A stretch of 64,000 bases of DNA, taken from positions 1 through 64,000 of the forward strand of contig DATKVT010000169.1 of the NCBI GenBank assembly GCA_035529935.1, given 5' to 3'. The stretch comes from Williamwhitmania sp. GTDB taxonomy: Bacteria; Bacteroidota; Bacteroidia; Bacteroidales; Williamwhitmaniaceae. Below, piece by piece: positions 1-64,000 of this stretch; the stretch's first letter is position 1, and the number at the start of each line of letters is the position of its first letter. The position numbers were made by a program, and so were the translations under genes. A model generated the notes under the pieces. It was not told the DNA's origin, searched no databases, and was given only the letters and a program-made list of their open reading frames with translations.

Positions 1-92
1 CGCCTGTATTTTGCAGGACAAACAAAAGGATACAGTATAACAGTTACATTATGGCTTTTATGTATATAGTCACTCACATAACAAAAATATAA

Positions 93-126
93 TTAATTTT
101 CGAAGCAGAGCTTCGAGGAATTAGAC
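93..126. repeat. Palindromic hairpin element at the toxin 3' end
   Basis: A perfect 6-bp stem, CGAAGC-AGA-GCTTCG (101-115), extends outward through G-T pairs to TAATT/AATTA, giving a stem of about 13 pairs with one bulge. It forms the last codons and the stop of the truncated AbiEii gene, and resembles the small REP-like palindromes scattered in many genomes. There is no T-run long enough to make it a convincing terminator. Confidence 0.5.
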
Positions 127-533
127 CTAACGAGATTAAAATGTTCCTTGCAGTTTATTTCGAGTTTCAATCTCATTCGTATTTCTTCATATTCCGAAGT
201 AAAACGATACAAAGCTTTGGCTCCATGTCCACGAACTTGTGTTGTTCTTTTTTCTTCAAAGAAGGTAATAACTTCATTTAACCTTTCCATTATGGGTTTT
301 ATTGGACCTTCTTTAATTTGCACCAAATCAATATCTTCAGAATATCGAGAAGCTGGACTAAGATAGAGTTTGTGTAATGCGGTTCCCCCGCGAAATGCAA
401 GGTTCTCTCTCAAAAAATCGTCAGAGAAAATTTCAACTAATGTTCGTGAAATAATTAAATCCTGTTCAACTTGAGAAAATTCTTTCCAAGGTGCATGTTT
501 CTGCCATTTCGCTATATATGGTTTAGGTATCAT
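93..533 (-). pseudogene. AbiEii-family nucleotidyltransferase toxin, C-terminally truncated
   Basis: This is the toxin half of an AbiE type IV toxin-antitoxin pair. The N-terminal nucleotidyltransferase signature is intact: a GGTAL loop at about residues 49-53 and an SEDIDL double-aspartate motif at about 65-70. A basic 'RMRLKLEI' strand follows at about 119-126. Full-length AbiEii proteins run to roughly 250-300 residues and carry a later Lys- and RDLYDL-type motif. This one stops at 146. Homology appears to end around 'KEHFNL', and the last dozen codons are made from a palindromic sequence at 93-125 that supplies the stop. The start overlaps the antitoxin stop by ATGA. It is probably a broken, inactive toxin, although a short active variant cannot be excluded. 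The family call is firm; calling it a pseudogene is inference. Confidence 0.7.
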
Positions 534-1321
534 AAATCACGTTCTAATCTCACATTAACATCCACTTTCCATTTATTATCAACAGCCCCTGGTTTTTCTT
601 TCGATTTTGGGCTTAATAAAACGGGGAAGAAGTTTTTTGCTTTTAGTTCTGAATAAATTATTTCTTCATATTCCTTTTTTGAACCTAATTCTTCAAGCAA
701 AAAACCTAATCTTTGCAAGGTGCTTTTATTTGGATACCAACTTAAAAGTTCTGACAAATCTGATCCTGTCAATTCTTCAGTTAGCTCCTCAATAGTTGCA
801 AGCATTCTGTTAATACCACCCAATTTTGTCTGATAGTGTATTAAATCAACAATTGTCAAAGCAGGACTGGAAATCTTAAAAATCCCTGCATCGGATTTCT
901 TATGTTGAATATTCTTATCAGACCAGTTAGTTGTTGTGAAGAAACGGATATCTATCGTATTCTTTGAAATGTCGTTGAACTTTGGTTGTTCTGTTATCAC
1001 GTAATCTCTCTGAACTTGTTGGTGACTTGCTCCGTGAAATTTTGCTGCAGAAAATAAGCCAACGTAATAATTCCTATTAAGATATTGAAATAACTTTTCG
1101 CAATAAAGTTGTATAGGAAGTTTCTTAGCAGAAGAATATCTAGGTGTAATGATTAAATAAAACCCTTTTCGGAGGTTTATTACCTCTCCTTTTTCCGATA
1201 ATCTGTGTAGTTCAAATTTTAAAGAGTTACTGGTACCGTCTGTTGCTTTGGAAATCTCATCGACTGAAAATGAGTAACTTTCAACAGACAACAGGTATTT
1301 TATATACTCTTTTGCATTCAT
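530..1321 (-). CDS. AbiEi-family antitoxin / transcriptional regulator
   Basis: This 263-residue protein matches the AbiEi antitoxin type: a winged-helix N-terminus (about residues 1-75, with the typical 'LRKGFYLI' wing end) followed by the larger C-terminal domain ('SPALTIVDLIHY' at about 150-162). In AbiE systems the antitoxin represses its own promoter and counters the nucleotidyltransferase toxin without direct protein binding (type IV). It lies immediately upstream of the AbiEii-like gene and overlaps its start by 4 bases, so the two are translationally coupled. The gene is clearly more AT-rich than the metallopeptidase gene that follows, which fits a transferred defence or addiction module. 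With the toxin truncated, the antitoxin may now be an orphan repressor. Confidence 0.85.
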   Translation of the reverse strand: MNAKEYIKYLLSVESYSFSVDEISKATDGTSNSLKFELHRLSEKGEVINLRKGFYLIITPRYSSAKKLPIQLYCEKLFQYLNRNYYVGLFSAAKFHGASHQQVQRDYVITEQPKFNDISKNTIDIRFFTTTNWSDKNIQHKKSDAGIFKISSPALTIVDLIHYQTKLGGINRMLATIEELTEELTGSDLSELLSWYPNKSTLQRLGFLLEELGSKKEYEEIIYSELKAKNFFPVLLSPKSKEKPGAVDNKWKVDVNVRLERDL

Positions 1322-1667
1322 CTTTAGGAAATATTCTATAAAAGTATTAAATTATTCTACTATTCTCAAATTATTACTATTCCTTCTTTGTGTGATGGCA
1401 AAAAAATTCTGGAAATAGGAAGCCTGCAGGGGCTTTAAATATGTTGTTTGTGGGTGCGCTTTTGCACGGTTTCTCTTAGCATGAAACACAACTCATTTAT
1501 GACCCACCTATAGGTGTAGCTTATATCTTACTTAAAAGTAAAACAATTTTCACAAAACCAATAAAAACGGCTGCGCTGTTTTTTAAGAACACCCAAAAAG
1601 CCCATGGACAGAACCTTGGCTAACTTGAAATAAATTCTACATTTGTGGTAACCAGCATGCAACCACC
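1322..1667. other. Intergenic gap between abiE pair and metallopeptidase
   Basis: The gap is AT-rich and I see no gene in it. It holds a perfect 12-bp palindrome (CACCTATAGGTG, 1505-1516), a small GTGC/GCAC hairpin near 1456-1470, and the promoter of the next gene at its right end. The base composition rises sharply in GC at about 1670, so the boundary of the AT-rich abiE segment probably lies here. Confidence 0.4.
1616..1645 (+). promoter_or_regulatory. Bacteroidota-type promoter for the MtfA-like gene
   Basis: TTG at 1616-1618 and TACATTTG at 1638-1645 are separated by 19 bases, matching the Bacteroidota housekeeping consensus TTG-N19-TAnnTTTG. The start codon lies 22 bases after the -7 element. 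Confidence 0.65.
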
Positions 1668-2492
1668 ATGGGCCAAACAGCAATAACCATTTTCTCCATT
1701 ATCTTTTTTCTGCTCTCCGCCTATGTGGTGTACAAGGGCGTTGTAAGGCGTCAGCCATCGCATCCCGAGCTGCTTAAAAAGCCGTTCCCCGAAGAGTTCC
1801 GGGCCATTATGCAGCAGCGTATTCGCTACTACAAAAATCTTTCGCCCGTGGCAAAAGTGGAGTTTGAAAAGCGGATTCTACTGTTCTTGGCGAAAAAAAA
1901 CATCACCGGAATCGATACCGAGGTAACCGATGAGGATAGGCTCTTTGTGGCCGCCAGCGCCATTATTCCCATGTTTGCGCTCCCCTACTATAGCTACCCC
2001 AACGTAACCGAGGTGCTGCTCTACCCCAACTCCTTCGACGACAGCTTCCAAACCAGCCCTACGGTGGAACACCGCAACATCCTTGGCATGGTGGGAAGCG
2101 GTTTCCTCAACGGCGAGGTTATACTCTCCAAACCCGACCTAGAGCGCGCTTTCGATGGGCAGCGGCATACGCAAAACGTGGGAATCCATGAGTTTGTCCA
2201 CCTAATCGACAAGGCCGATGGCGACATCGACGGAATTCCAGAAATACTGATGGAGCACTCCTACTCCCTCGCTTGGCTCAAGGAGATAAAAAAGGAGATT
2301 GCACGAATTGAGAAGGGAGAATCTAACATCAACCCATACGCCCTTACCAACAACGCCGAGTTCCTAGCCGTGGCTAGCGAGTACTTCTTCGATGACCCCG
2401 AAAAAATGAAGAATCAGCAGCCCGACCTATACGCCTACCTCACCACCATTTTTCACCAAAACCCAGATAGTTACAGGCAAACGGCAAAATGA
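1668..2492 (+). CDS. MtfA-family (M90) zinc-dependent metallopeptidase
   Basis: This 274-residue protein has one N-terminal membrane segment (about residues 5-24) and a zinc-peptidase signature HEFVHLIDKADG (about residues 170-181). HEFVH is an HExxH motif, and the following 'IDKADGDIDGIP' context is characteristic of MtfA/DgsA anti-repressor peptidases (DUF980, peptidase family M90). E. coli MtfA binds the glucose repressor Mlc and has aminopeptidase activity. Here the domain is membrane-anchored, as is common in this phylum, and the natural substrate is unknown. The ATG at 1668 sits just behind a good promoter. It is transcribed alone, followed by 570 bases without an intact gene. Confidence 0.85.
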   Translation: MGQTAITIFSIIFFLLSAYVVYKGVVRRQPSHPELLKKPFPEEFRAIMQQRIRYYKNLSPVAKVEFEKRILLFLAKKNITGIDTEVTDEDRLFVAASAIIPMFALPYYSYPNVTEVLLYPNSFDDSFQTSPTVEHRNILGMVGSGFLNGEVILSKPDLERAFDGQRHTQNVGIHEFVHLIDKADGDIDGIPEILMEHSYSLAWLKEIKKEIARIEKGESNINPYALTNNAEFLAVASEYFFDDPEKMKNQQPDLYAYLTTIFHQNPDSYRQTAK

Positions 2493-3064
2493 GGAGATAC
2501 AGAAAAAGCGATTTTGCGCCGCAATGTGCCCACCGCTTTTTTGAACAAAGCCTCCTTCACGTAAAAATCCACGAAGAGTTGATGGCATTCTGAAAACCAC
2601 CTCCTTCGCATGGCGGCAACCGCGCCAGATTTTCTGTGTTGATAAAGCCGAGGAATATCTCATCCCCTCCATTTAGAACATCAAATTACGCCACAATAAA
2701 ACAGCCACTGCACGAATAAAACTGATAACAAGTTTTGGAGTTGGAAGCCTGCAAGGAAGAACTACGGTAGAACATTGAGGTGCTAACAGCTAGGCGTGAG
2801 GCAATAAAAGAGCGCGAATAATGCATCACAAGGGCAATGGAAGAGCAGAAAGTTCCTGTGAGAACAGGGCCGAAGAGAACAAAACTTGCATTTCTTCGCT
2901 CAATTAAGCGCATCAAAAAACAAGCAATAAGCTGTACAATTAAATAGCACAACCCACCATGTTACCGGTTGGAAGAAAAACCACAAGGCGGCCACCCATA
3001 GACAGAAAGGGCTTGAATCAGCAACGCGCTGCTCAAGCCTTAACCTGAAATAGGCAAATACGCC
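2493..3064. other. Gene-poor gap with a decayed coding remnant
   Basis: No intact gene is visible on either strand. On the plus strand there is an open, protein-like stretch at about 2732-2948 (listed separately). A second open stretch at about 2600-2720 has no recognisable product. The minus-strand open frames here look like chance. The gap ends at the stop of the Lrp-type regulator. Confidence 0.4.
2729..2947 (+). pseudogene. Decayed remnant of an unrecognised coding sequence
   Basis: Read in one plus-strand frame, this stretch gives a protein-like, highly charged sequence (segments 'LELEACKEELR', 'NIEVLTARREAIKERE' and 'ITRAMEEQKVPVRTGPKR', then a basic tail). It is interrupted by TAG at 2768-2770 and TAA at 2816-2818. 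The glutamate- and lysine-rich amphipathic pattern before and across the stops is what a decaying helical or coiled-coil protein would leave behind. I do not recognise the parent family. A chance open frame remains possible. Confidence 0.3.
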
Positions 3065-3556
3065 CTACTTTTTTATCTTCTTAATATGAGGCTCCTTCAC
3101 GTATACCTGGCGCTCGATTGCCTGGTTCAGCGAAATAAAGGTCTCCGTATTCGAAATGCCGGGAATGTTCTGAATGGTGTTTACCAGCACCTCCATCAGA
3201 TGCTCATTGTCGCGGCAAAAGAGCTTCAGCATCACCGCATAAGGTCCTGTAATAAAATGGCACTCCACCACCTCGGGCATAATTCTGAGTGCCTCTACCA
3301 CGCCGGGGTACTGGTTCGATTGTGAGAGTTGAACGCCCACAAAGGCGCACACGTCAAAACCCAAGGCCTTGGGTTTCACCACCAGCTGGCTGCCTGCAAT
3401 GATGCCTGCATCCTCCATTTTCTTGACCCGCTGATGGATAGCAGCACCGCTGATGCCGCACTCACGGGATATTTCCAGAAAGGGCATTCTGGCATTCTTC
3501 ACTAGAAACGACAGTATCTTCCTGTCAATTTCATCTACTTCAAACTTGTCAGCCAT
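3065..3556 (-). CDS. Lrp/AsnC-family transcriptional regulator
   Basis: This 163-residue protein has the standard Lrp layout. An N-terminal winged helix-turn-helix ('VDEIDRKILSFLVKNARMPFLEIS', then 'SGAAIHQRVKKMEDAGII', about residues 7-56) is followed by the RAM ligand-binding/oligomerisation domain (about 70-150, with 'GPYAVMLKLFCRDNEHL'). Family members sense amino acids and regulate amino-acid metabolism as octamers. No metabolic gene is adjacent, so the target is unknown. The lysine-rich tail (KKIKK) is short and ordinary. It is transcribed alone, towards the gene-poor gap. Confidence 0.9.
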   Translation of the reverse strand: MADKFEVDEIDRKILSFLVKNARMPFLEISRECGISGAAIHQRVKKMEDAGIIAGSQLVVKPKALGFDVCAFVGVQLSQSNQYPGVVEALRIMPEVVECHFITGPYAVMLKLFCRDNEHLMEVLVNTIQNIPGISNTETFISLNQAIERQVYVKEPHIKKIKK

Positions 3557-3740
3557 TGCTTTACGATTTCGAAAAGCGAATATAGTAATAGATTGATATT
3601 ATTTTCATCGTTTTACTAAAAATATATAAGCAAAACAACAAATTTTGTTTAGTCTAAGTTTTCTTTCACGCTGGGAACCATACACTAGTAAAAGAATTAA
3701 ATTTTTCATAAACGAATTTCTCACCTGCGTTTTAGGTAGT

Positions 3741-3776
3741 AAAAAAAGGCCAACCCCTAAGAGTTGACCTTTTTTG
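3741..3776 (-). terminator. Terminator downstream of tRNA-Arg
   Basis: A hairpin (AAGGcCAAC / GTTGaCCTT with one mismatch) is flanked by A-runs and T-runs on both sides. It lies directly at the 3' end of the minus-strand tRNA. Confidence 0.6.
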
Positions 3777-3848
3777 TAGCCCCACCCAGACTCGAACTGG
3801 AATCTAAAGTTTAGGAAACTTTCGTTCTATCCCTTGAACTATGGGGCC
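3777..3848 (-). tRNA. tRNA-Arg (anticodon CCT)
   Basis: The cloverleaf folds by eye. The acceptor stem is GGCCCCA/TGGGGCT (first pair G-T), the D arm GTTC...GAAC, the anticodon stem AAAGT/ACTTT with loop TTCCTAA giving CCT (reads AGG), and the T arm TCCAG-TTCGAGT-CTGGG, with discriminator A. CCA is not encoded. Confidence 0.93.
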
Positions 3849-4150
3849 ATGCATTGAGGATGCAAAATTAGAAAAATAATTGAAAAATTGCAGGCAATAT
3901 GCACAGGTGGGTAAACCTCTTTAGAAAAGAAAAAAACATGACGGAATACAACGCAGTGCTACGATTCAACCTGCACAAAGAACGCGCAATCGAAATCTTC
4001 ATTTTAGAAGAATTAAAACAATTTACGTAAAGCATGCCACTTTTTTTTGTGACTGCCGTTTAACAGGTAAAAAATTATTCGTTTCTTAGCTCCCTTATCT
4101 TTAAAAAAAAGCACTGCTGACAAAAACGCTGTGATAATAAAGAGTTGACT
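3849..4150. other. Gap between tRNA-Arg and first endonuclease
   Basis: AT-rich spacer of about 300 bases. It contains one small plus-strand open frame (3899-4030, listed separately) and a T-run near 4042-4050. No clear consensus promoter for the endonuclease was found; TTATCTTTA near 4095-4103 is the nearest -7-like sequence. Confidence 0.35.
3899..4030 (+). CDS. Possible 43-residue small protein, unrecognised
   Basis: An ATG-initiated frame gives a 43-residue, protein-like composition (for example 'MTEYNAVLRFNLHKERAIEI' in its second half), with no low-complexity character. A second in-frame ATG at 3938 would leave 30 residues. There is no promoter consensus, no homologue I recognise and no operon partner. 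It could equally be a chance frame or the end of a decayed gene. Confidence 0.25.
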   Translation: MHRWVNLFRKEKNMTEYNAVLRFNLHKERAIEIFILEELKQFT

Positions 4151-5221
4151 ATGAGAAAACTTTTACCTCTTTCGTTTCTATTTTGGCTATTGCCAATTTT
4201 CCTTCTTGCACAGGCCCCTGCTGGTTACTACGATGCCACCAGTGGAAAAACTGGAGCAGAGCTCAAAACGGCTCTTTTCAATATAATTAAAACACACACT
4301 CAGAGAACCTATACGCAGCTCTGGACCGACTTCCAAACAACCGATAAAAGAGCCGATGGCTATGTTTGGGATATTTATTCTTCGTGCAATTTTGTTTTTG
4401 TTACAGATCAGGATAATGGTACCGGTGGAAGTAACGAGTGCGATAAGTACAACAGGGAGCACTCCTTCCCAAATAGTTGGTTTGGTGGAGTACAATCGTC
4501 TCCGATGTACACCGATTTATTCCATCTTTACCCAACCGACAAGAAGGTGAATAATGTACGAAGCAATTATATCTATGGCCTAGTTCAAACACCAAGCTAT
4601 ACCTCTTCAAATGGTAGCAAACTTGGCTCATCTGATCCTACGACGGGTTTTTCAGGAACGGTATTTGAACCGATCGATGAATACAAAGGCGACCTTGCCC
4701 GCACCTACTTCTACATGGCCACTTGCTACGAAGATAAAATTGCAAGTTGGACATCGTACAACACAGAGGCAAATGCAATTCTTGATGGTGACTCCTTTCC
4801 AGCATACAAAACATGGTACGTCCAGTTACTATTAAAGTGGAGCAACGAAGATCCGGTTAGCCAAAAGGAGATAGACCGCAACAATGCCATTTATGGAATT
4901 CAGGGTAACCGAAATCCTTTTATCGATCATCCAGAATATGCAGCCATGATTTGGGATGCCTCCAGCTCGGTAACCACCACCACTAGCTCTCCCATCTCCA
5001 TCTATCCAAACCCTGCAAACACAGAATTTAAGATTGACCTACCCAACCAAAGTGCTTTTTCGGTTGAGATTTTTGACCTCATAGGGAAGAGAATTAAGAA
5101 AATTGATGAGGTTAACCCCAACCAATCCATTCAGGTAGGAGACCTTCGGAATGGACTCTATTTGGTAAGAATAAAATACAATGGTGGCTCAGTTGTAAAG
5201 AAAATTACAATCCAAAGGTAA
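4151..5221 (+). CDS. Secreted endonuclease I (EndA family) with T9SS sorting domain
   Basis: Extracellular nonspecific nuclease of the endonuclease I family (PF04231). The first 22 or so residues are a signal peptide (KLLPLSFLFWLLPIFLLAQA). The nuclease core spans about residues 24-275 and carries the REHSFP motif, whose His is the general base, and the downstream NNVRSNY segment that supplies metal-binding Asn. The last 75 residues are a type IX secretion (Por) tail starting 'ISIYPNPA' and ending in a GLYLVRI strand, so the protein is expected to cross the outer membrane and be released or anchored. The ATG at 4151 is preferred to an in-frame TTG at 4145 because the signal peptide begins there. 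It is the smaller member of a tandem pair with the following gene. Confidence 0.9.
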   Translation: MRKLLPLSFLFWLLPIFLLAQAPAGYYDATSGKTGAELKTALFNIIKTHTQRTYTQLWTDFQTTDKRADGYVWDIYSSCNFVFVTDQDNGTGGSNECDKYNREHSFPNSWFGGVQSSPMYTDLFHLYPTDKKVNNVRSNYIYGLVQTPSYTSSNGSKLGSSDPTTGFSGTVFEPIDEYKGDLARTYFYMATCYEDKIASWTSYNTEANAILDGDSFPAYKTWYVQLLLKWSNEDPVSQKEIDRNNAIYGIQGNRNPFIDHPEYAAMIWDASSSVTTTTSSPISIYPNPANTEFKIDLPNQSAFSVEIFDLIGKRIKKIDEVNPNQSIQVGDLRNGLYLVRIKYNGGSVVKKITIQR

Positions 5222-5262
5222 ATCCGAAAAACAGACTAAAGACCAAGTTGATAACAGCTTCT

Positions 5263-5299
5263 TGCTACCGACAAAATCGGTGGTAGTGAGCATACTCAC
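5263..5299 (+). promoter_or_regulatory. Two consecutive hairpins between the endonuclease genes
   Basis: CTACCGA/TCGGTgGTAG (5265-5286) is followed at once by GTGAG/CTCAC (5286-5299). No T-run follows, so this does not look like a simple terminator. An attenuator, mRNA processing or stability element is possible. Confidence 0.35.
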
Positions 5300-5318
5300 C
5301 TCCTCTTAAAAGCTAAAC

Positions 5319-7823
5319 ATGCGAAAAAATATACTGTTTCTGTTATTGTGGCTAGTGCCACTCTTGATGTGGGCCCAAGCCCCTACCGGCTACTACAACA
5401 ACGCCGATGGGAAGACCGGAGCTACGCTTAAAACTGCTCTCTTCAACATCATTAAAACCCATAACGAGCAAACATACGCCCAACTGTGGACTGACTTTCA
5501 ATCGACAGACAAGAAGGCAAATGGAAAGGTTTGGGATATGTACTCCGACGTACCAGGTGGAACTCCTGCATATGAATTCACCTTTTCCACCAACCAGTGT
5601 GGAACTTATTCAAAGGAAGGAGATTGCTACAATCGTGAACACTCCTTCCCTAAAAGTTGGTTTAGCGAGGCCACCCCAATGTACACCGACCTATTCCACC
5701 TCTATCCCACCGACGGTAAGGTGAACGGAATGCGAAGCAACTACATTTACTGTGAAGTACTCAATACACCTGAAACCCAGTTCTCCTCCAACGGGAGCAA
5801 GTTAGGTCCATCGGATCCCGCTACAGGATTCTCTGGAAAGGCCTTTGAACCCATCGATGAGTATAAGGGCGACCTTGCACGCACCTACTTCTACATGGCC
5901 ACCTGCTACGAGGATAAAATTGCGAGCTGGGCATCGTACGCCACCGAAGCACAGGGTATTCTTGATGGTGACGCCTACCCAGCTTACAAGAGCTGGTTCG
6001 TTCAGCTGCTGCTCAAGTGGAGTAGAGAGGATCCGGTTAGCCAAAAGGAAATTGACCGTAACAATGCAGTGTATGCCATTCAGGGAAACCGCAACCCCTA
6101 CATCGACCACCCAGAGTATGCGGAGTATGTTTGGGGTGGAGAAACACCCAGCGGAGTTCAGGTCTCCAACATTGCGCTAAATCCAGCGCAGCCAAATGAA
6201 ACCAACACGGTTAGCATTTCGGCAACGGTTTCTGCTACCAAAACCATTAGCTTGGTTAATTTAAGGTGGGGAACCACATCGAGCATTTCCAATGAGATTT
6301 CCATGACCTCAACCGATGGTAGTAACTACACAACAACATCGGCTATTCCTGCACAAGCTGCTGGTAGCACCATATACTATGCCGTTTATGCGGAGGACAA
6401 TGAGGGTGGGAATAAACTAACCCAAACTCAAAGCTATACCGTTGCAAACAGCGTTGCTCCCACAAACATTCTCTCAGTTGATTTTTCCAGCTGCCTGCCA
6501 ACGGGTTGGGTGACCTACAGCGTGACATCCAACAAAAACTGGACCTGCTATAGCAACCAATACATGGAGGCCAATGGCTATGGTGGAGATGTGGCTAGCG
6601 AAGATTGGTTGGTAACCAGCAAGGTAGATGCAACGAGCTATCACGATGTGGCTTTAACCTTCAACGTGAAAACAAAGTATACCGACACCAACTACCCCAA
6701 CACCCTAACGGTATACTACTCTACCAACTACCTGGGAGTTGGGAGTCCAAATGCAGCAACATGGAACCTCCTATCCTACACCGTTCCTGCTGCAAACTCC
6801 AACGCATTTGCCTCAAGTGGCAGCATTAACCTCGCAGCCGTTGATGGAAAGCAATTCTACATTGGTTTCAAGTATGCTTCTACTGGCGTTGGCTCCAATT
6901 CATCAGCACTTTGGGATGTGGACGATGTGGTTGTTACCGCAACACCCGGTTCAAACCCCACCAACCAAGCCCCAGAAATTTCAAGCATTCACAACACACC
7001 CGCAAATCCTGAAAAAGGGGCAAATACCACCGTTACCGCATCAGTTTCCGATGCCGATGGCTCGGTTAAAACGGTAACCCTAAGGTATGGTACCGACCAA
7101 AACAATCTTAACCAAACGGTAGCAATGGTGCTGCAGTCGGGCACAACTTACACTGGTTCATTCACCTTCCCGCAAGCCAACACGGTTTACTACAAAGTTG
7201 AGGCAACAGACAATCAAGACCTAGCGGCAACTTCAATGGTTTATACCATTGATGCAGCGGCCTCATCTAATCAACTTCCAGTAGTTAGCAATGTTTCCTT
7301 CAGCCCAAACCAGCCTATGGTGAATTATGAATTAACCATTTCAGCAACAATTACCGATGCTGATGGTACTATTACTAGTGCTACGGTTAATTATGGAGAC
7401 GCAAGCGATAATATGCCATACCAGCAAGCCATGCAGGTGCAATCCGGCTCAACCTTTGAGGCCACTTTCACTGTTCCGCAACTTACGGCGCTCTACTTCA
7501 GCCTTACCGCAACAGATAACCAAGGTGGGAGCATTTCATCATCACCTTCACTGGTTAATCTGTCCACTGGCATTGGCACAACTACTGCCGATAAATTGGA
7601 AATTTACCCAAACCCGGCTCACCAACAATTCGCTGTTGCTACCAACGGTAGCACCCCAATAAACATTACCGTTTATGATCTTACGGGGAAGAAAATTATT
7701 GAGAGAAGAAGTGTTTTGCCAAATCAAAGCATTGACATTGCTTCACTGAGTAGCGGCATTTACCTCATCCGAATATCAACAGTAAAGGGTATGGTTACAA
7801 GAAAACTTAACGTTTCAAAATAA
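5319..7823 (+). CDS. Large multidomain secreted endonuclease I with T9SS sorting domain
   Basis: This 834-residue paralogue of the preceding nuclease has a signal peptide (about 1-19) and an endonuclease I core (about 20-275, with REHSFP and NGMRSNY motifs). It then has an Ig/FN3-like domain (about 285-375) and a jelly-roll 'cleaved adhesin' type module (about 385-540, 'LPTGWVTYSVTSNKNW', 'SEDWLVTSKV'). Two further Ig-like repeats follow (about 548-650 and 655-750, each with 'A/DADGSV/TI'), then a Por secretion tail starting 'LEIYPNPA'. The extra modules probably hold the enzyme on a surface or polymer. The two genes share long near-identical DNA stretches in the nuclease core, so they arose by tandem duplication. 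Likely role: digestion of extracellular DNA for nutrients or biofilm matrix. Confidence 0.9.
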   Translation: MRKNILFLLLWLVPLLMWAQAPTGYYNNADGKTGATLKTALFNIIKTHNEQTYAQLWTDFQSTDKKANGKVWDMYSDVPGGTPAYEFTFSTNQCGTYSKEGDCYNREHSFPKSWFSEATPMYTDLFHLYPTDGKVNGMRSNYIYCEVLNTPETQFSSNGSKLGPSDPATGFSGKAFEPIDEYKGDLARTYFYMATCYEDKIASWASYATEAQGILDGDAYPAYKSWFVQLLLKWSREDPVSQKEIDRNNAVYAIQGNRNPYIDHPEYAEYVWGGETPSGVQVSNIALNPAQPNETNTVSISATVSATKTISLVNLRWGTTSSISNEISMTSTDGSNYTTTSAIPAQAAGSTIYYAVYAEDNEGGNKLTQTQSYTVANSVAPTNILSVDFSSCLPTGWVTYSVTSNKNWTCYSNQYMEANGYGGDVASEDWLVTSKVDATSYHDVALTFNVKTKYTDTNYPNTLTVYYSTNYLGVGSPNAATWNLLSYTVPAANSNAFASSGSINLAAVDGKQFYIGFKYASTGVGSNSSALWDVDDVVVTATPGSNPTNQAPEISSIHNTPANPEKGANTTVTASVSDADGSVKTVTLRYGTDQNNLNQTVAMVLQSGTTYTGSFTFPQANTVYYKVEATDNQDLAATSMVYTIDAAASSNQLPVVSNVSFSPNQPMVNYELTISATITDADGTITSATVNYGDASDNMPYQQAMQVQSGSTFEATFTVPQLTALYFSLTATDNQGGSISSSPSLVNLSTGIGTTTADKLEIYPNPAHQQFAVATNGSTPINITVYDLTGKKIIERRSVLPNQSIDIASLSSGIYLIRISTVKGMVTRKLNVSK

Positions 7824-7863
7824 CAGACACTGAACATAATGGCTATAGACCATAGCCACAATA

Positions 7864-7895
7864 AAAAACCCCGGTGAAATTCACCGGGGTTTTTG
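7864..7895. terminator. Bidirectional terminator
   Basis: CCCCGGTG-aaatt-CACCGGGG is flanked by an A-run and a T-run, between the convergent endonuclease and tsaB genes. It should serve both. Confidence 0.9.
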
Positions 7896-8600
7896 CTATA
7901 TGTACTTTTTCTTCGATTGTGTAATCACGAAATCCTTCAAATAAAAGGGTTCAAAGTAGGCAGTGTCAACAAAATTGGAGGATTTAAATGCTTCCAGTGA
8001 GGGCAATACCATATTTTTTGCCGAGGAAAAATTATCCTCAAGAAAAATGGCGTTGGCGTGCGAAATAACCGCACGACACTTTGCAGCACCATTTCCAAAG
8101 AATACCACCCTGCTCTTTTCCAAAATTGAGGTAAAAGTAGATTCGTCCACAATTGTGGCCTTTACCGATTCAACAACCGCCAGTTGGCTGGAGTATAGCG
8201 CCGAATAGACCTCCATTCGTCGGGCATCAATCATGGGGCAAAACACCATGCCTTCAATGTCGTCTCCCCTCTCTTTAAGTGCACCGATGGCTCCAAAAGT
8301 CATAGCCTGCAAACTGTCGACTGCAATTAATGGCAAGTTCTGAGCAAAGCAAATTCCCTTTGCTGTGGATACACCAATCCTGAGACCCGTATACGAACCA
8401 GGCCCCTTGCTAACTGCCACGGCGCTCAAGTTCTTTGGAGAAATGTTGACCTCCTTCAATATCTCATCAATAAACACGGCTAGCGTAGAGGCATGAGAAC
8501 GGCCCTCGCTATTTTCTCGACAACACAAAAGCTGCCCTTCGTTAAAAAGGGCAGCAGAGCACACATCGGTGCTAGTTTCCAGCATAAGAATTAATGCCAT
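7896..8600 (-). CDS. tsaB: tRNA threonylcarbamoyladenosine biosynthesis protein TsaB
   Basis: TsaB is the inactive Kae1-like partner of TsaD. With TsaE it forms the complex that puts the threonylcarbamoyl group on A37 of ANN-decoding tRNAs. The ASKHA fold start ('LILMLETSTDVCSAAL') and the family signature KGPGSYTGLRIG (about residues 64-75) are plain, and 234 residues is the usual length. The start codon abuts the stop of the upstream membrane-fusion gene with no spacer, so it appears to be the last gene of the efflux-type operon. That coupling looks positional rather than functional. Confidence 0.95.
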   Translation of the reverse strand: MALILMLETSTDVCSAALFNEGQLLCCRENSEGRSHASTLAVFIDEILKEVNISPKNLSAVAVSKGPGSYTGLRIGVSTAKGICFAQNLPLIAVDSLQAMTFGAIGALKERGDDIEGMVFCPMIDARRMEVYSALYSSQLAVVESVKATIVDESTFTSILEKSRVVFFGNGAAKCRAVISHANAIFLEDNFSSAKNMVLPSLEAFKSSNFVDTAYFEPFYLKDFVITQSKKKYI

Positions 8601-9938
8601 CTATTTCATTTTATCAAACAGCTTGTCTTTAGGAACAATCTGCACAAGAACAGAATCTTTCAACCGGCGCGAAATTACACTAAATGGCGCAACAACCACG
8701 TTCATAGAATCGGTAAGACCGCTTGTTACTTCAATGTAGCTGTCATCCTGAATTCCGGTAGTAACAGGTATCTGCTTAATTTTGTTAGTCGACATTACCG
8801 CATACACTATCTCCTGTGGTTTGTCTGTTTCGGGCTTAATAGTCTTGGTCTTCTGGTTGCTATTGTCATTGTTATTCGAAGCGGTTTCGTCATCACTGGC
8901 ACTTCCGTTATCCATTTTTGAACTATCGATCTTCACGCTAACAGCCTGAATGGGTACTGAAAGCACATTTACCTTACGCTCAGTTTGAATATCAACAGTG
9001 GCTGACATTCCTGGACGAAATGGGTTGGTGATACCCTTCTTCAGCAAATCGGCGTACGATTCTTCGAGAAGCAAAATTCGAACCTCAAAGCTGGTAACCT
9101 GATCCGATGAAGTTCCCTGAACGCTGGCAGAGTTGGCAATTTGAGTTACAATACCACGAAATTTTCTATCCATATAGGCATCCACCTCAACAAGTGCTGT
9201 ATCTTTTAACCTAACCCGAATAATATCGTTTTCGTTAACGTCTACCCGAACCTCCATGTTGCTGAGGTTGGCCAAACGCATCAGCTCTGTTCCAGCCATC
9301 TGTGCTGTTCCTACCACGCGCTCGCCCTTTTCAACGTTGAGCTTCGAAATAGTTCCCGATACAGGAGCATAAATGGTGGTCTTTGATAGGCTTTCTCTTG
9401 CTTCACGGAGCGATGCTGCTGCACTACTTACACTATACTTTGCTGCTTGTTGGTCTCCTTGGGCAACCTTATATTGTGCCTCAGCCGTTTCATAATCGGA
9501 TTGAGAAATGGCCTTCTGTTTAAAAAGATCCTGGTTCCTATTATAGGACAACTTCGCTTGCTGAAGCTGAGCATCGGCCTGCACGAACCTTGCATTAGCA
9601 GAGTTCAACGCAGCTTCGGCGCGCTCCAAGCCGCTGATATAAATATCGGGCTTAATCTTAAGAAGAAGCTGGCCTCTGGTAACCTTATCGCCCTCCTTAA
9701 CAGGCAACTCAACAATTTCGCCAGAAACATCAGGGCTAATCTTAACCTCGGTAACTGGTTGAATTTTACCGTTTGCAGTTATTGTTTCCACAATGGTTCT
9801 ATAGGTTGGCTTTTCAACTGCCACCTTTATGGCATCCTCCTTGCCTATCCATCCAGCATATTTACCAACAATGATAAACACCACAATGACAGCAACTCCT
9901 ATCAATGCATATTTGAGGGTGTGGTTCTTCTTTTTCAT
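8601..9938 (-). CDS. Periplasmic adaptor (membrane fusion protein), MacA/HlyD type
   Basis: This 445-residue adaptor bridges an inner-membrane pump and TolC. It has an N-terminal membrane anchor (about 9-27), a lipoyl half-motif ('VSGEIVELPVKEGDKV', about 68-84), and a long alpha-hairpin (about 100-180, alanine/glutamine-rich). The second lipoyl half is at 'APVSGTISKLNVEKGERV' (about 190-208), followed by beta-barrel domains. An unusual Ser/Asp/Asn-rich low-complexity insert lies at about residues 345-372. It is downstream of the TolC-family gene (gap 40) and upstream of tsaB (gap 0). In Bacteroidota this adaptor is normally followed by MacB-type ABC genes. Here they are missing, so it must pair with a pump encoded elsewhere. 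Confidence 0.9.
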   Translation of the reverse strand: MKKKNHTLKYALIGVAVIVVFIIVGKYAGWIGKEDAIKVAVEKPTYRTIVETITANGKIQPVTEVKISPDVSGEIVELPVKEGDKVTRGQLLLKIKPDIYISGLERAEAALNSANARFVQADAQLQQAKLSYNRNQDLFKQKAISQSDYETAEAQYKVAQGDQQAAKYSVSSAAASLREARESLSKTTIYAPVSGTISKLNVEKGERVVGTAQMAGTELMRLANLSNMEVRVDVNENDIIRVRLKDTALVEVDAYMDRKFRGIVTQIANSASVQGTSSDQVTSFEVRILLLEESYADLLKKGITNPFRPGMSATVDIQTERKVNVLSVPIQAVSVKIDSSKMDNGSASDDETASNNNDNSNQKTKTIKPETDKPQEIVYAVMSTNKIKQIPVTTGIQDDSYIEVTSGLTDSMNVVVAPFSVISRRLKDSVLVQIVPKDKLFDKMK

Positions 9939-9978
9939 TAGAAAATATTTTAATGTTTATTATTTTAAAGTTATGGGG

Positions 9979-11379
9979 CTAAAGCTTAATGGGCATTCCT
10001 CGGTAAAAGTCCAGTATTTTAGTTTTAAAAATATACTCATACTTTGCCTGAAGCAGGTCGGATTGAGCCTTGGTAAGCTTACTCTTTGCAGTGTTGTAGT
10101 CGATGGAGTTGATTAATCCCAAGTTGAACCTATTCTGAGTGTAGTTATATGATTCCTGCATGGTAGCTACCGACTTCTTGGTAGAAACATAGCGGCGATA
10201 GGATGCAACTGCATCAGCATAGGCCTGCTGTATATTCTTGAAAAGTGTATTTTTTTCAATATCCAGATTAATCTTGGCTCTTTGAAAATTAGCAGTAGCG
10301 CTACTGGTATTGTAATGGTTCGAAAATCCAGAAAAAATTGGAATGCTCAAATTCAGATAAACGCCCAAGTTGGCGTTATCCTTCATCTGGTTAAAGAATG
10401 GATACTTTTCAGTTATTGGCACACCGTTCACCAGCTTTACTTGTTCCCTGACATCCGAGTAGCTGGAGCCATAGGAAACATTTAATGATAGCTGAGGATA
10501 ATAACCACCCTTGGCAATATCGATGGATTTTTGCGCACTTTCAACTCGAAACTCCGCCGACTTTATTTCCGGCATGCTTTTTTCTGCAATCGGGTAAATA
10601 TCTTGTGATTGAACGTTTACGGAAACGATGAGAACTGAATCAAGATTTGGAGCACTAACTTCAATTACGCTGTCCCGTAAATCCAAATATTGCGTAAGGG
10701 TTAACTTGGACATGTAGAGATTGTTTTGCGCATCAACCAGCTGCAACTCTTCCGATGCTTCCTGTGCCTGAACATCGAGAAGGTTCCCAATAACAACCTT
10801 ACCGGCATCAACCAACTTTTTTGTTTGATCTACCTGCAACTTGGTAAGTGATAGCTGGTCATCTGCAACCTTTGTCAGCTCCTGATTAAACAATATTTGT
10901 AGATAGGCTGCAGCGATATTGAGCGAAATGTCGTTTTTCAACTTTTCAAAATCTTGCAGCCCGGCCATCAGGTCAAGGTTGTTTTTTTTGATGCTATTTT
11001 GTTTTTGAAAACCAGCAAAAAGAATCATGCTACCAGAAAGGGAAGCATTGGTATATTTTACTGTTTGATTCGAAAACTGATAGGTTGTTTGATCGAGCGC
11101 GCGACCATTGCTTACACTCTGTGTACCGCCAACATCAATCGATGGGAGCAACCCATAGCGAGAAGCATTCAAGGTATTCTTCTGAACCGTTAAACCTTCC
11201 GCCTGACTTTTTATGGAAAGGTTGTTCTCAAGTGCATAGCTGATGCATTTCTGCAAGCTCCATGTTGTTGTTGTCGGTTGAAGGCTATCAATTTTCTCTT
11301 GGCTGAATGAAGTTAGCGAAAGTAGCAGCATTGTTGTGACCAACATGCCTGCTTTGAACGCAAAAAATTGTAATCGCAT
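9979..11379 (-). CDS. TolC-family outer-membrane efflux protein
   Basis: This 466-residue outer-membrane channel has a signal peptide (about 1-27, ending SFSQ) and two OEP repeats rich in long helices. Family features are visible: 'SLQKCISYALENNLSIKSQ' near the N-terminus and the second-half equivalent 'QQAYADAVASYRRYV'. A trimer of such proteins forms the exit duct for drug, metal or type I substrates. It is the first gene of the tolC-adaptor-tsaB transcription unit, and its 5' flank is a 370-base divergent gap. Confidence 0.92.
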   Translation of the reverse strand: MRLQFFAFKAGMLVTTMLLLSLTSFSQEKIDSLQPTTTTWSLQKCISYALENNLSIKSQAEGLTVQKNTLNASRYGLLPSIDVGGTQSVSNGRALDQTTYQFSNQTVKYTNASLSGSMILFAGFQKQNSIKKNNLDLMAGLQDFEKLKNDISLNIAAAYLQILFNQELTKVADDQLSLTKLQVDQTKKLVDAGKVVIGNLLDVQAQEASEELQLVDAQNNLYMSKLTLTQYLDLRDSVIEVSAPNLDSVLIVSVNVQSQDIYPIAEKSMPEIKSAEFRVESAQKSIDIAKGGYYPQLSLNVSYGSSYSDVREQVKLVNGVPITEKYPFFNQMKDNANLGVYLNLSIPIFSGFSNHYNTSSATANFQRAKINLDIEKNTLFKNIQQAYADAVASYRRYVSTKKSVATMQESYNYTQNRFNLGLINSIDYNTAKSKLTKAQSDLLQAKYEYIFKTKILDFYRGMPIKL

Positions 11380-11752
11380 AGCAAATATTTTCAGGTAAAA
11401 ATCAGTTTTTTAGACAGGAGTTCATCCTGTTAGTTTAATTACAAAGCCAAAGGCATCGTTATGAACAACGCACTAAAAACAGATTTGATGCATATAAAGG
11501 TATAAAAACATTGCAAAACAACAGGATGTTGAGACAAAGGAAGTGTGCAATTGAGAATTTATTGCGCAATAAAATGTCAATCATCGTCCTGTATTATAAG
11601 ATGTTAAACTAAGCACTTCAATATTTCATAACGGTGAATTAATATTAATAATTAGTGTTGCCAAATGCGAGGTGTTTTTGAAAAATGATTTCGCTGGGCA
11701 TTTTAAAAAATAGTAGTAAGTTTACCCTTCTAGTTCGCCAAATTTTACGCTT
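11380..11752. other. Divergent intergenic gap, tolC / sensor
   Basis: AT-rich region of 373 bases between two divergent genes. No small gene is evident. TAAGTTTA at about 11717-11724 is a weak -7 candidate for the sensor gene; no consensus promoter is clear for the tolC side. Confidence 0.35.
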
Positions 11753-14059
11753 ATGGTTTTCAAACTTAAAATTCGACAGAAAATACAACTCTTTATCCTG
11801 TCAACAGTAATCGCAATATTTATTGTAACTATTGGATATATAAGCCTTTCGGCTCGTCGAATGGCGACCTCAAGTGCAACAGCTCTTACCGATGCCCGAG
11901 CCGAGGAATCCGCGTTGAACATAGAGGGCAAGCTCAATGCAGAGATGTCCATTGTTCGGACCTTCTCGCAAGCATTTTTGGAGTATCACCAACTCACAAG
12001 CGCTGAAAGGAAAAGCCTTTACTCCCAAATGTATCTTCGGGTACTTGAAAAAAATCCGCAAATTGACGCTATTTGGGACAGCTGGGAGTTGAGCAATCTC
12101 GATCCCACATGGACCAAACCCTATGGAAGAGAGTTCTTTCTCTGCTGGCGAGAGGACGGCGAAATAAAAACAAAAGCGGAAATACGCAGCCTTACGGGTG
12201 ATCCACCTCATTACGCTGCCATGAAGGCGGCAGGGGTAGAAAATATTGCAGAGCCATATATCTCCGAAGTCCAAAAAGGCGGACTAATGACCACCCTCGT
12301 TTCCCCCATGTTTGAGAAGGGAAAATATATCGGGCTCATCGGAATTGACCTTCTGCTTACAAGATTTCAGGAATACGTAAACCAAATTAAGCCTTTCGAA
12401 AACAGCTATGCATTTATGGTTTCCGCCAAGGGTATGTATATTGCTTTTCCTGATACTTCCTATATTGGAAAAAATATTAATGATTTTGCTTTCAGCAAAA
12501 AGCTGAATGAAAAATACAAATTACTGGATAAGATACAGAAAGGAGAAAACTTCAACTTAACAGTTAAAAATGAGAATGGCGAGGAGTATTACTATTCAGT
12601 TTCACCCATAAATGTTGGTCAAACAGGGACTCCTTGGGCCCTTGCCATTGCCGTTCCCATGAAGGCAATGCTAAGCCAAGCCAACCATGCATACAACGTC
12701 TCTATCATTACAGGAATCATTGGATTGCTTATTCTGATATTGGTAATATTCCTCCTTTCCAACAGCATAACCTCCCCAATTAGCATGGTAACTAAAAGTT
12801 TAGGTCTTATGTCAACTGGCAAAGTCGATAGAACCATGCGGCAAAACTTTAAGACTGGCGATGAGATTGATGATATGACAAAGGCGCTTAACATATCCAT
12901 AGACGGTTTGGTGGATAAGGCCGAATTTGCCCTTGAAATTGGGCAGGGAAACTTAAATGTAGACCTTAACCTGCTTAGCAACGATGATATTTTGGGCAAA
13001 GCCTTGCTGAACATGCGCGATAGCCTCCTCAAGGCAGAGAAGGATGAAGAGGAAAGGAAATCAGAGGAGGCGAAAGTTCAGTGGGCAAATAAGGGCCTTG
13101 CCTCATTTACTGAGATTCTCCGCCAAAGCAACGAGACAATGGAGGTGCTTGCTGACAATATTTTAAAGCACCTTGTTCGTTACCTCAATGCCATCCAGGG
13201 TGGTGTCTTTATTAAAAATGACGACAATAGCCATAATATCCAATACGATCTGGTAGCCGCTTTCGCCTTCGACCGCAAAAAATATCTTACCAAATCGTAC
13301 GAGGAGGCTGAAGGGCTGGTTGGTGCCTGTGCTGCCGAAAAAGCCACCATATACCTAACCGAAATACCACAAAACTATATTGAAGTTACCAGTGGCCTTG
13401 GCGATGCAAACCCTAACGTTCTTCTACTTGTGCCACTAAAAGTTGAAGATACCATTCTTGGTGTAATTGAGATTGCCTCGTTCTACAAGATGCAAAAGCA
13501 CGAAATTGAATTCGTAGAAAAGATAGCCCAAAACATCGGCTCCACCATTCAAACAGTGCGCATCAACGAAAAAACGAAGAAGCTGCTAGAGCAATCGCAG
13601 CAGCAAGCCGAAATTATGGCCGCACAGGAGGAGGAGATGCGCCAAAACATGGAAGAACTGCAAGCCACACAGGAGGAGTCGGCACGAAAAGGCGCCGAAA
13701 TGGAGGGCCTTGTTAATGCGTTAAATGCCTCCAGCTACGTGGCGGAGTATGACCCACACGGCAATGTTATTAATGTTAACGATGCATTTGCCAACTTGCT
13801 CGGATCCTCAAGAGAGGAAGTTATTGGAACACACCATATTGACGGTATCGACATGGCCTCTTTCGTTGACCAAAGCTATGAGGAGTTCTGGAACGATTTG
13901 CTGCGAGGCAAAATAAAAAAGCACACAACCCACCTTAAAATGCACGGTAAAAGCATTGTGCTTTTAGAAACCTACACTCCGATTGTAAACGAACACGGGG
14001 AAGTTTCTAAAATACTGAAGATATCAACAGACGTTACCGATATTCATTCGTCAAGGTGA
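11753..14059 (+). CDS. Membrane sensor, dCache-HAMP-GAF-PAS, without an output domain
   Basis: This 768-residue receptor has a membrane segment at about 12-32, a double-Cache periplasmic sensor (about 40-310), and a second membrane segment (about 318-340). HAMP ('SITSPISMVTKSL', about 342-395) follows, then a GAF domain (about 450-595), a Glu/Gln-rich coiled coil (about 605-645, 'QAEIMAAQEEEMRQNMEELQ') and a C-terminal PAS (about 650-765). It then stops: there is no histidine kinase, methyl-accepting, GGDEF or phosphatase domain. No kinase or regulator lies beside it, so it must signal through a partner protein or by protein-protein contact. The frame is open to a normal stop and terminator, so this is not an obvious truncation. 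Confidence 0.85.
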   Translation: MVFKLKIRQKIQLFILSTVIAIFIVTIGYISLSARRMATSSATALTDARAEESALNIEGKLNAEMSIVRTFSQAFLEYHQLTSAERKSLYSQMYLRVLEKNPQIDAIWDSWELSNLDPTWTKPYGREFFLCWREDGEIKTKAEIRSLTGDPPHYAAMKAAGVENIAEPYISEVQKGGLMTTLVSPMFEKGKYIGLIGIDLLLTRFQEYVNQIKPFENSYAFMVSAKGMYIAFPDTSYIGKNINDFAFSKKLNEKYKLLDKIQKGENFNLTVKNENGEEYYYSVSPINVGQTGTPWALAIAVPMKAMLSQANHAYNVSIITGIIGLLILILVIFLLSNSITSPISMVTKSLGLMSTGKVDRTMRQNFKTGDEIDDMTKALNISIDGLVDKAEFALEIGQGNLNVDLNLLSNDDILGKALLNMRDSLLKAEKDEEERKSEEAKVQWANKGLASFTEILRQSNETMEVLADNILKHLVRYLNAIQGGVFIKNDDNSHNIQYDLVAAFAFDRKKYLTKSYEEAEGLVGACAAEKATIYLTEIPQNYIEVTSGLGDANPNVLLLVPLKVEDTILGVIEIASFYKMQKHEIEFVEKIAQNIGSTIQTVRINEKTKKLLEQSQQQAEIMAAQEEEMRQNMEELQATQEESARKGAEMEGLVNALNASSYVAEYDPHGNVINVNDAFANLLGSSREEVIGTHHIDGIDMASFVDQSYEEFWNDLLRGKIKKHTTHLKMHGKSIVLLETYTPIVNEHGEVSKILKISTDVTDIHSSR

Positions 14060-14063
14060 AAAT

Positions 14064-14095
14064 AAAAATGGCCGCGCTTCTGCTGCCATTTTTTA
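14064..14095. terminator. Bidirectional terminator
   Basis: AAAAATGGC / GCCATTTTT perfect 9-bp arms lie between the convergent sensor and DUF2797 genes. The right arm runs into the DUF2797 stop codon. Confidence 0.8.
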
Positions 14096-14902
14096 TTCCG
14101 TTTCAAAAACGACTTCGTAACCGCTAAATGTTCTAAGGTTAATAACCTTTTGCCCATCAAACATAAGGTACTGTCCCCTAATTCCGGTCAAAATACCTTC
14201 CACCGTTTTATCTTTATCAAAGCTGGACGAAACGATCGATGTAGGATACTCCTCTACCGGATAACGAATTTCAAACACGTTGTTATTTGGAAGAAAAAAG
14301 GGAGCATGGTTAGCAGGAAAAAGGATTCGGGCTCGCTCTCGCTGCTCCATCAAGTCAATCCCTTCATGAACAACGCCTAGCAACATTTTTCGCCAATCAG
14401 TCTTATCCGAAAAATTGGCTTTTAAAGCAACCTCAAGCGTTCCGGCAAGGTACCTATTTGGCAACTCGGCTATACAAATGGCACTCGAAGCTCCTTGATC
14501 AATCCATCGAGTTGGCACCTGAGTCTTGCGAGTGACCCCAACTTTTAAGCCCCCTGAAAGTGCGAGATATACATAATGGGGCTGCAGGCAATGCGAGGTT
14601 GCCCACTCCATGCTACGCGCCACTCCTTCGTGTGCTCTACAGAGTTCCGGCCTTAAAATGCATGGCTCCGTTTCTGGGATCGAAATAAAGCAAGGATAGC
14701 AATACCCCTGTCCGTAACTTGTTATTGTAAGCCCCCCACAACTTAGGCACCGGATGGTTCCTGACCAAGAAATTTGAATATGTCGGCCTATTAGTGCATT
14801 CATCTCCACCCTTTTGCCACCAAGGAGCAAACCGTAGCGAACAACTGAACTGCTTTTCTCAATGGATACCTCCATTTTAACTAAACCACCGCTTACCTTC
14901 AT
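14093..14902 (-). CDS. DUF2797 family protein
   Basis: This is about 269 residues from the ATG at 14902. An upstream in-frame ATG at 14935 adds 11 residues, but the family normally begins 'MK.SG.L.KM', as seen here. A CLSCGG...CYPCF zinc-ribbon-like set of cysteines lies at about 53-72. A 'YVYLALSGGLKVGVTRKTQ' segment (about 115-133) followed by an arginine resembles the core of a GIY-YIG nuclease fold. Biochemical function of the family is not established. It is transcribed alone and divergently from the PspC operon. Confidence 0.8.
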   Translation of the reverse strand: MKVSGGLVKMEVSIEKSSSVVRYGLLLGGKRVEMNALIGRHIQISWSGTIRCLSCGGLTITSYGQGYCYPCFISIPETEPCILRPELCRAHEGVARSMEWATSHCLQPHYVYLALSGGLKVGVTRKTQVPTRWIDQGASSAICIAELPNRYLAGTLEVALKANFSDKTDWRKMLLGVVHEGIDLMEQRERARILFPANHAPFFLPNNNVFEIRYPVEEYPTSIVSSSFDKDKTVEGILTGIRGQYLMFDGQKVINLRTFSGYEVVFETE

Positions 14903-14986
14903 ACCCTTGTGTTTTCGGACAATATAGAAAAACATATCACACCTAATCGACTTCGTTCGTCAAAATAATTTCAAAATAACACTACC

Positions 14987-15054
14987 GTGTATTGCATAGT
15001 ATTTATTTTTGAATGTATATTTGCATAACATCTTACAGTGTATAACATAATATC
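14987..15054 (+). promoter_or_regulatory. Promoter and paired operator-like repeats of the PspC-PadR operon
   Basis: TATATTTG at 15016-15023 matches the Bacteroidota -7 element, with TTG at 14992-14994 as the -33 (spacer 21). Two 17-base direct repeats, GTGTATTGCATAGTATT (14987-15003) and GTGTATAACATAATATC (15038-15054), agree at 13 positions. One covers the -33 and the other sits just downstream of the expected transcription start. Their 51-bp spacing is close to five helical turns. They are good candidates for binding by the PadR protein encoded in the operon. Confidence 0.55.
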
Positions 15055-15062
15055 ATAAAACA

Positions 15063-15644
15063 ATGAAAAGCACAATCAACGTTAACATTGGAGGGCAGTC
15101 GTTTGTAGTTGACGAGGATGCCTACCACGTGCTTAGTACCTATCTTGAATCTTGGGAAATAAACCTTTCCAGCGATTCTGGAAAACGGGAAATTTTAGAT
15201 GACATGGAAGCACGTATTGCCGAGCTGTTTTTGGAGCGAGTAAAAATCCCTGGACAGGTGGTTACCCTATCGATAGTTGAAGAGGTAATAACCATTATGG
15301 GGAAGCCCGACCAAGCCGGCTCATTCGATGAGGGACATAGCACCTACACCGGTAAACCATATCGTCGGATGTATCGGGATCCCGATAACCGATTTCTAGG
15401 TGGCGTTTGCTCCGGTATGGGACTTTACTGGAGAGTCGATCCAATTATTTTCAGGCTACTTTTTATACTTGCCTTTTTCACCTTTTTCTCCGGTGTAATT
15501 CTCTACCTCTTACTTTGGATTGCAATTCCCAAGGCTGTTACCCCTGCCCAAAAGTTGGAAATGAGGGGAGAACCCATTACGGTTGAAAACATTAGAAGGG
15601 CAGTAGCCAATGAGTTCAATGAAATTTTTTCAAAAAAGCATTAA
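15063..15644 (+). CDS. PspC-domain membrane protein (short paralogue)
   Basis: This 193-residue protein has an N-terminal soluble region (about 1-90). A PspC domain follows (about 100-160), with the signature 'RMYRDPDNRFLGGVCSGMG', two closely spaced hydrophobic segments and 'LYLLLWIAIPKA'. A C-terminal helix 'VENIRRAVANEFNEI' completes it. PspC proteins sit in the inner membrane and take part in envelope stress sensing in other phyla. It is the first gene of a three-gene unit, 12 bases upstream of the PadR gene. Its N-terminus is clearly related to the larger PspC protein two genes on. Confidence 0.9.
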   Translation: MKSTINVNIGGQSFVVDEDAYHVLSTYLESWEINLSSDSGKREILDDMEARIAELFLERVKIPGQVVTLSIVEEVITIMGKPDQAGSFDEGHSTYTGKPYRRMYRDPDNRFLGGVCSGMGLYWRVDPIIFRLLFILAFFTFFSGVILYLLLWIAIPKAVTPAQKLEMRGEPITVENIRRAVANEFNEIFSKKH

Positions 15645-15656
15645 AAACGTAAAGCC

Positions 15657-15986
15657 ATGAACGCAGAAAACGTTAAGGCCCAAATGCGTAAAGGTGTTTT
15701 GGAGTATTGCATCCTTTCCATTCTTTCCAAACAGGATGCCTATGCAACCTCCATCATACAGCAGCTTAAAGAGGCCGAAATGATAGTAGTAGAAGGAACG
15801 CTTTATCCGCTCCTGACCCGTCAGAAAAACCAAGGGCTACTCAACTATCGATGGGAAGAGAGCACACAAGGGCCACCCCGCAAATACTACTCTCTCACCG
15901 ATAAGGGAAAATATTTTCTAGCGGACCTAGATTCCGCCTGGAGTGAGTTGGTCGAAACTGTCAAAAAAATCAGAGAAAACAAGTAG
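15657..15986 (+). CDS. PadR-family transcriptional regulator
   Basis: This 109-residue winged-helix repressor has typical PadR features: 'LEYCILSILSKQDAYATSIIQQL' (about 12-36), the wing 'VVEGTLYPLLTRQKNQGLL' (about 42-60) and the 'GPPRKYYSLTDKGK' segment (about 70-83). It lies between two PspC genes with gaps of 12 and 6 bases, so it is almost certainly co-transcribed and likely autoregulates the unit. PadR proteins respond to small hydrophobic or antimicrobial compounds in several systems; the ligand here is unknown. Confidence 0.92.
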   Translation: MNAENVKAQMRKGVLEYCILSILSKQDAYATSIIQQLKEAEMIVVEGTLYPLLTRQKNQGLLNYRWEESTQGPPRKYYSLTDKGKYFLADLDSAWSELVETVKKIRENK

Positions 15987-15992
15987 CAAACC

Positions 15993-17609
15993 ATGGAAAA
16001 GGTAATTCATTCAAACATAGGCAGTGTGGCCTTTAAGTTGGACGACGAGGCTTACACCATTCTGAGCAACTACTTTGCCGACATTCGAAAAGAATTTTCC
16101 GGAAAGCCGGGAGCCGAAGAAATTGGAGATGACGTTGAAGCCAGAGTAGCGGAGCTGCTCGGTGAAATGCAGGATAGCAAAGATGCTACCATTACGGCAG
16201 CAATGGCAAAAAAGGTAATCGCCCAGATTGGAACACCAGAACAGATGGAGCCAAGCGATGGTGAGAGTGCAGAAGAAGAACCATCTGAGGGGTTTAGGCG
16301 CTACCCAAAGCGGCTTTTTAGAGATAAAGAGCATAGCGTTTTTGGTGGGGTTTGCTCTGGACTAGGGGTTTACTTCAACTCAGACCCTATTCTTTTCAGG
16401 GTTGTTTTTATTCTTCTCTTTTTGATTCCCCTTTTTAATCATCATTTTCATCTTTTTGGGAACGGCTTTTCTTTGCTCAGCTATTTAGTGCTTTGGGCAA
16501 TTGTTCCAGTTGCAAAAACCCATCGTCAAAAGATGGAGATGCATGGAGATGCGTTCAATATTCACTCCGTGAAATCAAAAGTTGAGGAGGAGTTCAAGGA
16601 GGCATCCGAAAGCCTTAAAAGGAGAACCGGAGGTGGCAACTTTATGAATCGTTTAGGTTCTGTACTTGGTGAAATTTTACTCGTTTTTGCCAAGATACTC
16701 AAGGTGTTCTTCAAAATAATTTTTGGGATATTTGCTGCAATATTCATTATTGTAGGGGTTTCCCTTATTGTCGCAATGTTGGCTATCATGTTTTTTGGCC
16801 CGAGCGATTTCATCACCGACGGTACCATGAACTGCCACTTTTACATTCGTGACCTAGCTTCTGTATTTGTTGGACAATCAGGATTTTGGGGCATTACCAT
16901 TCCCGGCACTCTGCTAATACTAATTCCTACCATTGGTCTAATATACCTTGGCCTTCGTCTTGCATTTAAGTTTAAGGCAAACGATAGGGCCATTGGACTT
17001 TCGGCACTGGTTATTTGGGTAGCAGCACTAGCCGTTGGATTGGGGTATGGGGTATCGGAACTCAACAGCTTTAAGCACGGCGAGTGGGTTAAAACTTCGC
17101 AACAGTTTGAAAATGCAAAGCCAGATACGCTATTTATTGCTTCACCCGATATGGCAAACCTCCCAACATTCTGCAACACTAGGATGGACTTCGACGATGA
17201 TAACGTTAAGATCTACTCCGACGGAAAAAATATCAGGACCCTTGCAAGTCTTAATATCATAAATGGCAAGGACCAACCGCTTAGCGTATCTACCGATCTC
17301 TATTCGAGAGGAATAACTACCACAATGGCGAAACAAAATGCGAGTTCAATTGATGTCTCAACTTCGTTAAGTAGGGATACGCTAACCATTGATCCGGTGT
17401 TAACCTTTAGTAAGGACAAAAAGTGGCGCAACCAGAAGGCAATCATTAACCTCACAATTCCCGAAGGTACTGTAATCCATTTTGACTCCAACCTCTACTC
17501 GCTCCTGCAACAATCAAACAACAGTTTCAACTATGTAGCAGGCTATATGGCAGGTGGATACTATCGCTTGACCGATGATGGGCTACAAAATACAGACACA
17601 AAAAACTAG
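15993..17609 (+). CDS. PspC-domain membrane protein (long, C-terminal adhesin-like region)
   Basis: This 538-residue protein has an N-terminal region homologous to the short PspC protein (about 1-95) and a PspC domain (about 105-180, 'KHSVFGGVCSGLG'-type motif). Three or four further membrane segments follow (about 225-360). The C-terminal extracytoplasmic part (about 380-530) is beta-rich and resembles the right-handed repeats of DUF4097/toast-rack regions. It is the last gene of the PspC-PadR-PspC unit. The layout suggests an inner-membrane stress sensor or scaffold with a periplasmic sensing part, but no PspA or PspB homologue is nearby. Confidence 0.85.
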   Translation: MEKVIHSNIGSVAFKLDDEAYTILSNYFADIRKEFSGKPGAEEIGDDVEARVAELLGEMQDSKDATITAAMAKKVIAQIGTPEQMEPSDGESAEEEPSEGFRRYPKRLFRDKEHSVFGGVCSGLGVYFNSDPILFRVVFILLFLIPLFNHHFHLFGNGFSLLSYLVLWAIVPVAKTHRQKMEMHGDAFNIHSVKSKVEEEFKEASESLKRRTGGGNFMNRLGSVLGEILLVFAKILKVFFKIIFGIFAAIFIIVGVSLIVAMLAIMFFGPSDFITDGTMNCHFYIRDLASVFVGQSGFWGITIPGTLLILIPTIGLIYLGLRLAFKFKANDRAIGLSALVIWVAALAVGLGYGVSELNSFKHGEWVKTSQQFENAKPDTLFIASPDMANLPTFCNTRMDFDDDNVKIYSDGKNIRTLASLNIINGKDQPLSVSTDLYSRGITTTMAKQNASSIDVSTSLSRDTLTIDPVLTFSKDKKWRNQKAIINLTIPEGTVIHFDSNLYSLLQQSNNSFNYVAGYMAGGYYRLTDDGLQNTDTKN

Positions 17610-17626
17610 ATTTTAAGCTGAGGTGC

Positions 17627-17657
17627 TTGGCACAAAAAAGAAAATTATTACATTTGC
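17627..17657 (+). promoter_or_regulatory. Promoter of tRNA-Gln
   Basis: TTG at 17627-17629 and TACATTTG at 17650-17657 with a 20-base spacer. The tRNA begins 21 bases further on. Confidence 0.65.
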
Positions 17658-17678
17658 ACCGCAATAAAATGCGGCACT

Positions 17679-17748
17679 GACCTATGGTGTAACGGCAGCA
17701 CTACTGATTTTGGTTCAGTTAGCCCAGGTTCGAATCCTGGTAGGTCAA
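17679..17748 (+). tRNA. tRNA-Gln (anticodon TTG)
   Basis: The acceptor stem TGACCTA/TAGGTCA is perfect. The anticodon arm is CTGA-TTTTGGT-TCAG with TTG in the loop (reads CAA), and the T arm is CCAGG-TTCGAAT-CCTGG. The discriminator is A. A terminator follows within 2 bases. Confidence 0.93.
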
Positions 17749-17749
17749 C

Positions 17750-17779
17750 AAAAAACCCCGATTTCTCGGGGTTTTTTTA
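17750..17779. terminator. Bidirectional terminator
   Basis: CCCCGA/TCGGGG is flanked by A-run and T-run. It ends the tRNA-Gln transcript and the convergent mgsA transcript. Confidence 0.85.
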
Positions 17780-18244
17780 TAGGTCAACACTACGGGTTAA
17801 ATATTCGGAGTAATTCTTAATTTTTGGCTGGTAAACCTCGGTGAGCAAAGGCGATGAGATAATAAAATCAGCCGTTGATCGATTACTGGCAGTAGGAATA
17901 TTATAAAGAACCGCTATTCGTAACAGCGCCTTGATGTCCACGTCGTGGGGCTGCTGTTCCATGGGATCCCAAAAGAAAATGAGCATGTCAACCTTCCCCT
18001 CTGCAATCATGGCACCAAGCTGCTGATCGCCACCAAGAGGTCCTGACTTCAACTTTGCTATCTTAAGTCCCTTCGAGGCATGACCCTCCTTGAAGTGTAT
18101 AGCTTCTTCAATTAACTTTCCCGTTGTACCAGTGCAAATAAGATCGTGTCGCAACAGCTCTGTTGAGTTCCACTCAACCCATTCTATCATATCCTTCTTG
18201 CGATTGTCGTGCGCAACCAACGCAATGGTTTTTTTTGCTTCCAT
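17777..18244 (-). CDS. mgsA: Methylglyoxal synthase
   Basis: The enzyme converts dihydroxyacetone phosphate to methylglyoxal and phosphate, bypassing lower glycolysis when phosphate is short. Family motifs are present: 'IALVAHDNRKKDMI' (about 7-20), 'TGTTGKLIE' phosphate loop (about 38-46), 'SGPLGGDQQLG' with the catalytic Asp (about 66-76) and 'FFWDPMEQQPHDVD' (about 89-102). At 155 residues it is essentially the length of the E. coli enzyme (152). It is a single gene, convergent with tRNA-Gln. Confidence 0.96.
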   Translation of the reverse strand: MEAKKTIALVAHDNRKKDMIEWVEWNSTELLRHDLICTGTTGKLIEEAIHFKEGHASKGLKIAKLKSGPLGGDQQLGAMIAEGKVDMLIFFWDPMEQQPHDVDIKALLRIAVLYNIPTASNRSTADFIISSPLLTEVYQPKIKNYSEYLTRSVDL

Positions 18245-18619
18245 CTCTAAAATTTATTTATACCTAATAAAAACATGCTGCAAATTTACGCTATTCCAAC
18301 CACTATTGTCGCTTTTATCAGCTAAGAGACCATTAATTGTTCCGGTAACGATTGCAAAAAACAACAGGAACATTTTAATCATACAATTGACATAGAAGAG
18401 TATATCCCAAAATCGAAATGCATTATGGTGAGAATATTTATCAGGTGTTCATTTTCGAACAGAGATTGTTCGTTTTCATTCATTTTCAATGTGGCTTACA
18501 GGCATAATTTTTTTCTAGGCAACTACAGTTCTGAGTATTGTAATATTTGGCTTAATGGTTGTTTAAAAAGTGTTTAACCAAATTCGGGACCTATTGCGAT
18601 TATAAAAAAGGCACAACCA
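18245..18619. other. Divergent intergenic gap, mgsA / permease
   Basis: AT-rich gap of 375 bases with no gene visible. It holds a short dyad TGTTC-N6-GAACA (18446-18461), possibly a regulator site. No consensus promoter was found. Confidence 0.35.
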
Positions 18620-21070
18620 ATGATAAAAAACTATATTGTTACTGCACTACGGAACATTAGCCGATCCAAATTCTACTCATTAATCAACATCATTGGGCTT
18701 TCCACGGGCATCCTGGCGGCTATACTTATTATTCTTTACGTTAAGGACGAGCTGGGTTATGATAAGTTTTACAAGAATCACGAAAGAGTTTTTAGAATAG
18801 AATCCCGTTTCAATATTGGCGGCAGTGAAGATATTGTGGCAGTGACCTCCCCTGCCATTGGACCAATGCTTGCTCAGGAATTCCCCCAAGTTGAAAAATT
18901 TGTTCGTTTAGCCAGTTTTAGAGACAACGAGCTATCATACAACGGAAAAAAGTTCGAAATTAAGCAGGGGTATTGGGTTGATACCACCTTTTTTGATGTG
19001 TTCAACCAGCACTTTATTGCAGGTGACCCCACCAATGCCTTAACCCAACCAAATGCAGTTGTGCTAACCGCATCAATTGCCAACCAAATGTTTGGAAGTT
19101 CTCCGGCCGTGGGGAAAACCATTACAACACCCGACAATCAGAATTTTACGGTAACTGCTGTAATCCGTGACCTCCCTAAAAATACACACACAAAATTTGA
19201 CGCCCTCTTTTCGCTTAAAACCATTGAAAAAAGAGCTGGCTCAAATAGGTTCAACAACATGAATGCAGAGGCCTTCTTTGGCATAAACGTATACACATTT
19301 GTACTCCTAAGGCAACCGTCCGACATGGATTCTATTCTGGCCAAAAACGACTACCTCTACCAAAAGTATATGGCCTCCGCGGGCGAAAAGCTTAACGCCA
19401 AGTTTAGGATGGAGACTCAACCGCTAGCAGAGCTTCACTTTAGTAGGAAAGAACTTAAGGGTGATGAGCCTGTTGGTAACCGTAAATTGATTATACTCTT
19501 TGCACTAGTGGCACTCCTCATACTGGTAATTGCGGCTATCAACTACATGAATATGGCAACGGCAAGGTCGGCCAATCGAGCAAAGGAAGTTGGCATACGA
19601 AAAGTGCTGGGCGCCCAGAGGTCAAGGCTAGTATTGCAATTCTTGGCAGAATCAGTGATTATATCGCTTGCATCGCTTGCATTGGCATACATTGCAGCCG
19701 AAGCTATCATTGATCCTTTCAACGCCCTAACGGGCAAAAATATTACAAGGGCTGAATTATACCAGCCACTGGTTCTTGGGCTAAGCTTTGCAGTAGCTAT
19801 TTTTATTGGTCTTGTATCGGGCAGCTATCCAGCAGGCTACCTTTCTTCGTTCAATCCAATTGAAGTTTTGAAGGGTAAAGCATCAACATCATCGAGCAAA
19901 GTATTGCTACGGAAGTTACTGGTAGTAATTCAGTTCACTATTTCGGTAATAATGATCATCGGAACCGTGGTGGTAAGCATGCAGCAATCCTACATTCGAA
20001 ACAAGAACCTTGGCTTCGACTCCAACAATCTTTATGTCTATCGGGAAACGGATACAACCGCCAGAAAAAAAACGGAGTTCATCCGCGACCAGCTGCTCAA
20101 GACTCCATATATCGAAGATTTTTCATCGTCCATTACACCCTTAGGAATGGGTAACGACCTACGCGTATTCAGGGTTGAACAGCAAGCGGAAGGAATGAAA
20201 GAGTTTACGGTCGCCGCCTACTATGTTGATTTTGACTTTCTGCGCATGATGAAAATCCCCATCCTCGAAGGACGACCATTCGAAAAAGGCAATGCATCAG
20301 ACAGCACTAAAGCATATATTATTAACGAAGCCGCCGCAAAATTTTTTGGATGGAATAAAAACGCTCTTGGTAGGCGGATTTACATGGTTGACGACATTGA
20401 AGCAAATTCAGACAAAATAGGACAAGTTATTGCGGTGGTAAAAGATTTCCATTTTCAAAGCGTTCACAATGTAATTGAACCATTTATCATTGTTGTTCCA
20501 AACTTTCCGCTTCCCAGCATGAATGTGCGCATCAAACCAGGCAAAGAGAAAGAGGCCTATGCTGCAATCGACAAGGTGAGAAAAGAGGCCGGTGCAACAA
20601 CCGACATCAACATTTTTCCCTACAAAGAGCGGCTCAACGAGGATTACGCAGCCGAAGAAAAACTTGGCTGGTTGTTTAGAGTTTTCTCGCTTCTAACCAT
20701 TTTCACCTCCATTCTTGGGTTAATGGGCCTAACCTCGTACCTCACCGAACAAAGGACAAAAGAGATTAGCATACGTAAAGTGATGGGCGCAAAATCGTGG
20801 AGCATCACAAAAATGTTGACATTGGAATATATTAAGCTAGTACTGCTTGCCAACCTTATTGCGTGGCCCATTGCCTATATCGCGGCAACGAGTTGGCTTC
20901 AGGGGTATGCCTATCGGATAAACTTTGGTATTTCACCATTCTATTGGCAAACATTATTCCCATTTGTATTAGCAACCCTAGTATCGTTAGTGGTTGCAAT
21001 AGTAACTGTTGGTTGGCTTGCCAAAAAGGCGGCCGAAACAGATCCAGCCTTTGCTCTAAAGCAGGAGTAA
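18620..21070 (+). CDS. ABC transporter permease, FtsX/MacB type (orphan)
   Basis: This 816-residue protein is a head-to-tail pair of MacB-like units. An N-terminal transmembrane helix (about 20-42) is followed by a periplasmic MacB-PCD domain (about 50-270) and an FtsX triple-helix domain (about 285-410, with 'RANRAKEVGIRKVLGAQRSRL'). A second helix (about 430-450), periplasmic domain and FtsX domain ('TKEISIRKVMGAKSWSI' at about 715-731) complete it. Such permeases are common in Bacteroidota and work with a LolD/MacB-like ATPase in mechanotransmission, lipoprotein or peptide export. No ATPase gene lies on either side. It is a single-gene unit ended by a strong terminator. Confidence 0.9.
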   Translation: MIKNYIVTALRNISRSKFYSLINIIGLSTGILAAILIILYVKDELGYDKFYKNHERVFRIESRFNIGGSEDIVAVTSPAIGPMLAQEFPQVEKFVRLASFRDNELSYNGKKFEIKQGYWVDTTFFDVFNQHFIAGDPTNALTQPNAVVLTASIANQMFGSSPAVGKTITTPDNQNFTVTAVIRDLPKNTHTKFDALFSLKTIEKRAGSNRFNNMNAEAFFGINVYTFVLLRQPSDMDSILAKNDYLYQKYMASAGEKLNAKFRMETQPLAELHFSRKELKGDEPVGNRKLIILFALVALLILVIAAINYMNMATARSANRAKEVGIRKVLGAQRSRLVLQFLAESVIISLASLALAYIAAEAIIDPFNALTGKNITRAELYQPLVLGLSFAVAIFIGLVSGSYPAGYLSSFNPIEVLKGKASTSSSKVLLRKLLVVIQFTISVIMIIGTVVVSMQQSYIRNKNLGFDSNNLYVYRETDTTARKKTEFIRDQLLKTPYIEDFSSSITPLGMGNDLRVFRVEQQAEGMKEFTVAAYYVDFDFLRMMKIPILEGRPFEKGNASDSTKAYIINEAAAKFFGWNKNALGRRIYMVDDIEANSDKIGQVIAVVKDFHFQSVHNVIEPFIIVVPNFPLPSMNVRIKPGKEKEAYAAIDKVRKEAGATTDINIFPYKERLNEDYAAEEKLGWLFRVFSLLTIFTSILGLMGLTSYLTEQRTKEISIRKVMGAKSWSITKMLTLEYIKLVLLANLIAWPIAYIAATSWLQGYAYRINFGISPFYWQTLFPFVLATLVSLVVAIVTVGWLAKKAAETDPAFALKQE

Positions 21071-21088
21071 GGTGCTGTCCATGTCCCC

Positions 21089-21117
21089 AAAGGCCGGTGT
21101 CCCCCGGCCTTTTTTCA
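21089..21117 (+). terminator. Terminator of the permease gene
   Basis: AAGGCCGG-tgtccc-CCGGCCTT is followed by a T-run, 19 bases after the stop codon. Confidence 0.9.
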
Positions 21118-21154
21118 TTTTCTGCCAACAAAAAAAAATAAGAAAAAGAATGCC

Positions 21155-21162
21155 TACCTTTG
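21155..21162 (+). promoter_or_regulatory. -7 element of the typA promoter
   Basis: TACCTTTG matches TAnnTTTG and lies 22 bases before the typA ATG. The -33 region lacks a clear TTG. Confidence 0.5.
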
Positions 21163-21183
21163 CGTGCTAATTTTTTGGGATAG

Positions 21184-22983
21184 ATGAGAGATCTAAGGAA
21201 CATTGCAATTATTGCACACGTTGACCACGGAAAAACCACCTTGGTAGACAAAATGATATTTCAGGCCAAGCTGTTTCGGGACAATGAAAAACATGGAGAT
21301 CTGATTCTAGACAGCAACGACCTTGAACGAGAGCGAGGCATTACCATTCTTGCTAAAAACGTTTCAGTTGCCTATAAGGATGTTAAAATTAACATTATAG
21401 ATACTCCTGGTCACGCCGATTTTGGTGGTGAAGTTGAACGAGTGCTCAATATGGCCGACGGCGTTCTTCTGCTGGTTGATGCCTTTGAAGGAACCATGCC
21501 ACAAACACGATTTGTGCTCTCAAAAGCACTTTCGCTAGGGCTTAAACCTATTGTGGTAATAAACAAGGTTGACAAGCCAAATTGCCGTCCCGAAGAGGTT
21601 CAGGAGCAGGTTTTCGAGCTGATGTTTAACCTCAATGCTACAGAGGAGCAGCTAAATTTCCCCACCATATACGGGAGTGCTAAAAATGGATGGATGTCTG
21701 ACGATTGGAAAAAACCGACTACAGACATTACGCAACTACTGGACTCAATTCTTGAAAACATACCAGAACCCATTGCACTTCAAGGAACACCACAAATGCT
21801 CATAACCTCGCTCGATTTTTCGAGCTATGTTGGTAGAATTGCAGTTGGGAAGCTCCATAGAGGAACGTTAATCACCGGGCAGGCCGTAGCGTTAGCAAAA
21901 CGAGATGGTAGCATCATACGCTCCCGAATTAAGGAGCTCTACTCATTTGAAGGGCTTGGAAAAGCTAAGGTTGAACAGGTTGATGCTGGTGAGATTTGCG
22001 CTGTAGTCGGGATCGAGGGATTTGAAATTGGAGATTCAATTTGCGATATAGAAAACCCTGAACCGCTAGTTCCTATCGCCATCGATGAACCAACAATGAG
22101 TATGCTCTTTACAATCAACAATTCACCATTCTTTGGGAAAGAGGGTAAGTTTGTTACCTCACGCCACCTGAAAGAACGGTTAGACAAAGAGTTGGAAAAA
22201 AATCTTGCCCTCCGGGTGGAAACAACCGATAGCGCCGATTCATTTACCGTTTTCGGACGAGGTGTTTTGCACCTCTCTATATTACTGGAAACTATGCGCC
22301 GTGAGGGATATGAAGTTCAAGTAGGCCAACCTAAAGTAATTATTAAGGAGATTGCTGGAGAAAAGTGCGAACCCATGGAGGAACTCACTATTGATCTTCC
22401 TGAAGATGTTGCCGGAAAAGCCATTGAGATGGTCACCAAGCGCAAGGGTGAGATGATAACCATGGAGCACCGTGGAGATAGAATGCACCTCGAGTTCTCT
22501 ATTCCTTCCCGCGGAATTATTGGACTGCGTAACAACCTTTTAACCGCAACGGCCGGCGAAGCAGTATTGGCACATCGATTCAAGGGCTTTGAGCCTTACA
22601 AGGGTGACATCGAGAAACGATTAACCGGATCGTTAGTGGCACTGGAGGCTGGAACCTCATTTGCCTACTCGCTCAACAAGCTGCAGGACCGGGGCAAATT
22701 CTTTATCGCCTCACACGATGAGGTTTACACAGGTCAGGTTATTGGAGAACATTCCCGAGCTGGTGATTTAGCCGTTAACGTTACCAAGCCCAAAAAGCTA
22801 ACCAACGTTCGTGCATCTGGAACAGATGAAAAAGTAACCCTCCCTCCTCCAATTATTTTCAGTCTTGAAGAGGCGCTGGAGTATATTCAGGAGGATGAAT
22901 ATGTAGAGTTAACGCCTAAAAGCATTCGCCTTCGCAAAATAATTCTCGACGAAAACGAACGAAAACGAAAATCCAGAGGATAA
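21184..22983 (+). CDS. typA: Ribosome-associated translational GTPase TypA/BipA
   Basis: This EF-G-like GTPase acts on ribosomes in stress adaptation and 50S assembly at low temperature. The G motifs are all visible: G1 '[12 protein letters not shown]' (about 10-21), G2 'RGITI', G3 '[11 protein letters not shown]' (about 73-83) and G4 'NKVDK' (about 127-131). The BipA-specific C-terminal half ('[19 protein letters not shown]', '[11 protein letters not shown]') is complete. At 599 residues it is the expected length. It is transcribed alone ahead of the yceD-rpmF unit, with a separate -7 element between them. Confidence 0.97.
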
Positions 22984-23038
22984 AGAATGGCGTTCTAGTC
23001 AGAGCTGGGCAATATTTTTTTATTCTGGTAATAATTTA

Positions 23039-23046
23039 TACTTTTG
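23039..23046 (+). promoter_or_regulatory. -7 element upstream of yceD-rpmF-plsX-fabH
   Basis: TACTTTTG fits TAnnTTTG and lies 23 bases before the GTG start. No good TTG is found at -33. Confidence 0.45.
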
Positions 23047-23068
23047 CACGACATTTTTTTGAATAAAA

Positions 23069-23629
23069 GTGAGCCGTCTTATAGACTTTACTATTCCCTT
23101 CAAGGGTTTAAAGCAGGGGAAACACGAGCTAGAGTTTGAGATTTCCGATCGGTTCTTTTCTGAGTTTGATGGCTCTGAAGTAACGAAAGGAAATTTGATG
23201 GCTAATGTATTGCTCGACAAGAACTCTACCTTTTTAAAGTTAGATGTTCACATTTCGGGGAATGCTGAGGTAGTTTGCGATCGTTGTCTTGACACCTTCT
23301 ATATCCCGGTAGAGTACACCGGCAACCTTTTCGTTAAGTTCTCAGAACGAGAGGCATATGAGGATAGTGATGACGATGTTCTTTTTCTACCGCCCTCAGA
23401 GAGCGAACTTGACCTCAAGCAATACCTCTTTGACTGGATTTGCTTGAGTTTACCTGTTCGCCGTGTTCATCCCGACGATAAAAACGGTAAATCCTTATGC
23501 AATCCAGAGATGATAGAAAAGTTGGAGGCATATGTCATCTCGGAAGAGCCTCAAGCAGCCGCCGAAGATGATCAGGAAGAGTGGAAAAAAAAGTTGAACG
23601 AATTGAAGTCTAACATAAAGGATAACTAA
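23069..23629 (+). CDS. YceD/DUF177 family protein
   Basis: This 186-residue protein of the YceD (DUF177) family is nearly always encoded just before rpmF. It is implicated in 23S rRNA accumulation and ribosome assembly in bacteria and plastids. The 'VVCDRCLDTF' motif with its two conserved cysteines lies at about 70-79, and an acidic 'DSDDDVLFL' segment follows. The GTG at 23069 is the best start because the conserved N-terminus begins there. It is the first gene of the yceD-rpmF-plsX-fabH unit. Confidence 0.9.
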   Translation: MSRLIDFTIPFKGLKQGKHELEFEISDRFFSEFDGSEVTKGNLMANVLLDKNSTFLKLDVHISGNAEVVCDRCLDTFYIPVEYTGNLFVKFSEREAYEDSDDDVLFLPPSESELDLKQYLFDWICLSLPVRRVHPDDKNGKSLCNPEMIEKLEAYVISEEPQAAAEDDQEEWKKKLNELKSNIKDN

Positions 23630-23642
23630 ACATTACGTTAAA

Positions 23643-23828
23643 ATGGCACATCCGAAACACAAGATCTCGAAGCAGAGAAGAAATAAGCGCAGAACACACT
23701 ACAAGGCAGTTGCACCAACACTTTCAACTTGCTCAAACTGCGGTGCTCCGGTAATCTATCATAGAGTTTGCCCAGAGTGTGGATACTACAGAGGAAGACT
23801 TGCTATCGAGAAAAAAGTTACAGCCTAA
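23643..23828 (+). CDS. rpmF: 50S ribosomal protein bL32
   Basis: This 61-residue protein has the bL32 N-terminus (MAHPKHKISKQRRNKRRTH) and a four-cysteine zinc ribbon, CSNCGAPV...CPECGYY (about 32-48). It is therefore the zinc-binding C+ form rather than the zinc-independent paralogue. It sits 13 bases after yceD and 37 before plsX, the classic arrangement that ties ribosome and fatty-acid synthesis. Confidence 0.98.
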   Translation: MAHPKHKISKQRRNKRRTHYKAVAPTLSTCSNCGAPVIYHRVCPECGYYRGRLAIEKKVTA

Positions 23829-23865
23829 TTCGTTAGGGTAACTATTAAAACTGGAAAGAGACTTT

Positions 23866-24807
23866 ATGAGAATAGGAGTTGACGCTATGGGCGGAGATTT
23901 TGCTCCCGAAGCAGTTGTTTTGGGAGCGATTCAAGCTCATAAGGAGATTCCTGAAAGCATTCGCATTGTCTTACTTGGGAACAAAGAACAAATTGTTTCC
24001 ATTATAGAGAAGCAAGGCTTTCCGAGGGAGGCATTTGACATAGTAGCAACCTCCCAGGTTATCGGAATGGGGGATCATCCGGCAAAAGCATTTCAGCACA
24101 AACCAGACTCATCGCTTGCAGTTGGATTTAGTATGCTGGCAAAGGGCGAAATTGATGGGATTGCAAGCGCCGGGAGTACTGGTGCTATGATGGTGGGTGC
24201 AATGTATTATATTAAGCCCATCAGCGGAATTATTCGACCTGGCATTGCCTCTTTTTTACCAATATGCGAATCCAAAACTGGATTGCTCATCGACGTCGGT
24301 CTTAACCCTGACGCCAGGCCTGATGTACTTTTTCAATATGCACTTTTGGGAACCATCTACGCCAAAGAGGTACTTGGCATAGAAGATCCTAGCGTGGGGC
24401 TGCTCAACATTGGAGAAGAACCCGAAAAAGGAAATTTAGTGGCTAAAAATACTTTTGAACTGCTCAAAGAATCAACCAGTATTCGATTTGTCGGAAACAT
24501 CGAAGGCAATCAACTTTTCGATGAGAACACAGCAGATGTTATCGTTTGCGACGGTTTCGTTGGCAACGTAGTTCTCAAGGAAGCAGAAAGCTTCCACAAG
24601 TTAATAAAGCGGAGGAATATTAGCGATCCCTTTTTTGAGCGATTTAACTTTGAACATTACGGCGGAACACCCGTGCTCGGCGTAAACGCACCAGTCATTA
24701 TTGGCCATGGAGTTTCCACCGCCACCGCCATAAAAAACATGATTCTTCAAACCAGAAAGGTTATTGAAGCTGGTTTGACGGAAAAAATAAAGGAGGCCTT
24801 AAGTTAA
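23866..24807 (+). CDS. plsX: Phosphate acyltransferase PlsX
   Basis: PlsX makes acyl-phosphate from acyl-ACP for PlsY in phospholipid synthesis. The family start '[20 protein letters not shown]' (about 2-21), '[10 protein letters not shown]'-type loop (about 101-110) and '[12 protein letters not shown]' (about 225-236) are visible. At 313 residues it is of usual length. The stop overlaps the fabH start (TAATG), so the two are translationally coupled. Confidence 0.96.
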
Positions 24808-25808
24808 TGGCAAAAATAACCGCGGCAATCACAGGAGTTGGTGGGTACGTGCCCGAATATGTTCTTACCAACAACGAGCTAAGTCGGATGGTAGATACCT
24901 CCGATGAGTGGATAATGACTCGAATTGGAATAAAGGAAAGGAGAATCCTGCAAGGAGAAGGTCTTGGTACCTCCGACATGGCAGCCAAAGCAGTTCAGCA
25001 ACTCCTTGAAAAAACCAACACATCGCCGGAAGAAATTGACATGCTTATTTGCGGAATTGTAACCCCGGATATGCAATTTCCTGCAACAGCAAACATTATT
25101 AGCGACAAGGTTGGCATAAAAAATGCCTTTGGCTTTGACCTTAACGCTGGTTGTTCCAGCTTTTTATACGCGCTGGTTACTGCATCCAAATTTATTGAAA
25201 CGGGGAGCAACAAAAAGATTATTGTTGTTGGTGCCGATAAAATGTCGTCCATTACCGACTATACCGACCGTTCAACCTGCCCAATTTTTGGAGATGGCGC
25301 TGGAGCCGTGCTCCTTGAGCCCAACGTAGACGGCGAGGGGCTTATTGATGCTGCAATGCACGTTGATGGTTCAGGAAGGAAGTACTTACATCAAGTTGCC
25401 GGTGGCTCATGCTACCCTGCAAGTAATGAAACTGTAGCCAATCGAAAGCACTATATTTTCCAGGATGGTCAGCCCGTGTTCAAGGCCGCTGTATCCAACA
25501 TGGCCGATACCGCCGTGGCTATGATGGAAAAGCACGGTCTAACACCGGAAACGTTGGCATGGCTGGTACCTCACCAAGCAAATATGAGAATAATTGAAGC
25601 AACTGCTAAGAGAATGGGGTTACCTAAGGAGCGCGTAATGATAAATATTGAGCGATACGGTAATACCACCTCTGCAACGCTTCCATTGTGCCTGTGGGAA
25701 TGGGAGAATCAACTTAAGAAGGGTGACAATATTATTTTTGCAACTTTTGGTGCAGGGTTTACCTGGGGTGCAGCCTACCTCAAGTGGGCCTACAACTGTA
25801 AGAGGTAG
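24807..25808 (+). CDS. fabH: 3-oxoacyl-ACP synthase III (FabH)
   Basis: FabH condenses acetyl-CoA with malonyl-ACP to start fatty-acid elongation. The catalytic triad is complete: Cys in '[11 protein letters not shown]' (about residue 114), His in '[12 protein letters not shown]' (about 254) and Asn in 'ERYGNTTSA' (about 284). At 333 residues it is typical. It is the last gene of the yceD-rpmF-plsX-fabH unit, and a terminator-like hairpin follows. Confidence 0.97.
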
Positions 25809-25834
25809 TAACCTTTTCCAAAAAACGACAGCCA

Positions 25835-25862
25835 TTAACCGTCAACATTGACGGTTATTTTC
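25835..25862 (+). terminator. Terminator after fabH
   Basis: AACCGTCA/TGACGGTT hairpin (25837-25856) followed by a short T-rich tail. Confidence 0.65.
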
Positions 25863-25959
25863 TGGCAGCACTTTTCGAAATAAAACGGATAAGAGGGCAA
25901 GTGCCATCACGCCTGAAAGCCTTAAACAAGGCAAAAAACAGACGTTGGCAGCACTCAAA

Positions 25960-28506
25960 TTAATGAATCAGCCGAGAAACGACTGAATAAAGTTCCATTT
26001 TCTTTATAGGTTTTAGCAGGTATGCAGAACATCCAGCTGCATAACAGCGTTCCATCTCTTCTTGGTGGCTATAAGCAGTTAATATAACCACCGGTATCTC
26101 TGGGAATAAGTCCTTTATCTTTTTTGTAGCCTCAACCCCATTTGATTTGGGCATTCGAATATCCATTAGTACGAGATCAACTTTCCCACCGACAGCCATA
26201 TCTACAGCCTCAAGGCCGTCCTTCGCCCACAAAATTGTAGCCCCGCTACTTTTTAGTAAAGCCTTCAAAAGTAAAAAGTTAGAATCAACATCCTCTGCTA
26301 CCAAAATAGTCTTTCCACTAAAATCAACCGTAGAGCGAGTTGTTTTTACGCGATTATCTTTTTGCCCTTCCTCCCTATTTGACTCAATTGGCAAGGAGAA
26401 GAAAAATGTGCTGCCCTGACCTGGAACTGAATCAAGCCAAATATCTCCACCCAACAAACCCACCAAATCACGGCAAAGGCTGAGGCCTACTCCAGTGCCA
26501 GCATAAAACCTATCACTACCGGAGTTATCCTTCGAAAAACGCTCAAAAACCAAGGCTTGCTGGCTTCTGGATATTCCCGATCCAGTGTCGCGAACAAAGA
26601 AAATCAACTTGCTATTATCCACCTTGTACCCTACCTCAACAAAGCCGCTTTCTGTAAACTTAAGCGCATTTGACAAGAGGTTCGATAAAATTTGTCGAAA
26701 CCGCGTTTCGTCACCAAATAAAGGTTGTGTCCAATCCGGGTCGAAGGAGAAACGAATTTCTACATTATTCTTGGGTTGAAAATACAAAGCCTTCTGCTGT
26801 AGCACAACATCCTGAATAGTTTCATCTAGATTAAACGCACGCTTTATTATCTTAATCTCACCTATTTCGATTAACGAAATGTCCAAAATATCGTTCAGTA
26901 GGTTCAGCAGCACCTCTCCGTTTCGTTTTATATATGAAACAGCCTCCGATCGGCCTCCTTCATCAAGAGTCGGCTCCTCCAAATAGTTTGCAAAGCCGAT
27001 TATGGCATTCATTGGTGTCCGGATTTCATGAGAAATATTCCCAAGGAATGCCGTTTTTAGCTTATCTGACTTCTCTGCCCGCTCCTTTGCTTCCCTCAGC
27101 TGCATAGTTCTATCCTCAACAAGCAACTCGAGGTCTTTTTGATACCGCTCCAGTTCCTCTTGAATTTTTCTCCTCTCACCCACCTCGTCCATCAACTTTT
27201 TATTGATCTCCGATTTTAACTTATTCCTGCTATAAAGGAGGTAGGACACAATTACAAAGAACAAAAATAGCGTTGCCCAGAAGTAGCTCACCCACCTTGC
27301 TTTTTTAAGTTCGCTCACCTTAAGCTCAGCCTCCTTCGAAAGCATTTTTATTTTATTTTCAGAGTATTCAAATTTATAACGAGCATCAACTCCTAGTAGC
27401 ATTCTCTGCTTTTCAGCGCCGTAAACACTATCGCGGTATATGCTGTATTTAATGTAGTTAAGGTAGGCTTCCCTGTAGTTAGAACTCTTTGCATACAGCT
27501 CCGACAGTCGTTGATATCCAACAACCTTTAATCCATTAAGATGAATTGAATCAGCAACCCCAATTGAACGCTTAAGCAACTGTTCACTCTCAGCATTCTT
27601 CCCTTCTTCAGCATATATTCTTGCTAAATACTGCATCGCTTCAGCTACTCCTTCCCTGTTTTGGAGTCGTGAGCGAATCTCAAGGGTGCGGTTGAAATAA
27701 TTCTCGGCGAGATTAAGCTGGCCCATTATTTCATAGGTACGGCCAATATTGAGTAGAGTGTTTGACTTACTAAGCTCATTACCGTCCCGCTCCTTTATTT
27801 CGAGCGCCTTGTTAAAATAATCCAAGGCCATGGCAAATTTTTGCTCCTCAACATAAATCCTTCCAATATTATTTAAAGCCATGCTAATGCCATTACTATC
27901 ATTACTCTTTCGGCTAGTTTCCAAGGCGATCTGGTAAAAGTCAAGAGCGCGATTCTTCTCCCCGAACTGGAAGTAAATATTCCCTATTTTACGAATAATA
28001 TTAGAGCGCTCTATGGGAAAATTGAGCTGTAGAAGAATTTGAAAAGCAGACTTGTAATTTTTTAATGCCTGCTCAAAATCTCCCGTTGAAGAGTAGATGG
28101 TACCCTGAGCATCATAAATATCTACCAAAAGGCGTTGGACTTCCAGCCTCTTCGCAATTTCCATGCTTCGACTAAAGGACTCCTGAGCATCAAAATAATC
28201 TCCAAGAAGGAATGCTGCGTTACCGTAATAAAGAAGTGCATACCCTTGTTCTTCCTGAGAGTCAGTTTCAATGGCCAATACCGTTGACTTAGAGGCGAGC
28301 TGTTTTGCGATTCCGGGATTGATGCTGAGGTATGTTTTGGATAATTCCAAGAGCTGCTGTAACCGATTCTTGCCTTCCAAATTCTGATATTTCACCTTTA
28401 CGCTATCTGGCACTGAATCATCAAGGGAGCCTCCGGTTCCAAAAAGATGCTGCCCCGTTAAGATTAGAAGGACCATCAAGAACGCAGTACATCGAAAAGT
28501 CTTCAT
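25960..28506 (-). CDS. TPR-containing hybrid sensor histidine kinase
   Basis: This 848-residue protein has a signal peptide (about 1-24), a periplasmic array of about seven tetratricopeptide repeats (about 60-370), and one membrane helix (about 405-425). A coiled coil leads to HisKA with the phospho-acceptor His in 'NISHEIRTP' (about 491). The HATPase has 'NLLSNALKF', 'DTGSGIS' and 'GTGVGLSLC' boxes (about 600-715). A C-terminal receiver carries the phospho-acceptor Asp in 'VLMDIRMP' (about 779) and Lys in 'LLKPIKK'. This architecture is frequent in Bacteroidota. No separate phosphotransfer or DNA-binding output protein is encoded alongside, so the downstream partner is unknown. Confidence 0.93.
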   Translation of the reverse strand: MKTFRCTAFLMVLLILTGQHLFGTGGSLDDSVPDSVKVKYQNLEGKNRLQQLLELSKTYLSINPGIAKQLASKSTVLAIETDSQEEQGYALLYYGNAAFLLGDYFDAQESFSRSMEIAKRLEVQRLLVDIYDAQGTIYSSTGDFEQALKNYKSAFQILLQLNFPIERSNIIRKIGNIYFQFGEKNRALDFYQIALETSRKSNDSNGISMALNNIGRIYVEEQKFAMALDYFNKALEIKERDGNELSKSNTLLNIGRTYEIMGQLNLAENYFNRTLEIRSRLQNREGVAEAMQYLARIYAEEGKNAESEQLLKRSIGVADSIHLNGLKVVGYQRLSELYAKSSNYREAYLNYIKYSIYRDSVYGAEKQRMLLGVDARYKFEYSENKIKMLSKEAELKVSELKKARWVSYFWATLFLFFVIVSYLLYSRNKLKSEINKKLMDEVGERRKIQEELERYQKDLELLVEDRTMQLREAKERAEKSDKLKTAFLGNISHEIRTPMNAIIGFANYLEEPTLDEGGRSEAVSYIKRNGEVLLNLLNDILDISLIEIGEIKIIKRAFNLDETIQDVVLQQKALYFQPKNNVEIRFSFDPDWTQPLFGDETRFRQILSNLLSNALKFTESGFVEVGYKVDNSKLIFFVRDTGSGISRSQQALVFERFSKDNSGSDRFYAGTGVGLSLCRDLVGLLGGDIWLDSVPGQGSTFFFSLPIESNREEGQKDNRVKTTRSTVDFSGKTILVAEDVDSNFLLLKALLKSSGATILWAKDGLEAVDMAVGGKVDLVLMDIRMPKSNGVEATKKIKDLFPEIPVVILTAYSHQEEMERCYAAGCSAYLLKPIKKMELYSVVSRLIH

Positions 28507-28575
28507 TTTCGGGATTTATCGAGGAAATCGAAATCTAGAAAAATTTACGGTCAATTCAAAAATCTTATTTAAACG

Positions 28576-28603
28576 AAAAAGAGGGACGTATGCCCCTCTC
28601 TAC
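28576..28603 (-). terminator. Terminator after the small acidic protein gene
   Basis: On the minus strand, AGAGGG / CCCTCT arms around a short loop lead into a T-run. Confidence 0.6.
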
Positions 28604-28648
28604 AAATTCAGCTGTTTCTAGCATTTCCTTATTACTCTTCAAATCATC

Positions 28649-28915
28649 TTAATCCTCCTCCTCATCATCTATTTCCCCCTCCTCATCCTTAAAATAATCA
28701 TCATCGTCAAGTAATTTCTCATCCAGATAATCCTCTTCGTCATCCTCTTGCCTAAATTGGAGTTCTGGATCATCCAAATCATCAATTTCAGAAAAAATTG
28801 AGCGTTTTTGGTTTTTTTCCTTTTTTTCAGGTTTGAGTTTTCGCCCCCGTTTTAAATCATCGGACTCAAACACCTTTGTGTTATTTCCACTTTTTAGGTC
28901 CTTCCTCGCTTTCAT
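28649..28915 (-). CDS. Small highly charged protein, unrecognised
   Basis: This 88-residue protein is made of two opposite halves: a basic first half (about 1-40, 'RGRKLKPEKKEKNQKR') and a very acidic second half ending 'DDYFKDEEGEIDDEEED'. No fold or membrane segment is apparent, and it is probably disordered. Such tails occur on proteins that bind basic partners such as histone-like proteins, ribosomal proteins or polymerases. It lies 149 bases downstream of polA in the same direction and has its own terminator. The reading frame is maintained and preceded by a spacer, so I consider it real, but the function is unknown. Confidence 0.6.
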   Translation of the reverse strand: MKARKDLKSGNNTKVFESDDLKRGRKLKPEKKEKNQKRSIFSEIDDLDDPELQFRQEDDEEDYLDEKLLDDDDYFKDEEGEIDDEEED

Positions 28916-29064
28916 TGTTGGCGCCTGTTAGGTTAAACCAGTTTTTAGTTTTTGTTAATAAACATACTATTCCCAAAATTGGGAACCATCATCTTTTGCA
29001 ATTATAAATATTTTTTTGATTCAAACAGAAATGATCTCATTATTTGTGCATAAACTATCATAGG

Positions 29065-31839
29065 CTAGTGAGCGTCGAGCCAACTATTACCCTCGCCAAC
29101 CTCAACAATCAAAGGAACAGAAAGGCTTGCGGAACTTTGCATCATAGCAATAACTATTTCTCGAACCTGCTCTCGTTCAGCAATATTAACATTAAAAACA
29201 AGCTCATCATGCACCTGCATTATCATTTTACTCTGCAATTTAAGCCTATTAAATTCAGCATGAATCTTGATCATGGCAATCTTTATTATATCGGCAGCAG
29301 AGCCTTGAATTGGTGCATTAATGGCGTTGCGCTCAGCAAGGCCCCTAACCACCTGATTATTTGATCTGATATCGGGAAGGTAACGCCTTCTTCCAAAAAG
29401 TGTTTCAACAAAACCACTTGTACGGGCAGCAACAACAACGTTTTCCATGTATTCTTTTACCTTTGGATAGGAAGCAAAGTATCCGTCGATTAACGCCTTG
29501 GCGTCACTCCTTGCAATATTTAGCCGCTGGCTCAAACCAAAGGATGATATACCATAGATAATGCCAAAATTTGCAGTTTTGGCATGCGATCGCATTTCGC
29601 GAGTTACCTCTTCAACGGGCACACCGTATATTTTAGAAGCCGTGGCAGCATGAATATCTTCTCCAGCCAAAAATGCCTCAATCAGTCCGCTGTCGCCCGA
29701 AAGGTGAGCCATTAACCGAAGTTCAATCTGGGAATAATCAGCAGACAAAATAATGGAGTGCTCATTTTCTGCAATAAATGCTTTACGAATTTCCCGTCCC
29801 CGCTCTCCTCTCACTGGGATGTTTTGGAGATTAGGGTTATTCGAACTTAGCCTCCCTGTTGAAGTAACGGCTTGATTAAAGTTGCTGTGAATTAATCCTG
29901 TTTTTTGATTAACAAGTTTTGGGATCGACTCTATGTAGGACGAGAGAAGCTTCTTTAAGGATCGGAAATCAAGAATTTTTTCCACAATAGGGTGCTCGCC
30001 AACCATACGTTGAAGAACTTCTTCACTAGTTGAATACTGCTTGCTTTTTGTGCTTTTAGCAGAACTTGAACCAGCACCAAGTTTCAGCTTATCAAAAAGT
30101 ACATAGCCCAACTGCTTTGGTGAACTTACATTAAGATCGGACTTACCTGCCAACTTTTTTATCTCATCATCCAACAAGATCATCTGACTATTCAAATCCT
30201 TGCCAAATTCTTCAAGAGCACCGATATCAACTCGAACACCCGCGGTCTCCATGTCGGCAAGTACACCTACGAGTGGCAACTCAATCTCATAAAAAAGTTT
30301 TGTTAAACCAAGGCGCTCAATTTCATCCTTAAAGTAAAGGTACAGCTGCCATGTAACATCAGCATCCTCCGCAGAGTATTCAGCCACCTTCTCAGGTGAA
30401 ATTTTTGACATATTAATCTGTAAAGCACCCTTTCCTCCAATAAGTTCCTCTATTGCAATTGGCTCATAATTCAGGTATCGCTCACTCAGAAAGTCCATTC
30501 CATGACGAGACTCTGGATCGATAAGATAGTGAGCCAACATGGTATCGAAAATTGGTCCTCGAACAGCCACTCCGCTCTGCTGCAACACCATGGTATCAAA
30601 CTTCAAATTCTGACCAACCTTGGTGTAGCTTTCCGATGCAAATATTGGAGATATCCTATTCAACCACTCGGTGCGGATATGCTTATCCTTGGGGAGATAG
30701 AGAAAAAATCCATGATCCTTTTGCCAGCTAAAAGCAATACCAACAAGTTCCGCTGAGAAAACATCGAGGCTAGTTGTTTCGGTGTCGAAACAAAAAGTCT
30801 TGTTTGCTTGGATGGCGGTAACAAGCTCTTCAAAGGTCGCAGCAGTATCAACCAACTTATAATTTTTCTTTATATCCTTAATGGTATGATATTGAGATGT
30901 CATGCCACTTGGCTCGCTTTCAAACAAGTTTCCTTGAGCTGGAAGAACTTGCTTGGTAGCGGTTGAAGGCGCATCCTTCACATCCTTCAACATTGAACGA
31001 AATTCAAGCTCTTCAAAAAGGTGCTTTAATGCATCGTGATTGGGTTCCTTCACCAAAATATCATCAATGATTAAGTTTATTGGCACGTTAATATCAATGG
31101 TAGCAAGTTTCTTTGAAAGTATGATCTCATCAATATGACTTTGGATAATTTCCCGAGTCCTACCCGTTAACTCCTCAACGTGTTCTATAACGCCCTCGGC
31201 TGAGCCATACTCTGCAATGAGCTTAGTGGCAGTCTTCTCCCCAATACCATGTGCACCAGGTATATTGTCAGAAGCATCACCCCACAAAGCGAGAATATCG
31301 ATAAACTGTGCAGGGGAAGATAAACCATGCTGCTCACACACCTCCGGCACACCTAATATTTCAGCCTCATTACCAGATTTCTTTGGTTTATATAGGTATA
31401 TATTGCTGTCCACTAATTGTATATAATCCTTATCTGGAGTATACATATAGGTATCATATCCCAATGCTCCAAATCGTTTTGCCAATGTACCAACAACATC
31501 ATCAGCTTCAAAATTTGGAACAAGGACAACGGGGATGCGATAGGCCTCCAATATTTGCTTTATGTATGGCACCGAGGCCCTAATATCTTCTGGTGCTGGC
31601 GGTCTATTTGCCTTGTATTGTGGGTAGATCTCTCCTCTAAAAGTTGGTCCAGCCGGATCAAAGGCAACCGCGAGATGCGTCGGTGTTTCCTTCTTAATTA
31701 ACTCCTGAAGCGTTTTTACAAAGCCAAATATTGCAGAGGTGTTAACTCCTTTCGAATTAGTAATTGGCCTATTTATAAAAGCATAGTATGACCGAAAAAT
31801 CAGGGCATATGCATCAAGAAGAAAAACTTTTTCTTTCAT
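29065..31839 (-). CDS. polA: DNA polymerase I
   Basis: Replicative gap filling and repair polymerase with all three activities apparently intact. The 5'-3' exonuclease domain (about 1-290) has 'NFEADDVVGTLAKRFG' and 'GDASDNIPG'. The 3'-5' exonuclease domain (about 325-510) has 'FDTETTSLD' (Asp and Glu present) and 'EDADVTWQLY'. The polymerase domain (about 550-924) has motif A 'ADYSQIELR', an O-helix region 'RSHAKTANFGIIYG' and motif C 'VHDELVF'. At 924 residues it is close to E. coli Pol I. It lies 6 bases after queD and is probably co-transcribed with it. Confidence 0.98.
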   Translation of the reverse strand: MKEKVFLLDAYALIFRSYYAFINRPITNSKGVNTSAIFGFVKTLQELIKKETPTHLAVAFDPAGPTFRGEIYPQYKANRPPAPEDIRASVPYIKQILEAYRIPVVLVPNFEADDVVGTLAKRFGALGYDTYMYTPDKDYIQLVDSNIYLYKPKKSGNEAEILGVPEVCEQHGLSSPAQFIDILALWGDASDNIPGAHGIGEKTATKLIAEYGSAEGVIEHVEELTGRTREIIQSHIDEIILSKKLATIDINVPINLIIDDILVKEPNHDALKHLFEELEFRSMLKDVKDAPSTATKQVLPAQGNLFESEPSGMTSQYHTIKDIKKNYKLVDTAATFEELVTAIQANKTFCFDTETTSLDVFSAELVGIAFSWQKDHGFFLYLPKDKHIRTEWLNRISPIFASESYTKVGQNLKFDTMVLQQSGVAVRGPIFDTMLAHYLIDPESRHGMDFLSERYLNYEPIAIEELIGGKGALQINMSKISPEKVAEYSAEDADVTWQLYLYFKDEIERLGLTKLFYEIELPLVGVLADMETAGVRVDIGALEEFGKDLNSQMILLDDEIKKLAGKSDLNVSSPKQLGYVLFDKLKLGAGSSSAKSTKSKQYSTSEEVLQRMVGEHPIVEKILDFRSLKKLLSSYIESIPKLVNQKTGLIHSNFNQAVTSTGRLSSNNPNLQNIPVRGERGREIRKAFIAENEHSIILSADYSQIELRLMAHLSGDSGLIEAFLAGEDIHAATASKIYGVPVEEVTREMRSHAKTANFGIIYGISSFGLSQRLNIARSDAKALIDGYFASYPKVKEYMENVVVAARTSGFVETLFGRRRYLPDIRSNNQVVRGLAERNAINAPIQGSAADIIKIAMIKIHAEFNRLKLQSKMIMQVHDELVFNVNIAEREQVREIVIAMMQSSASLSVPLIVEVGEGNSWLDAH

Positions 31840-31845
31840 GTCATA

Positions 31846-32298
31846 TTACTTATTATCTTCATTGTACCATTCGGCATATGAAGTTGCAGTTTCATAAAGT
31901 TTAAGATGATGAAGCGTTATCCCATCCGGCAACTCGGTTTGAATTTGATCAACAAAGTGAAGAAGTAAGTTTTCGCAGGTGGGTTGAAAATCAACGGCGT
32001 CAACTTTTTTAAACCGATCTTTAAGAATTGGGATCAATCCCTTAGACTCTTCGTTGTTGTTCATTAGCAATGCATGGTCGAGTCGGCTTACAATTCGTTT
32101 GTTTACAACACTCTTGAGCATCCCAAAATCCATCACCATTCCCAGCTTGGGATTAGCAGTATCTTCAATTGGTTGGCCAATAACCGTAACAAAAAGTCGG
32201 TAAGAGTGACCGTGAATATTACTGCAAGAACCATCATAGCCCGTGAGAAAATGGGCCATTTCAAATGAAAACTCCTTTGTAAGTCGAATCTGTGCCAT
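31846..32298 (-). CDS. queD: 6-carboxytetrahydropterin synthase (QueD)
   Basis: QueD converts dihydroneopterin triphosphate to 6-carboxytetrahydropterin in queuosine synthesis. The zinc ligands are visible as His in 'FEMAHFL' and the two His of 'NIHGHSY', with the catalytic Cys in 'GSCSNIHG' (about 28). 'LDHALL' and the terminal 'YETATSYAEW' glutamate complete the PTPS set. At 150 residues it is slightly longer than E. coli QueD (121), as in related phyla. No other queuosine gene or preQ1 riboswitch is seen in the window; polA follows by 6 bases. Confidence 0.93.
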   Translation of the reverse strand: MAQIRLTKEFSFEMAHFLTGYDGSCSNIHGHSYRLFVTVIGQPIEDTANPKLGMVMDFGMLKSVVNKRIVSRLDHALLMNNNEESKGLIPILKDRFKKVDAVDFQPTCENLLLHFVDQIQTELPDGITLHHLKLYETATSYAEWYNEDNK

Positions 32299-32346
32299 CG
32301 TTTCAAAATTAGTCTAAAAAAAACAACAATAGTGGTTGCATTGTTG

Positions 32347-32383
32347 CACAAAAAAACCTTCAGCGGAAAATCTGCTGAAGGTA
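32347..32383 (-). terminator. Terminator of the ArsR-family gene
   Basis: CCTTCAGC / GCTGAAGG perfect arms with a T-run on the minus-strand side, 20 bases after the arsR-type stop. Confidence 0.85.
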
Positions 32384-32401
32384 GAGTCTGTTTGCACTGC
32401 C

Positions 32402-32701
32402 TTATACGGTGCACTTGCTCACGCAATCAAGTATGCGTGCAAGATTATTATGCTTAAGAAAATAGAAAGTGTTTTTACCTTCCCTTTTGGAGCAAAGCAC
32501 TCCCTTGTCCTTTAGAATCCCTAAATGATGAGAGGTGGTTGATTGCTCTATCTGAAGTTTCTCGTGTATCTCCGTAACCGTCATCTTTTTACCATCTTCC
32601 AGAAAACTAAGGATTGCGATACGCATAGGATGTGCTATGGCTTTAAGCATATTTGCAGCCTGCTCTAGCTGCTCGATTTTCAATTCATTTACGTGTTGCA
32701 T
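32402..32701 (-). CDS. ArsR-family transcriptional regulator
   Basis: This 99-residue winged-helix repressor has 'MLKAIAHPMRIAILSFL' (about 18-34), recognition helix region 'QSTTSHHLGILKDKGVL' (about 53-69) and wing 'KREGKNTFYFL' (about 72-82). The classical CxC metal site in the recognition helix is absent. Two cysteines lie near the C-terminus (CVSKC), so metal sensing through those or sensing of something else is possible. It is a single gene, and an AT-rich dyad around CATG at about 32740-32760 upstream may be its operator. Confidence 0.88.
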   Translation of the reverse strand: MQHVNELKIEQLEQAANMLKAIAHPMRIAILSFLEDGKKMTVTEIHEKLQIEQSTTSHHLGILKDKGVLCSKREGKNTFYFLKHNNLARILDCVSKCTV

Positions 32702-32730
32702 TTTTCAAAATAGTTTACCAAAATCAAATG

Positions 32731-32760
32731 CAAATATATCAATATCATGAATATGTTGTT
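32731..32760 (-). promoter_or_regulatory. Promoter/operator region of the ArsR-family gene
   Basis: On the minus strand, TATATTTG (32731-32738) fits the -7 element. It is adjoined by an imperfect AT-rich dyad centred on CATG (ATATcATGAATAT-like), as expected for an autorepressor site. No clear -33. Confidence 0.35.
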
Positions 32761-32819
32761 ATCGCATAGGGGTGAATGTCTAATATTTCGAAGATAAAAG
32801 CGGAATAGAAACATTTTTT

Positions 32820-32827
32820 TACCTTTG
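32820..32827 (+). promoter_or_regulatory. -7 element of the polyprenyl synthase promoter
   Basis: TACCTTTG matches TAnnTTTG, 20 bases before the ATG. The -33 is not obvious. Confidence 0.5.
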
Positions 32828-32847
32828 AAACTCTAACAAACCTGTTA

Positions 32848-33822
32848 ATGAGTGGCATTAATTCGATAAAAGAACCGGTAAAAAAAGAACTTGAGGAGTT
32901 CGAGGTTTTCTTCCGAGGTCAGGCACAATCGCCCTACAAATCCCTCGACTTCATTTTAACCTACATTGTCAGGCACAAAGGAAAGCAGCTGCGGCCTCTT
33001 TTTGTATTCCTTTCGGCCAAGCTGATTGGCGAAGTTACGCAATCGACCCACGTTGCCGCCACCATGATTGAGCTATTGCATACTGCCACCCTAATTCACG
33101 ACGACGTGGTAGACGAGGCGTACGAGCGACGCGGATTCTGGTCTGTAAATGCACTGTGGCGGTCAAAAATTGCCGTATTGGTGGGCGATTTTATTCTGTC
33201 TAAAGGACTTATGGTTGCCGTGGAGCACAAGGAGTATGAAATGCTGGAAACCATGTCGAATGCAGTGAAGGAAATGTCTGAAGGGGAGCTTTTCCAGATT
33301 GAAAAGAGCCGCAAAATGGATATCACCGAGGACGATTACTACAACATTATCCGAAAGAAAACGGCAACTCTCATTGCGGCGTGCACCAGTAGCGGTGCTC
33401 GCTCTGCCGGTGCAGATAAGGCAACCGTAGCAAAACTCTACGAAATCGGTATTCTTTTGGGTATGGCATTTCAAATAAAAGATGACCTATTCGACTTTCA
33501 GCCTTCAGCTCTCACCGGAAAACCATCGGGTAACGACATCAAGGAAAAGAAATTAACGCTACCGCTTATTTTCGCCCTTAACAATGGTTCAAAAAAGGAG
33601 CGTGAAGAGATAATCTCGCTGATAAAAAAACTAAAGGGTAAACGACAAGAAGTAGATAAAATCATTGCTTTTGTTGAGCAAAAAGGGGGAATAACGTATG
33701 CTGAACAAAAAATGGTTGAGTGCAAAAACAACGCCATTACCCTGCTACACAAAATTCCGGAAAACCCATCAAGGCAAGCCCTTGAGGCGCTTGCACACTA
33801 TATCGTAAGTCGGAAAAGTTAA
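32848..33822 (+). CDS. Trans-polyprenyl diphosphate synthase
   Basis: This 324-residue all-alpha isoprenyl synthase has a first Asp-rich motif DDVVD in 'LIHDDVVDEAYERRG' (about 83-97) and a second, DDLFD, in 'QIKDDLFDF' (about 209-217). Chain-length determination points to a long-chain (octaprenyl/heptaprenyl-like) product for menaquinone side chains: the residues just before the first motif are small or hydrophobic (TLI). Exact chain length cannot be read with certainty. It is a single gene ended by a strong terminator. A second, different prenyl synthase starts at the right window edge. Confidence 0.9.
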   Translation: MSGINSIKEPVKKELEEFEVFFRGQAQSPYKSLDFILTYIVRHKGKQLRPLFVFLSAKLIGEVTQSTHVAATMIELLHTATLIHDDVVDEAYERRGFWSVNALWRSKIAVLVGDFILSKGLMVAVEHKEYEMLETMSNAVKEMSEGELFQIEKSRKMDITEDDYYNIIRKKTATLIAACTSSGARSAGADKATVAKLYEIGILLGMAFQIKDDLFDFQPSALTGKPSGNDIKEKKLTLPLIFALNNGSKKEREEIISLIKKLKGKRQEVDKIIAFVEQKGGITYAEQKMVECKNNAITLLHKIPENPSRQALEALAHYIVSRKS

Positions 33823-33828
33823 AAAAAA

Positions 33829-33860
33829 TGAGCGAAGGGCATCTGCCCTTCGCTCGCCTT
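33829..33860. terminator. Bidirectional terminator
   Basis: GAGCGAAGGGC-atct-GCCCTTCGCTC, perfect 11-bp arms between the convergent polyprenyl synthase and deoC genes. Confidence 0.85.
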
Positions 33861-33878
33861 CATAAATCTCTCAAATTT

Positions 33879-34748
33879 TTAGAAATAATTTACCTGTTTG
33901 CCGGTGATCTCGGTGAGTAGGTTGTTGGCCAACCGACTTGCGCCTAAGCGGAATAATGACGGATTAATCCACTCCTCACCAAGAATTCGTCTCACAACCA
34001 AGAGATAGCCAAGAGCATCTTCTGGGGAAACCATTCCGCCGGCGGGTTTAAATCCAATTTTTTTCCCATGCTTCGCATAAAAGTCTTTAATAGCCATACA
34101 CATCACAACTGCTGCCTCAAGAGTGGCTGCAGGTTCCATTTTACCCGTAGAGGTTTTAATGAAATCGGCACCGGCCTCCATCGAAATCAAACTTGCCAAG
34201 CGGATTGCTTCATAATCAGGAAGTGCACCAGTTTCTAAGATAACCTTAAGATGAGCTTTCCCTAGGCTCTTTTTTATCGTAGCAATTTCGTCGAAAACAA
34301 CCTGATGATCTCCGCTAAGAAAAGTTCCCAAAGAAATAACTATATCGATTTCGTCGGCCCCTGCCTTAACAGTTCTAACACATTCGTCAACCTTAACCTC
34401 AATAAAGGTTTGAGAAGAGGGAAATCCTGCGCCAACAGCTGCAATTTGGACTTTTTTGTCGGTTAAATTATCCCTTACGGCCTTTACTAAAGGAGGGTAG
34501 ACGCAAATAGCTGCCACGTTGTCAATATTAGGATAGTGAGCAGAGAATTCGCTTACCTTTTTGGCCATGCTACCTCCCTTGGTTATTGGGTCGGTGGAGT
34601 TAAGTGAGGTAAGGTCGATAAGACTCAAGCAGGTGCGTAAGTCGCTTTCCGATTTTTCCTTAGAAACACGCTTTTTAATGTCGGAAATGAGCGCATCCAC
34701 CTCGGCAGGGTTCACCTCCCGATTATAGTTTAAGTATTCAGCATTCAT
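33879..34748 (-). CDS. deoC: Deoxyribose-phosphate aldolase
   Basis: DeoC cleaves 2-deoxyribose-5-phosphate to glyceraldehyde-3-phosphate and acetaldehyde in deoxynucleoside catabolism. The Schiff-base lysine lies in 'ADFIKTSTGK' (about 195-204), with 'GADEIDIVI' (about 133-141) and 'GFKPAGGM' (about 228-235) completing the TIM-barrel site. At 289 residues it is longer than E. coli DeoC (259) because of an N-terminal extension, as in related Bacteroidota. It is the last gene of the dtd/MazG-like/deoC unit. Confidence 0.95.
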   Translation of the reverse strand: MNAEYLNYNREVNPAEVDALISDIKKRVSKEKSESDLRTCLSLIDLTSLNSTDPITKGGSMAKKVSEFSAHYPNIDNVAAICVYPPLVKAVRDNLTDKKVQIAAVGAGFPSSQTFIEVKVDECVRTVKAGADEIDIVISLGTFLSGDHQVVFDEIATIKKSLGKAHLKVILETGALPDYEAIRLASLISMEAGADFIKTSTGKMEPAATLEAAVVMCMAIKDFYAKHGKKIGFKPAGGMVSPEDALGYLLVVRRILGEEWINPSLFRLGASRLANNLLTEITGKQVNYF

Positions 34749-34770
34749 AGCTTCTTAATTAGGTTATTGT

Positions 34771-35097
34771 TTACAGTTTTTTATTGTTTTTATGGCGCTG
34801 AGCATCTCGCTCCGTCTTCTTAGCAAAGTTTCTTTCTACTGCCTTTTCAAGGTCCACGCCGGTTTGATTGGCTATGCAAATGAGCACAAATAGCACATCG
34901 GCCATTTCATCACCAAGATCAGCATCCTTCTCGTCACCCTTAAAAGATTGGTCGCCATACTGACGCGCCATTACCCGTGCGAGCTCACCCACCTCCTCAG
35001 TCAGCAAAGCCATGTTGGTAAGCTCGCTGAAATATCGCACGCCAAACTCTTTGATCCAATCGTCAACGAGTTTCTGATAATTCTGCAATGTTATCAT
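34771..35097 (-). CDS. MazG-like nucleotide pyrophosphohydrolase
   Basis: This 108-residue all-alpha NTP-pyrophosphohydrolase has the metal-binding EExxE...ExxD pattern in 'TEEVGELARVMARQ' (about 30-43) and 'DEMADVLFVLICIAN' (about 63-77). Members hydrolyse (d)NTPs to monophosphates, which prevents misincorporation or controls alarmones. The substrate is not readable here. The start overlaps the dtd stop by ATGA, and deoC follows after 22 bases, so the three form a nucleotide and translation-quality operon. Confidence 0.88.
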   Translation of the reverse strand: MITLQNYQKLVDDWIKEFGVRYFSELTNMALLTEEVGELARVMARQYGDQSFKGDEKDADLGDEMADVLFVLICIANQTGVDLEKAVERNFAKKTERDAQRHKNNKKL

Positions 35098-35546
35098 TCC
35101 CTATTTTTTGTGTCTATCCATATTGTTACTGGACCATCGTTTACCAGATGAACCTGCATATGGGCACCAAATTTTCCTAAACCCACGCTCCTGCCAATTT
35201 TCTGTTCAAGCATTTCTACAAAAGTAAGATATATAGGTTCGGCCAATTCCGGTCGGGCGGCTTTTATGTATGACGGTCTATTTCCCTTCTTTGTAAGAGC
35301 ATGCAGGGTAAACTGGCTAACCACAATTGCATCACCGCCAACATCCATTATTGATTTGTTCATCACACCATCACTGTCATCGAAGATGCGAAGGTTTGCA
35401 ACTTTTGAGGAAAGCCACTCGCAATCATCATTCGTATCGGCCTCTTCCACGCCCAACAGAATCAGTATGCCTTCCTCTATTGAAGAAATTATCTCTCCAT
35501 TAGCCGCCACCGAAGCCTCGCTCACTCTTTGTAATAATGCTCGCAT
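35094..35546 (-). CDS. dtd: D-aminoacyl-tRNA deacylase (DTD)
   Basis: DTD removes D-amino acids (and glycine) from mischarged tRNA. The two signature motifs are both visible: SQFTL (about residues 77-81) and the C-terminal 'NDGPVT' Gly-Pro motif (about 136-141). The ATG at 35546 gives the standard start 'MRALLQRV'. An upstream in-frame ATG at 35561 would lie almost on the predicted transcription start. From 35546 the protein is about 150 residues, the usual length. It is the first gene of the dtd/MazG-like/deoC unit. Confidence 0.95.
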   Translation of the reverse strand: MRALLQRVSEASVAANGEIISSIEEGILILLGVEEADTNDDCEWLSSKVANLRIFDDSDGVMNKSIMDVGGDAIVVSQFTLHALTKKGNRPSYIKAARPELAEPIYLTFVEMLEQKIGRSVGLGKFGAHMQVHLVNDGPVTIWIDTKNRE

Positions 35547-35565
35547 AGCAAAACAGTTCAACTTA

Positions 35566-35597
35566 CAAATTTAGTATTTTGACCCATATTTGCTCAA
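35566..35597 (-). promoter_or_regulatory. Promoter of the dtd operon
   Basis: On the minus strand TTG (35595-35597) and TAAATTTG (35566-35573) with a 21-base spacer, 19 bases before the chosen dtd ATG. Confidence 0.6.
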
Positions 35598-35819
35598 AAT
35601 CAAAATAAAGGTCTTTAATAAGAACAATTTGGGTGTTTGTTATAGGAGGGATTTGATTTTCGCGCACAGTGTAACATTGACACGGAAATGCTCTTAAGCA
35701 CCTCATTGAATGAGTATTTAGAAAACAATCGCGGTGATTATCGAACAGCAGTTTATTAAGCGAAAAGGGTAAAATGGGTTGCTCTCTGTGGCCATTGAAA
35801 ATCAGGGGAACCAATCTCC

Positions 35820-35999
35820 ATGAGAATTGAAGGATCGACTACAATACTTATTGAAGGGAATATAGCAACAGCGGTAGGTGGCCGGCAGGTAAGTACTCTA
35901 AACCTAAGAAAAGCGGATTGTAAAAAAAGTGGATTGCTGGGAATAAAAAATATTACCCACAACATATACACACGAGGAGAAACGTTTCAACTTCCATAG
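35820..35999 (+). CDS. Possible small ORF or gene remnant (59 codons)
   Basis: The frame is open with an even residue composition and begins 'MRIEGSTTILIEGNIATAVG'. It can be extended upstream a few codons before a stop. There is no promoter, no known family and no neighbour suggesting a role. It may be a decayed fragment or chance. Confidence 0.2.
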   Translation: MRIEGSTTILIEGNIATAVGGRQVSTLNLRKADCKKSGLLGIKNITHNIYTRGETFQLP

Positions 36000-36019
36000 C
36001 AGCATAAATCAAAGGATTA

Positions 36020-36052
36020 AAAAACGGCGTTCAAGGTATCGAACGCCGTTAA
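36020..36052 (-). terminator. Terminator of pepE
   Basis: AACGGCGTTC / GAACGCCGTT, perfect 10-bp arms (36023-36050), with a T-run on the minus-strand side, directly after the pepE stop. Confidence 0.85.
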
Positions 36053-36054
36053 TA

Positions 36055-36762
36055 TTACTCAAAAAGGAAGTCAAGATCGTCCTCGGCAGTAACCTCCCTT
36101 GAAATTTTTCCACGCTTAAATACGCGCATTGTTTTGTCGCCCAATAGATGTATTCCGGCATCTTCTATCCTTAGCATAGATCCTTCACGGAGCCCAACCA
36201 CATAGATGTCTGGATCCATTTCAAGAAACTCCATTATTCGCTCTTCCCGAGTTTCGCCTGCATGTCCTGCCGGGTTGGCATCGATATAATGCGGATTCAG
36301 TTGAAAACGAATAAGGTTAAACGCGCTAAGGCTGTCCGGTTCTACAATAGGCATATCGTTGGTGGTGCATATAGTTGGACATGCAACATTTGAACCGGCA
36401 CTCCAGCCAACATACGGTGTTCCATCCAGAACGCGAAAACGAACCGCATCAATTAAGTCGTGCTGTTGAATAACCTTGAGCAATTTAAACGTGTTTCCAC
36501 CACCCACAACAATTGCCTCTGCTTCGTTCACCGATTTTTTATAGTTCTTTGAGCGATGCAATGACTCAACCTCAATTCCAATTTCCGCAAAACGCTGCTG
36601 AACCTTACTTTCATACTCGTCATAAGAAAATGTTACCGCAGCGAAGGGGAAAAAGAGGACCTTCTTAATTTTGCCACCAAAAAAGTTGTCGATAACGGGC
36701 ATCGGATATTTCAAATATGGCTGACCAGCCATGGTTGAATTGCTAATAAGTAAGAGTTTCAT
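36055..36762 (-). CDS. pepE: Dipeptidase E (alpha-aspartyl dipeptidase)
   Basis: This 235-residue peptidase of family S51 cleaves N-terminal Asp-X dipeptides. The nucleophile serine is in 'VGWSAGSNVA' (about 118-127), with the family's 'IVVGGGNTFKLL' loop (about 83-94), 'NPHYIDANPAGHAGETREERI' and a late 'GLREGSML' segment. The whole S51 fold length is present. A -7 element (TACATTTG on the minus strand, 36797-36804) lies 35 bases before the ATG. It is a single gene. Confidence 0.93.
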   Translation of the reverse strand: MKLLLISNSTMAGQPYLKYPMPVIDNFFGGKIKKVLFFPFAAVTFSYDEYESKVQQRFAEIGIEVESLHRSKNYKKSVNEAEAIVVGGGNTFKLLKVIQQHDLIDAVRFRVLDGTPYVGWSAGSNVACPTICTTNDMPIVEPDSLSAFNLIRFQLNPHYIDANPAGHAGETREERIMEFLEMDPDIYVVGLREGSMLRIEDAGIHLLGDKTMRVFKRGKISREVTAEDDLDFLFE

Positions 36763-36796
36763 TTTTAAAATTCTTCGTGAAATATTTCATTTTGCT

Positions 36797-36804
36797 CAAA
36801 TGTA
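36797..36804 (-). promoter_or_regulatory. -7 element of the pepE promoter
   Basis: TACATTTG on the minus strand, 35 bases upstream of the start codon. The nearest TTG is at a 16-base spacing, shorter than ideal. Confidence 0.45.
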
Positions 36805-36817
36805 ATTAGAAAAATTA

Positions 36818-38845
36818 TTACAATTGGACTCCAAACACCAAAATATCATCAACCTGCTCGTTGTCAGACTTCCATGAATCTAAGGTTTCTCCAAGTAGCC
36901 GTTTCTGCACATCCATTGGTTCCTTGTGGATTGAAAGCAAGGTTTTTCTAAAGAGTGAGCGTTTAAATTTTTGCCCATCAAGGCCACCAAATTGGTCAAC
37001 ATACCCATCTGAAAAAAGATAAACTAAGTCACCCTTGGTCAGTTGAATCACATGATTTGTAAACAATCGAGATTCAAACTTACCGGCATGTCCTATGGGC
37101 ATTAAATCGGCAGCATATTCTACCAACTCACCTTGGTGGATGAGATAAAGAGGATTGTGGGCTCCGGAGAACTGTAGCGTTGAATCACTGGTATTAAACA
37201 CACATAAGGCAATATCCATTCCGTCGTGCGGTTCATTCATACTGCCCTTTTGATGAAGAGCCTGTTTTACATCCAACCGGAGCTTATCGAGTATTTGCGA
37301 AGGAGTTAAATTCGGACCTTCGGAAACAATTTGGTTGAGTATGGTAAATCCCAGCATGCTCATGAAGGCACCCGGAACGCCATGACCAGTGCAATCAACT
37401 GCGGCAAAATAAATTCTATTCTTGTTCACTGAGAACCAGTAAAAATCGCCACTTACAATATCGCGTGGTTTAAAAAAGATAAAGTGGTTTGGGAAATGTT
37501 GCCTTATTAATTCGGTTGGAGGTAGAACTGCTGATTGAATCTTACTAGCGTAAGTAATGCTTTCGGTAATTTTTCGCTGCTCACGCAACAGTGCATTAAA
37601 AAGCCTCCTCTTCTTTTGGTTTTCAGTTATAAGCAAAACCGAAAGAATGGCAAATCCAAGTAAGGTAACGCCACCATAAAGTAGCATGCGCTTTTGATTT
37701 TGAATCTGAATTTGCTGTTTCAACAACTCCTGCTCCTTCTTAACCGACTCATACTTCGTTTGTATTTCTGCAATCTGTTTTTGTGTCTCCGTCCCGCTTA
37801 TGGAGTCCTTCATCGCCGTATATGATTTGTAGGCATCAAGCGCGAGTGAATAATTCTTGGTCTTAAGATAAAGCGTTGATAGCGATTCATAAATCACTTC
37901 CTGGGATTCGCTTTGACCAATTTGAATGGCGAGAGAGAGAGCTTCCTTCATCGATTTCTCGGCTTGCGGGTATCTCCCCAATCCCATATAATCGAGTCCA
38001 AGATTATTTTCTGAATATATCATTCGCTCCTTCATACCTAACTCCTTAAACAATTGGTAAGAGGAGAGATGTTTTGCAAGTGCGAGCTTAAAATCGCCCA
38101 GCTTATATAAGATGCTTCCAATATTGTCATCAAGGATTGCAACCCCAAATCGGCTTCCCAAAGAATCGTATATGTGGCGTGCAAACTGGTAGTGGTAAAG
38201 CGCCTTTGGCAAATTCCCCATTTCAGAATAAGCGCCACCAATGTTATTTTCGGCTCCAGCCAAATAGAGCTTATTAGGACTTTTGCGCGCAAAATCAGCA
38301 TACTTTAAAAAGTATGCTATGGCAAGCTTAAAGTTGTTTTGGAAATAGTATATCTGCCCAATGTTGTTGTTGGCCATACCAATTCCCTTCGGATAAGCAG
38401 CTTTTGTATATTCATCTAACGCAGCAATAAAGTTGGAGAGCGCTATATCGTAATTACCCATAGATTTATAGACCAATCCTAAATCATTATTAACATCGGC
38501 CAATTCTCTAGCATTGGTTTCTGGGTTTAAGACCGATAATGCCTGCTTGTAGCTATCTATCGCCTTCTGAAAATCACCCTTGTAAAAATGGAAATATCCA
38601 ATCTTATGGTTGGCCAAGCCAATTAACTTTGCGTCATCCATTTCCGTAGCAAGGTCAAGTGCTTGGTGCACGTATTGCATTCCAACACCGCCGCTATCCC
38701 TGTAGATTTGAGACAATTCAAAAAGAGCACTTATCTTGGTAGTGTCAGGAATATTGCCTGATAATAATTTTTTTAGGCTGTCGGTTTGAGCAATCAGATT
38801 AGCGAAAACGAACAGAGTAGAGCATAGGAGTATAAACTTTTTCAT
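36818..38845 (-). CDS. TPR protein with SpoIIE-type PP2C phosphatase domain
   Basis: This 675-residue protein has a signal peptide (about 1-19) and about eight periplasmic tetratricopeptide repeats (about 30-365). One membrane helix (about 385-405) and a coiled coil precede a cytoplasmic SpoIIE phosphatase domain (about 440-675). The domain has metal-site motifs 'SGDFYWF' and 'AVDCTGHGVPGAFMS', plus 'LFSDGYVDQFGG'. SpoIIE phosphatases typically dephosphorylate an anti-sigma antagonist in partner switching. No STAS or RsbW-like gene is adjacent. The TPR region shares architecture with the TPR kinase at 26-28.5 kb, suggesting related periplasmic input. Confidence 0.9.
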   Translation of the reverse strand: MKKFILLCSTLFVFANLIAQTDSLKKLLSGNIPDTTKISALFELSQIYRDSGGVGMQYVHQALDLATEMDDAKLIGLANHKIGYFHFYKGDFQKAIDSYKQALSVLNPETNARELADVNNDLGLVYKSMGNYDIALSNFIAALDEYTKAAYPKGIGMANNNIGQIYYFQNNFKLAIAYFLKYADFARKSPNKLYLAGAENNIGGAYSEMGNLPKALYHYQFARHIYDSLGSRFGVAILDDNIGSILYKLGDFKLALAKHLSSYQLFKELGMKERMIYSENNLGLDYMGLGRYPQAEKSMKEALSLAIQIGQSESQEVIYESLSTLYLKTKNYSLALDAYKSYTAMKDSISGTETQKQIAEIQTKYESVKKEQELLKQQIQIQNQKRMLLYGGVTLLGFAILSVLLITENQKKRRLFNALLREQRKITESITYASKIQSAVLPPTELIRQHFPNHFIFFKPRDIVSGDFYWFSVNKNRIYFAAVDCTGHGVPGAFMSMLGFTILNQIVSEGPNLTPSQILDKLRLDVKQALHQKGSMNEPHDGMDIALCVFNTSDSTLQFSGAHNPLYLIHQGELVEYAADLMPIGHAGKFESRLFTNHVIQLTKGDLVYLFSDGYVDQFGGLDGQKFKRSLFRKTLLSIHKEPMDVQKRLLGETLDSWKSDNEQVDDILVFGVQL

Positions 38846-38885
38846 ATTGGTAGGTTAACATCCCCCAATATACAAAATAGCAAAA

Positions 38886-38926
38886 ACAAAAGCTGGGTTT
38901 CTCCCGTGAGAACACCCAGCTTTTAG
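38886..38926 (-). terminator. Terminator of the outer-membrane protein gene
   Basis: AAAGCTGGGT / ACCCAGCTTT arms with a T-run on the minus-strand side, about 20 bases after the stop at 38947. Confidence 0.75.
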
Positions 38927-38946
38927 TAAGCGTATATTGTTAATTA

Positions 38947-39918
38947 TTAAAACCCTAGAAGCACAAGGCCGATGTTGAATGGGTATACCTCCGGGCCCTT
39001 GTCATTTTCAAATAAAGCAACGGGATAGTAAGTAGCATAAAGGTTGATAAATTTATATCCTATCCTAGCATGAAATCCGTACCGAAGCGTTGCTAAATTG
39101 TAGTCATTTCTATTCTTATCTTTTTGCTTTTGGCCACCAGCTTGGTAAACAACCTTTGTATGCGAGCCCAACTTAACTCCGCCTATTACACCCCCCGAAA
39201 TGTAAAACCTATCTTTCCCAGAAGGAACCTGAAACTCTAGTAAAAGAGGAATATTGAGATAGGTCGAGGTGAGTTTCGACTTAGTTAGATTTACGCCACC
39301 ATTAATGTAGCTACTGTCGGCAACCGTAACACCAGCATCATTTTTCATAAGGCTAATGTTGTTGCTTAGACGAAAATTATTCACTTCCAACCCCATCCCT
39401 GTAACAATTCCCATATGCTGGTGAGCAAAAGGAACTGCATACTCTAAAAAGTTAAGATTGAAGTTTATGGATTTACCAGAATTTAGATCCATAATTGCAT
39501 CATCGCCTTTTAAACTCATGGACTTACTGCTTGATAGGAGACCGTTTAATCCCAGCTCCACACCTGCCCAATGCGGTTCAAAGCCTTTGTTGTGCCTCCG
39601 ATTCCAAAACTCATTATCCCAGTCAACGTTTTTATCCTTATCCTTACCAATGGTCGTGATCTCAACGGAGGTGTTGTTTCCTTTATCGATCACGGTGAGC
39701 ACTTTTTTACCAAACTTAATTTTGGTGGTATCCGACTTGCTGGATATGGTTGCAATGTTGGTGGATAAATCCAATGTGTCATGCTTGTTTTGCGGAACAA
39801 AAAGTGTGGTGTCCCTGCCCTCCAGCCTATTTAAGGTTGCTTGTGGATTATCTTGTGCAACAACACATGTAGTAACTGCAACTAAGCTGATTATTAAAGT
39901 AACGATTTTTGTTGTCAT
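38947..39918 (-). CDS. Outer-membrane beta-barrel protein, PorT-like
   Basis: This 323-residue protein (from ATG 39918) has a signal peptide ending 'TCVVAQ'. A polar linker (about 20-100) precedes a C-terminal outer-membrane beta-barrel (about 110-323) of alternating aromatic and polar strands ending 'NIGLVLLGF'. An in-frame ATG at 39963 would add 15 non-signal residues in front, so 39918 is preferred. It follows an ECF sigma factor and a putative anti-sigma factor in one direction, and is probably a regulon member or the envelope sensor of that set. The exact function is unknown. Confidence 0.75.
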   Translation of the reverse strand: MTTKIVTLIISLVAVTTCVVAQDNPQATLNRLEGRDTTLFVPQNKHDTLDLSTNIATISSKSDTTKIKFGKKVLTVIDKGNNTSVEITTIGKDKDKNVDWDNEFWNRRHNKGFEPHWAGVELGLNGLLSSSKSMSLKGDDAIMDLNSGKSINFNLNFLEYAVPFAHQHMGIVTGMGLEVNNFRLSNNISLMKNDAGVTVADSSYINGGVNLTKSKLTSTYLNIPLLLEFQVPSGKDRFYISGGVIGGVKLGSHTKVVYQAGGQKQKDKNRNDYNLATLRYGFHARIGYKFINLYATYYPVALFENDKGPEVYPFNIGLVLLGF

Positions 39919-40044
39919 AGCAATTAGTTTTAATTGTTCTGTATTTATCCGTGCGACGCACAACCACCATTAAAAGTTACAGAGTAAAAATTTTTCTTGC
40001 CTCTCAAGTGAATTTATAGCTAGAGAAAAAGCTAATAGACGAAG

Positions 40045-41142
40045 CTATAAAGTTTTTGAAATAGCGAGTAACTTTGTATCAATGCTGATTTTTTTGAGAT
40101 TACCTTCTGCATCATATTGCTTATCGACTTTTACAGGGAATCCAAAAATTCGAGCAATTCCGCTAATACTTGCTTGAGCATACTCCCATGCACGTGCTTT
40201 CCCTACCGCCTTTTTAACCTGCTTCTGATCAATCCCCGCGGCATTCGAAACCTTCTCTGCGAGGAATTCTCCAACGGTTTGGTAATTAGCAGGAGTTGAT
40301 TTAACCTCTATCGGACGAATTTTTATTACCCTAGGGGTTGTAGCCAGAAGGCTTGGATTATTAATCACCACCTTGGGAGTTATTGGACTAAGTTCGGCAA
40401 CCTCGATGTCGGACCTTACAACCGCCTTCCTTTCAAGGTTAGGTTGAGATGCTTCCGCCATTTTCAATCCATTCGCACGCGTTGAACGAATCTTCAAAGC
40501 GCCAGATTGAGAACGATTACTGGCGAAACGATTGTCCACATGAACTTCTGTAGAACTAGACTTTGACGACAATTTTATAGCCAAGTTCTGCTCAATAGGA
40601 GCTGAGGCACTAGCAATAACTCTCTGCTGTTGATGATCTCTCCAAACAGGAATAGTAAAAATTAATAACACTGCAGCAACGGAAGCCGCAGCATAATACC
40701 AACGGAGGTGCTGATTACCAACAATATCGAAACGTTTTAATGATTTCTTATAGGGATAGGAAATGTTCTCAGGTAAAAGCTTGACCCTTTCGAACAGAGC
40801 CGCTTCAGTAGAAAGCTCACCCGGTTTCTCACATATCCTTTTAAGTTCAGATAATTCAGAATTTGATGCATCGCCTTCGAGACGCGCAACACAAAGCCAG
40901 GAAAACTCATCAAACTCTTCACCCACAAAAACGACCTTTTTCAACCGCACTTTTTCAGTAAAAACATCTTTCCCTTGCGAAAGTATTGGCATGTCAACAT
41001 TACTCATCGAGAGGTATTCATCTAGTAGATCATGATTCTCCTCCATAAAGGCCAATAGTTCATCGGCTTCCCTTTCGGAGAGCCGTCCCTCCGAAAAGTC
41101 AATCAACGTTGTTCTGTAGTTATGTCGATTAATGTTAGCCAT
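40045..41142 (-). CDS. Putative membrane anti-sigma factor
   Basis: This 365-residue protein has an N-terminal acidic cytoplasmic part (about 1-165, beginning 'NYRTTLIDFSEGRLSEREADELLAFMEEN'). One membrane helix (about 170-190, 'WYYAAASVAAVLLIFTIPVW') and a Ser/Ala/Lys-rich periplasmic part (about 195-365) follow. It starts 6 bases after the ECF sigma gene, in the usual place of a cognate anti-sigma factor. No zinc-binding ASD (HxxxCxxC) motif is seen. The first 45 residues, with a leading 'L.EGRLSEREA..L..F', match the short regulatory N-terminus typical of Bacteroidota anti-sigma proteins. The role is inferred from position and topology. Confidence 0.65.
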   Translation of the reverse strand: MANINRHNYRTTLIDFSEGRLSEREADELLAFMEENHDLLDEYLSMSNVDMPILSQGKDVFTEKVRLKKVVFVGEEFDEFSWLCVARLEGDASNSELSELKRICEKPGELSTEAALFERVKLLPENISYPYKKSLKRFDIVGNQHLRWYYAAASVAAVLLIFTIPVWRDHQQQRVIASASAPIEQNLAIKLSSKSSSTEVHVDNRFASNRSQSGALKIRSTRANGLKMAEASQPNLERKAVVRSDIEVAELSPITPKVVINNPSLLATTPRVIKIRPIEVKSTPANYQTVGEFLAEKVSNAAGIDQKQVKKAVGKARAWEYAQASISGIARIFGFPVKVDKQYDAEGNLKKISIDTKLLAISKTL

Positions 41143-41147
41143 AGCAA

Positions 41148-41633
41148 CTATATTACCATCTCCAAACTTCCAATGTATGTTTTAAGAAAAACCCTTGCTC
41201 TGTAAATATAAACCTTTACCTGTGATTCGTTTAGTCCAGTTATCTCACCTATCTCTTCATATGAGTAGCCCTCATAGTCCCGCAGCAAAATTACGTTGCG
41301 CTGAATTTCTGGTAGCTGTTGAACTGCTCTGTGAAGCAGCTCGTTAATGTCAGAGTAATGTTCGCTATGTGACATATCTTCCGAAGGAGCCGCCTCCATT
41401 CCAACGAGCCGCTTCTCCTTTCGAATTAAGTCAATCATTGTGTGGTAGGCAATGCTAAAAAGATATGGTTTTGATTTCTCAAAGGAAACCTCACCCACTT
41501 TAACCCACAATTTTTCAAAGGAATCCTGTACAACGTCTTTCGCCTTATCTTCATCCTTAATGTTTTTAAGAATAAAGCGATAAACATTATCAGCATATAG
41601 GTCCACGCAAAGGTTGTACTCCTTAGTATTCAT
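41148..41633 (-). CDS. ECF sigma-70 family RNA polymerase sigma factor
   Basis: This 161-residue sigma factor has sigma2 (about 10-75, 'DKAKDVVQDSFEKLWVK') and sigma4 (about 100-155). The sigma4 helix-turn-helix is 'YEGYSYEEIGEITGLNESQVKVYIYRAR'. It is the first gene of a three-gene set with the putative anti-sigma factor and an outer-membrane barrel protein. No FecR/TonB-receptor signature is present, so this is not the common polysaccharide-utilisation sigma. It more likely directs an envelope-related regulon. Confidence 0.95.
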   Translation of the reverse strand: MNTKEYNLCVDLYADNVYRFILKNIKDEDKAKDVVQDSFEKLWVKVGEVSFEKSKPYLFSIAYHTMIDLIRKEKRLVGMEAAPSEDMSHSEHYSDINELLHRAVQQLPEIQRNVILLRDYEGYSYEEIGEITGLNESQVKVYIYRARVFLKTYIGSLEMVI

Positions 41634-41770
41634 CTTTTAGCAAATCATGGTTAGGACGCATAACTTTTCGAAAAGTTACAGCGAATTCTTACTATTCTCA
41701 ACATGTTTTTAAAATCGCCTATAAAGCAGAGGTCTGTTGATCTATGACCATATATAAAAACTAATTAGAA

Positions 41771-41842
41771 ATGAATTGGATGCACCAGAAATCTACAAAA
41801 AAGTTAATTTTACCCCAAAACTCAATAAAACCAATGACATGA
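41771..41842 (+). CDS. Possible leader peptide upstream of the e(P4)-type phosphatase
   Basis: An ATG at 41771 opens a 23-codon frame beginning 'MNWMHQKSTKK'. It closes at TGA 41840-41842, overlapping the ATG of the phosphatase (41839) as ATGA. This geometry would couple translation of the two. It may be chance. Confidence 0.3.
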   Translation: MNWMHQKSTKKLILPQNSIKPMT

Positions 41843-42633
41843 AAAGAATTTCGAGCCTATTAATTCTGGCTGTGGTGGTAGCATCGTGCAACAAAGCACC
41901 TCAACCTGCAACTGTAAGCACATGCGATACAACACAGAACAACTTACTTTTACCGGTGGTTTGGTATCAGGCCTCAGCAGAAATGGAGGCGCTTTACATT
42001 CAAGGCTTCAATATTGCCAAAATGCAGCTGGCTGAGATCGTAAAAAAAGAAAAAGGCAAGCTCGCCGTTGTGGTAGACATTGACGAAACCATGCTTAACA
42101 ATAGCCCACTTGAGGCCGAATTTATCAAGCAAAACAAAGGGTATAGCAAAGCTTTTTGGAACGAATGGACATCGAAGGCTTCAGCGAAAGCAACTCCCGG
42201 GTCGGTTGAATTTGCAAATTATGCCAAGAGTAAGGGCGTTGAAATATTTTACATCTCCAACCGCGACAGCTCCGAACTTGGCGTAACCATTGCCAATCTA
42301 AAAAGCGTTGGATTTCCTTATGCTGATTCCCTACACTGCCTGTTCAAAACAAACACCAGCGATAAGGAATCCCGTCGCCAAAAAGTTGCTCATACCCACA
42401 AAATTATTCTACTTATCGGCGACAACCTTGGCGACTTTGCTGAAGTATTCGACCTCAGGCGTGGAAATTTTGGAAAGGAAGACGTTGACAGCCTAAAAGC
42501 CTTGTTTGGCAGTCGGTATATCATTCTTCCTAACCCAATGTATGGCGACTGGGACAGAGCCCTCGCCCGTGGAAAGAAACTTACTACTTGCGAAAAAGAC
42601 AGCGCAAGACGAAGCGTTCTTAAAGGTTTTTAA
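41839..42633 (+). CDS. Acid phosphatase / 5'-nucleotidase lipoprotein, e(P4) family
   Basis: This 264-residue class C (HAD superfamily) acid phosphatase starts at the ATG at 41839. Its lipoprotein signal 'LLILAVVVASC' has the lipobox cysteine at about residue 16. HAD motif I is 'VVDIDETMLNN' (DxDxT, about 80-90), followed by 'FYISNRDS' (motif II) and a late 'LIGDNLGDF' (motif IV). The family hydrolyses NMN and other nucleotides outside the cytoplasmic membrane and supports NAD scavenging. An in-frame TTG at 41776 would precede the signal and is not favoured. It is a single gene with a strong convergent terminator behind it. Confidence 0.9.
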   Translation: MKRISSLLILAVVVASCNKAPQPATVSTCDTTQNNLLLPVVWYQASAEMEALYIQGFNIAKMQLAEIVKKEKGKLAVVVDIDETMLNNSPLEAEFIKQNKGYSKAFWNEWTSKASAKATPGSVEFANYAKSKGVEIFYISNRDSSELGVTIANLKSVGFPYADSLHCLFKTNTSDKESRRQKVAHTHKIILLIGDNLGDFAEVFDLRRGNFGKEDVDSLKALFGSRYIILPNPMYGDWDRALARGKKLTTCEKDSARRSVLKGF

Positions 42634-42652
42634 AGGTTCCTCTTTCGATTAA

Positions 42653-42680
42653 GAAAGGCCTCCAGTGCGAGGCCTTTTTT
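42653..42680. terminator. Bidirectional terminator
   Basis: AAGGCCTC-cagtgc-GAGGCCTT followed by a T-run, between the convergent phosphatase and hybrid kinase genes. Confidence 0.85.
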
Positions 42681-45600
42681 AGTTTCGCAAGATGGTATCG
42701 AGCTCGGCAACCAAATGTGATAATCGAATTGGCTTAGTAAACAATCCATCGAAGCCAGAACGGCTAATTTTTTCGCGCTCCTCCTCATCGGCAAAGGCAG
42801 TTTGGCAAAATACGGGGATGTTGCTATTCATCGACTTAATTTGATGCGTGGCCTGGTAGCCATCCATCGTCGGCATCCTAAGGTCCATAAGGATGACGTC
42901 AATCCCTGGATTCTTTCTAAAAGCATCGACTGCCTCCACCCCATTTTTTGCCCACAGCACTCTTGCTCTGGAATCTTTAAACGCGGCTCGCAGCAAATAA
43001 AAATTCTCCTCCAAATCGTCAACAACCAAAATCTGCTTGCCCGTCCACACAGGTGGTTTGTTGATTGCTAGATGCTTCTCTGTTGTAAATTTTGCATCCA
43101 CAAACACAAGCGGGATGGTGAAGTAAAAGGATGTTCCACTGCCGAGAGCCGACTGAAACCATACTTCTCCATTCAGCTGCTTTATCATTTTCTTACAAAG
43201 AGGTAGTCCAATGCCAAGGCCACCGCTCTCGTTTGACGGGGAAGCGCCAGGTGTAAATGGGTGAAAAAGGTGAGATTGCTTCTCGTCAGATATGCCAACG
43301 CCAGAATCAACCACATAAAAAAGAAGATTATAGGGATCTTTTAGCGTATATCCAAACTCCACAAATCCATTGGTGGTAAATCTTAGGGCGTTGGTAAGCA
43401 AATTCTCTAGGATGTGCCTAAGTCGGTATCCATCGGTAAGAATATTCATTTCTGAATCGGCCAACTCCTGCTTAATAGAAAGTTTAACGCTGTTAGATAC
43501 CAAGCCCTGCTCAAATAAATCTGCGTAAACATTTTCCATAATTTCGTTAAGCCTACAAGGAGCGTTAACAACCTTAAACTGCCCTGTTTCCAACTTGGAA
43601 AGATCGATGGTATTTTCAATAGTACGCAAAAGATGGCTACTGTTTTGGTTGATTATCGAAAGGAAACGCTCTCGGTCATCCTGGCTCAAGTCAGGCGAGG
43701 CAAGCAGGGTGTTAAACCCAACAATGGCATTCAGGGGAGTACGAATCTCGTGTGAGATATTGGCCAGAAAAGCCATCTTAAGTCTGTCAGACTCTTCGGC
43801 TCGCTCCTTTGCTATCCGAAGCTCGTTCTCATATTCCTTCCTCAAAGATATGTCCTCTGAAATGATGAGAATATGCTGAATTATTCCGTTTCGATCTTTA
43901 ACGGGTGAAATGCTGGCCGTAATCCAGATTTCTTTGCCATCCTTTTTGTATGAAATCATCTCTCCACGCCAGGTATTTCCAGCAAGAACAGTTGATAGAA
44001 TTTTATCCACAAATTTTTGATCTTGGCCTGGAAAAAAGCAAGAAGAAAGGTTCATACCTCCTGATTCCGCGTCGGAAAATCCGGTGATTTCAGTAAATGC
44101 AGGATTTACCAACTCAACAATGCCATTTACATTAGCAAGCACCAGCGAAACTGGTGATGCATTAATTGCCTTAGAAAGGATGCGTAACATTCGCTCCGCC
44201 TCAACACGTGCTGTAATATCTACGCTTATTCCTCCTATTCGAATGCTTTCGTCAATACCTCGAAAAAGAAATTTTTGAGTATGAAAGCTGCGTTCATTTC
44301 CAAAACGATCTATAAGTTTTTCCTCAACAACCACTTTGCCATCACGCAACACCACCTCATCTTCAACTTGCCAACGTAACCGCACCTCCTCCGGTATCAT
44401 GTCAGGTGACCGATTCCCATCCGCTAGTTCCCCAAAAGAATTATCCATCAGCTGATTTTGATAGATCATTTTCTGTTCTGGTGTTTTTATGAATACACCA
44501 ACGGTAAGGTTATCTAAAAAAGCATCGTGGAGACGTTCTGTTTTAAGGAGAATTTCTTCGGCATTCATCCTTTCAGTAATGTCCTTGGTGTCTTCAATAA
44601 TACCAAGAAATTCATCGCGTTCACCCAAGAATGGTACAAGTGTATGAATGCACCTTATTTTTTTACCTGACTTATGAAAGGAAACCTCGTCAAACTCGAC
44701 CACGTTTTCACCCGCCAATATTTTTTCAATGGAGCAGTCGGCAGTATGGCAGAATCGACAAGGGAAAGTATCATAGCACTTTTTGCCCTCGACATCCTCC
44801 CTGTTTAGACCAAATATTTTACAATAAGCGTCGTTAACTCGAACAACATCATGGTTGGGATCAATAATCCGCAGTCCATTTGCCGTGGAGTTAAATATTT
44901 GTTTCAGCTCAGTATTGGCATCAATAATTTCCTTCGACCTACAGCTAACTTCTCGCTCCACGTTATTTTTTAAATCCTGAATAACTCCAAGGGGAAGACG
45001 AAACAACAACCTTAACAGGAAAAAGAGCAGGACTAGAAAAAATGAGGAAAAGCCAAACAACCACCACAAATATGCTCGGTAATCCTTGTTGACCGCGCTT
45101 GTATCGACAGCAAAAAAGATGGTGCAAATTTTTTGTCCACTATAGCTGTTCACGGTAAAAAATGGAAAAATAGAGTAATATCGATCACCCCAATATGCTA
45201 TCTGATTAGCATTAACCCCATTACTTGTGAAGGATGAAAGGAAGAGAGAATCGCTTCCATAACCACGGAGATAACCCTTGTTACCATTATCAATGGGCAT
45301 GAATCCTGATTCGCCTTTGTTTATTAATTTTTGAGGGAAGACGCTACAGAGTTTAAGATTCAGCGAATCGGTTAATTGTCGAACAAAGCCTTCGTCGCGA
45401 AGGCCAAGTCTTACAAATCCAGCCACCCGATTTCGATAAATAATAGGGCTTGAAATAAAATAGTAAAACCCCTTGGGGCCTAAACTATACCCGCTACAAT
45501 TGGGGGGAGAACTTATGTCATTTAACCGCAGAATAATCCCACTATCAAGGGTTGTCTCAAGTGAATCGTTGAAGCCAACAACTAAATTACCAGCTGAATT

Positions 45601-45978
45601 ATAGAAATCCAAGAATATCTCATCTTGGCCCTTTCTGTTCATCCAGCTAAAACTCGGCTGAACCGCCAAAAAAATCTTTGCCGTATTTTCCTCAGACAGT
45701 GCAGCAGCAATCGTTGAAGATTTAGCATAATCCTCCACCATTCGAGAATACTTGAAGGAAGAGAATTGCAGGACACCGCGCATCTCCGATTTTGCCCTGT
45801 CTGCCGTCTGATTAATTACCCACTGTCGGTACTGGTGTTTGGTTTTAACCCCGTTAACAACAAAAACTGCAACCAATAAGGCAAAAAAAATCATTACCAT
45901 TAAGGTTGCCTTTCGTTCAAACGAACGGTCAACCTTAAAAAAAATTCTTTTCAAAGCTGATGGGTGATAGTGAAACAA
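42679..45978 (-). CDS. Multi-PAS hybrid sensor histidine kinase
   Basis: This 1099-residue protein has one membrane helix at about 27-45, a periplasmic sensor (about 46-300) and a second helix (about 306-330). Three PAS domains follow (about 350-470, 480-600 and 600-720). HisKA carries the phospho-His in 'NISHEIRTP' (about 743), then HATPase ('NLLTNALRF', 'DSGVGIS', 'GGLGIGLPLC', about 850-960) and a receiver with Asp in 'ILMDLRMP' (about 1028). The first PAS has a cysteine cluster 'KKCYDTFPCRFCHTADCS'. The start is uncertain: the open frame begins at a TTG (45978), while the first ATG (45900) falls inside the first membrane helix. It is the last gene of a run that includes the FTHF cyclo-ligase 35 bases upstream. 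Confidence 0.92.
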   Translation of the reverse strand: MFHYHPSALKRIFFKVDRSFERKATLMVMIFFALLVAVFVVNGVKTKHQYRQWVINQTADRAKSEMRGVLQFSSFKYSRMVEDYAKSSTIAAALSEENTAKIFLAVQPSFSWMNRKGQDEIFLDFYNSAGNLVVGFNDSLETTLDSGIILRLNDISSPPNCSGYSLGPKGFYYFISSPIIYRNRVAGFVRLGLRDEGFVRQLTDSLNLKLCSVFPQKLINKGESGFMPIDNGNKGYLRGYGSDSLFLSSFTSNGVNANQIAYWGDRYYSIFPFFTVNSYSGQKICTIFFAVDTSAVNKDYRAYLWWLFGFSSFFLVLLFFLLRLLFRLPLGVIQDLKNNVEREVSCRSKEIIDANTELKQIFNSTANGLRIIDPNHDVVRVNDAYCKIFGLNREDVEGKKCYDTFPCRFCHTADCSIEKILAGENVVEFDEVSFHKSGKKIRCIHTLVPFLGERDEFLGIIEDTKDITERMNAEEILLKTERLHDAFLDNLTVGVFIKTPEQKMIYQNQLMDNSFGELADGNRSPDMIPEEVRLRWQVEDEVVLRDGKVVVEEKLIDRFGNERSFHTQKFLFRGIDESIRIGGISVDITARVEAERMLRILSKAINASPVSLVLANVNGIVELVNPAFTEITGFSDAESGGMNLSSCFFPGQDQKFVDKILSTVLAGNTWRGEMISYKKDGKEIWITASISPVKDRNGIIQHILIISEDISLRKEYENELRIAKERAEESDRLKMAFLANISHEIRTPLNAIVGFNTLLASPDLSQDDRERFLSIINQNSSHLLRTIENTIDLSKLETGQFKVVNAPCRLNEIMENVYADLFEQGLVSNSVKLSIKQELADSEMNILTDGYRLRHILENLLTNALRFTTNGFVEFGYTLKDPYNLLFYVVDSGVGISDEKQSHLFHPFTPGASPSNESGGLGIGLPLCKKMIKQLNGEVWFQSALGSGTSFYFTIPLVFVDAKFTTEKHLAINKPPVWTGKQILVVDDLEENFYLLRAAFKDSRARVLWAKNGVEAVDAFRKNPGIDVILMDLRMPTMDGYQATHQIKSMNSNIPVFCQTAFADEEEREKISRSGFDGLFTKPIRLSHLVAELDTILRN

Positions 45979-46013
45979 AAAAATGTTGGTACAATATCGC
46001 AGCTAATCTGCAA

Positions 46014-46565
46014 TTATGCAACAATAACCCGATCCATCTTTACATCAAACTCATCAACTGGAACATTATCAACAAGCTGCTCCAAAAAACAAACACCAAC
46101 CTTAAAAAATCCAGAAGTACGAAGCAGCTTATCATAAAATGCCTTACCTCTGCCAAGTCTGTTGTTCTCACAGTCGAAAGCCAAACCGGGAATAATTGCA
46201 AAGTCAATTTCATCTGGCGAAACAAGTGGACCTTGATGCGGCTCCATGATTCCAAAACTACCACTCTTTTGAAGCCTTCCATCAGGAAAATATTCTCTAA
46301 GGTCAAGTGTGTCTCCATTAACTACTGGCAAAACAATTCTCTTTTTCGCGATCCACGATTGAAGGAAAGATAGCGTTTGAACCTCGTCAGGAAGTGCCAT
46401 ATAGGCCAATATTGTATTCGCCTCCTGAAACTCAGTCATCAACTCTAATTGCCGATGAATGGCTGTCGATTTTTCAGCAATCTGAAGTGGAGTCATCGCT
46501 CTCTTTATTGTTTTAATCTCCCGCCGAAGAAGATCCTTTTTCCTAGTGATACTATTGTTGTCCAT
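46014..46565 (-). CDS. 5-formyltetrahydrofolate cyclo-ligase
   Basis: This 183-residue enzyme recycles 5-formyl-THF to 5,10-methenyl-THF with ATP. The fold start 'LLRREIKTIKRAMT', the substrate-binding 'GLAFDCENNRLGRGKAFYD' region (about 130-148) and 'GSFGIMEP' are visible. It sits between the large surface metallopeptidase-like gene (8 bases upstream) and the hybrid kinase gene. In E. coli the homologous gene is ygfA (fau) downstream of 6S RNA; no such RNA is seen here. Confidence 0.92.
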   Translation of the reverse strand: MDNNSITRKKDLLRREIKTIKRAMTPLQIAEKSTAIHRQLELMTEFQEANTILAYMALPDEVQTLSFLQSWIAKKRIVLPVVNGDTLDLREYFPDGRLQKSGSFGIMEPHQGPLVSPDEIDFAIIPGLAFDCENNRLGRGKAFYDKLLRTSGFFKVGVCFLEQLVDNVPVDEFDVKMDRVIVA

Positions 46566-46573
46566 CTACATTT

Positions 46574-49429
46574 CTAGTTAATGGTTATTCCAAAAAACAG
46601 GCTGAAAAATGGCTCGTTACTCTTAGTGTTGCCTAGCCTAAATTGGGTGGAAAGTGGGAATGCATTCCTAAACAAGTGGTAATCAAACCCAATATCAACA
46701 CCAAACGACTGGTATATTGGATTAAGCGTAACAAGGCTCTTTTGAACATTATCGTAAACATCGTAAGAATTTTCCGCCCTATCGAAAAACGCATTTAATC
46801 GTACTCGCTGCAAGTATAAAAAGTTCGGTATTGCCCAATCGGGATAAGCAATTGGAAATGCGTAGTCGAGGGAGAATGTTCTCAGCTCCTTGCTTGGTTG
46901 CGCAGCATATCCGCGAGGAAAGGCGAGATTGGAACTAAAATAGTACCTTTTCAGGTACTGCTTCTGGATTCCCAATGAAAACATTAGCGAATGATTAACA
47001 GCAATACCCGGTAACATTTGTCGGAAAAGAATGGAGGCAATTGATCCAGTATTTTCGTTTTCAAAAGGGGTAGCACTGTATCGTATATCCACTATCTTTC
47101 CCCAGCGTGGGCGAATATCACGAGGTGCAGACTCCCATGAAGAATAGCAGTATAGACGAAAGCTTGTCGTTGTATAGTCTCGAGTATAGCTAGAATCGGT
47201 GCGGTTGTAAAAATAATCGTTTGTATGCCCAATGCTTATTGATGGAGTCATCCTACGCACAAACTTACCTCTAGAGAAGTTGAGCGGTAGCGATACAATA
47301 CCATTAAGATCAAGCCTGTCAGCATTAATTATTGGAACTGTTTTCGCATTAGGATCTCGATAAAAAAGCGGTTGTGCACCATAGTCGGCAGAAATGCTGA
47401 TTACGGGAAACCAGCCTTGGTAAATAAACCGCGCATGGTATTGTGATGAACCGTTTTGGAAGGAGTAGCCCAAAACTGAAAGACTCGTTGAAAGGATATT
47501 TTGAGACATTAGCGTAAAGCCTGGAGCAAACTCGGCGGTGGATGGTGTTAGCACGAGTGGATCATAGTAAAAAGGAGCCCAGCTATGAAAATTAAATAGA
47601 TGCAGTCCCTTTCGGTACGGGTTGATAGAATAATTAGAAACCTTGGCTGTGTCGATTACTGCCGATTTCGAAAACTCACCAATGTGAGCCTCTAGAGGAT
47701 CATGAAAGCCAAGTGCATCAGCTTGAATGGGAACTTTGTTGGAAAACAAACTATCTTGAATAATGGCAATACGATATCCGCTTGCAGTATATTTCGAAAA
47801 AACAACACCTCTTCCATCCATTGCAGCTGAGGGATATTGGGCACCGAACCGTGAATTGGTGATGCTAAAAAGCTGATGACTCACAGTGTCAATGGCAAAG
47901 AGATTGTTGACTGATCCGCTGTAGGAAGAAAAAACAACATATCCCTCTAAGAATTTTGGGGTTGCAATATCTGCCACCTCCGAGCTAAGCAACGTGGATA
48001 CTGAATTGTTTGCAAAAGAAAAAACACATAACGATTTCCCCAGAGAATCAACTTTGGTAAACACAACTCGTGTGCGGGTCTCATCCCAACTCGGATTTTG
48101 CAATGCCACCCCAAGCGGAAAACCTACAGTTTTCGCGAGCGACATACTTTTCAAGTCATAAATAATCAACTTTTGTAAACCGTTTCGAGCCACACTCACA
48201 GCCACAAATTGCTGCGCTTTACTGTCGAGGGAAGGAGAAAAAAGTTGATCGGGGTAGTTAACAGAAACAAATTTATGGTTCTTAATCAGGAGCAAGTTGA
48301 TGATTGATTTACCCTCCTCGCCCCACCTTACACTTGGCAGATAATCATCCCAGGCTACCATTCCTGAAGCAACGCTAAATGGATCAAACATGGAACCCGT
48401 TACAATAAGAGACTCCTCCTTACCTGAAGAAACATTAATGGTTACAAGCGATGGTGTTTCCCTTAATCCTGACTTATAGGCTACTACAGTTGAGTCATTT
48501 AAATAGCATGGGTAGTAGTAGCTTGTGTAAGATTTCTCCAAAGAAGGGACGGTAAATCCGTCCTGTGGTTTTATATTTCTGTCCTCGGCAACCCACACGG
48601 AGTCGAGAAACGAAAAAGTATTATGGAAAAGCTGCTGTCTAGAAACACCTGCATATTTTTTCAAACCAAAGTAAAACGGTGCAAGTGTATATGGATTTCG
48701 AGCAGTGTATCGCATCACATTAGGCCATACGGAATCGCCATATTTCATGTTAACGTACGAAACCAACTTATATCCAAACTCATAGTAATCTGGTATGTAA
48801 TCGCGATATGAGCCCATCAACCATTTATCATAGGTAAAGGTTTTACCTGTAAGAAATGCTGCCCGATGCCCCTGTTCAAAGCTAGGTAGGCGACCTCGTC
48901 CCGATTTGGAAAACCGCGTTTCAGATACAACTGCATCTCCCTCGAGAAACCAACGCGGAGTAAACGATAATGACGCACCCCAAGCCTGTTCACCAAAAGG
49001 ATAGGTAAGCATGTGCACCAATCCGTGATTTAATTCCTCCATCTGCACGGAGTGCTGAAATTCATGCGCTGCGAGCTGCTTCAACCAATCCTGTGGATAA
49101 ATATCTTGTGGTGAAACAGAATAGAGTTCCATCCGTCGTGGTACAAGGGTTACAAAACCATTTGAATAAGGGTTCCAGGGATGAAAGAGTACAGTCAAAG
49201 GACGTCTAAAATGTACGCTGTCGGCAGTGGCAACAGCATCTACATAAACTGCAAATTTCAGCGCAAGCGGTTTATAACCTACTGGATAAATTATATGAAA
49301 TCGATTATTTTTTGCCACAAGCCATTTTACTGATGCAGCATCCTGTCCAGAACTAAAGTATTGGGCAGTTAACGTGATTGGTAATAGTAGCAGAATAATA
49401 ATTATCTGCAGCCGAAAATGTTGTCGCAT
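46574..49429 (-). CDS. Outer-membrane protein with HExxH peptidase-like, beta-propeller and barrel regions
   Basis: This 951-residue protein has a signal peptide (about 1-22) and an N-terminal gluzincin-like domain with 'AAHEFQHSVQ' (HExxH, about residues 119-128). A downstream 'WFLEGDAVVSE' (about 159-169) supplies the candidate third ligand Glu, as in peptidase-MA domains. TolB/WD40-like repeats (about 290-610) follow, then a C-terminal outer-membrane beta-barrel (about 640-951) ending in an aromatic strand. The combination would place a zinc peptidase at the cell surface or periplasmic face of the outer membrane. Substrate and role are unknown. It lies in a tight run after the SUI1-like gene (9 bases) and before 5-FTHF cyclo-ligase (8 bases). 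Confidence 0.75.
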   Translation of the reverse strand: MRQHFRLQIIIILLLLPITLTAQYFSSGQDAASVKWLVAKNNRFHIIYPVGYKPLALKFAVYVDAVATADSVHFRRPLTVLFHPWNPYSNGFVTLVPRRMELYSVSPQDIYPQDWLKQLAAHEFQHSVQMEELNHGLVHMLTYPFGEQAWGASLSFTPRWFLEGDAVVSETRFSKSGRGRLPSFEQGHRAAFLTGKTFTYDKWLMGSYRDYIPDYYEFGYKLVSYVNMKYGDSVWPNVMRYTARNPYTLAPFYFGLKKYAGVSRQQLFHNTFSFLDSVWVAEDRNIKPQDGFTVPSLEKSYTSYYYPCYLNDSTVVAYKSGLRETPSLVTINVSSGKEESLIVTGSMFDPFSVASGMVAWDDYLPSVRWGEEGKSIINLLLIKNHKFVSVNYPDQLFSPSLDSKAQQFVAVSVARNGLQKLIIYDLKSMSLAKTVGFPLGVALQNPSWDETRTRVVFTKVDSLGKSLCVFSFANNSVSTLLSSEVADIATPKFLEGYVVFSSYSGSVNNLFAIDTVSHQLFSITNSRFGAQYPSAAMDGRGVVFSKYTASGYRIAIIQDSLFSNKVPIQADALGFHDPLEAHIGEFSKSAVIDTAKVSNYSINPYRKGLHLFNFHSWAPFYYDPLVLTPSTAEFAPGFTLMSQNILSTSLSVLGYSFQNGSSQYHARFIYQGWFPVISISADYGAQPLFYRDPNAKTVPIINADRLDLNGIVSLPLNFSRGKFVRRMTPSISIGHTNDYFYNRTDSSYTRDYTTTSFRLYCYSSWESAPRDIRPRWGKIVDIRYSATPFENENTGSIASILFRQMLPGIAVNHSLMFSLGIQKQYLKRYYFSSNLAFPRGYAAQPSKELRTFSLDYAFPIAYPDWAIPNFLYLQRVRLNAFFDRAENSYDVYDNVQKSLVTLNPIYQSFGVDIGFDYHLFRNAFPLSTQFRLGNTKSNEPFFSLFFGITIN

Positions 49430-49438
49430 GATGAGTGC

Positions 49439-49786
49439 CTAACCTCCTGCCTGCTTGGCTCGATAACCAGCAGCCTTGAGAATATCGAGTAACTTTTGGC
49501 GAAAATCACCCTGAATGAGAATTTCGCCATCCTTAACAGAACCACCAACACCGCATTTTGTTTTAAGCAACTTCCCCAGCTCCTTCAGTTCAGCATCTGA
49601 GCCAACAAAGCCCGTTATCAAGGTGACTTTTTTCCCTCCACGCTGCTTTTTATCCAGCAAAACGCGAAGATCTTGCTTGGACGGAGGAAGTGTTTCACTT
49701 TCTGGCAGAGAATTATCATCAAACTTATAATCAGGGTTGGTAGAATAAACAATATTCGGCCGATTCCTATTGTTTTTTTCGTTCAT
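49439..49786 (-). CDS. SUI1/eIF1-family translation factor (YciH-like)
   Basis: This 115-residue protein has the SUI1 core '[13 protein letters not shown]' followed by '[35 protein letters not shown]' (about 50-110). YciH-type proteins bind the small ribosomal subunit and discriminate non-canonical initiation. In bacteria they are stress-linked and non-essential. It is the first gene of the run SUI1-like / HExxH-barrel / FTHF cyclo-ligase / hybrid kinase. The N-terminal 40 residues are polar and probably disordered. Confidence 0.92.
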
Positions 49787-49905
49787 TTATAGCAAGTTGA
49801 TTTAGGTAAGTGAGGATGCATAATTTTAGCTAAAATAGGAAGCCCAACAGAATTAATGAAAAAAAAACTCTAATTTCGCTAACTGGTATTAGAAATACTT
49901 TACAA

Positions 49906-52900
49906 ATGAGACAATTTAAGCTCACAAACATTATTGTCGGGTGGATCGTTTTCGCCATTGCCGCAACAACCTACCTGCTAACCATTGAACCCACAGCCAG
50001 CTACTGGGACTGTTCTGAGTTCATAGCTACATCATTTAAACTTGAAGTTGGTCACCCACCGGGTGCTCCACTGTTTATGATTATGGGTAGAATTGCCTCC
50101 CTCTTTGCTTCAAATCCAGCCAAAGTTGCGGCATCAATCAACTCCCTCACCGCATTGGCAAGTGGATTCACCATTCTTTTTCTTTTCTGGTCGATCACTC
50201 ATTTGGCAAAACGTCTATTGGTAAAAAAAGATGAGGAGCCAACCCTGTGGCAAATCATCTCGATAATGGGTGCTGGTGCGGTAGGGGCATTAGCCTATAC
50301 TTACTCCGACACATTTTGGTTTTCAGCGGTGGAAGCGGAGGTTTATGGAACATCGTCGCTGTTCACGGCCATTGTGTTTTGGGCCATCCTGAAATGGGAA
50401 AACGAAGCAGATAAGCCAAGAGCTAACCGATGGATAATTTTTATTGCATACATGATGGGGCTTTCCATTGGGGTACACCTCTTGAGCCTACTAACCATTC
50501 CTGTAATTGTATTCGTTTACTACTTTAAGAAATTCAAGGTAACTCCGTGGGGATTTATTGGTGCTGGTGCTGTTGCTGTTGCTGCATTGGCGGTCGTTTT
50601 GAACGGCATTATTCCATGGCTGATCTCTTTTGCCTCTGGTTTCGATCTCTTTTTTGTAAACACCCTTGGGCTTCCCTTTAATTCTGGTGCTCTATTTTAC
50701 GCACTTCTACTTATCAGTTTGCTCATTTGGAGTGTATACTACACGCACAAAAAAGGTAAGGTCATAGCCAACACCATTATGCTGGCTATTTCCGTGATCA
50801 TTATTGGCTACTCCTCTTTTGCCATGGTGGTAATCCGATCCATTGCCAACCCGCCTCTCGATGAGAATAGCCCAGACAATGTTTTTGCACTGCTACACTA
50901 TATAAATCGTGATCAATACGGTGCCCCGCCACTTGTTTACGGACAGTATTATAACGCTCCTGCGTTAGATTCCAAAGACATAACTAGCTATATTCCAGAA
51001 AACGGTAAGTATAAGAAGGCCTATCTTTCAACGAACTACACTTTCGATGACCGATTTTGTACTTTCTTCCCCAGAATGTATAGCCCTCAGAGTGACCATA
51101 TTCAGGAGTATAAGTCGTGGGCAAACATACAGGGCAAACCTATAGATGTTACCTACAATGGTAAAACACAAACACTCTACTGCCCAACTTTTGGAGAAAA
51201 TTTAAAGTTCTTTTTCAGGTACCAAGTAGGGTTCATGTATTTCCGCTACTTTATGTGGAATTTTGCTGGAAGACAAAATGATGTTCAGGGAACAGGAGAA
51301 CCATACAACGGAAATTGGTTAAGTGGAATAAATGCCGTCGACGATTTTCGACTTGGTCCTCAGGAAAACCTTCCCGCTGGCATGAAAAACCCACAAACAA
51401 GGGCTGTATACTACTTACTGCCATTGCTGTTAGGCCTGCTGGGGGTATTCTATCAATATAACAAAAGCAAAAGAGATTTCTGGGTTGTACTTATGCTTTT
51501 TCTACTTACAGGTCTTGCAATTATTGTTTTCCTCAACCAATCTCCTCTTCAACCAAGAGAGCGAGACTATGCATACGCAGGTTCATTCTATGCTTTTGCC
51601 ATTTGGATTGGACTCGGTATTCTCGCGCTTACAGAGGGGATTAAGCGGGTGATTAAACGGCCGGTAATTGCCGCTTCGTTGGCAACCATAATCGGTTTGT
51701 TAGCTGCTCCAACCTTGATGGCCAAAGAGAATTGGGTTTCGCACGATAGATCTAATCGCTATACTGCGAGAGATTTCGCATACGATTACCTAAATTCATG
51801 TGCACCTAATGCAATTCTATTTACCAATGGGGATAACGATACTTTCCCCCTGTGGTACGCTCAGGAGGTTGAGGGAATTAGAACTGATGTTCGCGTAGTA
51901 AACCTAAGTCTCCTTGGCACCGACTGGTATATCAGTCAAATGCAAAAACAGCTGTACAGCGCTAAACCTGTTCCGTTCACCCTGCCCTTTAATAAATACG
52001 TTCAAGGGGTTAATGAGCAGCTCCCCATTGTGGATAGGGGTATCAAGGGCTATAGTAATGTTGGCGATATTGTAAACTTTATTGCAAGCGACAACGCAGT
52101 GACAAAGGTGCAAACCATGGATGGCGAGTCATTGGACTACCTCCCTACACGCAACATTGCAATTCCCGTAGACAAGGAGAAAGTGTTGGAAAATGGAACT
52201 GTAAGACCCGAAATGGCGAGCCAGATTGATTCCGTTCTGACCTTCACCATTCCGACTTCAAAAAAATACATCAATAAGCCGGAAATGATGCTGCTCGATC
52301 TACTCGCTCACTTTGGCTGGGATCGACCAATATACTTTGTTTCTCCGGCAAGCGATGTGAACATTGGAATTCAGGATTACTTACAGCTCGATGGGTTTGC
52401 TTATCGTCTTGTTCCGATAAAAACCATCTCTGACCAGTACTACAATGTTGGCAGAATTGACGTGGATACGATGTATACAAGAATGATGAAAACATTCCAC
52501 TATGGTGGATACGGAAATCCAAAAACCTTTCTTGACTATAACAATGTAAGGACGCTTCAGGTGGTGCATCTTAAGAAAAATTTCAGCCGGCTTGCTGATG
52601 CACTTTGCGCAGAAGGGAAATACGATTCAGCGAAAGTTGTAATGAATAAGTGTATGGAACTAACCCCAACAAGTCAGATACCATACGACCTATTTACGTT
52701 GGACAATATCCGCAGCCTCTATCTGGCAAAGGAAACAGAAAAGGCGAATAAGCTTGTTGAGGACTTATGCCAAACCACCTCGGACAACCTGGCCTACATC
52801 ATGAACCTTACACCACGATTTAAGTCGATGTACGATACTCCAACTCAGCTCAACCTGTACTTGTGCACTGAAGCAATGAAGATTGCCAAAGAGAACCAAC

Positions 52901-52968
52901 AAGCAGACCTATCAGCGAAATTAGAGAAGGATTTTCAAGCGCGATTCGCGCGGTTTATGCAGCAATAG
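49906..52968 (+). CDS. DUF2723-family (GT117) membrane glycosyltransferase
   Basis: This 1020-residue polytopic protein has about twelve membrane helices in the N-terminal two thirds. The family start 'EPTASYWDCSEFIATSFKLEVGHPPGAPLF' is recognisable at about 28-57, including the acidic pair and HPPG. DUF2723 proteins are GT-C-fold protein O-mannosyltransferase relatives (GT117, TMEM260-like). They use polyprenyl-phosphate sugars to modify exported proteins. The C-terminal part (about 690-1020) is soluble and periplasmic, with TPR-like helices. It is a single gene with a strong terminator. Catalytic detail cannot be verified by eye. Confidence 0.88.
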   Translation: MRQFKLTNIIVGWIVFAIAATTYLLTIEPTASYWDCSEFIATSFKLEVGHPPGAPLFMIMGRIASLFASNPAKVAASINSLTALASGFTILFLFWSITHLAKRLLVKKDEEPTLWQIISIMGAGAVGALAYTYSDTFWFSAVEAEVYGTSSLFTAIVFWAILKWENEADKPRANRWIIFIAYMMGLSIGVHLLSLLTIPVIVFVYYFKKFKVTPWGFIGAGAVAVAALAVVLNGIIPWLISFASGFDLFFVNTLGLPFNSGALFYALLLISLLIWSVYYTHKKGKVIANTIMLAISVIIIGYSSFAMVVIRSIANPPLDENSPDNVFALLHYINRDQYGAPPLVYGQYYNAPALDSKDITSYIPENGKYKKAYLSTNYTFDDRFCTFFPRMYSPQSDHIQEYKSWANIQGKPIDVTYNGKTQTLYCPTFGENLKFFFRYQVGFMYFRYFMWNFAGRQNDVQGTGEPYNGNWLSGINAVDDFRLGPQENLPAGMKNPQTRAVYYLLPLLLGLLGVFYQYNKSKRDFWVVLMLFLLTGLAIIVFLNQSPLQPRERDYAYAGSFYAFAIWIGLGILALTEGIKRVIKRPVIAASLATIIGLLAAPTLMAKENWVSHDRSNRYTARDFAYDYLNSCAPNAILFTNGDNDTFPLWYAQEVEGIRTDVRVVNLSLLGTDWYISQMQKQLYSAKPVPFTLPFNKYVQGVNEQLPIVDRGIKGYSNVGDIVNFIASDNAVTKVQTMDGESLDYLPTRNIAIPVDKEKVLENGTVRPEMASQIDSVLTFTIPTSKKYINKPEMMLLDLLAHFGWDRPIYFVSPASDVNIGIQDYLQLDGFAYRLVPIKTISDQYYNVGRIDVDTMYTRMMKTFHYGGYGNPKTFLDYNNVRTLQVVHLKKNFSRLADALCAEGKYDSAKVVMNKCMELTPTSQIPYDLFTLDNIRSLYLAKETEKANKLVEDLCQTTSDNLAYIMNLTPRFKSMYDTPTQLNLYLCTEAMKIAKENQQADLSAKLEKDFQARFARFMQQ

Positions 52969-52969
52969 A

Positions 52970-53003
52970 AAAAAAAGTCGGCAATTGCCGACTTTTTTTT
53001 GAT
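52970..53003 (+). terminator. Terminator of the DUF2723 gene
   Basis: AAGTCGGCAATTGCCGACTT self-complementary hairpin with flanking A-run and T-run, 2 bases after the stop. Confidence 0.9.
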
Positions 53004-53082
53004 CTAGATCAACCTTTCTTGGTAGAATTAGTTTAAATTTCGTAGTGATTTAGTTTGCATTAACCAAGCCAAAGAAATCGAT

Positions 53083-53922
53083 ATGGAAAATATTTTACTC
53101 CGGATTGTTGTTCCTTGGGACTTTACCCCTGTAGCCGAAAACGCATTGAAATATGCTATAGCTGCATGCAAAGAGAGGGATGCCTATAAGATTGACCTTA
53201 TTCATGTGGTTTCGCCTGGAGGTCTTTTTGCTAAAGGAAAGCTAACAAAAAAAGAGGCCGAAGAGCGGCTGGTGCTAGATATTGAAAAAGTAACCAAAGA
53301 ACACGGCATCAAGTTGAATTTCAAAGTTCTTGAAGGAACTATCTTTACAACCTTAACCGAATATGCCGACGAAACAAAGGCCGATTTCGTTTTTATGGGA
53401 ACACATGGAATCAAGGGTGTTCAAAAGTTAACCGGCAGCTGGGCGCTTAAGGTCATTGCCGGGTCAAATGTTCCCTTCATTGTTGTTCAGGACGAGCCAT
53501 CGAGCAGTCACCAACGGGTGTTTGAGCACATTGTCGTTCCGGTGGATTTCAAGCCAGAAAGTAAGGAGTTGATGATTAAGGCGGTAAAAACGGCGATCCA
53601 TTTTGGATCAAAGATTCACCTTTTCAAGCAAAACTCAACCGATCAGGGTGTGCTTAAAAAGATTAACTCAAATATGCTTTTTGCAAAAAGCCAAGTGGAG
53701 GAATATCGCATACCATTTGAGCAGCATTTTGCTGCAAAAACAAGTGGCTTTGCCGATGATATTGTAAAGTTGGCACAGGATATTGAGGCTGATCTTATCT
53801 TGGTTATGACCACAAAGAATATCGATTTTAGCGACTACATTTTTGGTGCACAGGAGCAGTACATTATTGCCAATAATGCAAAGTTGCCAGTGATGTGCTT
53901 CAATCCAAGCATGGTAAGGTAA
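53083..53922 (+). CDS. Universal stress protein, tandem UspA domains
   Basis: This 279-residue protein is two UspA domains in tandem (about 1-140 and 148-279). The first starts 'RIVVPWDFTPVAENALKYAI' and has 'DFVFMGTHGIKG' with a following 'GSNVPFIVVQ'. The second starts 'HIVVPVDFKPESKELMIKAV' and lacks the full G-2x-G-9x-G-S/T ATP-binding signature, so only the first domain may bind nucleotide. Such proteins act in survival of starvation and oxidative stress; the specific partner is unknown. It is a single gene with its own terminator. Confidence 0.9.
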   Translation: MENILLRIVVPWDFTPVAENALKYAIAACKERDAYKIDLIHVVSPGGLFAKGKLTKKEAEERLVLDIEKVTKEHGIKLNFKVLEGTIFTTLTEYADETKADFVFMGTHGIKGVQKLTGSWALKVIAGSNVPFIVVQDEPSSSHQRVFEHIVVPVDFKPESKELMIKAVKTAIHFGSKIHLFKQNSTDQGVLKKINSNMLFAKSQVEEYRIPFEQHFAAKTSGFADDIVKLAQDIEADLILVMTTKNIDFSDYIFGAQEQYIIANNAKLPVMCFNPSMVR

Positions 53923-53948
53923 AGTTTTTCACCTTGGAAATATGCTCA

Positions 53949-53985
53949 AGAGAAAGGCTGCCGATTGGCAGCCTTTCTCTTTAAA
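53949..53985 (+). terminator. Terminator of the UspA gene
   Basis: GAGAAAGGCTGCC-gatt-GGCAGCCTTTCTC, perfect long arms, followed by a T-rich tail. It also lies at the end of the convergent gene at 53999. Confidence 0.85.
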
Positions 53986-53998
53986 AGACTATGTATTG

Positions 53999-54703
53999 CT
54001 ACTTCTCAATACGCCCTAATTGATCATTAAATATTTTTTGTATTTCAACCAACCGTTCCACATTACAGTCAGCCTCAAAAATTCGAACTCCTTCAACAAT
54101 ACCTTTTTTCCGATGAAAAACGGCTAAAGCGGCATCAAAATTATTGTTTTGCATATTGTTCTTCACCATTCTATAAAGCAAAACAAACTCATCCATCGAA
54201 AGCACTCTCTGTAGTTCTATATATCGTTCGTTCACCTCATCGTGATCTTTGTAGATGCCGGGGGCCAACTCTTCTAATATAAAATACTTATGGATGGTGA
54301 TGGTGGCCGATTCAGATATCCGCCGTGGTTTACGAAACGTAATTCCCTCCTCCACAAAAAGGTGCATTAACTCGGGGATCAGACTAAAGTTCTTTAAATA
54401 CTTTATTCGAATACCAAAATAAATATCCGAATATATAATTAGCTGACAAGGAGTAGCATCATAGCTCTGTTTGAATTTTTCCTCAACCACTTGATTTTTT
54501 CGAATCAGTGTTTCCAGATCTATTTTATCCTTTGTAATAAAGAATAACGTCCGTGGTTTTTCAAAATCAGCGTCAAACTGGCTATGGTATCCAGGATAGG
54601 GATGGCTGTTTTCTAGGACCAGCCAATCGGAAACGTTCAGACTTTCAACATTTTCAATTTTAGTGAGAGTCCCTATAGTCTCAATGATTACACGTGTATC
54701 CAT
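53999..54703 (-). CDS. Unrecognised 234-residue protein
   Basis: I do not recognise a family. The protein is soluble-looking, with no signal or membrane segment, and mixed alpha/beta in appearance. It has a hydrophobic core start 'ESLNVSDWLVLENSHPYPGYHSQF' (about 20-43, split by polar residues) and 'FFITKDKIDLETLIRKNQ'. There is also a basic 'EGITFRKPRRISESATITIHKYFI' stretch. Codon use and base composition resemble its neighbours, so it looks native. It lies 58 bases downstream of mnmH in the same direction, possibly in the rsgA operon. Function unknown. Confidence 0.7.
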   Translation of the reverse strand: MDTRVIIETIGTLTKIENVESLNVSDWLVLENSHPYPGYHSQFDADFEKPRTLFFITKDKIDLETLIRKNQVVEEKFKQSYDATPCQLIIYSDIYFGIRIKYLKNFSLIPELMHLFVEEGITFRKPRRISESATITIHKYFILEELAPGIYKDHDEVNERYIELQRVLSMDEFVLLYRMVKNNMQNNNFDAALAVFHRKKGIVEGVRIFEADCNVERLVEIQKIFNDQLGRIEK

Positions 54704-54761
54704 CTTTCAAAGTTTTTCAAAAGATACGAGAAGAAATGAAGCAAGTCAATAGCAAATCAAA

Positions 54762-55802
54762 TTACCAGGCTTCTTTCATAGATTTTAACACCTCTAAAGC
54801 CAGAAGAGCATTCTGCTTTGCATCGCTACAAGGTTGAGAGATGCGAAAAACCATCGCATGGTTTCTTTTTTCCAAGCCATATCCATATGCCTTGTCATAA
54901 TACTTTAACGTAACGCCAACTGCCCCATTAAGGTCGCCTGCATTCACAGCCGAAACCGCTTCGCTTACACTGTTGCCACCTAACCTTTTCGATAGTTTAT
55001 TGATACACCCAATAAGTTCCTCTGGAGTAAAGCATCCATAAGCCTCCACAAGCCGTTCTGTCCTAATATCCACGGGTATATTGAGCACTATACTTGGTGC
55101 TGCGGTCATTTGCAGAAACAAAGAGTTAGGAATAAAAATAGTCCCGATGCTCACACTCTCATCCTCTAACCAAATTGGTCTACCGGGGTCGCAGGTGTAG
55201 AGTTGCTCAAAGAGCAGGTTCTCAAACATTTCTGTTGATGGCTGCACAGCTTGCCCAAGTGCGCCAAAAGCACTCCCCTTATGATTTGCTAAACCCTCAA
55301 GGTCTATCACCTGCTCACCCAAATCGCGAAGATGCTGCAAAACCTCTGTCTTACCACTACCGGTTGGGCCACTTAAGATAACAATCTTCCACTCTCTGGA
55401 AAAATATTCCTGACAAAGCCTTCTATAAGACTTATACCCACCGCGAAGAGTAGCAACATTAAAGCCAGCTGTTGCCAAAAGCCATGCCATGCTCGAACTT
55501 CGCATTCCTCCTCGCCAACAGTGAACCCAAACATCTCTTCCTTGGCTGTCTCTTCTCACCAGCCGAACAAATCGGGCAAGCTTTGGACCAACAAACTTTA
55601 AGCCAAGTTCAACAGCCTCCTGCTTTCCCCTTTTGGTATAGGTTGTTCCTACCAACGCCCGCTCCTCATCATCAAAAAGGGGGAGACTTAGCGCACCGGG
55701 TATGCAAGCACGAGAATACTCACCAGGGGACCTAACGTCAAAAATTGCTTTCCCTGAACGTTGCTTAATAAAATCATCAATGCTGATTGATGGTATTGCC
55801 AT
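54762..55802 (-). CDS. mnmH: tRNA 2-selenouridine synthase (MnmH/SelU)
   Basis: This 346-residue enzyme replaces sulfur by selenium at U34 of certain tRNAs. It has an N-terminal rhodanese domain (about 1-125) with the persulfide Cys in 'VWVHCWRGGMRSSSM' (about 90-104). A P-loop domain carries 'LSGPTGSGKTEVLQ' (about 141-154) and 'EDESVSIG'. The rest of the selenium pathway (selD) is not in this window. It lies 2 bases after the AIM24-like gene, downstream of rsgA. Confidence 0.93.
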   Translation of the reverse strand: MAIPSISIDDFIKQRSGKAIFDVRSPGEYSRACIPGALSLPLFDDEERALVGTTYTKRGKQEAVELGLKFVGPKLARFVRLVRRDSQGRDVWVHCWRGGMRSSSMAWLLATAGFNVATLRGGYKSYRRLCQEYFSREWKIVILSGPTGSGKTEVLQHLRDLGEQVIDLEGLANHKGSAFGALGQAVQPSTEMFENLLFEQLYTCDPGRPIWLEDESVSIGTIFIPNSLFLQMTAAPSIVLNIPVDIRTERLVEAYGCFTPEELIGCINKLSKRLGGNSVSEAVSAVNAGDLNGAVGVTLKYYDKAYGYGLEKRNHAMVFRISQPCSDAKQNALLALEVLKSMKEAW

Positions 55803-55803
55803 G

Positions 55804-56571
55804 CTAATCTTCTAAAAAGTTTCCCAAAATAGAGGATGCCTCCTTTCCAGAATTTTTACCATATGGAGCAATTGCTCGTATCAACCTTCGTATAGGCATG
55901 GATTGCAGCCAAACTTTTCCTGTACCGGATAGGGTTGCAAGAAACAATCCCTCCCCCCCAAACATCATGGTTTTTAGACCACCAGCCGCTTCAACATTAA
56001 AATCGATACCAGGCTGGAAGGCGACAATACATCCGGTGTCAATTCGTAGCGTTTCGTTGTTTAGAGTTTTTTCAATGAGTGTGCCACCTGCGTGCATAAA
56101 AGCCAAGCCATCACCCTGCAACTTTTGAAGAATAAAACCTTCCCCGCCAACCAAACCTGCCCCAATGCGCTTGTTGAATGTTATGGTAACCTTTGTGCCT
56201 AGGGCTGCACATAGGAATCCATCCTTTTGAACTATTATTTCACCACCTAGGGCTGCAAGATTGAGTGGAACGATTGTTCCAGGGTAAGGTGCTGAAAATG
56301 CAACTTTCTTCTTTCCAAAACCACTGTTCGTAAAATGAGTTAGAAATAGTGAAGCCCCTGTGAGCACACGAGCGCCGGCAGAAAAGAGTTTGCCCATTAA
56401 CCCCTGTGAAGGTTCAGAACCATCACCCAGCCGCGTTTCAAAATTGATACCGGCCTCCATATACAGCATGGCACCCGCTTCGGCTATAACGGTTTCCATT
56501 GGATCTAACTCTATTTCAACTAGCTGAATATCGTCACCAACGATCTTGTAGTCAATCTCATGTGATTTCAT
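55804..56571 (-). CDS. AIM24/TIGR00266 family protein
   Basis: This 255-residue protein of the TIGR00266 (AIM24-like) family has a repeated beta-helix-like fold. Typical features are '[24 protein letters not shown]' near the N-terminus and '[27 protein letters not shown]' in the middle, split by spacers. Function is not established in bacteria; the mitochondrial homologue AIM24 supports inner-membrane organisation. It lies 12 bases after rsgA and 1 base before mnmH, so the three are co-transcribed. Confidence 0.9.
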
Positions 56572-56583
56572 AGCACAAAAAAA

Positions 56584-57525
56584 TTAAAATGGATTCCGAT
56601 ATTTCTCGTCACCATCGCTCAAAATATTGATATAGCTGTTGTAGCGTGACATGCTTATTTCACCTGACTCAACCGCGGCTATAACCGAGCATCCCGGTTC
56701 GTGGGTATGAGTGCAGTTAGAAAACCTGCAGCCATCGGCAAATTTAAAGATATCTGGGAGGTAGTGTGAAAGCTCCTCCGATGAAATATCTACTATGCCA
56801 AAGCCCTTTATTCCCGGAGTATCAATAATAAATCCACCGAATTCTAATGCAACCATTTCATAGAAAGTTGTGGTATGCTTACCCTTGAGGTGATACAGAG
56901 AAATATCACCCGTTTTGAGCGAAAAGCTAGGATCAATAACATTAATTAGCGTTGATTTTCCAACTCCTGAGTTTCCAGAAAAAACCGTAATTTTATTCTT
57001 TAACTTTTCCTTTAGTTTCTCTATTCCAATACCCTTTTTAGCAGACGTTTCTATTACCTCATATCCAGCTTTTGAGTAAATATCCTTATAGAAAAGAAGT
57101 TCCTCCTCTAACACCCCATCAAAAAGGTCTAACTTGTTGATTATTAATGATGTTGGAATACGATAAGCCTCTGCGGTAAGCAGGAATCGGTCAATGAACT
57201 CTAGCGGAGTTTTAGGAAATTCAGGGGTAACCACCAAAAACGCATGGTCGAGATTGGCTGCAAGAATGTGTGCCTCGTGCGAAAGATTTGATGATTTTCG
57301 AATAATATAGTTCTTTCGCTCCTTTACCTCCATAATTAGGCCCACTGATTCCTCAACAGTAAAGTAAACTCTGTCGCCAACAGCAATAGGATTTGTCGTT
57401 TTGATGTCCTTTAGTCGCAGCTTACCTCTAACCTTACAGTGTATCACCTCTCCTCCCTCGGCAAGCACCTCATACCAACTCCCCGTGCTCTTCATCACCA
57501 ATCCCTCTTGCTTTGCCTGTCCCAT
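56584..57525 (-). CDS. rsgA: Ribosome small-subunit-dependent GTPase RsgA
   Basis: RsgA checks late 30S maturation. It is a circularly permuted GTPase, and the order is visible: G4 'INKLDLFD' (about 129-136), G1 'GNSGVGKSTLIN' (about 189-200), G3 'DTPGIKGFG' (about 238-246). A C-terminal zinc-binding set 'CRFSNCTHTHEPGC' (about 275-288) follows, with an N-terminal OB domain before. At 313 residues it is typical. It is the first gene of an operon with the AIM24-like gene and mnmH, with a -7 element (TATATTTG, 57543-57550, minus strand) 18 bases upstream. Confidence 0.97.
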   Translation of the reverse strand: MGQAKQEGLVMKSTGSWYEVLAEGGEVIHCKVRGKLRLKDIKTTNPIAVGDRVYFTVEESVGLIMEVKERKNYIIRKSSNLSHEAHILAANLDHAFLVVTPEFPKTPLEFIDRFLLTAEAYRIPTSLIINKLDLFDGVLEEELLFYKDIYSKAGYEVIETSAKKGIGIEKLKEKLKNKITVFSGNSGVGKSTLINVIDPSFSLKTGDISLYHLKGKHTTTFYEMVALEFGGFIIDTPGIKGFGIVDISSEELSHYLPDIFKFADGCRFSNCTHTHEPGCSVIAAVESGEISMSRYNSYINILSDGDEKYRNPF

Positions 57526-57542
57526 AAATAGTTCTTATAACA

Positions 57543-57550
57543 CAAATATA
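57543..57550 (-). promoter_or_regulatory. -7 element of the rsgA operon
   Basis: TATATTTG on the minus strand, 17 bases before the ATG. No TTG at the -33 position. Confidence 0.45.
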
Positions 57551-57659
57551 GTTGTTTTCATCTTGAAGAAGTGTTTTCATCCTTGATTGCGCCAATCACC
57601 AATAAAGCGCTCTTGCATGGTGATTAACTTTTGTGTGTTGATGGTGGAGCCCAATTTGC

Positions 57660-58586
57660 TTAGGCTAATTCCTGAAGCGGTTTAAACCCATTCCCTAATA
57701 TTTCCGTTGCATCAAGTACGGTAATAAATGCCGCGTTATCGACCTCTCGAATATAATCGGTTAGCATTGACAACTCCCGTCGGTTGACAACCGTGTAAAT
57801 AATTTTTTTCTCCTCCTTTTTGTATAGCCCAACACCGGGTATATAGGTGCCACCACGATTAATGTCAAAAAGAATTTTTTCGCGAATCTCTTCGTGCTTG
57901 TCTGAGACTATTAGCATACACTTTTCTGCACTAATACCAGCCAAAACGGTGTCTATAACTTTCCCCGTAACAAAAATGGTAATCCATGAATAGAGTGGAA
58001 TTCTCCAGTCGCGGAAGACAGCGAGGCCAAATATTACAATGATTGAATCCACCGTCATAAGGAGTTGTCCGAGCGGCATTTTGGTATACTTCTCCAGTAT
58101 CATTGCAATGATATCAGAACCACCAGAGGTAGCCTTTGATTTAAAAATAAGCCCAAGTCCAAAGCCGATAAGAATGCCTCCAAAGATACTCGACAGAAGT
58201 GGGTCAACATCGCTGTTGGCAATGAGTGGACGTACTGTAAGCCAACTGTAGTCCATAAATACCATGCAAAGCACAAAACCCACAATAGTTTTAACGCCAA
58301 ACTTTGGTCCAAGCACCCTAATTCCTATAATAGTAAGCGGAATATTTAATAAAAAGCCCAAGGTGCCGATGGGGAACCCACCATTTTCTGCACCAAGATC
58401 TGGAAACATTCCTGCAGTGAGGTAATTCACCGCAATACCAATACCGTAAACACCTCCAGGAACAATGTGGTGGGGAGAAATAAAGTAGTTGAAACCCACT
58501 GACATTATGAAGCAACCCAATACAATAAGGCCATATGCCTTAAACCATCGCTTAGAGAAAAGCTTCTCCTTTGTAACGTATGTCAT
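57660..58586 (-). CDS. YitT family membrane protein
   Basis: This 308-residue protein has five or six membrane helices (about 18-225) with 'HHIVPGGVYGIGIAVNYL' and 'SIFGGILIGFGLGLIFKSKATSGGSDIIA' as family marks. A C-terminal DUF2179 domain (about 230-305) resembles the PII-like ferredoxin fold. YitT proteins are predicted transporters of unknown substrate. It lies 49 bases downstream of the U32-family gene in the same direction and may be co-transcribed. Confidence 0.9.
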   Translation of the reverse strand: MTYVTKEKLFSKRWFKAYGLIVLGCFIMSVGFNYFISPHHIVPGGVYGIGIAVNYLTAGMFPDLGAENGGFPIGTLGFLLNIPLTIIGIRVLGPKFGVKTIVGFVLCMVFMDYSWLTVRPLIANSDVDPLLSSIFGGILIGFGLGLIFKSKATSGGSDIIAMILEKYTKMPLGQLLMTVDSIIVIFGLAVFRDWRIPLYSWITIFVTGKVIDTVLAGISAEKCMLIVSDKHEEIREKILFDINRGGTYIPGVGLYKKEEKKIIYTVVNRRELSMLTDYIREVDNAAFITVLDATEILGNGFKPLQELA

Positions 58587-58635
58587 ATAAAGTTAGTTAT
58601 TAATTTTTTTACTTAAATCAAAAACAACAAGCTGC

Positions 58636-59895
58636 TTAAACGTTACCCTGTTCTACCTCAACCAGCTTATATAAACGATCTGCACGACGTACGGGCGTGG
58701 ACACTTTAACAGAAAAAACATCTCCTTTGGCGGCCGCCTCCACTGGACCATTATTTCCGTGTATCTCCATTGCCACTCCTTCAACAACCCCGGTTGTTGG
58801 ACCAATAATGACAAAATCATCGCCTCTTTTAAAGTAGTCGCTTTCTACCAACAGCTCAGCAACACCAATATTAGAAAAGTAATTTACCACTCGAGCAACA
58901 TATACCTTTCGTGTTGTAGCCTTAGATCCATAGGCATCATTCCACTCTCCCAACTTTTGGCCAAGATAGTAGCCATCCCAAAATCCTCTATTAAAAACTC
59001 GGCTAAGACGAACCATCCAACCATCAACTTTCACCTTGCCAAATGTACCGTCAGCCACGGCTATAATCGCCTCGTCGTAACAGCGAACCACCGTTTTTAC
59101 ATAATCGGCAGATCGAGCACGACCCTCAATTTTCAAAACACTTACACCCGAAGCAATCATCTTATCAATAAAACCTATTGTACATAAGTCCTTAGGAGAC
59201 ATTATATACTCATTATCTATTTCAAGTTGATATCCACTTTCCTTTTCCGTTACGGTGTAAGCCTTTCGACAGGTTTGCTGACAGGCGCCCCGGTTGGCCG
59301 ATGAGTTTTTCTCATGAAGGCTCATGTAGCACTTGCCAGAAATGGCCATGCATAACGCTCCATGGGCAAACATTTCAATCTTAATTTGCCGTCCTGAAGG
59401 ACCAGTAATATTTTGAAGTGAAATTTGTCGTGAAATTTCAGCCACCTGGGTTAGATTCATCTCCCGGGCTAGCACCGCCACATCTGCCCAGTCAGAATAA
59501 AATCTTAACGATTCAGAATTGCTAATGCTTAGCTGGGTTGAAATATGTACCTCAACCCCCTTTTGGCGAGCGTAGGAAATGGCCGACTGGTCGCTCACAA
59601 TAACAGCAGAAACGCCAGCAGAAGCAGCGGCGTCTACCACCTCCTTCATCAACGCAAGCTCCTGTTCGTATACAATAGTGTTAACAGTCAAATAAGACCT
59701 CACGCAATGCTCCCGACAAATCTGAACAATTTCAGGCAACTCGTCCAGCGAAAAATTATTGGCCGAACGTGACCTCATGTTTAGCACATCGGCGCCAAAA
59801 TAAACTGAATTGGCCCCCCCCTGGATGGCTGCCAGCAAGCACTCCCTGTTACCCACTGGTGCCATCAACTCTATATCGTTCCTTTGAAATAACAT
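58636..59895 (-). CDS. U32-family protein, TrhP-like tRNA/rRNA hydroxylase
   Basis: This 419-residue protein of the former 'peptidase U32' family carries the cysteine set expected for a 4Fe-4S cluster: 'HGALCMAISGKCYMS' and 'SANRGACQQTCRKAY' (about 175-215). A TIM-barrel start 'ELMAPVGNRECLLAAI' and 'SPKDLCTIGFIDKMI' are present. Characterised members (TrhP, RlhA) hydroxylate RNA bases using prephenate. Length and motifs fit TrhP (tRNA U34) better than RlhA (about 650 residues), but the substrate is inference. A -7-like TAATTTTG (59912-59919, minus strand) precedes it. Confidence 0.87.
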   Translation of the reverse strand: MLFQRNDIELMAPVGNRECLLAAIQGGANSVYFGADVLNMRSRSANNFSLDELPEIVQICREHCVRSYLTVNTIVYEQELALMKEVVDAAASAGVSAVIVSDQSAISYARQKGVEVHISTQLSISNSESLRFYSDWADVAVLAREMNLTQVAEISRQISLQNITGPSGRQIKIEMFAHGALCMAISGKCYMSLHEKNSSANRGACQQTCRKAYTVTEKESGYQLEIDNEYIMSPKDLCTIGFIDKMIASGVSVLKIEGRARSADYVKTVVRCYDEAIIAVADGTFGKVKVDGWMVRLSRVFNRGFWDGYYLGQKLGEWNDAYGSKATTRKVYVARVVNYFSNIGVAELLVESDYFKRGDDFVIIGPTTGVVEGVAMEIHGNNGPVEAAAKGDVFSVKVSTPVRRADRLYKLVEVEQGNV

Positions 59896-59911
59896 TCCAC
59901 AGAATTTTGGG

Positions 59912-59919
59912 CAAAATTA
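59912..59919 (-). promoter_or_regulatory. -7 element of the U32/YitT unit
   Basis: TAATTTTG on the minus strand, 17 bases before the ATG; no clear -33. Confidence 0.4.
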
Positions 59920-60038
59920 CTCATTTCGTGCTATTTTCATTTTAAAAGCACACCGAATGTTGTAAAACACACATGCAGGGTGCTGTGGTGGAAAGAAACG
60001 CCACCATTAATAATGAAGTAAGCGAGAAAAGATGAATA

Positions 60039-61025
60039 TCAATTGGTGAGCTTGTGCACTAGGTCAATAATAGCAGAATAGTCAATATTCTCCATGCACC
60101 GAAAGTGACCCTTGGGGCATTTATCGTATCCAATTTTTGAGCAAGGTCGGCACGATAATCCAGAAACCTCAAAAATTTGACTTCTATCGCCGCTGCGGTA
60201 AGGATACATCCCCAGCTCAGGTGTCGTGTTCCCCCACAATGAGATTACGTTTCGTTTATATGCGGCTGCAATGTGCATTAGACCAGTATCGGAGGTAATA
60301 ACCAAGCGTGCATCCTTTATTGCCGCAGCGCTCTCCATCAATGACAACTTGCCGCAGGCACTAATTACATGAGGTCCGGACTCTAAAGCAACCGCATTCC
60401 CAAGTGTTTCATCTTCCGGACCGCCCAGAAGAACAATGGGTGTTTTTATTGATGAGCACAACTCTACAATTCGATGTTGCGGTATTCGCTTGGTAAAATG
60501 CTTGGCGCCTACAACAATTGCAATATAACCGTTATGAAAAATGGTTGGCATCACATCGAACGGACTCTTTAAGTCCGGAGGCAAAAAAAAGTCAAGTCCA
60601 AGCCCATCGTTATGAACATCGAGCGAATCAACGGATTTTAGGTATCGATCAACAATATGAACAGCGGGCATAACTTGCCATTTCGTTCTTATGTAAATCC
60701 ATTTTCTAAAATTAAGTTTACTAAATGTAAAGGATTTAACACCAATCAGCTTAAGTTTCAGTATGGTTGTTCGAAGATTATGGTGCAAGTCTATGATATG
60801 GGTATACTTTTCACTGCGAAGTGCGTTAGCAAGGTGTGATAGGCTTTCATCTAGCTGGAAAACTTTATCTATATAAGGATTATGCCGAACGAGGTCAACA
60901 AAGGCTCTCTTAGTAACAAAGTGAACCTCTGAATTCGGAAATCTATTCTTAATGGCCCTTACAACAGGAGTCGTAAGCACAATATCGCCGATTGAACTAA
61001 AGCGAATGATTAAAAATTTCGGCAT
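60039..61025 (-). CDS. Glycosyltransferase family 9 (heptosyltransferase-like)
   Basis: This 328-residue GT9 enzyme has an N-terminal 'KFLIIRFSSIGDIVLTTPVVRAI' (about 3-25, split), a C-terminal nucleotide-sugar site region 'ARLVITSDTGLMHIAAAYKRN', and the Cys-rich C-terminal 'LSCRPCSKIGYDKC' segment. Family members add heptose or related sugars to lipopolysaccharide core. The acceptor here is unknown. It is a middle gene in the minus-strand run atpD-atpC-hydrolase-GT9. Confidence 0.9.
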   Translation of the reverse strand: MPKFLIIRFSSIGDIVLTTPVVRAIKNRFPNSEVHFVTKRAFVDLVRHNPYIDKVFQLDESLSHLANALRSEKYTHIIDLHHNLRTTILKLKLIGVKSFTFSKLNFRKWIYIRTKWQVMPAVHIVDRYLKSVDSLDVHNDGLGLDFFLPPDLKSPFDVMPTIFHNGYIAIVVGAKHFTKRIPQHRIVELCSSIKTPIVLLGGPEDETLGNAVALESGPHVISACGKLSLMESAAAIKDARLVITSDTGLMHIAAAYKRNVISLWGNTTPELGMYPYRSGDRSQIFEVSGLSCRPCSKIGYDKCPKGHFRCMENIDYSAIIDLVHKLTN

Positions 61026-61030
61026 ATACC

Positions 61031-61762
61031 TTACTTGGGTAGTCTATTGAAAAAGAGGGTTAGTGCTAACCACATATCTTTGCTCTCCGGGCTCGACTCC
61101 CAAAAAGTTTTAGCACCGTGGCAACCCCGAAAATTCCCTGGTCCATTAATAACCAGATTTGCCTGAGGAATGGACGATACCATGCGTTTTATATAGGGAA
61201 TTTCGAGCTGCGTCCCGGTAATAAAAACATTTTTTTTGGGAAGTTTAATTCGAGATTGTACATAGGTTGTGTCTCCAAAATATTCTCCTGGCGAACAGGC
61301 TATTACACCACCTACCTTAACTGATTCAGAAGCTATAATAAGGCTAAGAGATGCGCTATAACTTGAGCCAAATAAAATTACAGGTTTTCGAACAAGCGCT
61401 CTAGCGTAGTCAATAGAGGCAAGTATATCAGGAATAGCATCTAGGTAATTTTGGGAGAGTTTTTCCTCTTTTGCCCTTTCTGCGGTTTCATTCACAACAA
61501 AGTTTTCCTCCCCCCCAGATCGTAAATCAACGGCAAGGCAACTGTAGCCAAGGTTAACCAACTTTGGTGCAATTGCACGATACTCGCCTCTACTTGAACC
61601 GGCTTGGTGTAGCAGAATTATTATGGGTGAGTTCGGCTTCCCCAAATAGAGGTCGGCAGTTACTTGCAAACCATCAGCTGCGTTGTAAGTCACCTTCTGC
61701 TGAGCGTAAGAAGCGGCTACAAGCAAAAACAGGAAACAAAAACTAAGCAACCTTTTAACCAT
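61031..61762 (-). CDS. Secreted alpha/beta hydrolase, dienelactone-hydrolase-like
   Basis: This 243-residue protein has a signal peptide (about 1-20, ending ASYAQ) and an alpha/beta-hydrolase fold. The nucleophile Ser is in 'LFGSSYSASLS' (GxSxS, about 120-130) and a candidate catalytic His is in 'GCHGAKTFWE' near the C-terminus. 'ILLHQAGSSRGEY' supplies the oxyanion region. Substrate unknown. It lies 9 bases after atpC and 5 bases before the GT9 gene, so it is probably read from the atpDC promoter. Confidence 0.85.
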   Translation of the reverse strand: MVKRLLSFCFLFLLVAASYAQQKVTYNAADGLQVTADLYLGKPNSPIIILLHQAGSSRGEYRAIAPKLVNLGYSCLAVDLRSGGEENFVVNETAERAKEEKLSQNYLDAIPDILASIDYARALVRKPVILFGSSYSASLSLIIASESVKVGGVIACSPGEYFGDTTYVQSRIKLPKKNVFITGTQLEIPYIKRMVSSIPQANLVINGPGNFRGCHGAKTFWESSPESKDMWLALTLFFNRLPK

Positions 61763-61771
61763 GCTATTAAC

Positions 61772-62026
61772 CTATGGAACTACGGTAACCTTCTCTCCAC
61801 AAATAGTTACTTTGCTATTGACTACCTCAACAAAACCAGACTCCACGTCGAATAGCAAAAAATCCTCATTCTTCATGGTGATTTTTACTACGCCGCTTTC
61901 CAACGAAGAAATTAAAGGAGCATGGTTGTCGAGCATTGAAAAAGAGCCCTTTTTCCCAGGGACTCTAACCATTTTACATTCTCCAGAGAAATAAACTTTT
62001 TCGGGTGAAACTAGCTCAACAATCAT
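61772..62026 (-). CDS. atpC: F1 ATP synthase epsilon subunit (short form)
   Basis: This 84-residue protein is the N-terminal beta-sandwich of the epsilon subunit only ('LELVSPEKVYFSG', 'GSFSMLDNHAPLISSLESG'). The C-terminal helical hairpin that inhibits ATP hydrolysis in E. coli is missing, as is usual in Bacteroidota. It lies 11 bases after atpD in the same unit. The remaining ATP synthase genes are not in this window. Confidence 0.95.
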   Translation of the reverse strand: MIVELVSPEKVYFSGECKMVRVPGKKGSFSMLDNHAPLISSLESGVVKITMKNEDFLLFDVESGFVEVVNSKVTICGEKVTVVP

Positions 62027-62037
62027 TCCTTTAGTAT

Positions 62038-63588
<1,551 letters not shown>

Positions 63589-63625
63589 GCACAAAAAACA
63601 ACCAATGGTTAAACGATCTTGCTTT

Positions 63626-64000
63626 TTAGCTATTCCTTGCCATCATTTTATTTGCCAAATTTTCTAATACAGCGATTCTCCCGTCTGATGTGTTAATGCG
63701 CCTTAGGTTGTCAAAGCTAAGGGTGAAGTGTTTATCAATTAACTCTTCCGCCAGGTAGTCTACCTTTAGCTCTTTGTAAATGGATAATATACCACTTATT
63801 TTTTTCTCTGGTTCAATTTCCGTAATGTTTAAATAGCTGTTTAGGAGATCGTGCTGACTTCCTCTTGCCAGTCGCAGCGCATTAATTAGCAATATGGTTT
63901 TCTTGTTTGCGACAATATCACCTCCAATCTTTTTCCCAAAAACATGAGTATCGCCAAACGAGTCAAGCAAGTCGTCCTGAAGTTGAAACGCAATACCAAG
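63626..64000 (-). CDS. Polyprenyl synthetase family protein, 3' part (window edge)
   Basis: The visible 124 codons are the C-terminal end of a farnesyl/geranylgeranyl-type prenyl synthase. They read 'LGIAFQLQDDLLDSFGD' from the window edge, containing the second Asp-rich motif DDLLD, and continue 'FGKKIGGDIVANKKT'. The first Asp-rich motif and the start lie beyond the window. It differs clearly from the octaprenyl-like synthase at 32.8 kb, so the organism has at least two such enzymes. The likely role is C15-C20 precursor supply. Confidence 0.9.
   Translation of the reverse strand, partial: LGIAFQLQDDLLDSFGDTHVFGKKIGGDIVANKKTILLINALRLARGSQHDLLNSYLNITEIEPEKKISGILSIYKELKVDYLAEELIDKHFTLSFDNLRRINTSDGRIAVLENLANKMMARNS

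Follow-up and report, generated by a model that had tools for sequence, protein, structure and literature searches.

The locus analysed here raises the question of whether a PadR-type regulator encoded between two PspC genes might control its own operon, and through which DNA site. The window, that is, the whole stretch of 64,000 nucleotides that was analysed, carries on its forward strand the gene order sPspC, PadR, lPspC, with intergenic gaps of 12 nt and then 6 nt. The short PspC protein (sPspC, 193 aa; 15063–15644) has an N-terminal beta-hairpin and a three-helix HAAS-like domain with a GKP motif, followed by PspC; the putative repressor PadR has 109 aa (15657–15986); and the long PspC protein (lPspC, 538 aa; 15993–17609) comprises PspC, LiaI-LiaF-TM_PspC and a C-terminal Toast-rack. 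Pfam searches gave PadR a score of 71 bits with PF03551 (cut-off 27), and its length fits the small PadR-2 type (about 110 aa); it was matched by 41 distinct PDB sequences at E ≤ 0.001, the best at E 1.4e-44. The PspC domain PF04024 scored 73 bits in sPspC and 56.3 bits in lPspC (cut-off 25). At E ≤ 0.001, the 4.04-Mb assembly yielded no further PadR match and no PspC match besides sPspC and lPspC. A search of this genome (97.7% complete) for PspA/IM30 gave no match, the same search being positive in nine of 14 control genomes, so no classical Psp system, which would include PspA/IM30, was found. Gene order, Pfam and these genome-wide searches therefore bear out the original prediction of a PadR gene between a short and a long PspC gene without PspA, and the Pfam domains together with the lack of a PspA/IM30 match agree with the PspA-free envelope-stress module that it described. 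The standalone PadR gene adjoins the PspC genes, with no pspA in the neighbourhood, as in HAAS-PadR systems. PspC in Bacteroidota may be tied to beta-lactam stress, according to a passage that does not deal with PadR (PMC9239133), and in Zobellia a PadR gene and its downstream neighbour are reported, in the part of the source available, to be induced on six polysaccharides, their link to the PadR described here being unproven (PMC5613140).

The two PspC proteins had also been predicted to share a novel N-terminal region. Their N-termini are indeed homologous (31 of 84 positions identical, E 2e-18), lPspC having a GTP motif in this part, but the region is not novel: it is HAAS-like, at a level below threshold in the window. 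With the HAAS profile (Pfam PF22564) sPspC scored 17.7 bits, below the cut-off of 27, and lPspC produced no match, and a HAAS scan of the own genome returned nothing at E ≤ 0.1. Among 20 sPspC sequences, the profile matched 13 at E ≤ 0.01 (best E 1.8e-8), and two of ten sPspC sequences scored singly were above the cut-off (33.2 and 29.8 bits). An AlphaFold2 model of sPspC, built from 20 sequences and with a pTM of only 0.52, placed helices at residues 18–34, 41–59 and 69–79, a break at 80–82 and a turn at 83–85. The GKP motif occupies residues 80–82, and in the 20 sequences G80 is invariant and P82 is conserved in at least 90%. The sPspC model has the three helices in a row and the conserved GxP at the break of the third helix by which HAAS is recognized. 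A search for structural proof of HAAS yielded nothing usable: in the comparison aimed at a solved HAAS fold (2O3L), Foldseek returned no significant match for the sPspC model, structural realignment with VIA-align reached a best Z of 7.3, which is inside the chance range stated for the tool, and no PDB sequence matched the HAAS-like domain at E ≤ 1. Because the shared N-terminal region is HAAS-like, the module would fit the HAAS-PadR-PspC-Toastrack systems (PMC11237479).

A candidate operator was derived de novo from relatives. The dyad search picked out TACTA-N9-TAGTA, present in 11 of the 53 zones where 0.00 were expected; in 20 shuffled sets the most frequent dyad reached 5–7, and T runs were the only unrelated dyads of equal frequency. 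The palindrome consensus is TAGTACTATG-N5-CATAGTACTA (25 bp), and the window carries a degenerate copy of it, designated O1 (14980–15004, + strand; 21.7 bits). When the 64-kb window was scanned with a PWM trained without the window locus and without L005, a same-genus relative, O1 was the top site and the sole one of at least 15 bits; it is among the weaker copies, those of relatives reaching up to 36 bits. The search upstream of orthologous operons, by which the original prediction was to be checked, recovered O1 at 15 bits or more ahead of PadR for 104 of the 109 training loci and 102 of the 113 held-out loci (104/115 before two duplicates were removed). Training counts of 45/53 and 84/110 came from limited upstream zones, and scanning all upstream DNA removed 21 of the 26 misses of the latter. 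Five of the 109 training loci have no such site; the 11 held-out loci without one comprise three with short upstream DNA, one that is N-masked, one at 13.1 bits, three variants and three siteless loci. The reversed control gave 0 matches of at least 15 bits in 954,118 positions, and the 365,968 positions that follow the start of PadR in training loci likewise gave 0. Because the loci share descent, and held-out loci belong to the order from which many training loci come, these counts are not independent events. O1 is kept whichever gene leads the operon, be it the short PspC, DUF4870, PadR itself or a MacB-type efflux set.

The palindrome follows the PadR operon. Of 60 related genomes, 32 carry this PadR, and 28 of these have a site with at most one mismatch at the PadR operon, within 1.5 kb in 27 cases and in one case 5.8 kb upstream but within a single run of genes; the other 95 of the 145 pattern matches are not above chance, the reversed pattern giving 104 (both by hand tally). 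Elsewhere in these genomes the palindrome therefore appears without detectable excess. The own genome contains 39 matches to the core pattern with at most one mismatch, four of which are O1 and O2 (see below) read on either strand; the reversed pattern gave 21, so that there is an excess accounted for only in part. Re-scoring by matrix covered 27 loci and left out nine listed rows without an assigned locus; two of the 27 belong to the window promoter, and none of the other 25 exceeded 12.4 bits, compared with 21.7 for O1, so that no wider regulon was seen in this genome. As a separate observation, the operator in the relative L286 stands before a set of efflux genes of the MacB type, as named by our reading of the sequence.

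The centre of O1 reads TTG at 14992–14994, inside the first of the two repeats described below, and supplies the predicted -33 element. The predicted -7 box, TATATTTG of the Bacteroidota type (15016–15023, + strand), is 24 nt from this centre, and a second -7-like string, TATTTTTG, is found at 15004. The assignment of TTG and TATATTTG to -33 and -7 follows what we take to be the Bacteroidota promoter consensus; a scan for sigma-70-type promoters and terminators is uninformative for Bacteroidota. For 101 of the 104 training sites the O1 centre is 22–24 nt from the -7 box, and for 98 of the 102 held-out sites it is 22–25 nt away; the centre reads TTG in 84 of the 104 and 78 of the 102. The operator-like DNA predicted over the -33 is thus conserved in relatives, and its fixed spacing to the -7 box and TTG centre are expected of a repressor over -33, not of an upstream activator. 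One could argue that PadR is an activator, or that a different regulator or a sigma factor binds O1, as the operator includes a core promoter element and PadR–O1 binding is deduced from sequence. This is very unlikely, however, given that sites over -33 are normally repressive, that the palindrome tracks the PadR operon with no excess elsewhere in the 60 genomes (by hand tally), that the genome has only this PadR match, and that small PadRs of Listeria, in the parts of the sources available, repress or bind their own promoters.

Two 17-base direct repeats with 13 matches had been predicted to bracket the promoter. The repeats are real, but not at that length: a 17-mer with 13 matches was equalled in 73 of 400 dinucleotide shuffles, which is not significant, whereas a 20-mer with 16 matches was equalled in only 2 of 400. 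The best alignment pairs TACCGTGTATTGCATAGTAT (14983–15002) with TACAGTGTATAACATAATAT (15034–15053), with 16 of 20 matches and a distance of 51 bp, equal to 4.86 turns at 10.5 bp per turn. At this distance downstream of O1 there is a weak second operator-like site, O2 (15031–15055, + strand; 5.3 bits), which lies between the predicted -7 box and the sPspC ATG (15063), in the predicted 5′ leader, and has the third-best PWM score in the 64-kb window. That O2 is a decayed site or a chance resemblance, non-functional in this genome, is a reading to which we give some weight without favouring it: a chance score at 58257 in the same window is higher (5.9 bits), but O2 falls exactly at +51, an offset enriched in relatives, and L005 retains partial similarity there (-2.1 bits).

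The enrichment was seen in both sets of loci. For 19 of the 49 non-redundant training loci and 14 of the 54 held-out ones, of which L190 duplicates a training locus, the best second match is placed exactly 51 bp away; in loci without it, no such site stands out. Among loci of less than 45% mutual identity a site at +51 occurs in 12 of 45, whereas 300 column-permuted palindromic matrices put no more than 6 at any one offset, and 300 free permutations no more than 7. Over all offsets between 40 and 100, only 14 of 49 and nine of 54 non-redundant loci have a second site of at least 0 bits. The second phased site of the original prediction was therefore recovered for a part of the loci, and O2 seems dispensable. 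These data also bear on looping, in which PadR dimers on O1 and O2 would touch and bend the intervening 51 bp into a repression loop. The exact spacing recurs, offsets of 50 and 52 being far rarer, and is close to five turns. Looping is nevertheless disfavoured as the main mechanism, because O2 is often undetectable and because the strongest site pairs have spacings of 47, 47, 47, 48 and 50 bp, which differ from 51 by as much as 0.4 turn (four loci with strong 47–48 bp pairs, probably of one clade, and one further locus at 50 bp). Besides, DNA of about 50 bp is stiff and short for a loop, and we know of no small PadR protein that forms loops. The looping originally envisaged is accordingly highly improbable.

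A downstream block or cooperative co-occupancy is possible. In its specific form, PadR dimers bound side by side on O1 and O2 would cover the DNA from -33 to about +25, O2 acting on early elongation or via dimer–dimer contacts at multiples of 17 bp; we regard this as unlikely. The +51 offset (3 × 17), in its 12 of 45 loci, exceeds all permuted-matrix controls, the arms of O1, TAGTACTA, are themselves 17 bp apart, and +68 forms a minor peak (four of 49 training loci). Moreover, where the -7 box is at 23 nt and the second site has at least -10 bits, O2 is at 51 in four loci and at 50 in one. However, averaging the profiles of the 20 loci whose -7 box is at 23 nt gives no peak at 51, +68 is no peak in held-out loci (one site of at least 0 bits), PadR-first operons have a leader so short that a +51 site would overlap the start codon, and shared descent could account for the exact spacing. 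A 17-bp tiling read from peaks at +17 and +34 was rejected, as the ±17 signal is self-similarity of the TAGTACTA arms and the +34 peak follows the -7 box, shifting to 33 in loci whose box is at 23 nt; after these are discounted, +51 and, in training loci only, +68 survive. It is less likely still that PadR forms a cooperative block in a 17-bp register (O1 at 0, O2 at +51 and sometimes +68) from -33 into the leader, which membrane-bound HAAS-PspC proteins would strip off by touching it; such a membrane-to-promoter switch would need no histidine kinase and would be found in much of Bacteroidota.

Taken together, PadR is most likely an autorepressor of local range, which obstructs RNA polymerase at -33 and is relieved by membrane-bound HAAS-PspC proteins, and the locus is probably an autoregulated HAAS-PadR envelope-stress operon, with PadR at O1 and relief via the HAAS-like PspC proteins. 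We infer PadR as the binder of O1, repression, the HAAS–PadR contact and the signal. A PadR dimer would bind the palindrome O1 and, because the O1 centre doubles as the -33 element, RNA polymerase would be kept from the best promoter predicted for the operon; a dimer on the weaker O2, just past the predicted start, may strengthen the block in this genome and some relatives. The HAAS-like domains of both PspC membrane proteins would lie on their inner face and bind or release PadR, the envelope state being sensed through PspC, LiaI-LiaF-TM and Toast-rack. Stress would then take PadR off O1, and more PspC and PadR would be made.

Among known proteins, PDB 5h20, which we take to be the Bacteroides fragilis PadR BF2549, aligns with the window PadR over 106 residues (E 1.4e-44). 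BF2549 is reportedly the subject of a 2017 study by Lee, Kim and Hong (doi 10.1016/j.bbrc.2016.12.155). In two genomes with PadRs 92% and 90% identical to 5h20, O1 (23.5 and 33.5 bits) lies directly before padR. No published account of this operator was found in the open-licence PMC literature, a scope that does not take in the BF2549 study. HAAS-PadR-PspC-Toastrack coupling was proposed in 2024 from gene neighbourhoods, and the HAAS-PadR dyad was put forward as an alternative to two-component signalling (PMC11237479). The available parts of that proposal contain no operator, whereas the window module has a candidate one; the window also has two PspC proteins with HAAS-like N-termini and, in the model, an extra N-terminal beta-hairpin. 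In Listeria, lltR-lmo0600 (DUF1700)-lmo0601 (DUF4097) likewise joins PadR, HAAS-type and Toastrack-type genes in one operon, which rises about 100–150-fold when LltR, called autoregulatory, is inactivated; as far as the available parts go, it differs in having PadR first, no PspC, and another phylum and promoter type (PMC6624303). Listeria LftR, a PadR-2 type dimer, binds its own promoter at a partial palindrome (Kd 6.2 nM) and resembles the window PadR in type and predicted site, but it is linked to drug transport and has a ligand cavity, and the available passages mention neither a PspC nor a HAAS partner (PMC6457526). The O1 operator would supply a target DNA for the HAAS-PadR dyad: being widely conserved over -33, it makes the HAAS-PadR proposal directly testable in Bacteroidota and offers a sequence handle for genes under the control of the HAAS-PadR switch.

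The short PspC gene (sPspC, 15063-15644), the PadR repressor gene (15657-15986) and the long PspC gene (lPspC, 15993-17609) lie on the + strand with gaps of 12 and 6 nt. A search of the window's genome assembly (4.04 Mb, 233 contigs, 97.7% complete) returned a single PadR match, no PspC match besides sPspC and lPspC, and no PspA/IM30 match, in agreement with the original prediction of a PadR gene between two PspC genes without PspA. The named relatives of this PadR come from Bacteroidales, Rikenellaceae, Flavobacteriaceae and other Bacteroidota. A tRNA-Gln gene (ttg, 17678-17749), preceded at 17649 by a TACATTTG box of its own, adjoins the downstream end of the operon. A divergent DUF2797 gene (14093-14935, 280 bits) lies upstream, and because the 127-bp intergenic region is common to both, the upstream repeat O1 might affect this gene too.

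Of the two direct repeats predicted at the promoter, the 17-base form with 13 matches was not significant (73 of 400 shuffles equalled it), but a 20-base form with 16 matches was (2 of 400). The two copies are offset by 51 bp, one on each side of the -7 box TATATTTG at 15016, with a TTG at 14992 inside copy 1. An inverted-pentamer search of 53 representatives (less than 90% PadR identity, window included) showed nested dyads that make up TAGTACTATG-N5-CATAGTACTA; the commonest, TACTA-N9-TAGTA, occurred in 11 of 53 zones, compared to 0.00 expected from 20 shuffled sets. The comparison set comprised 109 relatives, namely 29 loci from 60 related genomes (PadR match in 32; loci obtained for 30, the window's own among them) and 80 of 489 from a genome collection. 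A symmetric operator matrix of 25 columns was trained with the window and the same-genus relative L005 excluded. With this matrix O1 (14980-15004) had the top score in the 64-kb window, 21.7 bits, compared to 5.9 for the best site elsewhere and 5.3 for the downstream repeat O2 (15031-15055).

Sites of at least 15 bits were found in 104 of the 109 training loci, for which all available upstream DNA was scanned, and in 102 of 113 held-out loci (115 further loci minus two duplicating training loci); the genomes behind these and all other locus counts are related, so the counts do not represent independent events. Controls gave no such site, whether in 954,118 reversed positions or, for the training loci, in 365,968 positions beyond the PadR start. 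O1 is thus conserved upstream of related PadR operons. Searches of an open-licence literature library showed no published description of it; one earlier paper reportedly concerns the Bacteroides PadR BF2549. Among the five training misses, two loci have short upstream DNA (L035, L090), one contains Ns (L018), one has its operator 5.8 kb upstream (L027; visible in L286) and one has a variant operator (L025). The 11 held-out misses comprise three loci with short upstream DNA (L146, L193, L231), one N-masked (L208), one at 13.1 bits (L195), three variant operators (L230, L248 and L251, the last with the right arm and -7 box alone visible in the sequence examined) and three in which no operator was seen (L175, L178, L237). 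In L025 and L248, of the same family (f11), and partly in L251, the outer arms are kept (TAGTACT...AGTACTA in L248, TAGTACT...CAGTACCA in L025), the TG-N5-CA centre is lost and the spacing to the -7 box stays at 24 nt. The variants of L025 and L248 possibly represent a co-evolved specificity shift.

Bacteroidota promoters have a -33/-7 consensus. The operator centre lies upstream of TAnnTTTG, by 22-25 nt in 98 of the 102 held-out sites and by 22-24 nt in 101 of the 104 sites from training loci. The central trinucleotide is TTG in 78 of the 102 and 84 of the 104, indicating that the operator contains the -33 element. In operator promoters, conservation extends past the TTTG of the -7 box, mostly as TTTGCAT and then A-rich DNA (15016-15036 in the window), so that the -7 region mimics a weak operator copy at +34. 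The tRNA-Gln promoter (17649-17669) carries TTTGCACCGCAA.

Within the range +40 to +100, the top-scoring second site lay exactly at +51 in 19 of 49 non-redundant training loci (200 shuffles: mean 0.84, maximum 6) and in 14 of 54 held-out loci, one being the duplicate L190 (shuffles: mean 1.13, maximum 6). At three redundancy levels, +51 sites were present in 12/45, 14/65 and 47/121 loci, compared to maxima of 6, 11 and 20 with column-permuted palindromic matrices (300 trials per level), and no offset equalled the observed +51 count. Second sites of at least 0 bits at any offset occurred in 14 of 49 training and 9 of 54 held-out loci (shuffle mean 0.64 for both, maxima 3 and 5). Since the +51 counts exceed the controls and few second sites reach 0 bits, O2 is real as a class, yet weak; the predicted second, phased site is partly supported. 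The function of O2 in the window genome is uncertain. Strong operator pairs are spaced 47, 47, 47, 48 and 50 bp, and where the -7 box is at 23 nt (20 loci) the mean profile had no +51 peak. PadR-mediated looping between the repeats, as originally proposed, is judged unlikely; most likely, O2 adds a second block, cooperative or downstream, in a subset of genomes.

A PspC-matching ORF precedes PadR in the same ORF run in at least 26 of the 109 relatives; the figure is a minimum, as truncation or a larger gap affects many loci. In the five flavobacterial loci tested (L051, L060, L066, L070, L102) a DUF4870 gene precedes PadR, and in L051, L060, L070 and L102 the operator, judged by distance, lies just before it. 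In 7 of 393 genomes PadR best matches the PDB 5h20 sequence (80-92% identity) and is the first gene; O1 scores 22-34 bits in six of them and 6.1 in the seventh. In L286 (589-6767) a 31.6-bit operator heads a MacB-type ABC efflux set with PadR last (ABC ATPase, two permeases, membrane-fusion and outer-membrane-factor (TolC)-like genes, named by sequence reading), so that the same switch would here carry efflux genes as its payload. In the 60 genomes the operator pattern had 145 matches, of which a hand tally placed 50 at PadR operons and the other 95 away from them; the reversed pattern gave 104, and no enrichment away from PadR operons was found. The pattern matched at the operon in 28 of 32 PadR-bearing genomes (exceptions G011, G018, G021, G037). 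L287 (1850-2500) and L012 carry a further strong operator copy, located some 550 bp farther upstream than the first. It precedes an ORF of 133 aa that contains repeated ESWMF-like motifs and is followed closely by the short PspC gene. TACTTTGAATTGCAAAGTA-type palindromes occur on contigs without this PadR operon (G003:C22, G008:C18, G011:C59, G020:C70); in G008 and G011 they form pairs separated by about 1 kb.

The N-terminal 84 residues of sPspC and lPspC are homologous (37% identity), and this shared region, originally described as novel, resembles HAAS. Pfam HAAS scored 17.7 in sPspC against a cut-off of 27 and gave no match in lPspC; 13 of 20 short-PspC sequences matched at E<=0.01, and 2 of 10 examined singly passed the cut-off. 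lPspC additionally has LiaI-LiaF-TM and Toast-rack. The predicted sPspC N-terminal model (pLDDT 78, pTM 0.52) comprises a beta-hairpin followed by three helices, the last of which ends at GKP; the helices agree with HAAS as described, whereas the hairpin differs. Structure and PDB sequence searches gave no solved structure matching the region. The HAAS-like assignment of the window's proteins draws on their orthologues, on the motif and on the model.

Sequence conservation shows the operator and its promoter placement. The best supported mechanism is that a PadR dimer on O1 would occlude the -33 element and repress its own operon, and that the HAAS-PspC proteins would couple envelope state to PadR. 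That PadR binds and represses, and that HAAS relays the signal, we infer from PMC11237479 and PMC6624303: the former proposes HAAS-PadR signalling, and the latter reports about 100-150-fold derepression in the LltR system, whose operon includes DUF1700 and DUF4097 genes. The window's module fits the HAAS-PadR-PspC-Toastrack class described in 2024 (PMC11237479).
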